From Chrysoperla carnea (Eukaryota; Arthropoda; Insecta; Neuroptera; Chrysopidae): 64,000 nt of DNA. Of this stretch, positions 1-64,000 are shown in pieces. Where the stretch lies: positions 100,806,368-100,870,367 of the forward strand of contig NC_058337.1 in assembly GCF_905475395.1 (NCBI RefSeq), read 5' to 3'. Under the pieces are notes generated by a model. That model was not told where the DNA came from and did not search any database. It saw only the letters and a program-made list of their open reading frames with translations. Both the position numbers and the translations under genes were made by a program. Numbering within the stretch: the first letter of the stretch is position 1; each line of letters starts with the position of its first letter.

Positions 1-170
1 ACACACGGATTTATGTACTAAACCAAAATCATTGTATGCGAGACTAATACAAAAACAGCAAATGAATGCCTCTAACATAAATATATCATAATTTTATTTT
101 ATTTTTTTAATTAGTAAAATTTGTATTTATGGTCATGGCGTTTGAAAAACCATTGTTTATTTTATGTGTA

Positions 171-201
<31 letters not shown>

Positions 202-2499
202 CGAAAAAAAGATGCATTGTGTCCAGTGTTTTCACTTAAAAATAACACGTTACGATTACATCGTTCGTAAAACGAGGATAAAGTAGTATTGTTATGTTTA
301 CCAAAGAATAGATGTATAAAGAGTCTGAATTCTTAGTACAGGGGTGGTCAAGCTCCTTGATAGTCTGGACCATTACGTCACTGTTCGTTCTCTCTCTTAT
401 GTTCTATCGGTAGTTTTCGATAAGTCATATGATTCTTAACTTGGACGGAAATGAAATTTGTTACAACGTTGCACTTAGTCTTTCGTAATTGCTATCAGTA
501 ATTTTAGTCGTACTCGTTTCATGCTCTTCTAAACCTGAACCCTTTACATCTCTTTTATTTAAAGAAACCAAGATTTAAAAAAAATGGATTATGGTATTTT
601 TTGAAACGTATTTTTCCAAACTTTTTTCAAAGAAAAATTATTATGTTCGTCTTAATATTTTAATAATAATGCTAAGCTTTTGGTGATAGACTATTATATC
701 TAATTTAAAATTCAACTAACAGGCGAAAAATTTAAAAAACAAAGATGATATTCGTACTCTTTATATATTTCTATTATTAGCAATTAATTAGTAATTGACC
801 GGAATTGAAAATTTAAAATCAATGTAAGATGAGCATATAATTTGTTGTTATATGAAAACAATTGTTATTTTGTTTAAATTAGCTATCGTACTATAAAACT
901 ATAGCTGAAAGCAAGAAAACATTGTATAAAATGATTTTGTTTTATGTTTGTGAATAAAGAGGTATTTGAAAATTGAATTTATTACCTATTTATTTAACGT
1001 ACTCATCAGAAAACTTGAGCAAATTGAGGCTTTTTAACCCAACTGCGCAACTCAAAGGAGTGGTAATTTGTTTTCATCTATATACAGTGTGCCGCATTTA
1101 AGATGTAGACACCCTCATAAATTCGTTATTTATAGGAATATCGATTTCAAATTTTGCAGTCATTCATGGTGATGGGTCAAATTGTTTAAAGTACTTAAAG
1201 TACCGATATTTGAACTTTTACAGCTTACTACAAATTGACAAATAGGGCCGATTCATAATATTTTGTATTGCGTGAGGGATGGTTATAATCTCTGTAGAGA
1301 TATAGAAAAAAATTATTAGAAAAAGTTGCTTAGAGTACTTTTTTATACCCATACAACAATTTACATGACAAAATTCGCATTTTAATTTTTTCATTATTTA
1401 TTATCATTCATTATTATCAAGAAACTTATTTCACCTATGTCTATACAACTCTATGGTTGGGTCCATTAAAAATTTAGACCGGCTCCCAACAACACAGTCG
1501 AGTTTTTTAATAAGAAAATTTTTTTTTTCGAATTCTTCCCTTTAATATATTGAATCATTTTCTTGAAATTCACAAAATTGTTAACTATATGGTAAGCGGT
1601 AAGGGTACAATTAGATAATAAGTATATGTATATAAATTTAAACGATGGTCATTTTTGACATCTATTAGGTAGGTATTTTCAAAATTCCATCATCAGTACA
1701 AAAGCAATAGTTGTATTTCCCTAGGAAATTTGCTAATAAACAACTTTTGTGTGAAACATTTTTTCGTAAACATCACTGTTTATTCGTTAGGCCGCAAATT
1801 AATACAAAACTTTGGTGTCCATTTTCTCCAAAACTATAAAATATAGTGAATTGAAAATTTGTTGGTTGCTTCAACTAGTTTCTTGTGAAACATTCTAAAA
1901 GAACGAAAAAAATTCTAGGAAATACTATCGTAAATTTTTGAAAGTATTTTTTAGAATTTTTAATCAAAAGAAAAAAACCCATTTTGTAAACCGTAAGAGA
2001 TAGAATAAAAGTTTAAATGTAAAAGTTATTTTTTTATATAAAAATACAACTTTTGTTTGAAATATGTTTTCCTAAACATTCCTACATAGTACCCTTAGCG
2101 TACCCTTATTAGAACTTAGAATGGTCCAAGTTTAAAAGTATAATTTAATTAAAAAATTCTTTTGTATATATTTTTGATAATATAATAATAATAATCAATA
2201 ATTTTAAATAATACAGTTTTGATTGAAAAGCATTATTAAATTGAAATTTATTGCATTCATTAACTTCTTTAGAATATGTTAAGGTCATATATTTGTGTAA
2301 CTATGGTAATTAAATATCAACAAAGACTTTTTGGCTATGATTCGTATATTTGACGTGTTTTAAGAATGAATCTTACATTATTCGCAATTAATTTTACACA
2401 AAACAAAAATTTTTATTTTGTTTTTAATTTTTATATACATATAATTAGGAATAATAAATATTATGATTGAATAATCGACACCCACACAAAAATTAAACA
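1..2499. other. Gene-free upstream region
   Basis: I see no convincing coding exon here. The stretch holds a poly-A run at about 180-200, AT-rich low-complexity DNA, and around 1085-1210 a block of more balanced composition that looks like the edge of an interspersed repeat of unknown class. The promoter of the lebercilin gene should lie near its right end, but I recognise no core element. Confidence 0.5.
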
Positions 2500-5400
2500 A
2501 TGTCATCATTAGGTTTATTAGCTGAAGAAAAAACGCGAAAAGTGCATGGTCGGTAAGTTTTCATTGAGGTATAATTATTTTCAATCGCGATATAATCACA
2601 GATTGGATATGCACATTTTAGTAGAGTTAGTGAAGAAACTGTTTATTCAGTACATAGTAGTTCAAATGGATTTTCTAGTGGACAACGTGGTATGGCAGTT
2701 AATGGCACTGGAAGTTTTTTACCACGACGAAATTTACGACCAGATACAATTGCATTTAAATCTGGTAATAGTTATGTTGCACAACGTGTACTATCAGCAA
2801 AAGTACTACGATTTAAAGAATTACAAAATGAATTACAAGAAGTTAAGAATCAACTACATGTAAAAAACAAATGATATACTGTTTACATTACAACTTTTTT
2901 ATTTTTTTAATAGACATGCAAAAAATTTTTTTAGGAAGTTATGAATGAAAATAAATTGTTAAGAAATTTACAAAAACGACAAGACACAGCTTTGTCTAGG
3001 TAAATTTATTCACTTACTATTTATTTATAAGCTTTTATAATATTTTTGTTTTTCCGATTAAAAGCAAACACAGAAGAGTATATTTAAACCAGTGGAGGGT
3101 TCACTGAACCGCGTAATTTCTTCACGCACTGTGGACACTTCAAGACTACAGTGAATGTCGTCATTACGCACGTACTAGGGAGATTCACTAATTGTTCGTA
3201 ACACTTTTGACTGAAACCGTTGAATAATTTCGATGTTACTGTTGCTCGCAGTTCCCCATACTTGAATCCCATAAGTCCACACAGGTTTTAAAATTGTTTT
3301 ATACACTAGCATTTTATTGTCTAATGATAACTTAGATTTATGGCCTAACAGCCAGTAAAGATTCGAAAATTTTAAATTTAATTGTTTTCTCTTGAACCTG
3401 ATGTGTTTGCGCCAAGTTAGCCTTCTGCCTAAGTGAATTTTCAGGTATTTCACTACGTTTGCCATTTTGCCGTTTTGCCTGTGAAAAACTGACATTGTTC
3501 ATTTTTACAGCTGGACAAGTTTCCCTTCTTAAAGAGAATGTTCATTTACTTGAATACGCCACTTTTGTAAGCAGTTTTGGCCAATTTTTTTTAGAATATA
3601 CATATATTCTTTATTCCACCAATCTTTGTTTATGTTTACTGGTAAGGCTAGATTGTGAAAATATCAGTAGATATATCGTAAGCGCGATCTGTTTTAGAAT
3701 AACATCATAATACAAAATGCTGTGGACAGATTTATTTGCTATTTTTTTGTTTTTTTGTTTTGTTAATAAAGATATGAAGATAGCTCCGCTGCATTACCTC
3801 GTCTATTGGAAAATCACCAGGCCGAAGTAAATACTCTAAAAGCACATGCACGTGAAGTACGAGCCGCCGCTCGTAGTTTGCATCGTAAATTACAACGTTC
3901 AGAAAATGAGTTATTAAATTTGCGCGACGAACATGAAAAATTATTGAGAATTGCTGAGGATAAAGATTTAGAGGGTAGATCTCAACTTCAAAAACGGTAC
4001 GTTAATTATTATAGCACCGGAGTTTTGTCAAGAGGAATGGCTATTAGGACATATCCAGCTTATGGTTCAAGGATGGAGGGGTGCGAAACAGGAATTTTTG
4101 GCCTATAAATGTCAACAGTATTTTAGACTAAACGCATACATAGGCATCTAAATCAATGGTATCTTCAGGTTCATGGAAAGGCCGTTGCCCTGACCTTTAA
4201 CCTTAGATACGTCAATGATGACCATTAGCGTTTCTCGGTAGACATACAGTAAAATATATGCGCTTTCTATAATTCATACTACCAATTTTTATATCGCATG
4301 GCAGAACCGTGAAGTACGCTACGGTGGTTAACCATTCCTCCTAATACAGCTCCGGAACTATTATCTTGAATTTGCTTCCTTTGTCCACATCTTAAATTTT
4401 GCAGAATTGAGGAATTAGAAGATCGTTTAAATGAAATGAAAGAAAAAAATATCGCGTTAAGTCGTAGAATGGAAATTGAACAAAAGAGTCATAGTCAACA
4501 AATGAGTACCGAAATTGCAAAACGTAAAGCTTTAAGTAAAGAGTTGCAATCGGCAATTAACGAAATTTCAAGATTATCATTTATTGTTGAACAGCACAAA
4601 ACGAATGTACATAGTGGAGGTGACAATGAATCAAGTACGAATTTAATTTTAAGAAGCTCAAAATTTTTAACTAAAAAACCAGGTAGGTACACTTAAATTA
4701 TTATTCGAGAGACATATTTTATTATTTTTTTAGCTTTTAACAGCCTTGGCCATTAAAACTCTGATTTTTTCAGTTTCACAAAGAAATCCAATTTGTTCCA
4801 AAAAACATACGGGGAATGCAAACATTACAAAAATATCAGATACAAACAATAAATTCAAAAATGAGGTCAATGAGAAAGATAAAGATGAATTAAATCAAGA
4901 TTTTCATATTCCATTAGAAAATAAATCCTCAAATGAGAGTTTGGATTTGAATCCATCATTAGCTAAAAATATTGTAAATGGTTTAGATTTAACTGCAGAT
5001 GAATTTCTACACACTGAGAAAAAAGAGACAATAACTGATGGCAAAGACTTTTCTTGTAATAAAACCGAAGCGAAAACTTCAAAAAATAAGAAATGTGACA
5101 GTGAAGATGAAAATGGAAAAGAACGTCTCATACGCCTATCGTCATCAAATGGTGAAAATTATAGTTGGTACGATGAAGCATATTCAGATAAATCAAAAAT
5201 TGATTTTTCGACAACTCCAAGTCGTACCAGTTGTGATGTGAACGAATCTAAATCCAGTGCGCAAAGCGATCGACATGAATCATCATATATTCCAAAAGAA
5301 GTACAAAACGAATTAAGTGATTCTACCGAAGAAGAAGAAAAAATTAAACTGACTGTTAAAAAGGAACGTTATCGATCAATGGTTAATCGTAAATCACAAA

Positions 5401-7832
5401 GTAGTGATGCATCATCGCATGATAACGTTAAGGAAACGATAGAATCAAGTAATAATGAAAATCGAAAATCTTCAAGGTAAGCAGTGGGTATATTGGCTTT
5501 CTTCTGTAATAGCTTTTTCTATTAGGAGGAGGAAATAAAATTAAAAATTCAGCAGCCATGTGATAGTAGTTAGATCCGAGTCACCTCGAAAAAAAAATTT
5601 CCGCGCGGTGTGAGGATAGCCCGCATGGCTCCATTTGAAATTAAAAAGCCAAAGGGATTTCTTTAGTACCTGCATAAGTTTATGTTGAATATGAACGAAG
5701 GAATAATTAACAAAATATATTCATTTTTGAACTTTTGGTGAAAGTGCAACTGATCTATTTCTTATAAATAGGGAATATTCATGAAATTTAAATTTTTTTC
5801 AAATATTTTTCTTCCGTAACTTTAATGACTGGACATTTCAACTAAACCATTATTTTAGTAATTAATATCTTTTTAATTACTTAAAATTAATTAATAAAAG
5901 TTCAAATTCAGTGAGGGCATTTAAAAATTTCTAAAACGGAAATTCAAATTTTTATACGGACGTGACATCAAAGTACGGGCTTGTCAAATTTGTTGACATA
6001 CTGTATGATATTAATTACTTACGTTTTATATGGTATTTCATTAAATTATACTATTCTACGGCTTTTTATTAGAAAACTTAATAATAACGAGTTTAAATTC
6101 TGTGTTGTATAAATTCATTTTTTTAAAGTGTAAATTATACATTGAACTGTCAAAAATTGACAGATCACGTACTTATACGTCATCAACAGAGAGCGCCAAA
6201 AAACTGCGTTTAAATATCTCAAAATTATAATGTATTTTAAATATTTTTTTACACTTAAATACAGCATTTTTAAGCAGTATTTATATTTTGTGACTTTGTT
6301 ATAACGGTGTAAACAATGAATTAAAAATATAAAAAAAAATACATGAATATTCCCTATTGTAGTAATAGAAAAAAAATCGATTTTCAGACTCTTGCCTTTT
6401 TTCATGTTACGATGAAATTATTTTTGTACTTTTCCAATGAGGGGTACCATACTGAAAGTTATAGAAGCATGCTCTAGCATGAAATTAGAAAATATTTTGA
6501 ATGAAAAATTTATTATTTTTCTATTTGATTTGATTTAATAATGTTTGTTTTCAATAGGTATAAATCAATGAAAAACAATTTAAACAAAATTCAAGACAAT
6601 TTAAATAAATTCGACGAAGGAGTAGATAATTATCTTGAAGGAAAATCTATAAGAAATAAAAATTCTTCATATGCTGATATAACGGAAAAAGGTGTAAAAA
6701 AACATGGAAACTTTAATGATTACATAAAAAAACTGGAGGAAATTGATCGATTAAATGATAGTTTAATAGCTACGTCACAGAAACAAGATCAACATGAAAA
6801 AGTTACAAGCGATGATGATGATGGATTCTATGCAAAAGGTTCTTTAGACCAAGACGCAAAAGATGATAACAGTATAGGAAAACGAAAATTTCGAAAAAAT
6901 ATGAGTGAAATAGATTTAAAAGAAATGGAATCGGATAAATTTTTAGAAGAAATAGATTCATCTTATAAGATGATACGATCAAGAATGGATGCAGAGAATG
7001 AAATAATGAATCAAAAATTACAAGAATATTGTAAGGATGTTGCTGGAGATGTTCAAGCAGCAAATGATGCAATTGATCAGCAAAAACAAAATTTAGAACG
7101 TAACAGACGCGAAACTGAAATGATTGAACAGGCTATGCGAACGAATTCAAAAATTACTGAACAATTAAAATTTGGTGGCAGGTAAATATTAACATATTAA
7201 CTGCAACTAGTGATTAACTGAAAATTCAAATGTTTGTGAAATTTCAAACAACTGTCTCTTCGGATATAAGATTTCAAAATTCTTAGAAAATTATTAGATA
7301 GTTTTTCTTATCCTCCAATCTTCGACAGAAAGCGGCGGAGGGTCATGAAATTTTCAGATACTGAATTCAGATTCGAAAACTACAAAGACCAAGCTTTTGA
7401 ATGAGTTGTAAATGATCCCAAATAAATCATTTTACTCGGAGCTGAAAAATATATCTCCAGATATATTGGGATAATATGCAGTTTTTCTTAGATTTTGAGT
7501 TGGTAATCCTTAGGTTCGTAAATGAAAAACTGCTTTTATTTAAAGCATTACAATCCCTATTTATATGCACTTGAAAATTACTAGAGAATGGAGGAATACA
7601 TATAATAATATTAAATATTTCTTATATAAAATTATTTCCTAGGATTGATTCTTCAAAGAAGACTCAATTACTTGCAGCTTTAAAAGCAATTGATTGTGGA
7701 AAAGATGTTAATGATCTGCAAAAACCTACATCCTCATCAGCTTCAACTGAACTGATAGAACCTTCATCAACAAATTTAAATTCAAGCCGTCGAATGAACA
7801 AAAAGCAAATAATGAAGGAACTTTTCGATTGA
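2500..7832 (+). CDS. LCA5: Lebercilin (LCA5) homologue, eight exons
   Basis: Lebercilin is a coiled-coil protein of the ciliary base and axoneme that in vertebrates supports intraflagellar transport. Exons by GT-AG sites and frame: 2500-2552, 2622-2859, 2935-2999, 3772-3996, 4405-4682, 4774-5476, 6558-7181, 7643-7832; phases join cleanly to give 791 residues. Residues about 78-265 form the lebercilin coiled-coil domain, with family-like stretches QEVKNQL, LHRKLQRSENEL and SKELQSAINEI. The middle is acidic and serine-rich. Exon 7 adds a second coiled coil, and the C-terminus ends MKELFD, like the short ELF tail I remember in the family. The ATG at 2500 is the first in frame with the exon 2 reading. 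Intron 3 holds a LINE scrap; introns 4 and 6 each hold a TA-flanked element. Alternative: another centrosomal coiled-coil protein, but the order of blocks favours lebercilin. Identification is by remembered family sequence. Confidence 0.85.
3085..3495 (-). mobile_element. Jockey-type LINE fragment, C-terminal end of the reverse transcriptase ORF
   Basis: Read on the minus strand this gives KYLKIHLGRRLTWRKHI, then LYWLLG, YKTILKPVWTYGIQVWG and FQSKVLRTI, the typical thumb and downstream region of Jockey-clade ORF2. One in-frame stop (TAG where the family has Trp) precedes YVRNDDIH, and a conserved tail (STVREEI) follows. Only about 410 bp remain, so the copy is dead. It lies antisense in intron 3 of the lebercilin gene. 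Confidence 0.8.
4014..4358. mobile_element. TA-flanked inverted-repeat element (Tc1/mariner-like MITE) in lebercilin intron 4
   Basis: The ends are inverted repeats: GCACCGGAG at the left, then AGAGGAATGG, against CCATTCCTCC then CTCCGGAAC at the right. Each end is bordered by TA, as expected for a Tc1/mariner target duplication. No transposase frame is present. The element starts 17 bp after the exon 4 donor and ends 46 bp before the exon 5 start, so without it the intron would be about 61-63 bp. Confidence 0.7.
5771..6354. mobile_element. MITE with GGGAATATTCATG termini, copy 1
   Basis: The left end reads GGGAATATTCATG and the right end CATGAATATTCCC, both bordered by TA. The element is about 584 bp and has no transposase. 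A second copy in reverse orientation lies at 21602-22181 and shares internal segments, for example the stretch around TGACAGATCACGTACTTATA. It lies in lebercilin intron 6. An open frame of 96 codons on its minus strand is A/T-rich chance coding. Confidence 0.8.
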
Positions 7833-9459
7833 CAAATAACATTTACAATATTATTTAGAATAATATTATAGATTCATAGAAAATTCGAGATTGATCGTTT
7901 TTATATTTTCGTTTTAAAAAAATATAATTTATTTATTTATAATATATAACATAAAAATATTTTAAGTTTTATTTGAATTTTACAAAATATAAAGAGAGAT
8001 ATACTTGTTATGAGTATTTTTATTTTAAAACCCCTTGGTGACAATAGTGACAGTGTAATTCCAAGAGATTAGGACACTTTATAAATATCATCTATGATAT
8101 TCGTATAGGAAATTATTAGCTGGCATTCCCAGGTGGGACAGGTACTGCGCAAGGTAAAAACTTTGAAAATGTACTAGCTGGTATTGGCAACAGACTGAGA
8201 ACCACCTCTCTAAGTTCTAAAACAAGTGAACTTGGCATAATCTAAAACAAGTGAACTTGGCATAATTTTAATAATTTTTTAAGTTGAAGTTGCCAAAAAA
8301 ATATTTGAAACTTTTAATTTCGTGGAAAGATCAATTGTATTTAAACCAAGTTATTTTATTATTGAATTATTTTATATTTAAATTAATAAAATAATAATTT
8401 TTTGACAATACAATGCCATATCTTCAACATATGTGCAACGTTGCCAAGCGTATTATAATTATATTTTTCATACAAAAACTAAAAACACGAGAGTTTAGTA
8501 AATGGGTACAGTTGTTTATAAGCATTTAATAAATATTGTGTCGTTTCCTTTTAATACAATGTAATAACGCGTCTTAAACTATCTAAATATGTAACTTTAA
8601 CATAGATTTTCACGAAAACTAAGAACAAGAATGAATTCAAATTTTGGCTAGACTTTCCTTATGTGAATAACTGACTTTTGGAATTTTTGAAAAGTCTGCA
8701 TGGCATTTTCTTCATAACAACCTTAAATAGTTTTGGTTAGACTCAAATACTGGAGTGATGTACAGATGTCCATACAATATTTAATTCAATATCTTGTCTT
8801 TTGACGAACGGTTTGAACACAGGAAAGTGTTTGATCATTCACCATTTTACAGCTGCCATTTTGTATTTTTGGTTTCCAAGAGTAAATATATATTTAATAT
8901 GATTATAACAACTCCTAGGAATATTAGTACTTTATTTCGCTTCCACCATGTATGAAACTAAACACAAGAAAACAATAATAATTATGTGTGTTTAAAATTG
9001 TACATTTAAATTTAATTTCGTTATCCTAAATAAAAATCAAATTAAAATACACCAATTTGAAGAATTAAAAAACACTGTTGCCTCCTCAATAACTCATAGT
9101 TACCTGTTGTTTATAATTTAAATTTATATACCTTACATATTTTATCTTTCTCTACTTGACATTGTCTATATCCATTGTATTTCAACAATTAACTCAGACC
9201 CGATAACTAGAGGCATTGAATTCGTTAACTCTTTTTTAACTTTGCCAGTAATGGGAGCCTTCTCCTCATCTTATAATCTTTAGTCATAAAGTCAATAAAA
9301 ACAAATAACACTTTTTTCAAATACAGGAATAGATATTAATCTATCCACCGAAAAGTAAAACCATTTTAAAGAAAAATTTAAAAAGATATTAATTTTTGAT
9401 TATAAGGCCAAACTAGATGGAGTGTTTTACATATAATTATCTTAATTAAGGCTAGGAGG
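7833..9459. other. Intergenic region between lebercilin and caspase 3' ends
   Basis: The two genes converge here, so both 3' untranslated regions fall in this stretch. No coding exon was seen. The one definite structure is a perfect 25-bp tandem duplication at 8216-8265. The rest is AT-rich and unassigned. Confidence 0.5.
8216..8265. repeat. Two-copy 25-bp tandem duplication
   Basis: The unit contains ACAAGTGAACTTGGCATAA and is repeated twice head to tail without a mismatch, which suggests a recent slippage or repair event. Confidence 0.9.
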
Positions 9460-10497
9460 CTAATTAAGGCTAATTGGCATAATTAAGGTGTTGGATAATA
9501 AATTAATAACCATATAATTGCGTACACGTATTTTTATGCTTAAATTTTCAATAAAAAATTTCACTCTAAGACTTACCCCATAATTAGTTTTTTCTGATAA
9601 TGGGTATAAATAAAACTCTCGAAAAAGGATATTTTCAATTCGGGGAATTTGTAGGGCATTGTATTCCGTGTATTGTTTGCTCACTTTCATAGCCACTATT
9701 TTGAGAAGATTTTCTACGTCCATGTTGCATGAATAAGTCATAAATACTTCGCAAAAATACCGTATAAACCAAGAACCTTTTGGATCACGGAAACTTCTGA
9801 ACCCTGGACTTGTCGAATAACAAATAAGTATGTCTGATATCCTTGGGCTGGTTGTATTATCTGTTGTTAATATCTGAGCTTCCATGTCCATTTGACATTC
9901 TGGGACGTCGTACTGCTCTGCCAATAGCCTTTCGTTTAATATTAGTTGATCTTCTAATTCACCTCTACACATTTGAAAAATTATAACCTTTGGTTTGCCT
10001 CGTAATTGTTGGCAATTAGAATTGTCAAATCTATCTAAAATATCGGTTGATTTTACTTTTAAATTGTCATATGTAAAAAATTTATCTTCATGAGTTCCAT
10101 GGCTCATAACAAATACGAAACATGAATCAACTTCGCTTAATGTTTTATTTGAGTAGTCCGTAAATTTTTTTAAATTTTCCTTAATTTGTTTTCTAGTTTG
10201 ATTTTCCCAATAAATCCATATGAATCCCATTTGAACAAATAGTTTTTTTAAATTTTCTGCATCAACATCAGCACCATTACGTTCTTCAAGTTTGTTACTC
10301 AAATCGCTATTCTCAAAGTCTATATTATTAATTACAAGCACTACACCCCTTTTAGGACCTCGCATTGAATATGGTGGAAGTATATCAAATGGATTTTCTT
10401 TTTCATTCTTACGTTCAATATTTGTTATACGTTCAATTCGAATTTGCACATCAGTTTTTGTTGTTCTATATTTTAACCGATCTAAATAATCTGCCAT
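9460..10497 (-). CDS. Caspase, short prodomain, single exon
   Basis: A 345-residue cysteine protease of the caspase family in one uninterrupted frame. Residues 48-60 form the first core strand (KRGVVLVINN). R73 in EERNGADVDAENL and R237 in YSTSPGFRSFRD are the expected S1-pocket arginines. His133 in MSHGTHED and Cys177 in QMCRGE are the catalytic pair; most caspases have QACRG, so Met176 is a mild oddity. GSWFIRYFC (241-249) marks the small subunit, and a plausible interdomain processing site is LTTD before Asn214. The N-terminal part before the core is only about 45 residues, with no CARD or DED, so it looks executioner-like. After the usual end (REFYLYPL, near 300) a basic and hydrophobic tail of about 45 residues continues. 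Lack of introns could mean ancestral loss or a retrocopy; no poly-A tail or target duplication was seen. The ATG at 10497 is the natural start. Confidence 0.9.
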   Translation of the reverse strand: MADYLDRLKYRTTKTDVQIRIERITNIERKNEKENPFDILPPYSMRGPKRGVVLVINNIDFENSDLSNKLEERNGADVDAENLKKLFVQMGFIWIYWENQTRKQIKENLKKFTDYSNKTLSEVDSCFVFVMSHGTHEDKFFTYDNLKVKSTDILDRFDNSNCQQLRGKPKVIIFQMCRGELEDQLILNERLLAEQYDVPECQMDMEAQILTTDNTTSPRISDILICYSTSPGFRSFRDPKGSWFIRYFCEVFMTYSCNMDVENLLKIVAMKVSKQYTEYNALQIPRIENILFREFYLYPLSEKTNYGVSLRVKFFIENLSIKIRVRNYMVINLLSNTLIMPISLN

Positions 10498-10569
10498 AAT
10501 AGGTGTTACAATTTCTGTTTACTTCCTTTACAAAAATGGATACTGCACAATAATAAACACATACTAATC

Positions 10570-11541
10570 ACTATGCAATATCTATCTATTATCAGCAATC
10601 TTTAAGTGGCAAATTTTTTATAATCCCCATTGAAGTGATAATTAAATTTTTTGACCATTGTAAACATTTTTAGTTTTAAATTTATAGTCCGAGACAGTGA
10701 CGGATTTCGGCTTGCTGCCGCCCTAGGCCCCGTTCGATGCGCCGCCCTTTTTGATAGAATGAATTTCATTAATTTTGATCCAGTTTTTTATTTTAAAGTA
10801 ACTTAATTTATTGAAATATAATTTTTTAAATATTACTGATAAACAAGACAGATAAATATATATATAAACTTTAGACAGATAAATAATTCATATTTCTTTT
10901 AATATTAATCAATTTGAAAATTACTTTTTCCTGGCTTTGGTCCGTGCAAAAACTTCAATTATGTCGTCGTAATTAATTTCTTGGAATAGTTGGGCTTCAA
11001 TAGAAATTAATACAAGTGCATTAAGTCTATCTTGGCCCATCCTTGTGCGTAAATAGGTTTTTTCCATTTTAAGAGTAGAAAAAGATCTTTCTCCTGAACA
11101 ATCTGTAGCCGGAATACTCAAAAAAAAAAAAAAAAAACGGAGAGCAATGTCCACATTCGGTTAAACATTTCGAAGATTCCGTGAATGCAATACATTGTAT
11201 ATTTTTGTGCAGAGCGTACATCTTCCATATTTGCCAAGGAATCTTTGAGTTGACAATGTAAATGAATGCATTCATTGCCTTCGGACTCCGAGAGCTGATG
11301 AACAATTTGGAGTATATTCTTGAGACACTACGAAAAATTTTGAGTCAACTATGTAATATCTATATATTCAGTATTTTATCAGCAATCTTCAAGTAGCAAA
11401 TTTTTTATAATCCCCATTGAAGTGACAATTAAATTTTTCACCATTGTTAACATTTTTAGTTTTAGATTTATAGTCCGAGAACTGATGAACAATTTGAGGT
11501 ACGTTTTTGAGGCACTACGGAAAATTTTGTGTCAGTTAGGT
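10570..11541. repeat. Tandem duplication of a roughly 190-bp unit, first copy split by a hAT-like element
   Basis: The unit has two parts. Part X is at 10570-10694 and again at 11348-11480; part Y is at 11294-11347 and again at 11481-11541. In the second copy X runs straight into Y. In the first, X and Y are separated by about 590 bp of transposon sequence. The second copy therefore shows the empty site. The first copy starts about 70 bp upstream of the caspase start codon. Confidence 0.85.
10695..11286 (-). mobile_element. hAT-superfamily remnant with transposase C-terminus
   Basis: The left end begins CAGTGACGGATTTCGG, typical of hAT elements of the ZMYM1-like group. Minus-strand codons at 10921-11154 encode IPATDCSGERSFSTLKMEK and then RLNALVLISIEAQL, the hAT dimerisation region near the transposase C-terminus. 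The direct repeat TCCGAGA flanks the insert at 10688-10694 and 11287-11293. With one more base it would be the usual 8-bp duplication with one mismatch. Most of the transposase is missing, a long poly-A run interrupts the frame, and the right terminus is degraded, so the copy cannot move by itself. Confidence 0.75.
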
Positions 11542-11898
11542 ATTAGGCATTTATGATCACTATTCATCATCATATGTTTGAACAAGTTTCCACACACTCA
11601 TGAATTTTTGTTGTGGGATTGTTTTTAATTTTTTTAGATGAAATTTTAAACAAAATAATGTAAAATTTAGGTTGATTTCCCAATTCTGCCACTCTCCAAA
11701 TTGTGATGCCTAAGGTAATTGCCTCTGTCGTCTTGGCCAACTGCACAGCTCGTGTACGACGATTCATGTAAGTAAAATAAAGAAAATCAATATTCTTAAA
11801 TCTTAAAAATAATACATCTTTATTGAATATCAACTTATTGTCTGTCTGGTTGTTTTAAATCATATAATTATTTTATATACATAACAAGATATATATAT

Positions 11899-12469
11899 AG
11901 TGATGGGGAAAAGTTCGGCACACCTTCAAATTGTTTTCAAATGGTTCAAGAAAGAAAGCTGAAATTTTTATATTTATATTAGGGCTAAAAAGGAAACTAA
12001 TTTGGCTCGCGTAGCCCCGTTAGGGGGGGGGGGGCAAAGTACTTTTTTTTATGGAACGGGGTTCGAGTGTTGGTTCATTTGAAAGAATTTTTGAAGACGA
12101 ATTCAACGTTACATTAAGCGTAACGAAAATACACACCAGAGGCAATTTAAAGTAAAGGGCTGTGGAAATGTATATCATGACATCCTTGTCTTTACTAAAA
12201 CACATGAGTTTTTGTTTGGCAGACATTATGATGATTAATGTCATTTCCACGTTATTTATTGACTCTGCCCGGCTACTTTTAAATCATCAGTGAAGAAAAG
12301 TCAGAGCGAATTTTTCAACAAGCGTTGGATTTGTCTTGAATACAATTTCGGTGACTGTGTGAGCGATTTTGTAATAAAAATATCCAAATGATAGTTCTCA
12401 TGAAATCATAAAAATTTCTTATATCTTTTGAAAGTAATTTGAGGGTTTCCGAAATTTAACCCATCACTG
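11899..12469. mobile_element. Non-autonomous hAT-like element
   Basis: The left end AGTGATGGGGAAAAGTTCGG and the inverted right end CAGTGATGGGTTAAATTTCGG match at most positions. The length, about 570 bp, and the CAGTG-type terminus suit hAT. No transposase frame was found and the flanking duplication is not clear. A G-run lies near 12023-12034. Confidence 0.55.
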
Positions 12470-13362
12470 TATAATTTCACTTAACTTAAATGATATGCAT
12501 AAATGGACTTGTAATACTCGATTATACAAAATAAATTATAAAATTTGGTTCTTTTAATTATATATTGGTGTAAATTTTTCATCTTTATTCATATAATATG
12601 AAAATAAAATTACATGTAAAAGACTATTCCATATTACATAATATCATAGTCCCGGGACTATGTTAATGATTAAAAAATGGAATAAAATTCTAAGATGAAA
12701 ATTCCTTTGCCTATTATCCTTTTTAATAACTAAAATGATAATAATTAATCAGCCCTATTTGATTAAGATTGTGTTTTCTCTACTATTATATAACGTATCT
12801 GGTAACACTTTTTTGCTGACCATGACTTTTAGGACAAAATTATTTTATTCCCGATTTTTACAAAATTTGTAAATAATTTAATTGGTATATAAATAGATGC
12901 CTACGATCTAGCTGTTTATTAAAAGATCAATTTCCTAAACGATGACTTTTTTTTATAATTTGATAATTCATACCTTCTAGGAGTAAATAATCCGAAAATT
13001 ATGATTATGGGGCATAAAATTGCAACAAATAAATATAAGGTAATTATAGAAACACAGTAAAACACGGACCTGATCTACTAAAAAGATTTTAAGACATGAG
13101 TCTTCTACTGAATATTTTAAGAGCTAGCATATTTTTTTTTTAGAAAAAAGTTAAACCGGGGTAAAAATCGCATTGAACAGAACTTCCTTGATATTAAGAA
13201 TAATATATATTTTTTCCGACAATTGTTTTTTGACCACCCATATTTGTCAAACATAACTATATTAACTCATAAAAAATAAAAAATGGGTGCAACTGGATTT
13301 TTTTCTAGTTAGTCAACGCTTAGGATATGATTAAAACCTTTAACGTTTTAACATTTTGGTCT

Positions 13363-16300
13363 TTAAACATTTTGCATTGCAGCTATTATATTAGATAAAG
13401 CTTTTCGTGCATCATTTTCTGGGAAACATTCCAAAACTTCTAATGCTGCCTTTGAATGTTTACTTTGTAAGGATCGTGTCATTTCAACACCAGGTCCCTG
13501 AAATTAAAAATGATTATCGTATTTTGGAAAATATATTAAAATTAAAATTTTATCTATACCTCTTTAATACGTTTCCAAACATTTTCATAGTTTACGTCTA
13601 AAACAGATCGAGTCCCAGCTTCTAGTTCCGTATATAAACTTGGATCGTGTTGTAATCCAAACACAACTGGAGCTGATGCTAAACTAAACGGAGGTGCAGT
13701 TCCAAGACCAATACCACCAACTCCAGTAATAGTAGGGCATTCATCACCCAAAAATGGTTCAATTTCAACACATGCCTGTGCAGTTTCAAAAAATTTTTTA
13801 TAAATGCAGACTCAGAGCTTTAAAAAATATCTCGCAGTATACTTATGATAAAAGTTATTTACTCTATTTTTTCTGAAACATTGCGAAGTGTTAGTTCTTG
13901 AAGAATAGAACAAAAATTTCAATTATTTATCTCAAAATCTGAAAGAGTTTAACTAGTCATCATAGGACATGCAACTATCTTCACTTCAATCGAACTAATT
14001 CTTTATTTGTATAATTATTTAGTTCAAATTCCTAAAGTATATAGATGTAAAATTCCGTAAAATATTTATAATCCTTTCTATTTATAATTTCATATAATTT
14101 CACATAGAAATAATACCATAGAGCTGTAAAGACATAGAAAACGGAATATGTGAATTCTTGACCGAAGTGAGACTGGTAGAAAGAGACAGAAATTTTGGGA
14201 GCCTAAGAGAGGAGAAGAAAGATATATGCGCCTGCTTTATCTGTCTCTTTCTACTGCGATCAACCGTTTGGTCGGTTGCTTTATAGTTCTATGGTATTAT
14301 GTCTAAGTAAATTTCAATTGTAGAAATCGAATTAGGTTGTGATTTTCTGACAGTCTGGTATTTATTCAGATCCATGTTCTAATCCTCAAAAACTGGCATT
14401 TCCCAATATTATAGCAAATTGACTGAGACAAATTTTAAATAAGAATTCTGCGAGGTGCTTTATAAAAAACGAACCTACCTGCCAAGCTAAGGCTAAGTGT
14501 TTCCCAAATAAATAAGCACGATGGCTTACTTCTGGTGGATGTCCAGCTAATTGTACAGCACCTTGGCATGACTTCCCAAGTAAACTACCCGCTGCTAATA
14601 CATGGCGTAAGGTCCATTCTTCTTCAGCATCTTGACCTAAACATTCTGGCATTGGATTTAAAAGGTCACATTCACTAGTAGTATTATCTTCCAAAAGTGA
14701 ATAAAAATGAGGCCCATCCGAATCTTCTTCATTCGTTTGTGTCATCATATTTGGAATTGGCTTCTCTTTAATTGGATTCGAAGGTAATGGATTATTTTGA
14801 TCATCTCGCAAACCAACAAATTCAGCTTCAGCTAAATCTCGTAATGCTGATGACATTAATTCAACTACGCGTTGGTCACGTAAATTTGCAAGTTCTTGGC
14901 AACTATTGCCAAGCAAATAATCACCACTAAGTAACGCAATTTTATTTCCAAATGTCATATCATCGTTTGCTTGTAAATCACCAGCAACTTTTCCTTGTAA
15001 ATTTACTAACCCTGCAAAATTAATTTACGCAAAATATTATCTCGAAACTATTCAGAAACAAAGATAAATAAATAGGATGAGAAGATAAATTGTTTTAAAA
15101 TATGTAAAAGTTCTCTCTCTGTTATTCTATACAATACAAGGAGTTGTAGGGCTAAAAGAAGAGTTGTAAGTTCGGACTTTAAAACTGAGCTTGATTTTCC
15201 TTTCATTAAAATGTAAAACCTTGTACCTAACTGATAAGAGATAGAGGAAAACTTGTAAGTATGGAAGTTTTTCCCAACAAAAAACCTAAAGCTCTTGCCC
15301 GAAATATTTTTAATTAAATCGATTAGACAAAAATTTACTTCCGAATTAACTGTTCACAATTTAAATATATTAATATTTTTTAAAAATTTGCCTTTAACAT
15401 TAAACCTTATAAGAAATCACAGATCAGTACCAGTAACAACCTTGTGACAACATAGATCATCCTACTATTTTAATACAGACTGTGAAGGTTATCAATTTTT
15501 TAAATAATAAATAAATATTGAAATGATATGGACTTATATGTTATTAAATATGTTATATTTAATCAATTACATTAAATTTATTTAAATATTTACGGTACTG
15601 AAATTACAACAAATAAAAAATACCTTTATGAACAAGATGAGAAGTTCGAATCATTTCAGTGACTTCAGCAAGAGCACGTTGGCTATGTAAAACACCAGCG
15701 GCTTTGTCTTGTTCCAAATCGGAAACACTTTCACATTGTCCAGCAGCTTTGGATACTAATAATACAATTAATCCCCAAGCCTAAAAGTATAATATTTATT
15801 AAGACCAACATGTCTTGTGCAAAAAATTATTTCATGCTAAAATCACTAAGAAATTAATTTCAGAATACGAAAAATTTAATAAGAAAGCTGTGAGAGAATT
15901 CCTTTCTTCTTATTAAAAAAAAAAAAAAAGAAAGTGAAATGATGTTGTATATTATACAATTATTACTATAATATTAAATATTTGTAAAGAAAATTTTTTG
16001 TTGCCCTCTTGAAACTTGCGCAATTGTTTCCTTTAGGCTACAATGATTTTGTAAAAAATAACCACCACTTAACATATTGACATAAATAAAAAGACCTTTT
16101 TTTAAATTACGTGAAAATTGTACATAGGATTAAAACAAGTTTCAAGTAAGATGAATAGTACAGGAGCGGCATAAGATCAAACTTCACCCGTCTGATAAAA
16201 AAAGTAAAATTCATGAATCGTAAATTTCGGATTCATAATAAATAAACATATTCTTCTTTAAAATAATTCAGGAATTCATTTCTTAAATGCTTCCTTCAAA

Positions 16301-17552
16301 TGAAAAGAGACTGTTTTGCCACATGATTCCGAATTTTTAGATAAAAAGCTTAGTTCTACCAGATGAAACATATTTTGCATGAAATTTTATTGATTTTTAA
16401 ACATGTCTATCATAGCTTTCCTATCGAAAAGTGTTCATGACCATTTTTAATTAAATTAATTTTAATCAATATTTACCATGAACAAGGAAGTCGATACCTC
16501 TATTTTCATAATTATATTATCTTTCTTCTGATACCAATTTGAATTGGTTAACAGATCGGTGTTTATCTGTTCATACCGTACACCAATCTGTTAACTTATA
16601 ATCGAAATTGATATCAGAAGAAAGATAATTTAATTACGAAAATAGTGGTGCAAGTTCGCACCGTTCATGGAAAACATTAATTAAAATTAATGAATTTTAG
16701 CCATGAACAAAAGGGGAGAAATTATGGCACAGCACATGAAAATGTAGAATGAAATGGGTGTCTTTTGTCATTTCATTCAATAAAAATATCAGCTGAGTCA
16801 AAAAGGAATGCATTTCAATTTTTTTTTTAATCGTGGCTCTGACATCTTAGCCTTAAAATCTCATAGTTTAAGATTAATTATGTAATTGCGGAGTTGTCTG
16901 TCGCAAACTCAACAGGCAACTTTGATCAAATAATGCATATCTATTTTATATACAGTAAAAAATCTTTACAGCTTAAATTGTCTTTAATATTTTACATAAC
17001 ATACTAAATTTTAATAAAATAAAATTTATCACAGCTGCAAAGTAAAACTTTTTTAAATATAATTTATATGTGGCGCTCCCCTCAATCGGAAGAGTCATTT
17101 TTCCAATTCTATTCTCTATTATTGTTCCGCCATTGTTATAAAACTTACTTGCATATTATTTTTCCCATTATACAATAAATTTTTTGCTGTGCGTAATAAA
17201 GGATGATTTGATCCAACTAATCGTCGTAAATGTAACGCAACATTGGCAATTTCATCGCTAAGTAACCATCGTAAACTTAAAAATGATGTTGGATATCCAA
17301 CGATTTTTTCAGCTTCGCTAACTGCCCGATTCCAATCAGGTTTTGGTTGTTGTTGAATACTGCTACACAGACTCGGAGTCGTTGTATATTGTCGCTTATT
17401 CTTTCAATAAAAAAAAAGAATTTTATATTTTATACATGACTGAAGTAAAGTACTCTTACCTTGGATGAACCAAATGAACTTCGGTATAAACATATTGTTG
17501 AGCACTTAAAAATGCTTTGTACAACACTTGGTTTCGATAAAATCATTTTCAT
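13363..17552 (-). CDS. PDSS2: Decaprenyl diphosphate synthase subunit 2, six exons
   Basis: PDSS2 pairs with catalytic PDSS1 in the mitochondrial matrix to make the long isoprenoid tail of ubiquinone. Minus-strand exons in coding order: 17552-17460, 17400-17149, 15780-15624, 15011-14479, 13775-13560, 13497-13363; phases agree and give 461 residues. The N-terminus is basic and serine-rich, as in a mitochondrial targeting peptide. Family signatures include [72 protein letters not shown] and GVEMTRSL. The Asp-rich DDxxD motifs of catalytic prenyl synthases are absent, as expected for this subunit. Exon 4 contains a Pro- and acid-rich linker of about 50 residues between two helices that the vertebrate protein, as I remember it, has in much shorter form. 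Two in-frame ATGs, 17552 and 17546, open the frame; the first is used here. Introns 2 and 4 carry foldback and TA-flanked elements. Confidence 0.92.
14116..14294. mobile_element. Short TA-flanked MITE in PDSS2 intron 4
   Basis: The ends CCATAGAGCTGTAAAG and CTTTATAGTTCTATGG are inverted and each is bordered by TA. At about 179 bp it has no coding capacity. Confidence 0.65.
16450..16695. repeat. Foldback element in PDSS2 intron 2
   Basis: Two inverted arms of roughly 100 bp meet near 16560. They share CTTTCTTCTGATA with its complement and CCATGAAC with GTTCATGG, and the outer AT-rich flanks are also complementary. It would form a strong hairpin in the pre-mRNA. No coding sequence was seen. 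Confidence 0.6.
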
Positions 17553-19026
17553 TAAACTCAATTATTTAAAATTAAGTAATATACTGTTTTTTTTTTATTA
17601 TTATTATTAAATAATGTAATTATTAAATTTAAAATAAAAATTGATTGTTTTATTACAATTAGTGCGCAGTACTCTTAATTAATGTTAAATTTAGAAAAGT
17701 AGGCAAGAGAAAGTTTTTATTGAAATTCCTTCCATTCATATTATTCATAGGTATTAGGTACTTTTAATTCAACCTGCCAGGTTATGAGCATGTATTACCT
17801 TGATGTACCACCAAACATTTAATATTTTTATGATTTTATTAGCATAGTATAATTAGTATTCAGTGAATCTCTAATGAAAACTTGATTTTTAATTTGCATA
17901 GTAAATATTGGAATGTTTACCATAAATTAATATTTAAGGAAATAAATGACAAAATGATAAACTATCTTTGACGTTTATGCAAATTTCAACGAAAATTAAA
18001 ATGATTAATGAAATATTGTTAAGAAGGGGATATTTTTCAATGTAAAATATTTATTTTATTAATTATCGAATGTAAATTATTTATATAGCCTAATTATTAT
18101 ATAATAAATTGTAAGATTTGAATTTCGTGCTGTCAAACATATTTTGACACTTCACAAACGTGCACAGACTTGTATAATTTTAGCGGACTGTTTTTTTTGA
18201 ATATAAACCTCAAAAAAATAGGCTAAAGAAGAAGCAGTCCATAATGGCTAATGTAAAATCTTAGTTGTTTTGCGCGGCTCTACGTATGACTTTCAAAGTC
18301 AAACTTTAAGTGATATGGTCACCCACGCAAAGTCAACAAACTGAATAGTTGATCGCCACAGACTTGAGAATTCACTTAAAATTATTATATTTCTGCTCTC
18401 TTCTTTGATAAACCTCAAAGTGAAGATAGCAACCAACCGAGTGAAATGTTTAAATATCCTGTATATGCTAGACTTGCGAGTTTTTTTTATGTACTTATTA
18501 TTATTAATATACATCAAAATTCATTTGAACAGTATGCAATGTAACTGTGTATGAAATTTAAGCTAAAATTGGGCCAAACTATAAAAATATGAAAAAATAT
18601 TTTTAAAAAAAATTGTTTTTTTCTTGAAAGGATAATTTTTTGATAAATTATTAAAATTTAAAAGGACTAATTAATAATTATTCTTGTATTTAGTTTTATA
18701 GATTTTCGAATAGATTAATGTAAAAAGCAAATATTCATGAAAATTACCTTTGTAAGAATGTATAACTTTTAGATTTCAAAAAACAAAATTTTACTTAAAT
18801 TTATGTAAACAAATGAAGTTATACCAAATAGTCCACCTATGTTTTAAAAATGGAACTAAAAACGTAGATGACGCCTTTGAAAATTTAAAATATTTGATCT
18901 AAAGATGACGCCGTGTGTGTGATCATATGAGCATCAGTTACAGTTTAAACTTTTTAATTGTTACCATTTACCATAAATAAAAAAGTATCAAATTAAACTA
19001 GAAAATTATATTTTGTGTTACGAAAA
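17553..19026. other. Divergent intergenic region, PDSS2 and C18orf63-like
   Basis: Both neighbouring genes start at its edges and read outwards, so the two promoters should lie here. I found no coding exon and no core promoter element I would stand behind. The sequence is AT-rich throughout. Confidence 0.5.
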
Positions 19027-22000
19027 ATGTCTGGAATAGAAGCTAAAACTGGTCAATATTTAATACAAATTTCGTATTTAAATGACTTAATTGGTTTTAA
19101 ATTAAAAATACAAAATATTGGTAAACGAGATCGATCAGCTTTGAGTGATTTTCACTGGCAAATATTGAAATCACGTCAAATGATATTTGAAATGCCTGAA
19201 ATCTTAGTTGCTAAGCCTAATGAGAAATTATGTTTATTTGCTCTTATGACTAAAGAATTTTATTCTAATATGAGCATTTTTAAAAGCTTTCTAAACGCTC
19301 ACAATATTATGGTAATTATAGTCTTTAAGATTTTTTTTCTTTAAATTTGGTAAATGCTAAGTGTTTTAATATTTTTTATGTTTTCAGATTGAGTACGAGA
19401 TTCCTACAGTTTCAATTACTTTATTCCAATATTGTTTTGCGTATACGATGCAAGTTCGATTATCACCATATTGGAATTATGTTAATGGATTATTTATTAA
19501 AGGAAAATATTTTATATTAGAAAAAAACCTTTTAGATTCTGTGGAAGTAAAAATATCAGCAGAAAATGGTAAACTTAAAATATGCGTAAGATGTGCGCCT
19601 ACACACATTTTTGCTTGAAGATTTTTATCGATAAAATTTATTATTCGAGTTTTAAGCAAATGTCTTAACAAAGATAGATAGAAAGACTTTAAGCATAACT
19701 TAAAAAAGAAAAGACACCCTGTATATTAGTAGTTATATCTATATTAATGAAAGCTTTTATTGATTGTCATATAAGCATTGGTGTAGCTAGGGAGAGCAAA
19801 TATAAGCAAAACCCGTCCTACGAGCATTGCCCAATTTTCGCCGCCCGGCAAACTAATAATTTCGACTTTCGCGGTATCGGACGACAGGCATCTTGTTTTG
19901 TAAACTGTATCGCTCCTTGAGTTGAACGTCAGAACCATGGAGGATATAAAAAAGGAGAACGATCGTTATAGAAAATACTGTCCCCGAAATATGGACAAAA
20001 TAAGTGAGGCGCTGCGATCGCTAAGTTGTCTCATTAAAAGCGGACTGTTGTGCGCTAATTTCCAATGATCTATCAACTTTCAATATACGTGTAAATAATA
20101 TCATTCAATTTGAACATTATGCCACTAACTTCATCTCCTTTGAACTCATAAACAGCTAACTTCGTAGATACTACTTACCGACTGTTGGCTAAAATACGAA
20201 CTATAAATTCTACAAATTTTCAGGGACAACTGGGCTAATACTTTAGCACGTAGCGATCGTTCTCCTTCTTTATAACCTCCATGGTCAGAACAGTGTCTTC
20301 AGGTTGAGGGATTTCCACGAAATTTAATGACGCTTCCTTTACGTAATCGGGTGAAAATGTTTCATGGCTGATGATATTTTATAAAATTTCATTTGTTTGT
20401 TACAGAACAAACAATGTCATTAAAGATTAAAGGATTCCGTGTACAAATGCCACCTCCGTCCTTAGAAGACTTTACTTCCAACATTAAACAAATTAAATGT
20501 TTAAGAGAAAAAAAAATTGAAAAGATCAATTTTGAAAAAAAACAAATATTGAAATTACCAAGGTAAGCTTGCATCCATGAGCATCCTATTATACAACATT
20601 ATGTAAGTAACTCGCCAATTTTTTTAATATAATGACGTAATTAGCCGATATTTTTTTATTCTAAAGACTCGAGTCCACGTCCTCTTTTTGCAGATATTGA
20701 TTGCTACAGAAAATTTTTTTAGTTTTGGTATATATCCAGGACTAGATTAATTATGTCGTAGCCCCCAGTCAATATAATTCTCGGGGTCCCTTTTCAGTCG
20801 ATTGAAGATCATCTGCAGTTCTTTTCAAATTGATGAAAGGAATAAAATGAGACGCTACAACCTCCTGCTTCCTAAATGGAGAACCCATCCGAAATAGATA
20901 CCAACACCAGCCCAGGCCAATTAATCTAATTGTATTTGTTGTTTTAGCTTACTACCTGGAGAAGTCGAGAGTATTTCCACCAGTATTCCAAAATCTTGTC
21001 CACTTAGATCGTACAATGATATGCGTCGTCACTGGAAAAATATGGTTAGTATAAAAATATTTTCTTCAAAAAATTACTATTTTTATTGATTAAAAATCCG
21101 TTTTTTTCGTAGTATGGATATCGTCTTCCTGACAGTGGTGAAGATATCTATTATGTGAATGTTCATGTACGACTTGGTCAATATATCGATGAGAAATGTT
21201 ATCCACATATTTGTGGTCGTTTGGAACCCATTCAGCAAATATATGTTCCAAACTCTGAAGATATTGTACAATCATTTGTTAGTACACTTGATTCGAACAT
21301 GGGATTAAATAATATTTGCAATCATGCAATTCGAATTCAACCATATTTGCCTACGTTAAAATCGATGGTACAGTTAAATAATAGCGTATCAATCGGCCTG
21401 CCCATACAATTTTACTTTTTTACTTTGCATATAAAATATATGAGGGCGATATATACCCAACTTAAGTATTGAAGGAACATTTTTTTAACACATAATTTTA
21501 TCAAAATTTGAAATAGTTATACCTTTGCGAAAAATCATCGTATTTGGAACCGCAAAAGGTTATTTAAAAACTTGTATTTTCGAATATATTGCTTAAAAAT
21601 AGGGAATATTCATGTATTTTTTTTATATTTTTAATTCATTGTTTACACCGTTATAACAAAGTAAAAAATACAAAAACTGTTTAAAAATGCGTTAATTAAG
21701 TGTAAAAAAATATTTAAAATACATTATTATTATGAGATGATTATTAAACGCAATCTTTTGGCGCTCTCTGTTGATTATGTATAAGTACGTGATCTGTCAA
21801 TTGGTGACAGTTCAATGTATAATTTACACTTTAAAAAAATGAATTTACAACACAGAATATACACTCGTTATTATTGAGTTTTCTAATCAAAAGTCGTAGA
21901 ATAATATAACTCAATGTAATACCATACAAAATATAAGTAATTAATACCATACAGTATGTCAACGAATTTGACAAGCCAATACTATGACGTTATGTCCGTT

Positions 22001-23305
22001 TTAAAATTTGAATTTCCGTTTAAATTTTGGATTTCCCTCACTGTAATTGCACTTATATTAATTAATTTTAAGTGATTAAAAAGATATTAATCACTAAAAT
22101 AATGGTTTAGTTGATATGTCCAGCCAATAAAGTTACGGGAAAAAAATATTTGAATCAAATTTAAAGTTCATGAATATTCCCTATTGTTATCATCCCTTGC
22201 CGATTTGCACGAAGGGTTGAAAGAGTGAGAACTGTTAGCCCTAATTTTATATAAAGTTTAGAATCGTACTAAAATTTTAAAAATTAATTATTTTACCATT
22301 CAAATGCTTGTTTATTTTTCAAGTCACAAAGCGGCAGGGAGTGATAAAAAATTTTAAGTAATAGATTCAAGAACAAGAAAGTACAAGTTTTCAAATGAGC
22401 ATGGTGAGCTCGAGCAGTTAGATAACGCCTTTTTTAACAAACGGCGGCCACGTGAAGAAACGCCTATATAGAAAAATTCTGTTTTTTGAAATGTTCTAAA
22501 AACGAAAAGTGGGATAGTTTTCAAAAGATCCATTACCATTCCAAATTAGATAATTTTTCGCAGAGATACATTTTTCTCAAATTTTGGAAAAATTATTTCT
22601 TTATTTTGGTAAATATTCCTTTAAAACTTTATAGTATATTGCATTTTCATAAAATATACATTATATAAATATTTGTTTCTTTATTAAGGAAGACTCTTGG
22701 CTCTCCCTATAAATACGTCACTGAATTTTAATCATGATTTTTAAACGAATTTAAAAATAAAATTGAATGGACAGACAATTCTTGTAAAACCGCATACAGC
22801 TAGAATTTTTGCATGATTACTTCACGGGAAGCTACCTAAATTATATGAGGCTTGTTTTTTCTGCCAGCTTTACTGGATATTATTGAGTACTTAATAAATC
22901 TGACATCAGGACAGCAGAAAAAAATTTCCTTTTTAACCCTTGGATATTTGTTGGAATTTGTGGATATTTTACAAAAAAATATCCAGCTAAGTATATGATT
23001 GGCATCGATTTCAAAACGTATAATGGCTCACAATAAAATTATTGCCGGAACTATTTATTTCAGTCGATTTTGATAACGACTTTATTTTGTGGTTGATTAA
23101 AAATGAGCTTGTTTTCTTTAAAATATTTTTTCGAAACCAAATTAATTAGCCCAAACTTTCGATGTGGAAATTAAATAATTAGTACACAATTAATTGAGTT
23201 TTAATAATAAATATTTTTTTTTTGTAGACTCAGGACTTTACACAGAATATCAGCTTATGTACGCCGACGCTAAGATCAGGATCCAGTTTTGCAGGAAATT
23301 ATTAA
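19027..23305 (+). CDS. C18orf63 homologue, six exons
   Basis: Function is unknown in any species as far as I recall. Exons: 19027-19311, 19388-19568, 20406-20562, 20948-21044, 21113-21367, 23228-23305; phases join cleanly to 350 residues. Parts that recall human C18orf63 are FHWQILKSRQ, VSITLFQYCFAYTMQVRLSP, FRVQMPPPSLEDF, SCPLRSYNDMRRHWKNMYGY and the following RLPDSGEDIYYVNVHVRLG. These appear in the same order with similar spacing, so the conserved N-terminal domain (DUF4708 in Pfam, from memory) is complete. The long low-complexity C-terminal tail of the vertebrate protein is missing; this one stops about 20 residues into the last exon. The ATG at 19027 has a purine at -3. Intron 2 carries a MITE at 19935-20284 and intron 5 carries one at 21602-22181. 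It was identified from remembered sequence only. Confidence 0.8.
19935..20284. mobile_element. MITE with CCATGGAGG termini
   Basis: The left end is CCATGGAGGATATAAAAAAG and the right end complements it, ending ATAACCTCCATGG. Both arms also share AGGAGAACGATCG. TCAGAA flanks both ends, at 19929-19934 and 20285-20290, as a probable target duplication. There is no transposase. It sits in intron 2 of the C18orf63-like gene. Superfamily is uncertain. Confidence 0.75.
21602..22181. mobile_element. MITE with GGGAATATTCATG termini, copy 2
   Basis: This is the reverse-complement relative of the copy at 5771-6354, with the same ends, TA borders and nearly the same length. It lies in intron 5 of the C18orf63-like gene. 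Small differences from copy 1 suggest independent ageing. Confidence 0.8.
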
Positions 23306-23495
23306 TAGTGGAAACGTATCCAATTTTTTTTAAATTTTATCCATAACTATTTCAATTTTTACCAGAATACTTTTAATTTTTGTTTTAATTATAAAATTAT
23401 AACTTTAATTTTAATTTAAAAGAAACATGCAGAATAATTATGGAAAATAGCTTTCGGTTAAATTAGCTGAAAATTCGGGGAGAGACAGTTAAGTA

Positions 23496-23842
23496 CATAG
23501 ACTGAGCATCATCTATCTTTCCGTACAGTGAGAGAATGACAACAGCTGAGGTAATTGCTTGGGTCAGTTAGGGACATTTATCAAAAAAATATACATTGAA
23601 TGTCAAATTTTCATATCACAAAATGTTTTACGTAAAATATCGTGATGTCACTGAACTTTTTCTCATTTTGACTTATAAAAATACTTATCACGTATCACCT
23701 TACATTTGTTCTTACGAATCTACAATGACAAGTATGACTACAATACTGTTTTGACATTTCTACATCGCCGCCATAATGGATTTGACCCAAGCAATTATCT
23801 CAGATGTTGGCATGCTTAAAATCGTTTGAAACTCAGTCTATG
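23496..23842. mobile_element. TA-flanked MITE with CATAGACTGAG termini
   Basis: CATAGACTGAG at the left and CTCAGTCTATG at the right are perfect inverted repeats, each bordered by TA. A second inverted block inside (GAGGTAATTGCTTGGGTC against GACCCAAGCAATTATCTC) recurs in related form at 45830-46035. Confidence 0.7.
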
Positions 23843-24127
23843 TATCCAAATGGTCTAAGGTCAAAGGTCCCTATTTCTATGAACTACTTTCAAGTATTTT
23901 TAAGTTTAAGAGGCCATACCACGTATCCCAGTTTAGAAATTAGTAAAAAGATTGCTAGCATGTATTTGTACATTGAATCCCTGGAATTAATACAATTTTA
24001 CAAATAATTGTAATAAAAAATGAGACAATATAATGGAAATATGAGGCACATTTCCAGGATAAAATCATTAGATACAATGATGAAAAAATTCATCTAGATG
24101 GGCATATTCATGAAGAGGGATTGTTAA

Positions 24128-24460
24128 GAATCAGATTCAAATATGGAGGGTAGAAGTAAGAACTATAGAGGACCATCTATGTGTATCAAAAAGTGTTCGT
24201 CGAAAACCATTAAATAACGATATGGCACTGCTTTAGCAAAAGTGTAAATTTTAAAAGAATTGCTCAAAGTAATGAGAGTACGAAAAAGAACTAAACAAGT
24301 TATCAGAGTAGGATCGAGAATTTCACATCAAAAACACTCCACACAAGCGCCATTCTGGTCAATTCTAGAATTTTATTTAATGTGTTCAACCAGACACTTT
24401 TTTACTTTGAACTCAATCGAAGATGGCTCTCCTTGTTTCTACCGTCAATAGAATCAGAGT
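24128..24460. mobile_element. Degraded inverted-repeat element of the GGAGGGTAGA family
   Basis: The left arm (TATGGAGGGTAGAAGTAAG, then GACCATC) and right arm (GATGGCTCTCCTTGTTTCTA, then CC) are imperfect inverted repeats. A better preserved relative lies at 38105-38370. No coding sequence. Confidence 0.45.
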
Positions 24461-25339
24461 CTACTCGAGATTTATCTCATTTGGATTTGGAAAAAATTGT
24501 TTATTGATTTATTTATTAAATCGAATTTAACGTAAAATATATGCTGGTAATATACTTCTGCAATCTCCTTGGTTTAAGATGTTTTCTTATGATCTTGATA
24601 ATATTATTTTAATAAAGCAATTCTAATTTTTGTGGATTTAGATGCGATTGGTAGTGTGGTTCAGTATTGTTCCTATTTTATAACTTTAGATCCTTAAACG
24701 TCAACCGTAACGCGAGCTCTTATAATTTTTATGCATTTAAAGCAGATCCGTTGCAAGAAAAAAAAATCGGACATCCTTATAATTTCGACATATCCGCCCG
24801 TCCATTTGGTTAATTCTGATTAAATCAATATCGTTGTACATATCAAAAACATACAAAATATAGAAACTAATCATACAAAAGAAGGGTAGTAGAGAGGTAT
24901 CTTCTCTATAAACGTTTTAGGACAATGTTATACAAGCGCCTTTAAGGTTTCGGAACTCGTACTACGACTCAATAGAGTTTAACAATTGGGAGCAAATGAT
25001 TGTGTTGGAACTTGCTATAAAAAGACTTCAGTTATTATTGTCTTTTTTTTCATTACGAGAATTTTAAGATAGATAAAATCCCCTCAAGAGAAAAAATTTT
25101 GTTCTCTCCCTGATTTAACCTGATAAAACTCAAAATACTAGCTGATACTTCTTAAATATTTTCATTTCATTTCGAATAAGATTTCCTAGCCAAATAAGAT
25201 TTAACTTCTCCCTCGACCTCAAAACATATAAACGACTACAAAAATTTTTATTTAAGGCTGTTCTATACATATTTTTGATTGGCGTGCAACTTTATGATTT
25301 TTTAAAAACTCTCTTGAATATTCATTGGTGGAAAAAAAA

Positions 25340-25692
25340 TTATAAAGTTAGAAGGGTTATTAGTTACAATTGAATTTCAAGCACTGCGATTATACCCTTC
25401 TATCGATTTGAAATTTGGATATGTTATGGGAACTCATATTTTACCGGCCCTAATTACTTTTATTTTTCGAAAATCTTGTTAATTTTCCTAATTTTCATTG
25501 TTCACATCCAGGTGTGTGAACAATGAAAATTGGAAAAATTAACAGGATTTTCGAAAAATAAAAGTAACCAGGGCATATTTATGAATACCTATAACATATC
25601 CATATTTCAAATTGATGGAGTAAAAGGCATAAAAAGGAGTAAAGGGCAGTGCTTGAAATTCAATTGTAACTTTAACCATTCTTATCTGGAAA
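25340..25692. repeat. Foldback with roughly 165-bp arms
   Basis: The arms meet near 25511. Complementary blocks include TTGAATTTCAAGCACTG with CAGTGCTTGAAATTCAA, and CGAAAATCTTGTTAATTTTC with its near-complement on the other side. The spacer is only about ten bases. The open frame across the right arm is a by-product. Confidence 0.7.
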
Positions 25693-25936
25693 ACCGCTTT
25701 TCTTGTTGTGCTGAATTTTAAAAGGATTATGTTTATATTGAGCTAAAATTATGAATTTAAAGCAATTTCACAACAAAGTGCAAAAAATATGCACATTTCG
25801 GTTAAATATTTTGGCGTCACAGGTTTCAATTTAGTTGAGGGAACACCATATAAATTAAATTGAACCACACAACTTTTCGCGTGTAAATACAAGTTTTGGG
25901 GCAAATTTTTGATACTTATTTATCTTCTTTTTTTTA

Positions 25937-25984
25937 AATTATTATCGTTCTTATTTTCTTAATTATTATCGTTCTTATTTTCAA
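25937..25984. repeat. 24-bp tandem duplication
   Basis: AATTATTATCGTTCTTATTT occurs twice head to tail with a 24-bp period. It lies in AT-rich noncoding sequence and has no visible role. Confidence 0.75.
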
Positions 25985-26699
25985 AAATTGTGCTATACGA
26001 AGTGGTACTTTCGAATAGGTGCCTCGAGTTTCCCATTGCTAATCAATATATGTATAATTAACAATAAATAAATAAAAGAAATTTTTTTAATATCACGAAT
26101 GCATTATAAATTTAATCCCAAAAATGGAACACATATTACGCACGAGTGCTGAAAATTATGCAGGTAAAATTTTCGAAAAGTCAATGGACCTTTTAAGCCG
26201 AACTATACAATATAAAATAATTAAATTTTCATAATAGAGAAGTTACATGTTTTTTATTTTCTTCAAAATATTATTCTCGGATGGGCGACACCGCTTGAAA
26301 ACACTATGTTGTTGGTTTTTTTTTTATTATTTATAATAGTTTTTTATACACACGTTAATAATTTCAATTTACAGATTATGAAATTTTAATAATTTATACC
26401 ATAATTAATTAAAAAAAACACAGTAATTTTATTGTTTTAAGTTTTGACTTCCGTCGACATACAGTTCCATTACTGACTATCTTTTTTTATTTTAAATATC
26501 ACATGGTATTATAAAAACACAAAAATGGTACATATTAAATTATTTAACAGAAATTGGTTAAACTTATTGAAAAAAATATGAATTAAGCAATTAAATAATA
26601 AAAAAGAGTCAAACTCGGAAATAAAAAAGAGTCAAGCATAAAAAAGAGTCAAACTCGGGAAAAGTAGCACAATCTGGCAACACTGGGATAGTCAATTAT

Positions 26700-26960
26700 A
26701 ATTAATGACCATAGGCTTTTTATACCATGTATATATGAAATATATCAGGGTATAAAAGTTTAGTCCCAAATTTGTAACGCTTAAAAATATTGATGCTACT
26801 AACAAAATTTTGGTATAGGTATTCAAAAAATCATCTAATTAGTTCATTTCCGGTTGTCAGTCTTTCAACACAATAACTCAAAAACGAAAAGAGATATCGA
26901 GCTGAAATTTTTATAACGTGCTATATTGCATAAAAAGTGAAGTTTTTATAGCGTGCTTAT
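26700..26960 (-). repeat. Older interspersed repeat, copy A
   Basis: It shares with copies B (29933-30290) and C (58940-59615) the blocks around CAAAATTTTGGTATAGGT, TTTTTAAGCGTTACAAA (as complement) and the region encoding TCGAGCTGAAATTTTTA. It runs in the opposite orientation to copy B. No protein is encoded, and the class is not determined. Confidence 0.6.
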
Positions 26961-27787
26961 CACGCGAAAAGTCGTAATAAGCACGCTTCTTGCATAGAAA
27001 TCGCGTATTTATCTATGAATGCTACACATATTTGTCATAAAGCAATAATTAATATTATAGTGTTTAAAGCAGTTATAAAATTATTTTCATCATCTGGGAA
27101 GTTGATTGTGTGGACCATTGTGGACTAAAAGGGTTGCATTCACATGATTAGCTTGCTTAAAAATTATTTTTAAACAAGGTGCGCCAAGTAGATGTTCTTA
27201 AAGTATTTTTCATAACTTTAACGATCAGTTACACATCTTATCTAGATTCCAAGATATCCCTAATTTGTTTATTTACATACATAGTTTTGTTGCAAAGTTA
27301 CTTTTTATAGTAAAAACGACGCGAAATAAAAATATTAAAAAATATCTTAAATAAAATGGAAATCTATCTTTTACATGTTAATTATAGAAAAAAAATTATA
27401 GCAACTAACAGAGACGGTCAATGGTCCTACAGTTTTTACAGCTTTATGTTGTTGAAAACTACTTACCACTGAAATTTTTCGTGCAATTGTTTTTAACAGC
27501 CCAAGCGCAATTGTTTCGAGTAGACAGTAATATACTGCCCGTAACAAAAAGTACCTAATCATTTTTTAAAATAAAATAGTCTATGAGTAAAATTCAATTC
27601 AAAAATAGTCTATATATACTGTAAGTTTATGGTTCAAAAATAAATATCATTACTTTTCGATCTGTCGATAAGATATCTGTCCGTGATGCTTATTTCAAAA
27701 CAAAATTTAATCATACATAAGAGAAAAAAGTAAGGTTGGTCATTTTTGTTCTAAATAATAATACATAATACTGTTTACTTAATTTAG

Positions 27788-27960
27788 AGTGTTTTGGGGA
27801 TTCCCAATTTTAACCGCCATTGTGTGTTCTGTAAAAGAGAGGCTCGTTCTATTATACGTTCTATCAAATGCGAAAAGGATAAAGTAGGTACTTTGTTAAA
27901 ACTTGTAAAAACTAGAAGTGTTTGTTTATCACAAAGTTATGAAAATATTGATGATAAATT
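27788..27960 (+). other. Exon-like open stretch with a CxxC pair (weak)
   Basis: An acceptor-like TTTAG precedes it and GTGAGT follows. In between, one frame is open for 57 codons with mixed codon use unlike the surrounding AT-rich DNA. The translation includes NRHCVFCKREARSIIRSIKC and later VGTLLKLVKTRSVCL. The cysteine spacing might suggest a metal-binding module. I could not find partner exons, so it may be a lost exon, a repeat fragment or chance. Confidence 0.25.
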
Positions 27961-28189
27961 GTGAGTGAAATTACTTAAACGTTTTTGGTTAAAAATAAGG
28001 TAGATAAATTAATTTTTATTTTTATTCTCTGATTCAAGTTAGTTTTAAGTTTGTAAAACCAAGTACCCATATAATCCATTTCAAGTCAAACCAAAAAATG
28101 GCGTAGGTAAATCTGTATTTATATATAAAAGTAAACAATTAATTTCTTTATGAATAATATTCAAATTTTCATAAAAATCTAAGCTAAAA

Positions 28190-28347
28190 AATGAAATTAA
28201 AAATTTTTGTGCAACAGCGTTAGTAAATTGTTAACTTGCGTGAAACGGCGCGACATTGTGAACTTTGAACATAGGCGTTGGCCGGACAATAGCAATGGGC
28301 GCAAGTTTGCATTGAGACATGAATTGGACGGTCTCTCGTTATTGATG
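28190..28347 (+). other. Open stretch of higher GC, coding-like but unassigned
   Basis: About 50 codons are open up to a TGA near 28347 and read CVKRRDIVNFEHRRWPD then GRKFALRHELDGLSLLM. The composition is clearly less AT-rich than its flanks. The opposite strand is also open over the same length, which argues for a repeat or ancient insert rather than a proven exon. No family is recognised. Confidence 0.25.
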
Positions 28348-28944
28348 TGAGCATTGTGATCGAAATTCCTGTTTTAGCTATCATATTTTACTTTGCTTTA
28401 TTAATTTCCCATTCTATTTTACTTTTTGTTCTGCCTTAAGAAATTCATGTAAAATTACATTCAGCTACACAGTAATATAGTATTTATTCGAAGTCATTTT
28501 AATTGATATTAAAAAAAATTTTTCATTATCCAGTCAATTTAAACATTCGAAGGTATAAAAATTCGCACCCGGAGTTAAAGGTCACAAAAATGGATTTTTC
28601 GTGATTTTCAGCAAAACCGTAAGTTTTACCACAAAATTAGCTCTGACGAAAATTTTATATTAGATAATTAAATAAAAAAAATGTCTCAATACTTTTACGA
28701 ATACGGGTACGAATTTTTGTACCTTCACTCAAATTTTCTAAATTTAATTTGACCGGATAAATATTTCCAAATATAGCCAACCTAAACTATTCAATCGTAT
28801 AGGTAAATTACCAATCATGATTATGGCGAAATATTAAGTCTGTATTCATACTATGTCTGTAAAATGACCTGCTGCCAATTTTTTCGCTCATATCTTCTCT
28901 TCTAATATAGTCAACCAGTTGTATAACCACTCATTTAACTAATA

Positions 28945-29510
28945 GTCTAAGATCCCAATTAGGATCGACCTTCACCCATCTGTTTACCGGATGAAAGTTA
29001 TTTTTTATGAAATATAAAATGTTAACAAATATCCCTGCGATGGGTTGCCTAAAAAACTGTGGTCCAGACTACTTTTAGTGAAAATATCAAGAGTAAAATT
29101 TTTAGAAATTTTTCACTGACTTGCATACCTTACGAATTTTGATCTACTCGAAAGTAAAAGCCATAAAGAATATGCAGCAGCTATGTTGTCTGCCTTTTTT
29201 CGTTCACTATTATCGCATTTATACAAGTTGAAAATAGTAATTACGTGCATCTGTTAATTCATTGACTCGCATATCTAAATAAAGATAATTTTGTTACAAT
29301 TACGGTGGCATATGATTGACCACAAAATATTGGTCAAAAATAATGTTTACAAGCTTTCCAAGTTTTGATATTTATATTAAAAATGGTCTGGACCATATTT
29401 TTAAAGGCAACCCGTTACAGGAATATTTGTTAATATTTTACATTTCATAAAAAATAACTTTCATTCGGTAAACAGATGGGTGAAGGTCGACCCTAATTCG
29501 GATCTTGTAC
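28945..29510. mobile_element. TA-flanked element with long inverted termini
   Basis: The arms are about 130 bp each and share CGACCTTCACCCATCTGTTT with its complement, plus GGTTGCCT with AGGCAACC. GTCTAAGATCC begins the left end and the complement of GTACAAGATCC the right, each bordered by TA. The spacer of about 280 bp has no transposase frame. It is probably a Tc1/mariner-related non-autonomous element. Confidence 0.7.
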
Positions 29511-29932
29511 TATAAACAAATAAGATTAAATCACTAACGTCTCTGAAACAAAATAAATTATTAAAGCGAAAAAGTTTCGATTTACCTAATTCAAATTGTT
29601 TTTAAGCTCCAATGAATCATTTAATTATCCTTATTTGCATTTTTTAGGCTACAGAGAAAGAATTTTTAGTAAAAAACATAATGTTTTTTGAAATTTTTTG
29701 ATATGTATAAATTATAAAATAACGCGACGTAGCCTATGGCCATTTCAGTGTAAAAATAAATGAAAACAAACAATTGGCTGAGTTAATTGTTGAAATATCA
29801 TGTTTAGATTGTGTTGATTACACTGTAACATTTCAAATGCATACATGTCACACATACATAACTGATATACCCATATAATATATATTATACAATTTGAGCT
29901 CTCCCGGGTAAACAGACAACAGTTATTCATTG

Positions 29933-30290
29933 TTTTTATAAGGAACATTTTTTACATTTAAACTTGTTCTAACTCTAACGGTTTACAAAATGGGTCCTAC
30001 GGACCTAAGACTCAATTGACTTATGTTGCCCAATTATGAACTCGACCTCATTTTTTATGTCCTGAACACGCTGTAAAAATTTCAGCTTGATATCATTTTT
30101 CGTTTTTGAGTTATCATGTTGACAGACGTACGGACGGACGGACAACCGAAAATGGACTAATTAGGTGATTTTATGAACACCTATACCAAAATTTTGTTAG
30201 TAACATCAATATTTTTAAGCTTTACAGACTTGGGGCTAAACTTAGTATATACATACTAAGTATATATACGACAAACCCCGTGGCATATTT
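29933..30290 (+). repeat. Older interspersed repeat, copy B
   Basis: The most complete copy of the family in the window. It includes TGGGTCCTACGGACCTAAGA, a GACGGACGGAC run, the segment CCTATACCAAAATTTTGTTA and a small palindrome ATATACATACTAAGTATATA near its right end. There is no coding capacity. Confidence 0.65.
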
Positions 30291-31501
30291 TTATAAACAA
30301 ATGCGAACCTTTTTATTATTACGGTTCTTATAGCATTTTTTTTTATACAGTATTACGAACCTCATTTCTAATTTCTCAAAAATTTTTATTAAAATTCGAT
30401 ATCTCTCAAACGAATGCATCGATTTTTACATGCTTGGCACCTATTGACACAGTTTTTCGAACTTTAAACAAGTAGTAGAAATTTGATCATCTACATTTTC
30501 AAAATTTTTAAACTTTTCGGAAATTTTCTGTATACTTTATAGAAAGAGTCATAATTAATGAAACCTCGAGAGAAAAATTCCTATTAACTTGACAGGCACG
30601 AAAGTCTACTTATACCGGTTTATTCAATGATAAAAGATTCCAGACCTTTTTAAAAGATCGAGTCCTTCTGTTCAATCACCTAGGTCTCCTCTGTACACTT
30701 CGAGAAACAAGTACATACCAAGAAAATCAGAAGAAAAAAATTTTCATCAACAAAAATTACTTCGGCGATAGCTTCAGGGGCATTTTATTCAAAGTTAAGA
30801 GACTCCAGACCTTTCTTAAATTTTCATTTGTTTATACAAAATTATTAAGCAATTGATGCTGCTTATTTTGAAAGCTACGTACTCCAAATTCGTAATCATT
30901 GGACCAAAATATGAGAAAGCACCTGAGTTACAAGGAATAATGAGCGAACCGCATTTTTACATTTTAAAAAATTGAAAACTATACATATATCTTCCCTAAC
31001 ACACATCCCACCTCCCCTCATAAACTCCTATACTTTCCGCCATGATTTATATTTCCTTTAATAGTGAATGTGTAATAGTCCTGACGCCTATCAACATGCA
31101 TTGTCATTGTGCGGCTTAATTGTGTTTAGCCTAACTACTATTTTTACTACAAAAATTTTCTTTAACGCAGCATGGAAAGTTTTCAAACGACCCAGCAAGT
31201 TTTAATTTGATGGATATTCGCCTTTTTGTTAATCCATTAAGAAGATATTTGAGTTACAAAGGCAAAAATATTTTTCTCGGACAACAAGCAAACTCTTTTA
31301 TCCAAAATACAAAATTATTTTTACATTGTTACTCAATTATTTTCTTAATAAAAAAACGAATATCCACCAAAGTGAAACCTACGGAGGACATCGAAAAATT
31401 TCGAAGTCGGGAAAGAGAACGCATTATATTTACAAGAATTTTTGTAGATAAAAAAGTTACTGAGCTAATCATAATTAATTCACATATTAATTTTTAAAGG
31501 T

Positions 31502-31503
<2 letters not shown>

Positions 31504-31553
<50 letters not shown>
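31504..31553. repeat. (TA)n microsatellite
   Basis: About 25 TA units end roughly 90 bp before the SecA-like start codon. In open frame it reads as Ile-Tyr repeats and is not a gene. Confidence 0.95.
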
Positions 31554-31556
<3 letters not shown>

Positions 31557-31645
31557 ATGGCACCTTACACTGATAGGCACCCACGCTATAATTCTTTTTA
31601 TAAATATATTTATTATTGTTTTAGATATAGAAAATTCTGATAAAT

Positions 31646-34600
31646 ATGAGCTTCCTAAGTATTGTTTTTTCAATCCTGCCATTCTTCCGACAACTTATGG
31701 TATGGTTTAATAAAGACACGAATGATAAGAAAATATGTAAAAAACATAAGATTGTTAAAATTTATAGTGATTGTGAAAATGAATTTATTGATGGTGAATG
31801 GGAAAATGGACAATTAAAAACAATATATACCTGTGAATTTATTTATTACAAAAGTTATAATCAACAAATAAATTACATACGAATATATGGACGTGATCGG
31901 TTAATTACATTTAATAACGGTGAATTTATTGGAGAATTTAAAAGTTTATCATCATTGGAACAAATTAATTCATTTGATACATTTGAAGAAATGAAATGTA
32001 CTATTTTGAATGCAATTGAAATTATTAAAATACATCAAGATAATCAAATATTACGCAATTATCAAGAATTAGAAGCCGTAATTACAGAAGTATTTGAAAA
32101 TACATCGAACAACATACAAAATGCTGAAGATTTATTTAATATCCTACATATAATAGCAGAAAATGAGGGAAAAGGAAATTATTCAAATCAGAATTTATTA
32201 AAAACGATTATTGAACATGAATTCATCTCAGATGGATTGAAATCAATTTGTGAAAACGTATTAAAATTAATTTTGATTCAAGGTTATTTTAATACACATG
32301 GAAATATTAATGAATTACTAATGAACAGAAAACAAATAATTAATAAATCAATTGAATTTATAATTCAAAAAAGTGTAAACGGTTTGATAATACACAAAAA
32401 TGAATTATTAAGCGCTTGTGTTGATGGTACATCATCTTTAATGATCAGCGATCTTATATCAAATCTATTAAATACTATTGATTCATTACGTATTTTATGT
32501 ATATCACGTGATGATATTGAATTATTTACATTTATATCGATATTTATTGAACAACAAAACTATCCATTAAATATAGAACGTAAAACGTATTATACGAACG
32601 TATTTAATAAATATTTGAAATATTTGTTGTTAAAATTTACACAAAATTTGAACATAATTCACTTAAAAGATAATTTTAAAAATAATGTACCATTAACAAG
32701 TAAAATATACATGCATTTATTTAAAAGTTTTATTCAATTAACTGTTGAAATTGATACCATTTTATTTGAAGAAAATAACAAATTAAATCTATTTCAAATT
32801 GATCAGATCAATAATAAAATTAATAAATTAACAAAACAATTAAAATGGCCAAAAGATTCATTCAAATATCAATTATTAGAATGCCAATGGTTTTTTATTT
32901 TTGATGATTTAATGAAACATTTTAGTCCTGAATACATTTATGCAAATCAATCTGAATTTATTTATCAATTCAAAACTATTCAATTCAAATCAAATAATAA
33001 TGATTTTGTAAGTTTAAATGAATATCAATTAATATGGTTATATATATTTGATAATACATTATCAAACATGATAATTTGTGAAGATAATGTAAATGATCAT
33101 CAATTTAATAAATTAATTCATTTATTAATTGATGGTTATATAAATTTTATCAAACAAAATCATGGAATGTATGAAACATATCGTGTTTTATTGGATAATA
33201 CTGTAAAATATATTGTAAATGTACATAATTCAATTGATTTAAACGATTTAAATGATACTTACACAAAATGTATCAATAAACAAATTGATTTTATTAATTA
33301 TACAATTCAAAATTATAATGATGATCAATCAATGAATTGTTTTACAAATTTCATTGAAATATTTAATGAATTTTGGTTGAATAAAAAACAAATTGATAAT
33401 TTGTATAAGAAATTTACATGTAATTATTTACAAAAACCATTAAAAGATGTAACAATACTTTTATTACAATTATTGGATAATATTTTATTATTAGATAGTG
33501 TATTTACAATTAATAATGACTTTATTATATTGTTAAGAACATTTAATGAATTTTCATTAAAATTAACACAAATTGAATTTAATTGGTATGTTAAAAAGAA
33601 CGAATTCATTGAATTAGAAGAATTATTAAAAGAACAAAATATAATTGAAATAGTTGATAATAAAATTACAGATGAAGACAAATGTACATACATTGTAGTT
33701 GATCCAAAACGATTTTGTGATCAATTTTCTTCTAATGAACAAATACCAAAACATATTTGCATTGATGTTATTCAAAAATTATTAAAAGTAATTATTGAAT
33801 TTATTCAAAATCAAACTCCAATGAAATTTGAAATGAAATCAAATGAATCATTGAAGTTAACAAATGCATTAATTTCATCCATTAATAAATCAATGTTTTA
33901 TTTAAATGAACAAGCTGATTATCGTGATTTTCAATTATTTTATGATGAAAATATTTATCCATTTGAAAGTGTTATCACAAATAGCCATAATTATGATGAT
34001 TTTATTAAAAGTATTGATACAATTCAAGAATCAATTGTAATTTTACGTAAACATGATGAGATCGGTATTCATGAAGCATTAAATTTATACAAATCATTCA
34101 ATCAAAATAATACTGAACATAAAACAAATTATAAAATATTAGAAAAATGTTATGAACTGTATTTTGAACAATTTAACTCATTTATAATAAATTGTAATAA
34201 TGAAAATGAAATAATTAGTGATGTTGATAAAATAATTCAAAAAGAATGTTCATCTCAAATGAAACCATTTTATCCATTGAATAAATGGACGTCAAAATTT
34301 AAGACAAATATTGTACCAAAAATATTAGCTGGTTTAAGTGCTGTTTGGTCAATGAATGTATCCAAAAATATATCAATTAACCATCAAAAATATATGAAAC
34401 CACATTGTATACAAATATTAAGTATATTACGTTTGCTAAGTGTTGACAACAATACAAATATTGTTGACAATCATCTTGCTCAAATATCAACAGGACAAGG
34501 TAAATCAATAATATTAGGTTTATTATCATTATTGTTGTCATTATTAGGATACGACATACAATTATTATGTTATAGTCAGTATTTAACACAACGAGATCAA

Positions 34601-36124
34601 AATCAATTTTATTCTTTGTTTAACAAATTTAATAAAACATCATCCATTAAATATATTACATTTGAAAGCATGGCAAATGAAATGTTAACATATAAAGTAA
34701 ATGGTATTACATATGGTATACGTGATTTAGTTAAACAGCAAATATTAAATGAAAATAATAATAAAATAATTAGTGGTGAATATGTTAAAAATAATATATC
34801 ACAAACAATATTATTAATTGATGAAGTTGATGTGTTCTTTACTGATAAATTTTATGGGAATACATATGGTCCATGTCAAACAATAAGTTTAGATGGGCTT
34901 AAAAGTATTCAAATACATTTATGGAATTTAATACAAGAAAATAATTATATCTATCACGACAGAAATATAAATTTAATAAAAAATTTAATGAATGATTATA
35001 TACAGGACACGTTAATACATGACGAAGATGAAAATGAAGATTTTTGTAAATTTTATAAAAAAATTAATTCATATAATTTATTTGGTGAAACATACACAAA
35101 TCAAAGTTTATTTGATGAACATTTGAATTTAATGATTGAAGATGCACTACTTGTACATCAATTAAATTATGATGAAGATCAATATCGTTTAGATGATGAA
35201 GGTTATATAACAATAAAGAGATGGGATGGTGAGTATACAAGGTATGCTTATAGTCAATATAAAAATATATTTCAATACTTTCGTTTAAAACAATCACATT
35301 ATGACGATAAAAATTATCAGAATTATGGTTATTTAAATATAAGGGCTGGACGTGTATCATATGCAAATTTACCAAAAGAATATCCATTAATATTGGGTGT
35401 AAGTGGTACACTAACATCATTAAATGTTCATGAAAAAAATGTTGTTGAAAATGTATATAACATTAAAAAAATGTCTATAATGCCATCTTTTTTTGGACAA
35501 TCAAATTTAAAATTTAATGAAGATGATGATTTTATAATTAAGGACGATATTGATAATTGGTTCATATCAATATTTACTAGAATTGATTATCAGAAAAACC
35601 AAGAACGTGCTATATTAGTTGTATTTGAAACAGAAACAATTTTAAATAAATTTCACGAACAATATAGCAGTAAGATTGATAATTTACAAACATTAACAAT
35701 AAATACTAAAAATAAAGAATATATAATAAATGAGTCAGGTCTATCAAGAAAGTGTACATTGATTACACGTGAAATGGGACGTGGAGTTGATTACAAATCA
35801 AGTGCTGCTGTTGAAACCCACGGCGGTGTTCATGTAATTCAAACATTTTTCTCATTGGATGTCAAAGAAGAGGCACAAATCAAGGGTAGAACAGCACGTA
35901 AGGATTTTAAAGGAACCTATGAATTAATATTATGCCGTGAACAACTTACAAAATTAAAAATTTCAAAAAATGTTGATAATAAGTTGATTCGTACGTATGC
36001 CGAAATATGTAAAGAGCGTGATCGAATTATCAATGAAACGGGTCAGCAAATTGACGCAAAAATTCGAAACGCTGAAGAGGAGCATAATTCAACAATGACA
36101 TATTTTAAATCATTTTTTCAATAA
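31646..36124 (+). CDS. Giant SecA-like ATPase protein, intronless, 1492 residues
   Basis: SecA is the bacterial ATPase that pushes proteins through SecYEG; eukaryotic relatives outside plastids have no known role that I can name. Residues 946-954 (AQISTGQGKS) are the Walker A region, 1059-1062 DEVD is the Walker B box, YLTQRDQNQF follows motif I as in SecA, LGVSGTLTSL resembles the SecA GMTGT motif, REMGRGVDYK (1375-1384) matches the TxMAGRGTDI motif, and QIKGRTARKDFKG (1411-1423) the QxxGRxGRQGD motif. All motor motifs are thus present in order, within about 500 C-terminal residues. I do not see a clear preprotein-crosslinking domain or the zinc-binding tail. The preceding 900 or so residues are Asn/Ile/Lys-rich and probably helical, without a known domain. 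The first 20 residues are hydrophobic (SFLSIVFSILPFFRQL), possibly a membrane anchor. A TAG lies in frame just upstream, so 31646 is the first Met. Base use is as AT-rich as its surroundings. No introns. Confidence 0.87.
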   Translation: MSFLSIVFSILPFFRQLMVWFNKDTNDKKICKKHKIVKIYSDCENEFIDGEWENGQLKTIYTCEFIYYKSYNQQINYIRIYGRDRLITFNNGEFIGEFKSLSSLEQINSFDTFEEMKCTILNAIEIIKIHQDNQILRNYQELEAVITEVFENTSNNIQNAEDLFNILHIIAENEGKGNYSNQNLLKTIIEHEFISDGLKSICENVLKLILIQGYFNTHGNINELLMNRKQIINKSIEFIIQKSVNGLIIHKNELLSACVDGTSSLMISDLISNLLNTIDSLRILCISRDDIELFTFISIFIEQQNYPLNIERKTYYTNVFNKYLKYLLLKFTQNLNIIHLKDNFKNNVPLTSKIYMHLFKSFIQLTVEIDTILFEENNKLNLFQIDQINNKINKLTKQLKWPKDSFKYQLLECQWFFIFDDLMKHFSPEYIYANQSEFIYQFKTIQFKSNNNDFVSLNEYQLIWLYIFDNTLSNMIICEDNVNDHQFNKLIHLLIDGYINFIKQNHGMYETYRVLLDNTVKYIVNVHNSIDLNDLNDTYTKCINKQIDFINYTIQNYNDDQSMNCFTNFIEIFNEFWLNKKQIDNLYKKFTCNYLQKPLKDVTILLLQLLDNILLLDSVFTINNDFIILLRTFNEFSLKLTQIEFNWYVKKNEFIELEELLKEQNIIEIVDNKITDEDKCTYIVVDPKRFCDQFSSNEQIPKHICIDVIQKLLKVIIEFIQNQTPMKFEMKSNESLKLTNALISSINKSMFYLNEQADYRDFQLFYDENIYPFESVITNSHNYDDFIKSIDTIQESIVILRKHDEIGIHEALNLYKSFNQNNTEHKTNYKILEKCYELYFEQFNSFIINCNNENEIISDVDKIIQKECSSQMKPFYPLNKWTSKFKTNIVPKILAGLSAVWSMNVSKNISINHQKYMKPHCIQILSILRLLSVDNNTNIVDNHLAQISTGQGKSIILGLLSLLLSLLGYDIQLLCYSQYLTQRDQNQFYSLFNKFNKTSSIKYITFESMANEMLTYKVNGITYGIRDLVKQQILNENNNKIISGEYVKNNISQTILLIDEVDVFFTDKFYGNTYGPCQTISLDGLKSIQIHLWNLIQENNYIYHDRNINLIKNLMNDYIQDTLIHDEDENEDFCKFYKKINSYNLFGETYTNQSLFDEHLNLMIEDALLVHQLNYDEDQYRLDDEGYITIKRWDGEYTRYAYSQYKNIFQYFRLKQSHYDDKNYQNYGYLNIRAGRVSYANLPKEYPLILGVSGTLTSLNVHEKNVVENVYNIKKMSIMPSFFGQSNLKFNEDDDFIIKDDIDNWFISIFTRIDYQKNQERAILVVFETETILNKFHEQYSSKIDNLQTLTINTKNKEYIINESGLSRKCTLITREMGRGVDYKSSAAVETHGGVHVIQTFFSLDVKEEAQIKGRTARKDFKGTYELILCREQLTKLKISKNVDNKLIRTYAEICKERDRIINETGQQIDAKIRNAEEEHNSTMTYFKSFFQ

Positions 36125-37183
36125 ATTAAGAATATTATTAAAATGAATGAATGTTTGTCAAATATTCTCTGCTCATTTTTATAAATTTTATCGATCAGAA
36201 TCAATTTAATGGAAGATATAAAAATAATCGATCAGCAAGAAATAATAATAATTTTAAATATCAAATAATTTTTGTAATAATGAATGATTTTTATAATTAA
36301 AGTAGGAAAATTAACAATACCTATTTTAACATAATAATTTTTTTTACGCATTGAATTTTCGAAAAGCTTCTTTAAAATTTTATTTCAAATTTACATATTT
36401 AAAAAATATTTTGCATGCGTTTTTGTGAAAGAAATATTTATAATAAATACAATTCAATATGATAAAATCAGAATAAAAAGAATTTTACTTTTTACTTTTT
36501 ATTTTCTATTTTTATTGTTTTACTTTACAATATTTCTACTTTTAATTAAGAATTATACTTTATCAAAATATACCTTAATATACCTATGCTTAACAAAAAC
36601 ACAACGTTAATATTTTTCACTTTAAAATAAGTTTACTGTTAATTTCAATTCTATAACGAGGTAACACAGCGCATACAAAATATTGAACGAATTCTGACTA
36701 GGAACAGTCATGGTTTTGTATTATTTACAAAAATTTCTGCCCAAAATATTAAATTTTTGGGATTGAATTGAGAAATTAAGGGATTGTTTAGAAAATAAAG
36801 AGTAATTAATATAAGTTTCTGCTCACAAGTGTTTGATGATCTTCGGTATTTGAGAACACATTCTAGAATTGAGACTTCTTTAGGAGTAAAAATATTGAAG
36901 TGTAAAACTTTGAAAGTAAAAAGTAGAAATTGAAGTAGAAATATTGAAAAATCGTTTTATTTAAGTGGAAAAATACTTTTTATGACATAAATTCGCATTT
37001 TGATGACAAAATCAATTTTTCATTAACATAAAAAAGAAAGTTGAATATTATAAAGACAATATATTGAATTTTAGAAATATTTTACTAATAAAAAAAATGA
37101 AAAATCAAAATTAAATGATTAATAAGATACATTTATGAATAAGTTTCTTGAATTTCGTTTTATAATATATCTATGTTATTTTT

Positions 37184-37572
37184 TTAACCGGCTTCAAACG
37201 AAAAAGAAGGAGGTTCTCCATATTCGACTGTATTTTTATTTTATGTTTGTTACCTCAGAACTTTCGACTAGGTAATTCTAAATAACAAAAAATAATCAAA
37301 ATATTTTTTAGCAATACGATAATATAATGTAGTTACAATTATTGCTATTTTTGTAGTCGGTGTCAGCCAAGGAAACAATTAGGGAACATAATAGTTTGCT
37401 ACATTAATTTGGCTGACACCGACTCCAAAAATCTACATTATATTATCGTATCGCTAAAAAATATTTTGATTCTAGTCTGTTATTTAAAAGAATACGCGAT
37501 TATGTTTTTTTTTATTTATATTAATTTGTTTTGGATTACGTTTTTTTTTTTTTGAAGTCGGTTTTTTTTTTA
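37184..37572. mobile_element. Inverted-repeat element with TTAACCGGCTTCAAA termini
   Basis: The left end TTAACCGGCTTCAAA pairs with TTTGAAGTCGGTTTT at the right. An inner palindrome pairs GTCGGTGTCAGCCAA with TTGGCTGACACCGAC and also an ATACGATAATATAATGTAG block with its complement. The whole element can fold on itself. It resembles a widespread insect repeat; superfamily is unclear. Confidence 0.65.
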
Positions 37573-38104
37573 TTAAAGCAAACAAATTCCCCAAAAATTT
37601 AATGTTATTTCCTACTGTTTTGTTTTTTTATATAATTATTGTTTCTAAATAATATTTTGATTAATAAATGAAATAAACCCAAAGACCATTTTTTATTCCT
37701 ACCGTAAAAGCATCATTATTTTGGAAAATGTTAAAAGGATCAATAAATTTATATAGTGAGTATGCGTATGTGATCTTAAATCATCAATGAGGTCAACCTT
37801 AAAATTTTCGAATCGAATTTTCGAAATTCTCTATACCTTTTTTTATTGTCTATTCATGTAAAAAACATAAAAAATATTCGAAATATTTTTTTGTAAAACG
37901 AATGGTTATTCGCTTTCTAGTTTTTTTAAAACGAAACGGCAAAAATCGGACACATAATTCTACTTATAAAGTCAATGGATAGATGGATATTCTGTTATGT
38001 AGGTAAGCAATTTTTTTGAAAACCTGAAATCATTTTTAACGAGGAATCTAGTTATTTAAATTTCGATCAGACGTTGATGTTATTTGAAAAAAATTTTCTC
38101 TTAC

Positions 38105-38370
38105 AATCTAAGTATGAAGGGTAGAGATAAGGAGAACCATCTTAAGTAGGGGTTTAAGTAAAAGTGCCCGATTGAAAAAGGAAACAACTGTAACAACTTA
38201 TTTGAACTTCTCCATCCTTCTCTAACAACTTGCTTAGATCTTTATCTTACTCTAATTAATTTCGATTAAAACTTATACTTTTGCTGCAGCAGCGCCACCA
38301 ATTTTCTGCTTTTCGGTGGACACTATATGCAGGGATGGTTCTCCTTATATCTACCCTCTATAAATCTAAG
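38105..38370. mobile_element. MITE of the GAAGGGTAGA family
   Basis: AGGGTAGAGATAAGGAGAAC followed by CATC on the left faces GATGGTTCTCCTTATATCTA then CCCT on the right, so about 28 bp of inverted match. The flanking AATCTAAG motif occurs at both ends in the same direction. Related to the degraded copy at 24128-24460. Confidence 0.6.
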
Positions 38371-39228
38371 CATGCAATAATTTAATGTAAAGGTATAACT
38401 GTTTGCTCTGACAATATGTACAAAAGAAGTTTCTTATTTATTTACTGTTATTTTCAAATAATACCTATCTCCATTTAAAAAATCAAAATTAAAGTCACCA
38501 TTAATTTACGTGATTGAAAATAACTTAAGAATAGCTTTTTCGTTAGATAGAGTAATTTTGCATTCGACTTTTGCGGCAAATATTCGCCTTACAATATTTC
38601 AGACGTCACTCGAACTACTCTAGCTCTAGTGAGCGGTAGTTCCACTTACCTCCGGCAGAGAATGCTAGTGTTGTTCAGGGTCAAAATTACTGTATTAGAA
38701 GTTTTAAATCGTGAAACTAAAAAAGTAGGCTTGATCAAAAATAAAATGGGCTTGATGTAGGCCGTAGCAGTCAGATTGTACGTTCTGTAGTAGCACTGGT
38801 GTGCGTAGCAGCCAGATTGCCCATTCCGTGGTGTGTGATCCCATTCAACCTTCCATTTTTGAAGGAGACTTTCTACAGAGTGGAATCAGAATCATTTACA
38901 TGTAAAAATTTGAGATTTAAAACTTATATAATAAAATAAAAGTGTCTACCTGTATGTTTTAGCTAATCTCCAAAACGGTTAATCCGATTTCTATAGGATT
39001 TACAAGAAAGCCCCTTATTTTTATTTTAAAAATTGCAAATGAAATATTTTTGAAATAATATAATTTACCGTATGTTTTTTGTTTTTATTAAAATTCAAAT
39101 TATCAAAATCTTTCGTAGAAAATGACAATGGGATGTGGATGTAAAATAAAAGTGCAAAAAATCAATTAAATAATGCATTTAAATTCACTCTTTAATTTGA
39201 ATGTCACTAAATTGTTAATAAAATTAAT

Positions 39229-39582
39229 ATGGATGTGCAGAAGACAGACGATACATCTACTGCGTCACCATCTAATCATATTACTTTACATATAAGAAGT
39301 CATTTCTATGTTGGGAGTTACACGATAACTGTTAAACCTTTATGTCTCATTAAAGATATTAAAACGGCTGTGGTTGTTTCTTATTATGGACCAATGCCAC
39401 CAAATAATACATTTGCTATGGATAAGTTAATATCATACCATCGATTAATTGGACCAAGAAAGATTATGAATACCTACAATAATCGATTATTACGTGCTGG
39501 AATTACCATTATAGAAGCACGATTGGAAAATCAAGGTAAACATCAAGTAAAAGTGGTAATGTACTTTAAGAGCAATCAATAA
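39229..39582 (+). CDS. Small protein of 117 residues, possibly ubiquitin-like
   Basis: A single-exon frame starting at an ATG with A at -3 and ending in TAA. The protein opens with a short Ser/Thr-rich stretch, then HITLHIRSHFYVGSYTITV, CLIKDIKTAV, LISYHRLIGPRKIMNTYNNR and AGITIIEARLE. The order strand, strand, IKDIK helix start, a LI..(h)..GP turn, TY-N and a closing hydrophobic strand is reminiscent of a ubiquitin fold, but no Gly-Gly end is present and similarity to ubiquitin is weak. Codon use is mixed and there is no repetitive bias, which favours a real gene. It lies about 460 bp upstream of the FLASH-like gene on the same strand. It could be a lineage-specific gene or one exon of a longer one. 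The fold is inference. Confidence 0.5.
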   Translation: MDVQKTDDTSTASPSNHITLHIRSHFYVGSYTITVKPLCLIKDIKTAVVVSYYGPMPPNNTFAMDKLISYHRLIGPRKIMNTYNNRLLRAGITIIEARLENQGKHQVKVVMYFKSNQ

Positions 39583-40041
39583 TCAAAATTATTTTGGTTT
39601 TTTCAGAAAAAAAATTAACATTTTTGCAAAAAACTAGGTTAAGTATTATAAATAAGAAATTAAAAAAGTTTTTGATCTTACGTAGAGAAAATTCTCGCGT
39701 TTGGAAATTTTTATACTTTAGTTTAAACGTTAAGAAAAATATTTATTTTTTTTAAAAAGTTTACAGTTTAAAGTTTTAACATAAAAATATTTATTTTTAC
39801 TCACACCAGAGAATATATTGGTAAAATATTACTGATATAGTCTCTGATAATAACAGACCACCACCACAGTCACACAGGACAGTGGGGTGGGTAGGCTTGA
39901 CACTTCTGAACGCACCCATTTTAGATCAGCTGTCAACAGGTTTTTACTGTCAACACTCAACCATTTGTATGGCGCCAAAAGATTGCTAATAAAGAAAAAT
40001 AAAAACAGAAAATTCATTATTAATATTAATCAAAATTAATC
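39583..40041. other. Short intergenic spacer
   Basis: About 460 bp between the small gene and the FLASH-like gene. From roughly 39840 to 39990 the composition is more balanced and may be the promoter of the downstream gene. Nothing else is recognised. Confidence 0.4.
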
Positions 40042-43000
40042 ATGAGCGTTTCAAATGATATTTATGAGGACTTAGATGAATTTGCATTAAATCTAAAACT
40101 AAACACAGTACGTAAAAACTATTATTCATATGTTTCTAAAAGTTAACCATATTTATACATACGTATTGTTTTAAATAATTTCTAGATAAATACAGAAAAA
40201 GATGAATTAGTTAAAGAGAATACTGAACTGAAAGAAAAAGTTGAAACACAATCACAAGAAATTAAAAAATTGAAGCAAGAGAACGAAAGACTTAAAAAAA
40301 ATATATCATCGTTATTTGTAACATCTAAATATATATCAACTAAAAAACATAAAAAAATTACATCATTACAGGCTGAAATCGAAAACTTAAAATTTAGACG
40401 AAGAAATACTCAAGACCAACAGTTAAGCAAGCGTCGTTTTGAAGTTGAAGATAACGAAAATTTTAATGCCAAGCGAGTAAAACGCGATCCTAACTTTCGT
40501 GAACAATCTAATGCAGAGGTCGAAGAAGTCGAGAATGAATATTGTGAAAAAAGTACACAAAACAATGCAGAAAATACTTCTCAGTCTTTTAAAGAAAATA
40601 TTCAATATCAAAACAAGTTCAAAGCTTGTAAATTAAATGATGATGATATAATTAATCCTGAAAATGATAATAATTCCGTACAACAACGAAATATTGAAGA
40701 GAAAACTTCCAAATTTGAAAATATTTATCAAAGACGTGCAAGGGAAAATCAGAAATTATTTTTGGCAGAAAATAAGCATAAAATTTCATCTAATGAAAAT
40801 TCTTGTGATAAAAACGAACATCATTTTACCACTAAAGAAGTCGTTCACAAAGAATTGCCGCTTGAGAATAATTCTAATCAAAATAATAATCTTCAACAAC
40901 GAAATATTGAACAAAAAACCTCCAAATTTGAAAATATTTATGAAAGACGTGCAAGGGAAAATCAGAAATTATTTTTGACAGAAAATAATCATAAAATCTC
41001 ATCTAATGAAAATTCGTGTGATAGTAATGAACATCATTTTATTGATAAGGAAATCGTTCACAAAGAATTTTCGCTTCAGGATAATTCTAATAAAAATAAA
41101 AATGAATTTGATCAAGAATTAAATAAGGATGAGCAATTTTATTCTGAAAATTATTCAGAAGAATCATCACGATGTAAAAACTTTCGGCAATCAGATCGAA
41201 GACATTCACCAAATCTTCGTAATGAACGCTACCCAAAGCATCGTAATAGTTACAACAATCATGATCCTAGGAGCAAATCTCGTAATCATTATTATGAAGA
41301 AGATAACGATTCAAATGATTATCTTGAAAATCATGACCAGAAAAGGCATCGAAATTATAAAGATAATTATCCAGAAAGTCGTTATCCTTATGATGAAAAA
41401 TATCGTAACTTTCGATTTAATCGTCGTGGTAGAAATCCACGAATGAATTACCACGATGATTACGAATATCCAAGAAAAGGGCCTAGAACGCCTTCCCCAG
41501 AGAATGAGAAAGAAACTTTATACAGAAATGAAAACAAACATTGGAAATTTCGAAACGAAAACACAATTGAAACATATGGTGACTACAAAAGATCCAAGAA
41601 ACACAAGCAAGAATTCGAGGACGGAATCGATGTTAATAGAAGATCTCGCATTGATCAAAATGATGATTTTATCAAATCGAAAAGTTATAGATCAAGATCG
41701 AAATCTGCACACCAGCAAGATTTCGAGGACGGAATCGAATTTAATAGAAGATCCCGCATTGATCAAAATGATGATTTTAGCAAATCGAAAAGTTATAGAT
41801 CAAGATCGAAATCTGCACACCAGCAAGAATTCGAGGACGGAATCGAATTTAATAGAAGATCTCACATTGATCAAAATGATGATTTTAGCAAATCGAAAAG
41901 TTATCTATCAAGATCGAAATCTGCACACAAGCAAGAATTCGATGACGCAATGGAATTTAATAGAAGATCTCGCATTGATCAAGATGATGATTCTAGCAAA
42001 TCAAAAAGTTATAGATCAAGATCGAAATCTGCACATTCAAGATCAAAAACATCCAGATCAAAAACTCCAAGTGATTCACATAATGATCGATTAAAAAACC
42101 GATCACGTTCAGGGTCTCGTTTTGAATTTGATAAAAGCGCTGATCAATATGATGATTCTAGCAAGCCAAACACTTCTAGATCAAGATCGAAATCTATAAA
42201 TTCAAGATCAAAAAGATCCAGATCTAAAACTCCAGGTAAAACAACTAGCGAATCACTCGCTGATCGATTGAAACGGTCACGATCAAGATCTCGTTCTGAA
42301 TTTGATAATAATACAGAAAATCGAGAAGTCGGACAGTACGATTTCCATCAAAGCGAGTTTTTGGAATATGAAAATATTAATAAAAAGAAGCTTGAAACAC
42401 GTAAAATTGATTTGGATAGTTATAGAAAACGGAAAAACGAAATTCATAATGAAATCGAAAATTGTACACCGAAATCGATTGAAGATAGTAATATTGATAA
42501 AAATATAGAAACATATTTCGAAGTAAACCAACAATCAGAGATAGAATCAAATTCACAAAATAATAAAAAATCAACTCAAAATTCTTCAAGTTCAGAGTAT
42601 AATTTTGGCAAGAATAGTATCGTGAATGAGTTAGCAAGCAGTTTAACCGCACAAAATGTACTTAAAGAAAGGGATATTATGAAAATTATCTATGATGATG
42701 AAGACTTTGTTGAAATTATTGGTAGTGTAAAAAATAGCATCGCCGAAACGGCTTCTCCGAACGAATCTCCGAACGAAAAACAAGATATAGTCGCAAATGA
42801 TTTTGATACCGAAAAATCATTAAGTAATGAAAATCAATCAGAAAGAAAACTTGAAGAAAAGAATAATAAAGAATTAAATGAAAGAAGTCAACATCAATCA
42901 GAGCTAATCGGGAAAGACAATGATAGTACAACAAATGACAAAAATGATACAAATTACCCGTTATCTTTATCTAATTTAGAGAAAGTTCAAAAAATTTCAA

Positions 43001-45777
43001 GCGTAAGCTTACCTTCTGAGGAAACAGCTTTAACTAGTGACTGCTTTGAGAATAAGAAAAATCTAGAAGAAAGTCATTCAAAAAATACTGATACACTCAA
43101 AAATAAAATGAGTAGTGAAATTAATATAAATGAAGTCGCTAATATTCCTAAGAAAAGTCAGATCATTTCAGAAATAATCGATGAGACTATAGTTAACGTA
43201 GAAGAAACTACTAATATCAAGGAAAACAATCAGCCTATGTTAGAAATTATAAATTTAGATGTTGATACCGAAGATGAAATCTTTATCAACGATTTAAGTG
43301 ACTCTGTTTCAAAAGAGCCTTTGAATATTAGTACTGAGCAAGAAAAAAAAGAAGTTAATTCGATTAATAATAAAGTCGATCATTCTTTGGGAAACATAAT
43401 GGACGAAATAAATTATAAAATGATTGACAATAAAAGTACTTTCAATGAAAAAGAAAACGGTGAAAAATTTGAAAACGTGCCAAATGAAAAAACAACTGTA
43501 AACGTTAAGCAGAATAAAGTAAAAATAATTCGACGTAAATATCGAAAATCTCCCCGAAAATCAATAGAAAATATTACAGATAAATTACGAAATAAAGAAA
43601 AATTGAATGACATTGAAAATAATTTGGAAGAAAATAAAACTAACAATAACAGGTCTGACGATACCAAAAATGAAAGTATAAGCACCAAAAATAAATTGCC
43701 AGAAAATATAACTGTTGAAAATAGAATGAGTAATAATCCTGAAATATCTGAAGATATCGTCAGTACGCAGGAAAGTAATATTAATAAAAACATGGGAAGT
43801 AGTTCAACACTACTCCCAAATACCAAAGAAAGTGATCAAAATATTGAAAATAAGATGGTTTCTCCAATTAAAGATGATTTAGAGAACTTTATGTCGATGT
43901 TGTTTCAAGCGTCGCCAGTTAAACAATCAGGCACCGAATCTGCCTCGAAGAGTGCTGAAAATATTACCGAAAATTCTTTACCTGAAATATTATCAGAAGT
44001 TTCTGAAAATAAATTTCAAGACAAGAAAAAAGCATCTTCTTCTAAGCAAACATCAAACGTCAAGAAAAATATCTCGAAGAAAATTGATAAAGGCAAGCAT
44101 AAATCTCCTTCCAAGAATAAAAAAGTTTTAGAAAAGTTGATTAAAACTAAAGATGTTCAGGAAAAAGAAATGTCGAGTGATAGAGAGGAGATCATATTAT
44201 CAAATTCTAATAAAAATACTCTTAAAAGATCTCGCGTTCCAGATAAAAACGTGCTACAAAATTCAACCACCAAAACCAAAGAAACCCAGCAACAAAAATT
44301 ACCTTCACATTCTTCGAGAGGAAGAAGTAAATCACTAAGTCTAAAGACGAACACAGAATCTGTTCGAGAGGAAAATAATTCGTTGGACAAAGATAAACAA
44401 GTGTTAGAAAATGCATCCGCTTCAATCAAAGAAAAAGAAGAAAAAATACCTCCAAACTCTGTTGAAATGACAGATATTTGTCACCAGGAAACAAATGTAA
44501 ACTCCGATAAAATAAGTCAAATTTCTGAAGTAACAAAAAGAAATGTAGAAAATAAGTCGTCAAATTCGAAGAATAGGGTAAGACCTATTAAAGAAAGAAG
44601 AAAATCTTCCATTAGAGATAAACAAGTTTTAGAAAATGAACCCGCTTTAACTAAAGAAAAAATTCCCTCAACGTCTATTGAAAAACCAAATTCTGCTGAA
44701 ATGAAACAGATTTGCTCTCCGGAAACAAACGTGCACTCCAATAAAACAAGCCAAACTTCTGAAGAAAGCAACTTGAACGGAAATGCTGGGGAAACTTCAA
44801 CAACAGAATCTATTGCAGAAAAAAATAAATCTTCCATTAAAGATAAACAAGTTTTAGAAAATGTAAATGCTTTAACCAAAGAAAAAATATCTTCAGTTTC
44901 TATCGATTCATTGAACTCGACTGAAATCAAAGATATTTGCTTTGAGGAAAGTAGCAAAGTAACCAGCTTAAAAGAAAATGTCGTGAAAATAACAAAGACA
45001 GAATCTATTTCAGAGAAAAATAAATTTTCCATTAAAGATAAACAAGTGTTAGAAAATGTAAATGCTTTAACCAAAGAGAAACAAGAGGAAAAAATATCTT
45101 CAATTTCTATGGATTCATTAAACTCTTCTGAAATGAAAGAGATATGTTACGGGGAAACAAATGTGTCCTCAGATAAAATGAGTCAATCTTCTGAAATTAT
45201 AAGCTCAAAAGAAAATGTCAAGACAACAGTAGAAAAACCACTTTCAAACTCTATTGAAACACTAAGTTCTACTAAAACGAGCGAAATTTATCGGAAAGAA
45301 ACAAACGTACCTGAAATAACAAGTGCAAAAGGTAACTTCGAGACCACAGTAGAAGCTAATCAGGCATCATTAAAAATACCAGCGGATGATGAATTTACAT
45401 TCTTAATTGATGCGTCCATATCAGTAATGAATGAACCTGTTTCGAATAACTCACAACATCGGCGCAAATCTTTTGACGAAAACGTGGAAATATTAAAGAA
45501 TAATTTAATAAGTGAATTAGAAAAAGTGGGTAGTACCAGTAATAATACTTGTGGCTCAAATCAAAGTACTTCATCAATAAACAGTGATGTAAATAATTCC
45601 AATAGTGTAAATAACTCAAACAGTTTAAATGATTCAGAGAATGTAAATAAAAACCCAAAAAGTAATAGTGCAAATCATGAACTAGTACCATTAAAAAATA
45701 AACATTCTGTATATAGTCGTGAAGTAATCAACGAAAATAAAATACGAATTGTCGTGAAACGTAATCGAAGAAGATAA
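40042..45777 (+). CDS. FLASH/CASP8AP2-like protein with internal repeats, two exons
   Basis: FLASH works in histone locus bodies, where its N-terminal part binds Lsm11 of U7 snRNP to help cut histone pre-mRNA. Exons 40042-40107 and 40186-45777 give 1885 residues. Residues 5-12 (NDIYEDLD) resemble the N-terminal acidic DIY motif. Then a coiled coil leads into ENERLKKNISSL, very like the vertebrate ENQSLKKNISAL, followed by KKITSLQAEIENL. The rest is low complexity: a two-copy 71-residue repeat (188-329), four 36-residue RS-type repeats (497-640) carrying SKSYRSRSKSAH, then a Lys/Glu/Ser-rich region with DKQVLEN repeats. Ends in a basic IVVKRNRRR. The vertebrate C-terminal SANT-like domain is not visible. 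RS repeats could instead suggest a splicing-related protein, so the identity rests on the first 100 residues. Antisense frames across it are shadows. Confidence 0.6.
40681..41106 (+). repeat. Two-copy 213-bp coding repeat in the FLASH-like gene
   Basis: Copies at 40681-40893 and 40894-41106 encode 71 residues each, opening QQRNIEEKTSKFENIYQRRA and QQRNIEQKTSKFENIYERRA. They are in frame and closely similar, which implies an in-frame tandem duplication. Confidence 0.85.
41608..42039 (+). repeat. Four-copy 108-bp coding minisatellite in the FLASH-like gene
   Basis: Units start at 41608, 41716, 41824 and 41932, exactly 108 bp apart, each encoding 36 residues such as QEFEDGIEFNRRSRIDQNDD followed by SKSYRSRSKSAH. 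The copies differ at only a few sites. Further SRSK runs follow to about 42240. Confidence 0.95.
44392..45150 (+). repeat. Degenerate DKQVLEN coding repeats in the FLASH-like gene
   Basis: The motif DKQVLEN starts at 44392, 44617, 44842 and 45037, giving spacings of 225, 225 and 195 bp. Each is followed by an Ala-Leu-Thr-Lys-Glu-Lys-type stretch and a short acidic cysteine-containing segment (for example MKEICYGETNV). A more decayed copy may lie near 44250. Confidence 0.8.
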
Positions 45778-45829
45778 TTTTTATAAGCAAATCACTATAT
45801 ATATATATCTTGATTATTAAGCTCTGTTT

Positions 45830-46035
45830 GATACAGTAGCGAACAGCGAGAGATGTGCAATCATCTGAGGTAATTGCTTTGATCGATCAGGGATTAAATG
45901 CCAATACACCTTAGTCGCTTAAAAACTATCCCAAATAATTACTATTTTAAAGAAATCAAATAATCACTTTTTGGAATAAAAGGGAGTTTGATGAATTTAG
46001 ATCTGATACAAACAATTATCTCAGATTTTGCTGTA
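45830..46035. mobile_element. Inverted-repeat fragment related to the element at 23496
   Basis: ATCTGAGGTAATTGCTTTGA faces ACAAACAATTATCTCAGAT. The same two blocks occur inside the MITE at 23496-23842. The outer ends are less clear than in that copy. No coding sequence. Confidence 0.5.
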
Positions 46036-46616
46036 TTTTACGTTTTTTATATGCTAATCCATGGACGAAAATGCAATGGATACTACATTACTATTATTAG
46101 ATCATGGTATTTTCACTAAATATTGTAATCCCTTTTAATATATATGAAATTTTCTACAATTTGTAATACAAGAGTTTGTTTAGTGTTCGATATGATCGTT
46201 TGTGCTCAATAGACCTTTTTTTTATTTTTAACAATAAAAACACTATGAAAATAATTGTAAAAAAGTCACATCCGACAAGCAATGACAATAAAACAGTGTC
46301 AACAGTAATATTAATATATCATTATTATCAACTTTAAATTACGTCAAACCAACCTTCGTGTAACATCGTGTGTTTCCGAATCGTTTTCGCCAATTTGAAT
46401 TTTAATGATTTTCAATGTCTGTTTTCTCGGTCATATGGCTTCAAAAAAATCGGGGAAAAAAATTAGCCCATTTATCAAGACATTTACTTTCATTTAAAAA
46501 AAAAATGTGAAAAAGGTCTATTTGAATCCTAAATCATGCGTAATAGAAATTTGTTATCTTACTGCTTGCTGTATGACACTTTTTGAAATTTGCAATGATA
46601 GTTTTTATATGATTAC

Positions 46617-47625
46617 TAGCTGACCCAGCGAACTTTGTACCGTCTAACAGTAAATGAATGTCGTTACCGCGCTATAGTTTTCACATCCCCTGTCCTCACT
46701 TGTCTCCCCTTTTGTTCACAATTGGATTAGGTTGTAATTTTTTTATGCGGAACCGAAATTTTGTAGAAAATAAAATATAGCTCATGCTTTTTGCGGACAA
46801 TGTAGCATTCTATAGGCGAAACAATTTTTAAACTTGATTTAGTAGTGCATTAAAAAATGGCGGATTTGTATACTCCCCCTTAGCCTTTTTATTAGTTCTA
46901 GAATACATTCTGCTATTCGGGACGGTGACGAATCCAACAAATCAAAGGACTTTGTTTTATGTATATTAAGAAAATTACAAGTGTATTGTTTATGTCAATA
47001 AATATTTTATTGAATTGTTTTAGTGCTTATTATACAGGCATGTTCAGTAAGAAGTTACCACTTACATGGTAGTATATAATTTTTGGAAAAGAGAAGAAAG
47101 ATATCAGCTTTACGCGTCCAAGCGGAGTCGAATGACCATATTTAGTAATTATAGAAAATTAAAAATTATGTACTATCATACGTGGTAACACCTTCTTGAA
47201 CAACATTGTAAAATATATCACGATAATAATTTTTAGAGTGAATGACAATGTTTTATAGACCGATATTTAGTCTGAAAAAGGGGTCGGAAAGTTTCTTGTC
47301 CTTATTTAAAATTCATGGTAAATTCGTCTAAATAGCGATTAGATTTAAGAAAACAAATTTAAAATCCTTATATCTCGAAATAAACATGAATCAGAATAAT
47401 TGGAGTAGGTTAGAAATATAATTTAAAAGTGCACCAGAATCCGAGATTCAGGCTAAATATTGGTCTATTATATTAAGCAAAATTATAGAATATTAGGTTT
47501 TGTCTGTGGCTTCGCCATGATATTGATTAATTTAAAAATTCATTAAAATTGGTTCAATGGTTTAGAGTCGAAAACCTAACAGACAGGCAGAGTTAGTTTC
47601 ACATTTATAATATTAGTTAGAATGT
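46617..47625. repeat. Decayed interspersed element of about 1 kb
   Basis: It opens AGCTGACCCAGCGAACTTTG and closes with GTTTCACATTTATAATATTA, a pairing I recall from common insect repeats. The interior has no surviving frame. A separate scrap of the same kind (TTTGCCCAGCGAAGCGGGTA) lies near 51382. I cannot decide between an RTE-like and a Helitron-like origin. Confidence 0.45.
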
Positions 47626-50436
47626 GTAAACAATACACTTGCGATATTGATTATAAAACTTTTTTTGAAAATTTCAAAAAGAACTATACAGCAAATATAA
47701 AATTTTCCTCTTGCACATCATGCCTGAGAGTTTAAATTGAGCAAAATCGTTCAAATCAGACATCAAACGAACATGATTCAGAAATATGGCTTAATATAAA
47801 TAGTTGATCAAATCTATAACAATATATTGTACAAGATTTTTCCAATAACAATATTTAATTATCAAAAACCTAAAAAAAAAGACGGGAGTAATTAAATCGA
47901 AGATAAACTTTTTACCAATCTCAAAAACAATCTTTCCGAATAACCCGTTTAAATATTACAAAACTGCTGAACATTAATGCTCTACTCCATTAACGCGGTA
48001 TGTGATGGCACCTATGGCTACTAATGTGGTTTCTGATTCGTTTCTAATGACTGCATCCAGCTGAAGTTTGCTATACTGAAAAAAAAATACTGGCACCTTA
48101 TGTATCTGAAAAAAAAAAACAAAACGGATTATCGTATGGTGTCAGCCCTTTATGTAATGAGTGCTCACCTCAGCTAAACGCAGCCAATAAGGTGGTTTCC
48201 AAAAGTTGTAACCTGAACTCGGACTACAATAACAAATCAGAAGCAATGTTAGACACTGTCTATGAAACAATGATAAGGAAATGCGGCTTACAGAGTGCCG
48301 CCGCACGCCGCGGTAAAGTAACTCAGCGTGATTAGGCTATACAAAAGGCGACGACCCTTCTCTCTATACATTTTTAGCATCCCTTTTATCGAGAATTTAA
48401 TTCTTACCGTTAACAATAAATTATTGATATACGTGGTCCTCAATGTCAAGACATTGATTTAGGCGTAGTCGCCTTTTGCCCAACTAATCCATTCATTGTC
48501 AAAAAACTGAATTATTAAAATTGTACTCTGAATTAATAAAAAGTTTTTAAGGTAACATTCTACTCTTTCAGGAATCATGGTGATTAAATATAATTAGCAA
48601 TACGATTTAAAGCTTGTTGAAAGTCGAACGAAGTTATCATGTTTGTATTCTCAAACTGAGCATTTACAAACTTACTTTAAAGTTCTCAAAAATAAATGAT
48701 CTTTGAAACGTCTAGTCTCTAAGAGTATAATGTTACTTTAACCACAATGAAAGCTTGTCTCAATTACTATGTATTTAACATAAATGGAATCAAAAATCTT
48801 CTAAACAGTCTCAGCTTTTTTTACAGGATTTAGATATAAATTTTGATGTTGTATTTTTAAAATAATTTATTTTTAAACAATATAATAATATACCTATAAA
48901 TATATCTTGACAATAAAAATATCTTGAATTTTTTTTTCTGAAAACACTAAAAGAAATCGTAGGAGTTCGACTCTGGTTTCTATAAATATGATTTCAAAAA
49001 TCAATTAAAATGAGTCGAAATTAATTGAAAAACATCAAAATCCAATCCTAAAAGAATCCCATTCAAAAATTCGAGCCGGAATTTCCATTGGTGAAAACCA
49101 TCAGGAATTATGAGACCTACTCCTCGCAGGTCCAAAACAGCAATATTCTATAAATATTCAATTAAATGGGCAATAAAAGTACGCTTGGGGGCTTTAATGA
49201 TCTCTGATCACGATTCACCCTCGGTAGGTTTGGGTGCACCCTGCTGGTTCAAACATATGATTATTCGACAAATAGACAAAAAAGTATATTCGAAGGTTTT
49301 TAAGGTCACTGATAATGATTCCAAATTTCAATATAGAACCTCCCCTTTTGGAGTTAATCCTCTTTTGGTCTACAACAGCAATATTTTGTAAATAATTTAT
49401 AAAATGGGCCAAAAAATATACTTGAAAGTCAGAATTACGATATACTCTACCATAATTCATAATTTTGTCGAATATTTACAGGTGCTGTTTTGAACCAACG
49501 GGGGCGAATTACCTCAGGAGTGGGGAGGGTAAATTTTTGGCCCATTTGTCGAATATTTACATCATGTTGCTAGTTTGAACCAGTAGGCGATGAATTACCC
49601 CAGGAGGATGTAGTATATCGAAATTCTAACTTGAATCGTAATCAACGTCTCCGAAATCCCTCGGGTATACTTTGCCGGTCCATTTTGTTAAATATTTTCA
49701 AAGTTTTAAAATTTTTAAAAATCCAGAAGGCATCAAGTTAGATATAGAATTTGCGCTATGAACCTTCCTGAGCATTTAAAAAAAATATTGGCCCAAAAGG
49801 TCGAGGTACAAAAAATTCCTATCGAAATGTTAAAATGACACGGCTGTACACAGGGTATAAAAATTACAGTTTACTATGAAGAAACTGAGAAAATAGTACA
49901 GTTTTGTCAACAGGTGTGTTTACGATTCATAATTCTATTTATAAACAACACAGCCTAATCTAAATAAAATGTTAGGGTAAGGTGAGTCCACTAAGAAATT
50001 TTATTTAAAATACTATAATAAAATAATAATAATAATAAATAGCCTTTTTCATCCATTTGAAGTAATGGCTTCCTAGAACAAGATGAACATTTGTTTAGGG
50101 ATAGAATAGTTTTTTGCTGGAAAATTTTTAGGTTAGTTTTTATTTGTGATTTTTTAGTAGCTATAGCGGTAAGATTTTAGTACCATTCTTTCATGCTTCT
50201 CTGTGCTTAGCAATTCAAAACTCTTTTTGTTGTACCTGGGTGTCCAATTTACAATATTTTGCTATTAGTAAATGAATGAAAATTTAATAATAGTTTCTAT
50301 TAATTTAATTTAATAACGATAACATTTTTATGCGTTTTATAGCATAAAATAGCTTCCAAAAAATTCTTAAATTAGACAAAGCATATCTTTTTAATTTACC
50401 TGTGTTAAGTGTATATCTCTTAATTATGTACATTAT

Positions 50437-50928
50437 CGCTCCACCTTTCAACCCCCCATAGGTTAAAAATATATTTAAAAAGTCCTTGAAGTTGGTTATA
50501 TATCGTGTTAAAATTTGAGCTTAATCGATGCACAATTTTTTAAGTTTTTGATACACACCCATTTCAGCCATTTTTTGCATTAACTAGCCTATGTCTTTCC
50601 TAAGGTCTAAACCATAATCTCTATTCCAAATTTCATTTAAATCGGTTCAGTTTTTTAGCCGCGTCTGGTCGTAAAGTTGTCTCTAAATACGTGATAAAAT
50701 TTGGCTTTGAATCTAAACTGAACCGATTTAAATGAAATTTGGTATAGAGATAGTTTAGACCTTAGGAAAGACATAAGCTAGTTAATGCGAAAAATGGCTG
50801 AAAAGGGTGTGTATCAAAAACTTAAAAAATTGTGCATCGATTAAGCTCAAATTTTAACACGATATATAACCAACTTCAAGGACTTTTTAAATATATTTTT
50901 AACCTTCGGGGGGTTGAAAGGTGGAGCG
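50437..50928. repeat. Long near-perfect inverted repeat
   Basis: Two arms of about 210 bp (50437-50650 and 50714-50928) are complementary over almost their whole length, with a spacer of about 65 bp. Matching blocks include GCTCCACCTTTCAACCCCCC with its near-complement, TTAATCGATGCACAATTTTT, and AAATCGGTTCAG. If transcribed it would form long double-stranded RNA. A short open frame over its right part is incidental. Confidence 0.85.
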
Positions 50929-50959
50929 AGAAAGTGTATATGAACAATCGAATATTTTC

Positions 50960-51130
50960 AAATACCCAAGTGGTGTATCAAATAAAACAGCATGACGTGT
51001 ACATTAAAAAACTGTAACTTCGACGCAAGGGGATATTGGGAGTGGAGGTGAAAGTGGGAATGCACGATTGAATTTTTTCAAATATACCCAAGTGTGGTAT
51101 CAAATAAAAGAGCATGACGTGTATGTACAT
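50960..51130. repeat. Two direct copies of a CCCAAGTG motif block
   Basis: CAAATACCCAAGTGGTGTAT at about 50958 and CAAATATACCCAAGTGTGGT at about 51091 are each followed by ATCAAATAAAA, then AGCATGACGTGTA. The period is about 130 bp. Confidence 0.65.
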
Positions 51131-52021
51131 TATAAAACAGTAAGTTACATGAAAATTAGTCCAGCCATTTAAAAGTTGTAAACTCTTTTATCGGGGATTA
51201 ATCAAATTTCATAAAATTTACTAGATACTTCTCATATATTTCTATGCAACTATAATGTCCCTTGGCGAAGTGCGGCAAGGCACAACTAGGACTTTTGCTC
51301 TAAAATTAGGGTTCCGCAACAAAATAATAAAATCGATGAAATTGTCGGAATATAAAGTGAATCTTTGTATTTCAAATTGTATTTGCCCAGCGAAGCGGGT
51401 ATAGTTCACAGTTTGTTCTATATAAATTAAAGACTTGGGCGTGAAAAATGTCTAAAATTAATTTACAATAATGATTTTGTACGACTAATCAATTTACATA
51501 GGGGAAATATTTGTATTTATTTTAATAATCAATCGCCAAGCGCGTTATGCCCAAATTGCCCTTAATATGGTATCTTTACGTTAGTCTATTATTATTATTC
51601 ATATGTTCCGCGCAAATAATGTGATTATTTAAAAATACGACAGACGCAAAATACTCGTTGGTTGTACGTGTGGCGTATTTATTTAAATACATACAGTGTA
51701 AATGGATGTATCGATCGATTGGCAACAATTCTATTTCACGCACAATGGACGCTAAACGACGTATACTAGACGATCGTCACAACAACGATACACGACTTTT
51801 ATAACATCAACTTGAAAAACATATAACAGTTTTTATGTCAAATATAATAATTTTGTGATTAACTTATAACTATATTAACCAGATGCAATGTTATGTATTA
51901 ACTGCCAACAATTTTAAAGATTTCCGCTTTGCTATACAAGTGCATTAGTTTAGTTTAGTTAGTACAATTATAAATATTTTTGAAAATTATTATTTGAACA
52001 AATATACGAATTTCTTCGAAA

Positions 52022-54607
52022 ATGGCAATCGTTTTACGATCATTATCAATTTTATTAGGATTATTTTTTATTTTTGTTGGAACTATGAAATTGACCAGTT
52101 ATTTATCTAAGGATTTACATAAAGATTTGGTAAGTTTTTACATTTTTTTAATCTTTCAATTTCATTTTTATTGGGCAAGGCATTTTGTTTTGATACAGAG
52201 ACAATTGAAGGCTACACCTGTACAACATTTTTAGAACAGATTTAAAATTAGTTTTTGGCGCTTTGCCTTCAAATAGCGACTAGTGGGCGTTTATTACATG
52301 ATATTACAAAAATATTAAATAATATTTTTATGATCTCTTTTTTATTTACAGAGAAAAGAATATGTTAAATATTCCAAAGTGTTTCCATTATCGGAGGCTT
52401 TAGATTTTAAAGTGCCATCGAAATGGTATCGACGTGTGGTGGGATCATTAGAATTAATATTTGGTGCCGCTATGGCTACCATTCCTAGTCGTAAGTATAT
52501 CATTTTTATGTCCGTCTAATATTTGTCATTGTCAAATGTAAACAAATCATTATTCAATTGTTTGTCATGTGTTGATGTTTTTCATTCACACCAGATGTCA
52601 GGGTAAATATTATACATTCTTTTGTTAGTAATGGCGGGTTAATTATTTATTTACTAATTTATTTTTAATTGTTGAATATCTGAATTCTTTCGAATAGTAG
52701 ATCGAGTACTTTTCTTTTTAAAAATAATATATAAATTTTTAGAAATTATATCTTATTTCGATGATTTTTTTTGCTTTTATAAAAGCTCATTTATCTAACA
52801 ATCAGCAGAGAAAAGTTATTTTTCGAATAACTATAAAAACAACCAAGATTAAAGCCATCAAAGATTTGTTTGTATCTCTTTCTAGTAAAACAGAATTTAG
52901 TATGGAGTTATCATAGCACACATAGTATATAACGTCAAATGTCATGTTTGATCTCTCTATCTAATTAGTAGTTTGAAATGCTTAAATCATTCTTATTTCT
53001 TGGTCAATTTTAATTTCACTTTTTGTCATCTCCTTGGAATGGAATTTTCATGTTTCGATAAGGAATGTGAAAAAAATCACTATTAACCATTTATTTTCAA
53101 AATCACACACAATTTATATTCAAAAACACACACCCATGTTCAGTGCCTCATTTCCCCCGTTTAGACAGCCTAGACGGCCTCCACAAAAAATTCAGCTTGT
53201 TTTATTTTCACATTAAAAAAATTTTTCGGCCAAAGGATTCTTGTGTGGAGCCTCAAGTAGGTTTACGAGGAATACAAAAAAATAAAAGAAAAAGGGGGAG
53301 AAATAGAAGGAAAGTGGAACGAAGTAAACAAATTTTTTGCTAAAAAATCAATTAAAAACAAAATTAAAATTAAATTAGTAATTAATTGTGAGTCACATAT
53401 CCCTAGAGCCGCCTACCTCTATGTCACATTTCTTGTATTCTACTGTTATCGTAAAATTAGCAAAAAGTATACAACATACCAAAAAAAACTAGCAGTAAGA
53501 TGTTAAGATTTTTCAAAAATTCTAGTTTAAAAATTTTTTAAGAATTTCATCGAGACCCTTTATTGCTGGAATGGCTATCGATCCCAAAAACGCGCACTCG
53601 TTTGTTATTGTATAGTTACATCGTGGAAGTGCAATTGCTAACGACATATAGTTTGTTTACGTATACTCGGCTACAAATGCCATTGCTCAGCATAGTAAAC
53701 TTTTTCAAGAGAGAGCAAGCACGTAGCCAGAAATTTCATTCGGGGGTTGTGGCTGTGGCTGAGATGATTGTTACTTGAAAGCTAGTTCCCAAAGTGAAGT
53801 TTTGAACATATATATATCTACTCTGGTAATCAAATAGAAAACTAGTTTTTTATTACGGACATGAATCATTCATATTTTTACATAGATTTTTTGAATTTTC
53901 TAGAATTTCGAAAGGGGGGCTTCAGCACTTTCACCTCTCCCCCCTCGGCTATGTCAAAATCATTTAACGGCACATCTATGACCTTATTAAACAATTCTTT
54001 AGAAAAAATAGCACGTTGATACATCAAGATTCGTCAGCCTTAGTTGTTGATACATTTGAGTTAGGGATAAGTCTTAGAAGATATTTTGTACTTCGCCCAG
54101 TTGGATTTAATGTACTTTATTTACTTTTAAGGTGTTTCAGTAGTTCTATAGTTTTAATAAACTTTAGATTGACTCTGTACATTTCATTGATTCCATTTGT
54201 GTAGAGATGATCTCCACGCAAGCAAAGGTACAATAAATCCAACTGGTCGATATTATGCGAGAATACTACAGTATTCGAAAGTTGTGGATTCCGATTTGCT
54301 CTTCTTTATATTAATAGTCAATTTCATTTCAATAATATTATTTTCTTTTCCAGATACTGTAAAAAATGTTGCTAATGTTGGTTTATTGTTACTAACATTA
54401 TTGGCTGTATATTCCCATTATATGGTCGATGATATGCTAGAAAGAACAGCACCAGCTCTAGTATTTATGTTTATGCTGACTGGTCGTTTGGTCGTATACT
54501 GGCAAGTTCAAAGACGTGAATATATGGCAGCAAATGCATCGACTGAAAAAGTGTCAAATGAAAATTCAAGTTTTATGTCCCAAAGCAACGGTTTTAAACA
54601 AGATTAA
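52022..54607 (+). CDS. NACHO (TMEM35A) homologue, three exons
   Basis: NACHO is an endoplasmic-reticulum chaperone that helps nicotinic acetylcholine receptors fold and assemble. Exons 52022-52129, 52352-52490 and 54354-54607 join in phase to give 166 residues. Four membrane segments are visible at about 3-24, 64-81, 87-105 and 114-132. Family-like stretches are LGLFFIFVGTMKLT, YLSKDLHKDL, the glycine-containing SLELIFGAAMATIP and ALVFMFMLTGRLVVYW, close in order and spacing to the human protein. The C-terminal 35 residues are polar, as expected for the cytosolic tail. The ATG has A at -3 and G at +4. A polyadenylation signal AATAAA lies at 54862. Intron 2 is about 1.9 kb and contains a possible hAT-like scrap at 53710-53960, but no alternative exon I would accept. 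Confidence 0.88.
53710..53960. repeat. Possible hAT-like scrap in NACHO intron 2
   Basis: ACGTAGCCAGAAATTTCATT with a following G-run faces, about 200 bp later, CCCCTCGGCTATGTC. Terminal motifs of the form ACGTAGCC... are common in hAT elements. The inverted match is imperfect and no target duplication is visible. Confidence 0.3.
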
Positions 54608-54861
54608 ATTTTAGACAAGTAACTTTTTAAACAAATGTGAAAAAATAAAAAACTATAGCTTAAAATTTGTACTAAGTGCATATACAAAAAAATTTATCAA
54701 TTATTATTGTTTATACTTTATAGTTCAAATATTAAAAAATAGATGGCCAAAGTAGTATATAACTTTAGAATTTTTTTTCAATTCGTTGTTCATTAATTGT
54801 GTCTTTATTGTTCCTTTTTAATGCCAAACTATCGTATAAATAAATTCTAAAATATATAAGC

Positions 54862-54867
54862 AATAAA
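54862..54867 (+). terminator. Candidate polyadenylation signal of the NACHO-like gene
   Basis: A canonical AATAAA about 255 bp after the stop codon, followed by a T-rich stretch. Another AATAAA lies at 54839. Confidence 0.45.
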
Positions 54868-55990
54868 TAATTTTTATTTTAAGAATTTGAGTGTTCTTTT
54901 ATTTCATATATTTTATGTTGATTAATTTTTAATTTTATTTAGAATATATTCATTAGAATGTTAAATATACGTTTCAAGTACGAAATAAAAATACGAAATT
55001 TTTAACGAATTTTATTCATTTATTTATTATCCTGCTTTTTTTTTTTTTAACACAGAGAATTTTTTTAATTTCAAGTAGCGCCACCTAGTATTTCTATCTG
55101 AAAACTTAAAAAAATTTGTTGCCAAGTACGGGAATTTTGGGGAAGTCCAATTCTTTTATTCATTGCAGTTTTTTTATTATGTTAATAATTTAAAAAAAAT
55201 TGTATAATCGTTAAAATTATTTGATTTTTTTTTTTCAAATAGAAACATATTTCTTTTTATATTTACATGTTTTGTTTAGATACCATACAAGTGGATTTAC
55301 TACAAAATAATCGCTTTTAACGAGATAACAAATACTGTGAATATATTGTGTTTATAATAAAGTTACTAAAAATTCTTATAGTACAGTTACACCTCTTTAG
55401 GAAAAAATACTTATTATATACCAGTAGTAGTACAACAGTTTTTTTTTTTTTTTTTTAATATTATTCAAATACTTTTGGACTCATATATCATCTTAACCAA
55501 ATCAAATTTTGTGAATTCTTATATAAATTATAGTTTTTAATACCTGAGAAGTTTCCAACTTTTGATAATATTCTTCTTAAAAGCAAATCTCGACAATAGA
55601 TTTTTAAACAGTTCTTCTCACAAACAACTATCCTGATAAATCTAATTATTTTATTAGTTTCGAAACGATTGTAAGAATCAAATTTTCTATACTTTCAATT
55701 AATTCATACAATGAGTAAATAGATGAGTCCTTACCCGAAAAAAAAAGTTAGATTCTCTCCCAAAAACATTTATGGCTTAATTCGATAATTCTCATTCATT
55801 TTAACTTCGAAAAATAACGATTTAACGATTCATTTCATTCTTGTTACGCAAATTGTAGACATCTAAAAACGTGAAGATATGAATGCAGATATCTTTCCAC
55901 ATCAAGAGTTTTATTTTAAAAAAACTTTATACTTGTAAAAATGAATTTTTGTTGACTTCGAGTTGAAACATAATTATTATTAATTAAATT

Positions 55991-56181
55991 CTACGATACT
56001 CGAAATAAAATTGTATATTAAGAAATTCTATTTGTAATGTGTTATATAAATAAATTTAGCTACTGACGATGGTTGCGTTGCAATTGAAATTCGATTTTTT
56101 GCGAAATGCATGTTTGTTGTATATTTGTATATTTTTTAAATAGAATTTCTTAATATACAATTTTCTTTCGAGTATTGTGGT
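55991..56181. mobile_element. Small MITE with 43-bp inverted ends
   Basis: The left arm (ATACTCGAAATAAAATTGTA, then TATTAAGAAATTCTATTT) is matched by its complement at 56138-56181 with about two differences. The core of about 105 bp has no coding capacity. Confidence 0.7.
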
Positions 56182-58939
56182 ATTTATTTCAATAACTACT
56201 TTTTACTTTTTTATTTTAAGCCTAAAAACGTTTAAACCGCTTCCACTATATTTATTTTATTTTTTTATCATAACATTTTATTACCATTCAATTTACACCT
56301 GACTTTAACATTCTATTGGCATCTGTATTTCGATTTTCGGCTTTCTATCTCACTGAGAATTACTTTCGTTTCCTAATTTGACTTCAACGAACAAAGAGAC
56401 AAGAGTTTATAGAAAGTTGTAAAAGTAGAACAGGGAACTTTCGATAAATTTTTTCTCAGTCGAAAATATTACCATCTATAAGCTCTTTAACTGCTTTTGA
56501 AAATTAATGAAAACTAAATTTTACGAAAAGCATTGCATTAGCGATGCAATCTAATAAATAATAATTTTATTCAATGTTAAATTTTATTTTTGTTCAATAT
56601 AAAAAAAAAACCCTTCATTTGTTGTTTGACTTACACTGGTATTCAGGTACTTATAAACCTATCTCATTCTAAAATGATATATCCACTCTTTTCTCCAGTG
56701 TTGTTACGCGTCACCAATTTGTAATGGCGTCATAGCCGTCGCGATTTTCATGGACATACGACCGAATGTTTTCAGTGTTTTATACAAACATAGGTGAATT
56801 TTTATAGTTGTAAAAAAAAAATTTAATATAAGTTTTAAAGTGAATTAAACTTAAAATGTTATTAAAATTATCAATTAATATTCGTTAATTCGTTTGTTTT
56901 TAATAATTCTAAAGTATTTTTAAAAGAATTAACTAGTGTTTTTATAACTTAAAACTTTCAAAAACCCATATGACGTTTAATTTATTAACAGGTAGGTACA
57001 CAAAAAAAATAATGTGCACAATTTTACTGTGTTTTCTTTAAATTATTTCGTAGTGTTGCAAATTGTTTTTCTTATTTTGTGTTAATTGTGTGTTGTTTTT
57101 CTAGTGTGGTTTTTCTTTTTAAATAAAGTTTGTATAAGTTTTTTAAAAGTTTTGTAAACAGAGTAAAGTTGAGATTACACACACATTACCTGATGAGAGG
57201 TGATGAAGGCAATTAAAGTTTAAAAGGTAAACTTTTGTTTTTTACAATTGAAAAAATTTTATGCCGAAATATTTTCAAACGTATTTTAAAATTTAAAAGT
57301 CTTGTTTATTTTGTAATAGGAGAAATTGGATCATTTTTTTTTACATGAAATATGATCTATGCGTTTAAATAGTGTCAGTTTATGTGGAATGTAACCGTGT
57401 TTTTTATTATTTTTTTTATGAAAAAAAATCAAAACAATTTTTTTTTATTATTATTAATGAATTATATGCAAAATTTGCAAAATTGAAACAAAAATATTAG
57501 AATTAGCATCAGCAATTTTTAACTACAAAAATGATATTCAATATCCACGTTTTTTTTCTTGCTATAAATTAGGATTACCCAATTTTAAATTTTTGATAGT
57601 ACAAAGTCTAAGTTTCTTGTTTATTGCACAAAACAAATTTTGCGTTTGATGTTCATTTTACTCAAAACAAATTTTTCCATTTTTTAAACGATGTTGAAAC
57701 TTATAGGAGTGTTTTTTTTTGAAATAAATGTGTATCAAAATTAGGTATAGTCGAATAATTTAGATTATATTGAAACTATTTTAGATATTTGTAAGTGGAA
57801 TTTCTGTATGCTTCTCAATTTCGTGGTCTTACTAAAATATTTCCCACATTGTTTCGTAAAATTTCAGGTTTTCTGACCTTCAAATTTATGTTAATTTAAT
57901 TTATTGGGATAATTCTTCGTCGATTAACCTATGCTGTCTTTTTTAAATATTGAAATTGATTTCGTTTTTGATTTGATTTTGTAAATTTTGTGTAAAAAAT
58001 TATTTTACTACGTGCTTATAGGTACTCATGTTTGTTTCCCGTAAATTATTCCGGTCAAATCTGTATTTTTGGTTAAGGGCTGTGAGGAGTTATTGCCATC
58101 TTCTGGCCAACTCAATTCTTGACATAATTTTTAATTTTCTATTAGAAATTTACGTATAGTTAAGGAGATGAAATACACTTGGCTGGAAAATTCGAAGTTT
58201 TTGAGATATTCGGTTTTAAGCTGCCGGAAATCGTGAATTAATAAATTTTCCACCCTTTTCAGCAGCTTTTTTAGCTACGAACCCCCCCAGAAAGGTGTTT
58301 AAATTAAAATTTTTGTTTGACAAAGTTTTGTCTTAATTTCTTATTTACCAACCATCGTACGGATTTTTAGACAAGAATGCGTGTCAGCTCCTTATATAAT
58401 AATTTGTTTTGATTAAATTGATTTTGCAAGTAGTGTTTGCAAAAGTTTGTATTTTAAAAATACGTTTTGTAAATATTTCGCAAGAAATTTTTGGGTTATG
58501 GTTTGTGCGTATGAATTGACTAATTGAAATCAAAAATAGCATCTCAATGAAGTCATTATTTTATTTTTGCTTATTTTAAAAGCATTTAAGTGTTATTGGA
58601 GCTAATCTCTACATTTACTTTAGTGCAGTAAGTACGGTAGGAAATACGTCATTTAAAAAAAAAATTAACTCGCCTAAAAAATCGGAAAGGTGTGAAAACA
58701 CGCGTTTTAATAATAATGCGGAGGTTTCAGTGCAACTATTAACGAAGAAAATTATTTTATTTTTTTTGTTAATTGGCGTAGGAAGCTTTGTTATCGGTTG
58801 CGCACGACTTTTCCAAAACATCTATTTTCGCATTTTGTGTGGGAACCTTTTAAAGACACTTTTAATGGTAAATGCTCACTGCTAAACAAACAGTGATGTT
58901 AACGAAAAAATGTTTCAAAATAAAGTTGTTTATTTTTTT

Positions 58940-59615
58940 ACAAGAAACATTTGTTACATTTAAACTTTTGTTTTTTAAACATTTTTTACATGGGTCCTAC
59001 AGACCTAAGAACCAATTGACCTCTGCTGACCATACGAACCCAATCTCACTTTTTATTAGCGCACGTTAATTTCCTGCGCACGTTATTAAAATGTCAGCTC
59101 GATATCTTGGTTTTTGAGTTATCATGTTAGACAGACAGAGAAACGGAAATGGCTATTCGCTCCGTGCGTGAGTTTCGTTTCCATGGTAACGACACACTAC
59201 TTTAATTATAGAATTGTATGGATTGCATTTATGACTTACATTGAAAATTTAATATTATTGTCTCACAAATTTAAGTAAATAATTATGATAATTTACATTT
59301 GAAAAATAATATTTGTGCAATTTGATTTCTTATTTTCACAATTTTTAATGCATTAAGTTTTATTAATTCGTGTTTTACAATAATTTTAATTTGACATTTC
59401 TATAACATTAACATGTAAAGAACTGCAAATTAGTAATAACAGCTCCCTTTAACGCCATAATTTTTCACTGGAAGCGCTGGCATCGATTTTATTGTCCCAC
59501 CATGACTACGCACATAACGAATACAAAACTTTTGTTCGCATCATTAATATTTACAAGCGTTACAAACTTGGGACTAAAATTAGTTGATATATTCATATAT
59601 ATACAGGATATAATA
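58940..59615 (+). repeat. Older interspersed repeat, copy C, interrupted
   Basis: Left part 58940-59153 carries TGGGTCCTACAGACCTAAGA and TTTTTGAGTTATCATGTTAG as in copy B. Right part 59524-59615 carries AATATTTACAAGCGTTACAA and the following ACTTGGGACTAAA. A MITE lies between them. Confidence 0.65.
59156..59521. mobile_element. MITE with TTCGCTCCGTGCGTGAG terminus, copy 1
   Basis: The ends are imperfect inverted repeats (TTCGCTCCGTGCGTGAG and CTACGCACATAACGAA) bordered by TA. It sits inside the older repeat copy C. The copy at 62579-62963 is its reverse complement. Confidence 0.75.
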
Positions 59616-59949
59616 ATCGATATTTGTATCTCAATCCATTATTAAACCAATCACTTATTTTGACAAAGGCACTAAAATTCTATAAAAAGTGAAACCAACT
59701 TTTAAATACTAAATATTTATTTATCTACTTACATTTTTATGTTCAATGTAAAATTTGATAGATACAGAATGTCAACCTTTATGGATGTGGAACACTTCAA
59801 TACAAAAAATAGTAATTGATATATTTAGAGAAGAAAAGTACCTATCAATATTGTATTTTTAACCTTCGACTAAAAAGAGGGGTAACTTAAAAGTGTAAGT
59901 GTTTTATCTGTGTAATTTTGTGCCTGTCTGTGGTATCCTAGCTTCTAAA

Positions 59950-60420
59950 TGGATGAACCGATTTTGATTTACTATCATCATTGTTAAAGATGTATGAGCA
60001 TGGTAGTGGGGGCACAAATTTAAAAATAGATATTTTCAATTTTGATAATAAATTTATATTATTACTTGACGAAATAAGACGAAAAGTAAGAATAAAATTT
60101 TTCGAAATCTGGCTTAATTTTCAAAATATCGAAGATTGAAAATTTTGTTTAATTATTTAGCTTTCGATATTTCGAAAACCAAGACACATATCGAAAAATT
60201 GTATTCTTATTTTTCGTCTACATTCATGAAGTTATAACAAAATTCATCATCAAAGTTGAAAATCAGATAAAAATAATTTCAACCCTTAATCTACCCTGCT
60301 CTTACATCCCTTATATGGACTTAGTTTTTTTCTTTTCTAATTCATTGCTAATATGTTTACAAACAAATTTTGAGCCTTTAAATCATAAATTGCTGTCATG
60401 CTCATACATCCTTAAGTGAT
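59950..60420. repeat. Imperfect foldback
   Basis: Sequence around AAAGATGTATGAGCATGGTA faces CTGTCATGCTCATACATCCT, and GACGAAAAGTAAGAATAAAA faces TTCTTATTTTTCGTCTAC. The arms are diverged, and the centre lies near 60150-60170. No coding sequence. Confidence 0.55.
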
Positions 60421-61421
60421 TCATTCATGAAATTATTTAAAGGAAAAAATTTAATACATTAATTTATTATTTATTATGAGTAATTCTTAGAAAAATATAC
60501 TAAGTATTTAATTTTATAAATAAATAAATTATACATTGATACACATGTGTTTTTTAAGTATTTTGACTAGAAAAATTTAAATTGGATACTAATTATTACT
60601 TAGCATGCATGTCTATAACCACAAATTATTATTGAATTCCTATACTTAAGGCCGATCCAATTTCAGTTTCCTATATGTTTGAAACTCTGTAAATTTGAAA
60701 GCTGTTTCGCTTGTTTCAATCAAATGTTGGTTTGATAAATTTCATTCCACGATTTGAATCGTTTAATTAAAGCTTAACAATGCTAAAATTGTTCGCTTAC
60801 AGAAATAACAATTCTGTAAAACCTATGTGTATACATTTTTACGAGAAGATTATGGCCAATTTAGATCGAATAATTCGCATCATAAGTAAGCAGTGAAGGT
60901 AGAGTAAAGCGTTTGGATCAGCATAGCGTGCGATCAGCCAAAAATATGCCATTGGATTAATTTGTGGGAGGTTTTCTTAAAAGTTTCGCCTATTTCAAAA
61001 AAACTTGAATCGTCCGAGTACCTAAAAGCTAACATCTGCTAAGTTATAGACGAAGTAGCCTTGCCAAAAGTCATAGAAAATTACCTCGAACGAATAAAGT
61101 GATACAAAATATCGACATTAATTTACTTTCCTTTTACTATAGGCAATTTTATTTCAGATATGATGAAATACAATTTACATACTGAGCAAAATACCTTAGT
61201 AACCAAATCGGTACAGTACATTTTAAGACCGTGGGTCTAGTTTTCGTCATTAGCCAGCTCGATAAGCTTTAAAATGAGGGGTAAATATTGGAATTTGATA
61301 AAGGAATAAGAAAAATTTCGCGAACTCAGCGGAAAACAGGCTGGAGAAATAATATATAAGATAATTAAGATAATATATTACATTTTGAATTGCATTTTTA
61401 AATTGACCGTAATTATATGAT

Positions 61422-61670
61422 ATTGTTACTCGGGGGTCGCTGAACACGAATATCGTCCGAATTGGTCTCCGAGGTACCTGGGGTCCAGGGTAAACGGTAT
61501 CCTTGTCGTTTCTTGGAGTATTCGGGAAATTCATTAAATAATCGGTCCAAAATTGTTACTTGGGAGTTTTGGGGTCGCTGAGCGCGAATATCGCGACAGA
61601 ATTGATCTCCGAGGTATCTAGTGCCCGATTCTTTCGCGATATTCGTGTTCAGCGACCTCAAAAACCTCTG
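61422..61670. repeat. Cluster of GGTCGCTGAACACGAATATCG motifs
   Basis: Two direct copies start at 61422 and 61552, about 130 bp apart, each running ATTGTTACT, then GGTCGCTGA, CGAATATCG and TCTCCGAGGTA. A third, inverted copy (CGCGATATTCGTGTTCAGCG) lies at 61637-61656. Another partial ATATTCGTGTTCA lies near 61772. It looks like a diverged satellite scrap. Confidence 0.65.
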
Positions 61671-62578
61671 TGAAACGACCAATTATATAACGAATTTCTC
61701 GAAAACTGCAGGAGCCGTTAGAGATGCCGTTTACCCTGGGCATCATGTACTTCGGAAGCCAATTTTGACGTGATATTCGTGTTCATTTATGCATATCATT
61801 TATGCAAATTGCATATTTTTAATAAATCAATTTGGGTCACAAAATTTCCTGACGCTCTAACGAATTGAATGCCAAAAATCGCATTCAAATTCGACTTGCT
61901 GTTCAAATTTTTCGAACTTTGATCGTTTTTAATGTTTCGTTTCAGCGACTAAATATACATATTTGACTATCTTAATAAATAATAACAAATTATAGCAGAT
62001 TGATACAGTTATTAAAATTAATTTTTATAATTAGCATTATTTTATTAATATATAATTCATAAATAAGTATAAATTATTATTAATAATAAAATATTTATTT
62101 GTTTATGGTTATGTGATTTAAAAAAAAGAAATTTGTTGGTGGTCTTCCTCTTTTTTTTTCATATTCTCTTTATTTAAATGTTAGTAAACCATATTCAAAC
62201 AAACATACATCAAACGTCATACATCTATCATGTGCTTCATAGTCCGTCTGTCTGACTGTAATAACACAAACATTATGAGAAGTTAAAAAAAAACTATTTT
62301 ATCTGGTTTATTTTATTTTTGTTATAAGTTTATCAAAAGTAGGAGGTGTATTCATATTCAATTCTCAAATCAGTATAAACCTTCTAACGTTAAGAAATAT
62401 AGAACTTGGTTGCTTCAGCAGATATGCAAGGATTGGAATAATACAAGGGATTTCAATAAAAATTTATAAATACATTTTTTGATTAACAAAGTTTCCAAAA
62501 ATCTTAAAATTTCTAGGTCGCCGGGCTTTTTATTATTATTTTATCGTTCAAAGTTGGCTGAAAAAATGATGAAGCATA

Positions 62579-62963
62579 TTCGTTGTGTGCGTAGTCATGG
62601 TAGGGGCAATAAAATCGATTCCAGCGCTTCCAGTGAAAAATTTTGGCGTTAAAGGAGGCTGTTATGACTAATTTGCAGTTCTTTACATGTTAATGTTATA
62701 GAAATGTCAAATTAAAATTATTGAAAAACACGCATTAAAAACTTAATGCATTAAAAATTGTGAAAATAAGAAATCAAATTGCACAAATATTAATTTTCAA
62801 ATGTAAATTATCATAATTATTTATTTAAATTTGTGAGACAATAATATTAAATTTTCAATGTAAGTCTTAAATGCAATCCATACAATTATATATGCATCCA
62901 TACAATTCTATAATTAAAGTAGTGTATCGTTACCAGGGAAACGAAACTCACGCACGGAACGAA
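62579..62963. mobile_element. MITE with TTCGTTGTGTGCGTAG terminus, copy 2
   Basis: It is the reverse complement of the copy at 59156-59521, sharing TCCAGCGCTTCCAGTGAAAA, AGTTCTTTACATGTTAATGT and GAAACTCACGCACGGAACGA. TA borders both ends. It contains a small internal duplication of CCATACAATT near 62878-62905. Confidence 0.75.
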
Positions 62964-63353
62964 TAGGTTATCCTTTTCAATTGGATATTTCTATATCAAA
63001 AAATCCAGAGAGTGTGATAAAAAACTATCTAAAATAATTAGACAATCTTGTAGTTTATAATAAATAATATTATAAAAATATACGGTTGTCGATGATATAA
63101 AAACAAAATTTTAATTTATTTATGAGTTCATCGAAGGTCCATCATTTGATGAACAGAGACGACTATAGTTATGATTGAAGAGAGATATGTATATTATCAA
63201 ATTTATAAGCAGCACAATATGTATATTATATATTTTTGTAGTTGCTTGGTATTGTAAAGCTAAAACTAACACATTATTTGACTACAGAGCATGTATTTGG
63301 TTTATGTGTATGTACCGTGCAATAAATCAAAACTTTTTTACAATACTGTTAGG

Positions 63354-63637
63354 AAGGCATGGGCGAGTTATTTTAAGTCGAAGTCGCCATTGTAATAACT
63401 TTATTGTGTGTCTCTTTATCCAAGCCCGGATTGCTCATAGAGGAGGAAGCGAGACGGGTATACGACTCTTCTATCTATCTCAGTTTCTCTAATAGTAATG
63501 AGATAGGTAGAAAAAAAATGTTGTCTCTCTGTCTTACTTGAATTTTTGGTTGGCACTGGTTAGGTTATCACTGTCTTACTCGTATATTAGTTACAGAAGT
63601 CTGAGGGACTTCCCTAAGCCACGTTTGACCATGCCTG
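63354..63637. mobile_element. Possible hAT-like element (weak)
   Basis: AGGCATGGGCGAG at the left and the complement of CAGGCATGGTCAAACG at the right recall hAT termini. The flanks CTGTTAGGA and CTGTAGGA are similar but not identical. The open frame across the left part shows no transposase signature. Confidence 0.35.
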
Positions 63638-64000
63638 CTGTAGGAAAGCAATCACCTTAATATTGCGAAGAAAAAAATTTTAATTTTACAAGAAATAGGA
63701 AAATGTCTCTTCTAATGTTTTTGAAATAATATTTTTCGGAGAGAAATTATTGTCCACACAATAGTAATTTTTCTAATCGTAGATGTGCTTTCAACCTACC
63801 GTGCATTAAAATATAATACATATGACTAATAATACCCTGCTGCATATTAACAAATTTCGGGTTTCAACTCATTCATAAATATAAATGAATGCTCTAATAA
63901 TTTATATCTATCTAATGAAATAATTGAAAATGGTATATTTCATAAAAAAAAATATATTATATATATTATTATTATGAATTAATATATTACGGTAATTTAA

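What the first reader, a model, noticed from the sequence alone, without database searches (positions are those of the whole stretch)
31646..36124. Intronless 1492-residue protein with a complete SecA-type motor in an insect context
Seen: Walker A TGQGKS, DEVD box, SGT motif, REMGRGVDYK and QIKGRTAR in the SecA order, in one frame without a stop for 4.5 kb. Known: animals lack a Sec translocase that uses SecA. Inferred: an old gene transfer from a bacterium followed by adaptation to host base composition, and a new role, because the preprotein-binding and zinc tail regions are not recognisable and a novel helical region of about 900 residues has been added in front. The intact long frame in such AT-rich DNA argues for selection. 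What it moves or remodels is unknown.
Basis: partly seen in the sequence, partly recalled or inferred. Interest (0 to 1): 0.8.

Follow-up and report, generated by a model that had tools for sequence, protein, structure and literature searches.

The report
Insect SecA-like motor, shared with Wolbachia
A stretch of insect-type DNA carries an intact, apparently intron-free gene for a large motor protein related to the bacterial protein-export motor SecA; it fits a little-studied gene family, noticed in 2013, that insects share with their symbiont Wolbachia, and its job is still unknown.

Summary
In detail: 31646-36124 (+) is one open frame of 1492 codons with all SecA-order motifs in its last 600 residues; chance is excluded (log10 P about -57 to -68). 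The front 840 residues are not an insect addition: a Wolbachia genome (G622) encodes a collinear homologue in two broken pieces, 34% and 46% identical; the front part alone scores 250 bits against at most 24.3 for 50 shuffles. In G622 it sits beside a second, giant SecA-like gene, then mutL, a Wmk-family regulator and a radC-like frame. This matches gene wBol1_1091 (4488 nt), reported in 2013 with full-length mosquito homologues and proposed to have moved from eukaryote to Wolbachia (PMC3639933). So this is most likely a new member of a known insect/Wolbachia family. Not found in my paper searches: its motor forms a 100/100-supported clade with rare, very large proteins of Chlamydiota- and Margulisbacteria-group genomes, where a P-loop domain and long helical stretch precede the same motor. 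Most likely it is a SecY-independent, ATP-driven polypeptide remodeller; substrate and role are inferred, not shown.

The parts
31646..36124 (+). single-frame gene for a 1492-residue SecA-motor protein
   Evidence: homologue in Wolbachia G622
31646..31774 (+). residues 1-43, outside the alignment with the Wolbachia copy; residues 3-21 hydrophobic, a possible insect-specific leader or anchor
   Evidence: BLAST alignment starts at residue 44; Kyte-Doolittle 19-mean 1.72 at residues 3-21
31775..34300 (+). residues 44-885, mostly helical front region shared with the Wolbachia copy
   Evidence: 250 bits, E 4.5e-73, 50 shuffles at most 24.3 bits; helices only from an unusable model, pLDDT 34
34301..35965 (+). 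residues 886-1440, SecA-type two-lobed ATPase motor (ends set by me from the alignments)
   Evidence: Foldseek ranks 1-34 all SecA/SecA2
34490..34507 (+). Walker A TGQGKS (motif I)
   Evidence: aligned with SecA TGEGKT
34820..34831 (+). DEVD box (motif II), followed by the subfamily mark VFF...FYG
35402..35413 (+). SGTL (motif III)
35768..35797 (+). REMGRGVDYK (motif V)
35876..35899 (+). QIKGRTAR (motif VI)
35966..36121 (+). residues 1441-1492, one predicted long helix; no SecA scaffold/wing or zinc tail recognised
   Evidence: (low-confidence model)

Best explanation
This is most likely an insect member of the known family of about 1.5k-residue SecA-domain genes that insects share with some Wolbachia (wBol1_1091 type). 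It is intact and, by its open frame, selected. Shown: collinearity with a Wolbachia copy from residue 44 to the end, a complete set of SecA-order motor motifs, no recognisable SecA parts beyond the motor. Inferred: the motor hydrolyses ATP; the long front binds a partner or client; strokes of the two lobes pull or remodel a polypeptide in the insect cytosol without a SecY channel, because the SecA parts that dock to SecY and push the chain (recalled biology) are missing. Also inferred, weakly: the role is in dealings with intracellular microbes, because the gene occurs in insects, in Wolbachia beside prophage genes, and its motor in other host-associated bacterial groups. My separate odds: family identity 0.93; polypeptide remodelling motor 0.4; role against or with symbionts 0.25.
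For: Collinear homologue in G622: 588 bits over residues 44-1283 (34%) and 189 bits over 1282-1492 (46%). G622 is Wolbachia: recalled Wolbachia 16S primers match with 1 and 0 mismatches, against 6-8 and 3-7 in the 8 other Rickettsiales 16S loci compared; its neighbouring MutL is 91.9% and its regulator 96.5% identical to WO phage of wVitA, and the regulator passes the NCBIfam Wmk cut-off. Length and tandem neighbour agree with wBol1_1091/1092 (4488 and 11,829 nt): insect 4479 bp; in G622 a second SecA-like gene in two pieces follows, L146:225-12289. Motor motifs and SecA profile. Motor clade: 7 of 7 rows together at 100/100 among 55; insect with G622 at 100/99. Selection: of 40 columns invariant in six outgroup motors (part before the G622 break) the insect keeps 32, G622 also 32; under neutral drift even 0.1 changes per site would bring about 45 stops, none is seen; four-fold sites against G622 are saturated (20 of 65 equal, 0.308 against 0.376 expected).
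Against: The motor model is weak (pLDDT 61, pTM 0.47, TM to SecA 0.21-0.32) and the front model unusable. No test of ATPase activity, client or expression exists here. In Wolbachia the same gene type looks neutral (omega 0.945) and is broken in G622, so it is not needed everywhere. The saturation argument covers both branches together, not the insect branch alone. Codon choice differs from neighbouring frames (CGT 0.53 against 0.19, CCA 0.94 against 0.59), which fits a recently arrived gene as well as an old one; by summed distance the difference is modest (5.75, against about 4.7 between halves of either set; to the Wolbachia genes 8.1). Both trees flag the insect row for odd letter make-up, and warns of long branches.
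Confidence: 0.6

Rival explanations
1. A travelling passenger gene: it moves between insects, Wolbachia prophage regions and other microbes and has no lasting host function; the insect copy is intact only because it arrived fairly recently from another AT-rich genome.
For: Codon choice unlike neighbouring frames and lower GC3, 0.135 against 0.218; wBol1_1091 near-neutral between two Wolbachia strains; broken in G622; scattered occurrence, 1 of 261 Rickettsiales genomes at E 1e-55.
Against: No stop in 1492 codons although four-fold sites are saturated against G622; 32 of 40 deep-invariant motor columns kept; no donor with this composition is known to me.
Confidence: 0.2
2. A nucleic-acid motor: an SF2 enzyme that unwinds or moves on RNA, for example in antiviral or symbiont RNA sensing.
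For: The family profile also reaches the DEAD-box RNA helicase MSS116 (E 4e-5), and after rank 34 Foldseek lists DRH-1, MDA5 and eIF4A among its rows.
Against: SecA entries lead by far (E 6.3e-31; Foldseek ranks 1-34), and the alignment runs on through the SecA stretch between motifs II and III.
Confidence: 0.12
3. Recent insertion of Wolbachia DNA, or a bacterial contaminant contig.
For: The closest homologue held is in Wolbachia.
Against: Only 34-46% identity; GC3 0.135 against 0.244 in the G622 gene; animal-type genes and a hAT fragment upstream on the same 64 kb; none of five G622 neighbour proteins (MutL, Wmk-type, RadC-like, MreB, MnmA) matches the window at E <= 0.01. Evidence on the right side is thin.
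Confidence: 0.03
4. A true Sec translocase ATPase of an organelle.
For: Complete SecA motor motifs.
Against: No preprotein-binding, scaffold/wing or zinc-tail family detected at E <= 1; profile similarity ends at SecA residue about 548.
Confidence: 0.03

Closest known systems
wBol1_1091-type SecA-domain genes of mosquitoes and Wolbachia (PMC3639933; wAlbB-Uju L3551_05645 in PMC9680635)
   Same: about 1.5k residues, one frame, SecA domain in the 3' half, front half shared between insect and Wolbachia, tandem giant SecA-like gene in Wolbachia (seen in G622)
   Different: this copy lies in an AT-rich insect-type window (about 29% GC); direct alignment to the published sequences could not be made here
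P-loop-helical-SecA motor proteins of Chlamydiota- and Margulisbacteria-group genomes (L006, L007, L124-L127)
   Same: same motor clade (100/100), DEVD[VI]FF...FYG type mark, motor at or near the C-terminal end after a long stretch
   Different: the three whole frames (L006, L007, L124) carry a GxxGxGKST domain in front, the other three are cut at contig ends; L007 also has a vWA-like end by eye; their helical stretch shows no detectable similarity to the insect/Wolbachia front (hhalign probability 0.8% or less, controls 98-99%)
Bacterial SecA / SecA2 translocase ATPases
   Same: motifs I, II, III, V, VI in order; collinear alignment through both lobes
   Different: 11-17% identity in Foldseek ranks 1-34, no recognised preprotein-binding, scaffold/wing or zinc tail, long front region
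Giant SecA-like proteins of Rickettsiales, Legionella and others (L001-L005 and more)
   Same: SecA motor inside very large bacterial proteins
   Different: separate from this clade; mostly DEVD[SN][ML]; motor often in mid-protein, with HEAT (L003) or LysM (L002) parts

Membership tests
wBol1_1091-type insect/Wolbachia SecA-domain family | length about 4.49 kb in one open frame | tested here: met
   4479 bp with stop, no stop inside; published 4488 and 4491 nt. Absence of introns in the transcript was not testable
wBol1_1091-type insect/Wolbachia SecA-domain family | SecA domain in the 3' half | tested here: met
   residues 915-1067 by Pfam, 939-1432 by phmmer
wBol1_1091-type insect/Wolbachia SecA-domain family | 5' half homologous between insect and Wolbachia | tested here: met
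   250 bits over residues 44-854 with G622
wBol1_1091-type insect/Wolbachia SecA-domain family | in Wolbachia, followed by a giant SecA-like gene | tested here: met
   L146:225-12289 in two pieces; concerns G622, not the window
wBol1_1091-type insect/Wolbachia SecA-domain family | clusters with wBol1_1091 and mosquito proteins in a tree | not testable with these tools
   I found no way to those sequences in the collections offered
Canonical SecA translocase ATPase | two-lobed motor with SecA-order motifs | tested here: met
Canonical SecA translocase ATPase | preprotein-binding domain family | tested here: not met
   no Pfam hit at E <= 1, though about 190 residues lie between motifs II and III and the profile aligns through them
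Canonical SecA translocase ATPase | scaffold/wing domain and zinc tail | tested here: not met
   no Pfam hit; only 52 residues follow residue 1440
P-loop-helical-SecA motor proteins | motor clade and DEVD[VI]FF mark | tested here: met
   100/100 in 55-row tree, alignment; within the family L125 reads DEVDILF and L127 DEVDVFG
P-loop-helical-SecA motor proteins | GxxxxGK[ST] domain in front | tested here: not met
   no such motif in P0001
P-loop-helical-SecA motor proteins | homologous helical stretch | tested here: not met
   hhalign probability 0.6% or less with one row, 0.8% or less with two rows, positive controls 98.3 and 99.0%
Known anti-phage defence or phage families | match to PADLOC or PHROGs models | tested here: not met
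   no family at E <= 0.01 for P0001

The most novel reading that the evidence does not exclude
One lineage of SecA-derived, SecY-free motors moves as whole genes between insects and prophage-linked regions of Wolbachia, with its motor also fused behind P-loop, GTPase-like domains in rare giant proteins of other host-associated bacteria; the insect copy has been kept as a cytosolic, ATP-driven polypeptide remodeller that acts on microbial or symbiont proteins, making it an animal immunity or symbiosis factor of a kind not yet described.
Probability: 0.2. Interest if true: 0.8.

Novelty: new member of a known kind. Interest (0 to 1): 0.42.

Why it matters
SecA is a textbook motor of bacteria and plastids, yet insects keep SecA-motor genes for which the two papers I saw report no functional test in the parts I read. 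If the insect copies are active, they are a ready system for asking how a translocation motor works without its channel, and why such genes pass between insects and a Wolbachia region that also carries a Wmk-family regulator. The bacterial relatives with a P-loop domain give a comparative handle on the motor beyond the eukaryotic hits named in 2013, when no close bacterial match was known.

Tried and rejected
Single-protein scan of viral contigs found no relative; alignment scans found only two giant SecA-like loci, the same two contigs twice. No phage record matches P0001 at E 1e-3; no plasmid matches its first 900 residues (E 0.01) or the first G622 piece (E 1e-3). A P-loop domain in an upstream exon was not pursued: no GxxxxGK[ST] motif occurs in P0001, and no listed frame between 30000 and 31630 exceeds 120 codons; small exons are not excluded. 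Transposon or virus ends: of 44 inverted-repeat pairs 25 were shown; one pair brackets the gene (35 nt, 74%, 29612-29646 with 37089-37123), which I take for chance in AT-rich DNA but did not test. A second SecA-like copy in the window: only matches at E 7 or worse; the first piece of the G622 giant matches only the gene itself. Homology of the front to the helical stretch of the P-loop family: not found; the best two-row hit, though not significant, is in register just before the motor. AlphaFold of the front without relatives: useless. PADLOC gave one weak P-loop match for L124 only. The empty Bacteroidota search had no positive control of its own; the same profile finds its own members elsewhere. 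The G622 16S also fits recalled Ehrlichia-type primers with 1 and 2 mismatches, so the WO-phage matches carry the naming.

Literature: 10 of 10 searches used. The listing led to PMC9680635, and its reference 35 to PMC3639933. In some searches I noticed no paper on the P-loop-SecA family; this covers this library and the listed rows only. Seen: PMC3639933 passages and the whole of section 9; PMC9680635 passages and reference list parts 1-2; PMC4256840, PMC8195603 and PMC3482391 passages only; PMC4452313 abstract and passages. Others: listing only.

Rows dropped: of 129 motor hits, 108 were kept (2 skipped for length, 19 dropped as repeats or contained), and 55 of these went into the tree; one listed name found no row. 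One search used 18 rows and only the first piece of G622.
Full report
1. What is there. The stretch 31646-36124 (+) is one open frame of 1492 codons. The other five frames over it hold 96 to 248 stops, and chance at the local base make-up is about 10^-68. Pfam reports only SecA_DEAD, residues 915-1067, E 1.2e-8. phmmer against the PDB puts SecA first, residues 939-1432, E 1.3e-8. A profile of the motor family (alignment A4, window row included) aligns without a break to SecA residues 83-548, E 6.3e-31, through motifs I to VI and the stretch between motifs II and III; only then come DEAD-box RNA helicases, E 4e-5. The AlphaFold2 motor model is weak (pLDDT 61), but Foldseek's first 34 PDB matches are all SecA or SecA2, at low TM-scores of 0.21-0.32. 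The motifs sit at the coordinates. Nothing like the SecA preprotein-binding, scaffold/wing or zinc-tail families is reported at E <= 1.

2. Surroundings. To the left lie a lebercilin-domain frame, a caspase whose best PDB match is Caspase Nc (the Drosophila initiator caspase, recalled), a hAT transposase fragment and a polyprenyl synthetase exon. To the right lie an 1863-codon Ser/Arg-rich frame without Pfam match and a DoxX-like match below the cut-off. This is animal and by the caspase probably insect DNA, with firm evidence on the left side only. The gene is poorer in GC (0.227; third positions 0.135) than neighbouring frames (third positions 0.218) and differs in codon choice, moderately when set against the scatter between halves of each set. 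I cannot name the insect; no genome is held.

3. Bacterial relatives of the motor. A genome-contig scan gave 59 loci; two stood out, L006 (E 1e-53) and L007 (3e-45), the next at 1e-22. Profile searches found the same motor type in 4 of 232 genomes of the Chlamydiota group (E below 1e-119, next 6.7e-37; the profile held L007), 2 of 74 of the Margulisbacteria group (both, G395 and L006's G001, were rows of the profile), 1 of 261 Rickettsiales, 0 of 241 of one Bacteroidota order, and 0 of 143 Legionellales at E 1e-55 (best 1.1e-42). Three frames are whole: L006 2688, L124 3323 and L007 3010 residues; the frames of 599, 1596 and 1706 residues run into contig ends. L006, L124 and L126 share 25-27% identity over 1762 to 2140 alignment columns through the P-loop domain, helical stretch and motor (L126 begins inside the P-loop domain), and L125 matches them in two pieces at 23-31%. 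The P-loop motif GxxGxGKST is seen in the three whole frames, with weak GTPase-type matches below Pfam's cut-offs. In a 55-row motor tree the insect and six bacterial motors form one clade, 100/100, apart from canonical SecA, secondary SecA and the giant SecA-like proteins (the tool warns of long branches). A smaller tree with a mixture model keeps the clade, now with G622, at 100/100.

4. The decisive relative. The one Rickettsiales genome, G622, encodes a collinear homologue of the insect protein from residue 44 to the end, in two pieces because its frame is broken: 588 bits, 34% over 44-1283, and 189 bits, 46% over 1282-1492. The front region alone (1-880) scores 250 bits, against at most 24.3 for 50 shuffled versions. 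So the front region was not added in the insect. Insect and G622 motors pair at 100/99 with 52% identity and equal branches, 0.55 and 0.53. Only 1 of 67 genomes of G622's family carries it at E 1e-25. The shared front shows no detectable kinship to the helical stretch of the P-loop family (hhalign 0.8% or less; controls 98.3 and 99.0%).

5. G622 is Wolbachia. Its 16S carries both recalled Wolbachia primer sites with 1 and 0 mismatches; the eight other Rickettsiales 16S loci show 6-8 and 3-7. Behind the homologue lies a second SecA-like gene, also in two pieces, then mutL, a Wmk-family regulator above the NCBIfam cut-off, and a radC-like frame cut by the locus end and below the cut-off. The MutL is 91.9% and the regulator 96.5% identical to WO phage of wVitA.

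6. Literature. Duplouy et al. 2013 (PMC3639933, section 9 read) describe such a pair in Wolbachia wBol1-b: wBol1_1091 (4488 nt), full-length matches only to Culex and Aedes proteins, SecA part also to Polysphondylium, Tetrahymena and Salpingoeca; and wBol1_1092 (11,829 nt). They judged most annotated introns spurious, favoured transfer from eukaryotes to Wolbachia, and measured omega 0.945 for 1091 and 0.266 for 1092. A 2022 paper (PMC9680635, passages) reports such a pair in wAlbB-Uju, again branching among arthropod genes. A Legionella paper lists a SecA DEAD-like gene, lfa2470, as taken from eukaryotes (PMC4256840, passages). Hence the window gene is most likely a new member of a known family. 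The 2013 paper had no close bacterial match; section 3 supplies some for the motor.

7. Selection. Against G622, four-fold sites at shared residues are saturated (20 of 65 equal; 0.376 expected from make-up), yet 439 of 1180 aligned residues are equal. Of 40 columns invariant in six outgroup motors, the insect keeps 32 and G622 32; of 89 columns with at least five of six equal, 62 and 60 (motor before the G622 break only). Neutral drift of 0.1 changes per site would already bring about 45 stops. This argues for selection over the history of the insect copy but does not isolate the insect branch. The odd codon choice and the near-neutral Wolbachia copies leave room for a travelling passenger gene.

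8. Mechanism. Shown: intact motor motifs and SecA-type motor sequence. Inferred from SecA biology (recalled): without the scaffold, two-helix finger and zinc tail it should not drive chains through SecY; with a long front it may hold a client or partner while the two lobes cycle ATP and remodel a polypeptide. The link to symbionts rests on where the genes occur, not on any test; that Chlamydiota and these other groups live in or with hosts is recalled.

9. Verdict. Observation confirmed; interpretation partly supported; known family, new member, with an interesting wider bacterial clade. Interest 0.42.

Noticed in passing
L131:5578-10121 and L146:225-16001 (G622): In a Wolbachia genome the eukaryote-like SecA pair, both genes broken, lies directly beside mutL and a Wmk-family regulator of WO-phage type and a radC-like frame.
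   Followed up: yes
L006:1746-9809, L124:2427-12395, L125:1-4788, L126:1-5118: Coherent family of very large bacterial proteins: P-loop (GTPase-like) domain, about 900-1000 further residues, C-terminal SecA motor; L125 and L126 are cut at contig ends.
   Followed up: partly
L007:1641-10670: 3010-residue member with P-loop near the front and, by eye, a vWA-like end (DATGSM) behind the SecA motor; Pfam did not report the vWA part.
   Followed up: no
L001-L005, L014, L022, L030, L055: Giant SecA-like proteins of about 1.6 to 4.5k residues in Rickettsiales, a Legionella plasmid, Bacteroidota, Chlamydiota and two IMG/VR contigs; L003 with HEAT, L002 with LysM matches.
   Followed up: partly
L006: The MAG titled Actinomycetota falls in the same phylum group as a MAG titled Margulisiibacteriota in the genome collection, so its record title is probably wrong.
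   Followed up: no
window 31504-31554: A TA repeat of about 50 bases ends some 90 bases before the start codon; a TTTTAG that could be a 3' splice site of a leader intron lies at about 31619-31624.
   Followed up: no
window 31646-31774: Residues 1-43 lie outside the alignment with the Wolbachia copy and begin with a hydrophobic stretch, a possible leader or anchor gained in the insect.
   Followed up: partly
window 31646-36124: Codon choice (CGT 0.53, CCA 0.94, ACA 0.71, TCA 0.52) unlike neighbouring frames and unlike the Wolbachia copy; unexplained.
   Followed up: partly
window 40186-45777: 1863-codon single frame, rich in Ser, Arg, Asn, Glu, with coiled-coil-like start by eye; no Pfam match at E 0.01.
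   Followed up: no
window 28942-29513: Inverted repeat with 149-nt arms, 87% complementary, 274 nt apart.
   Followed up: no
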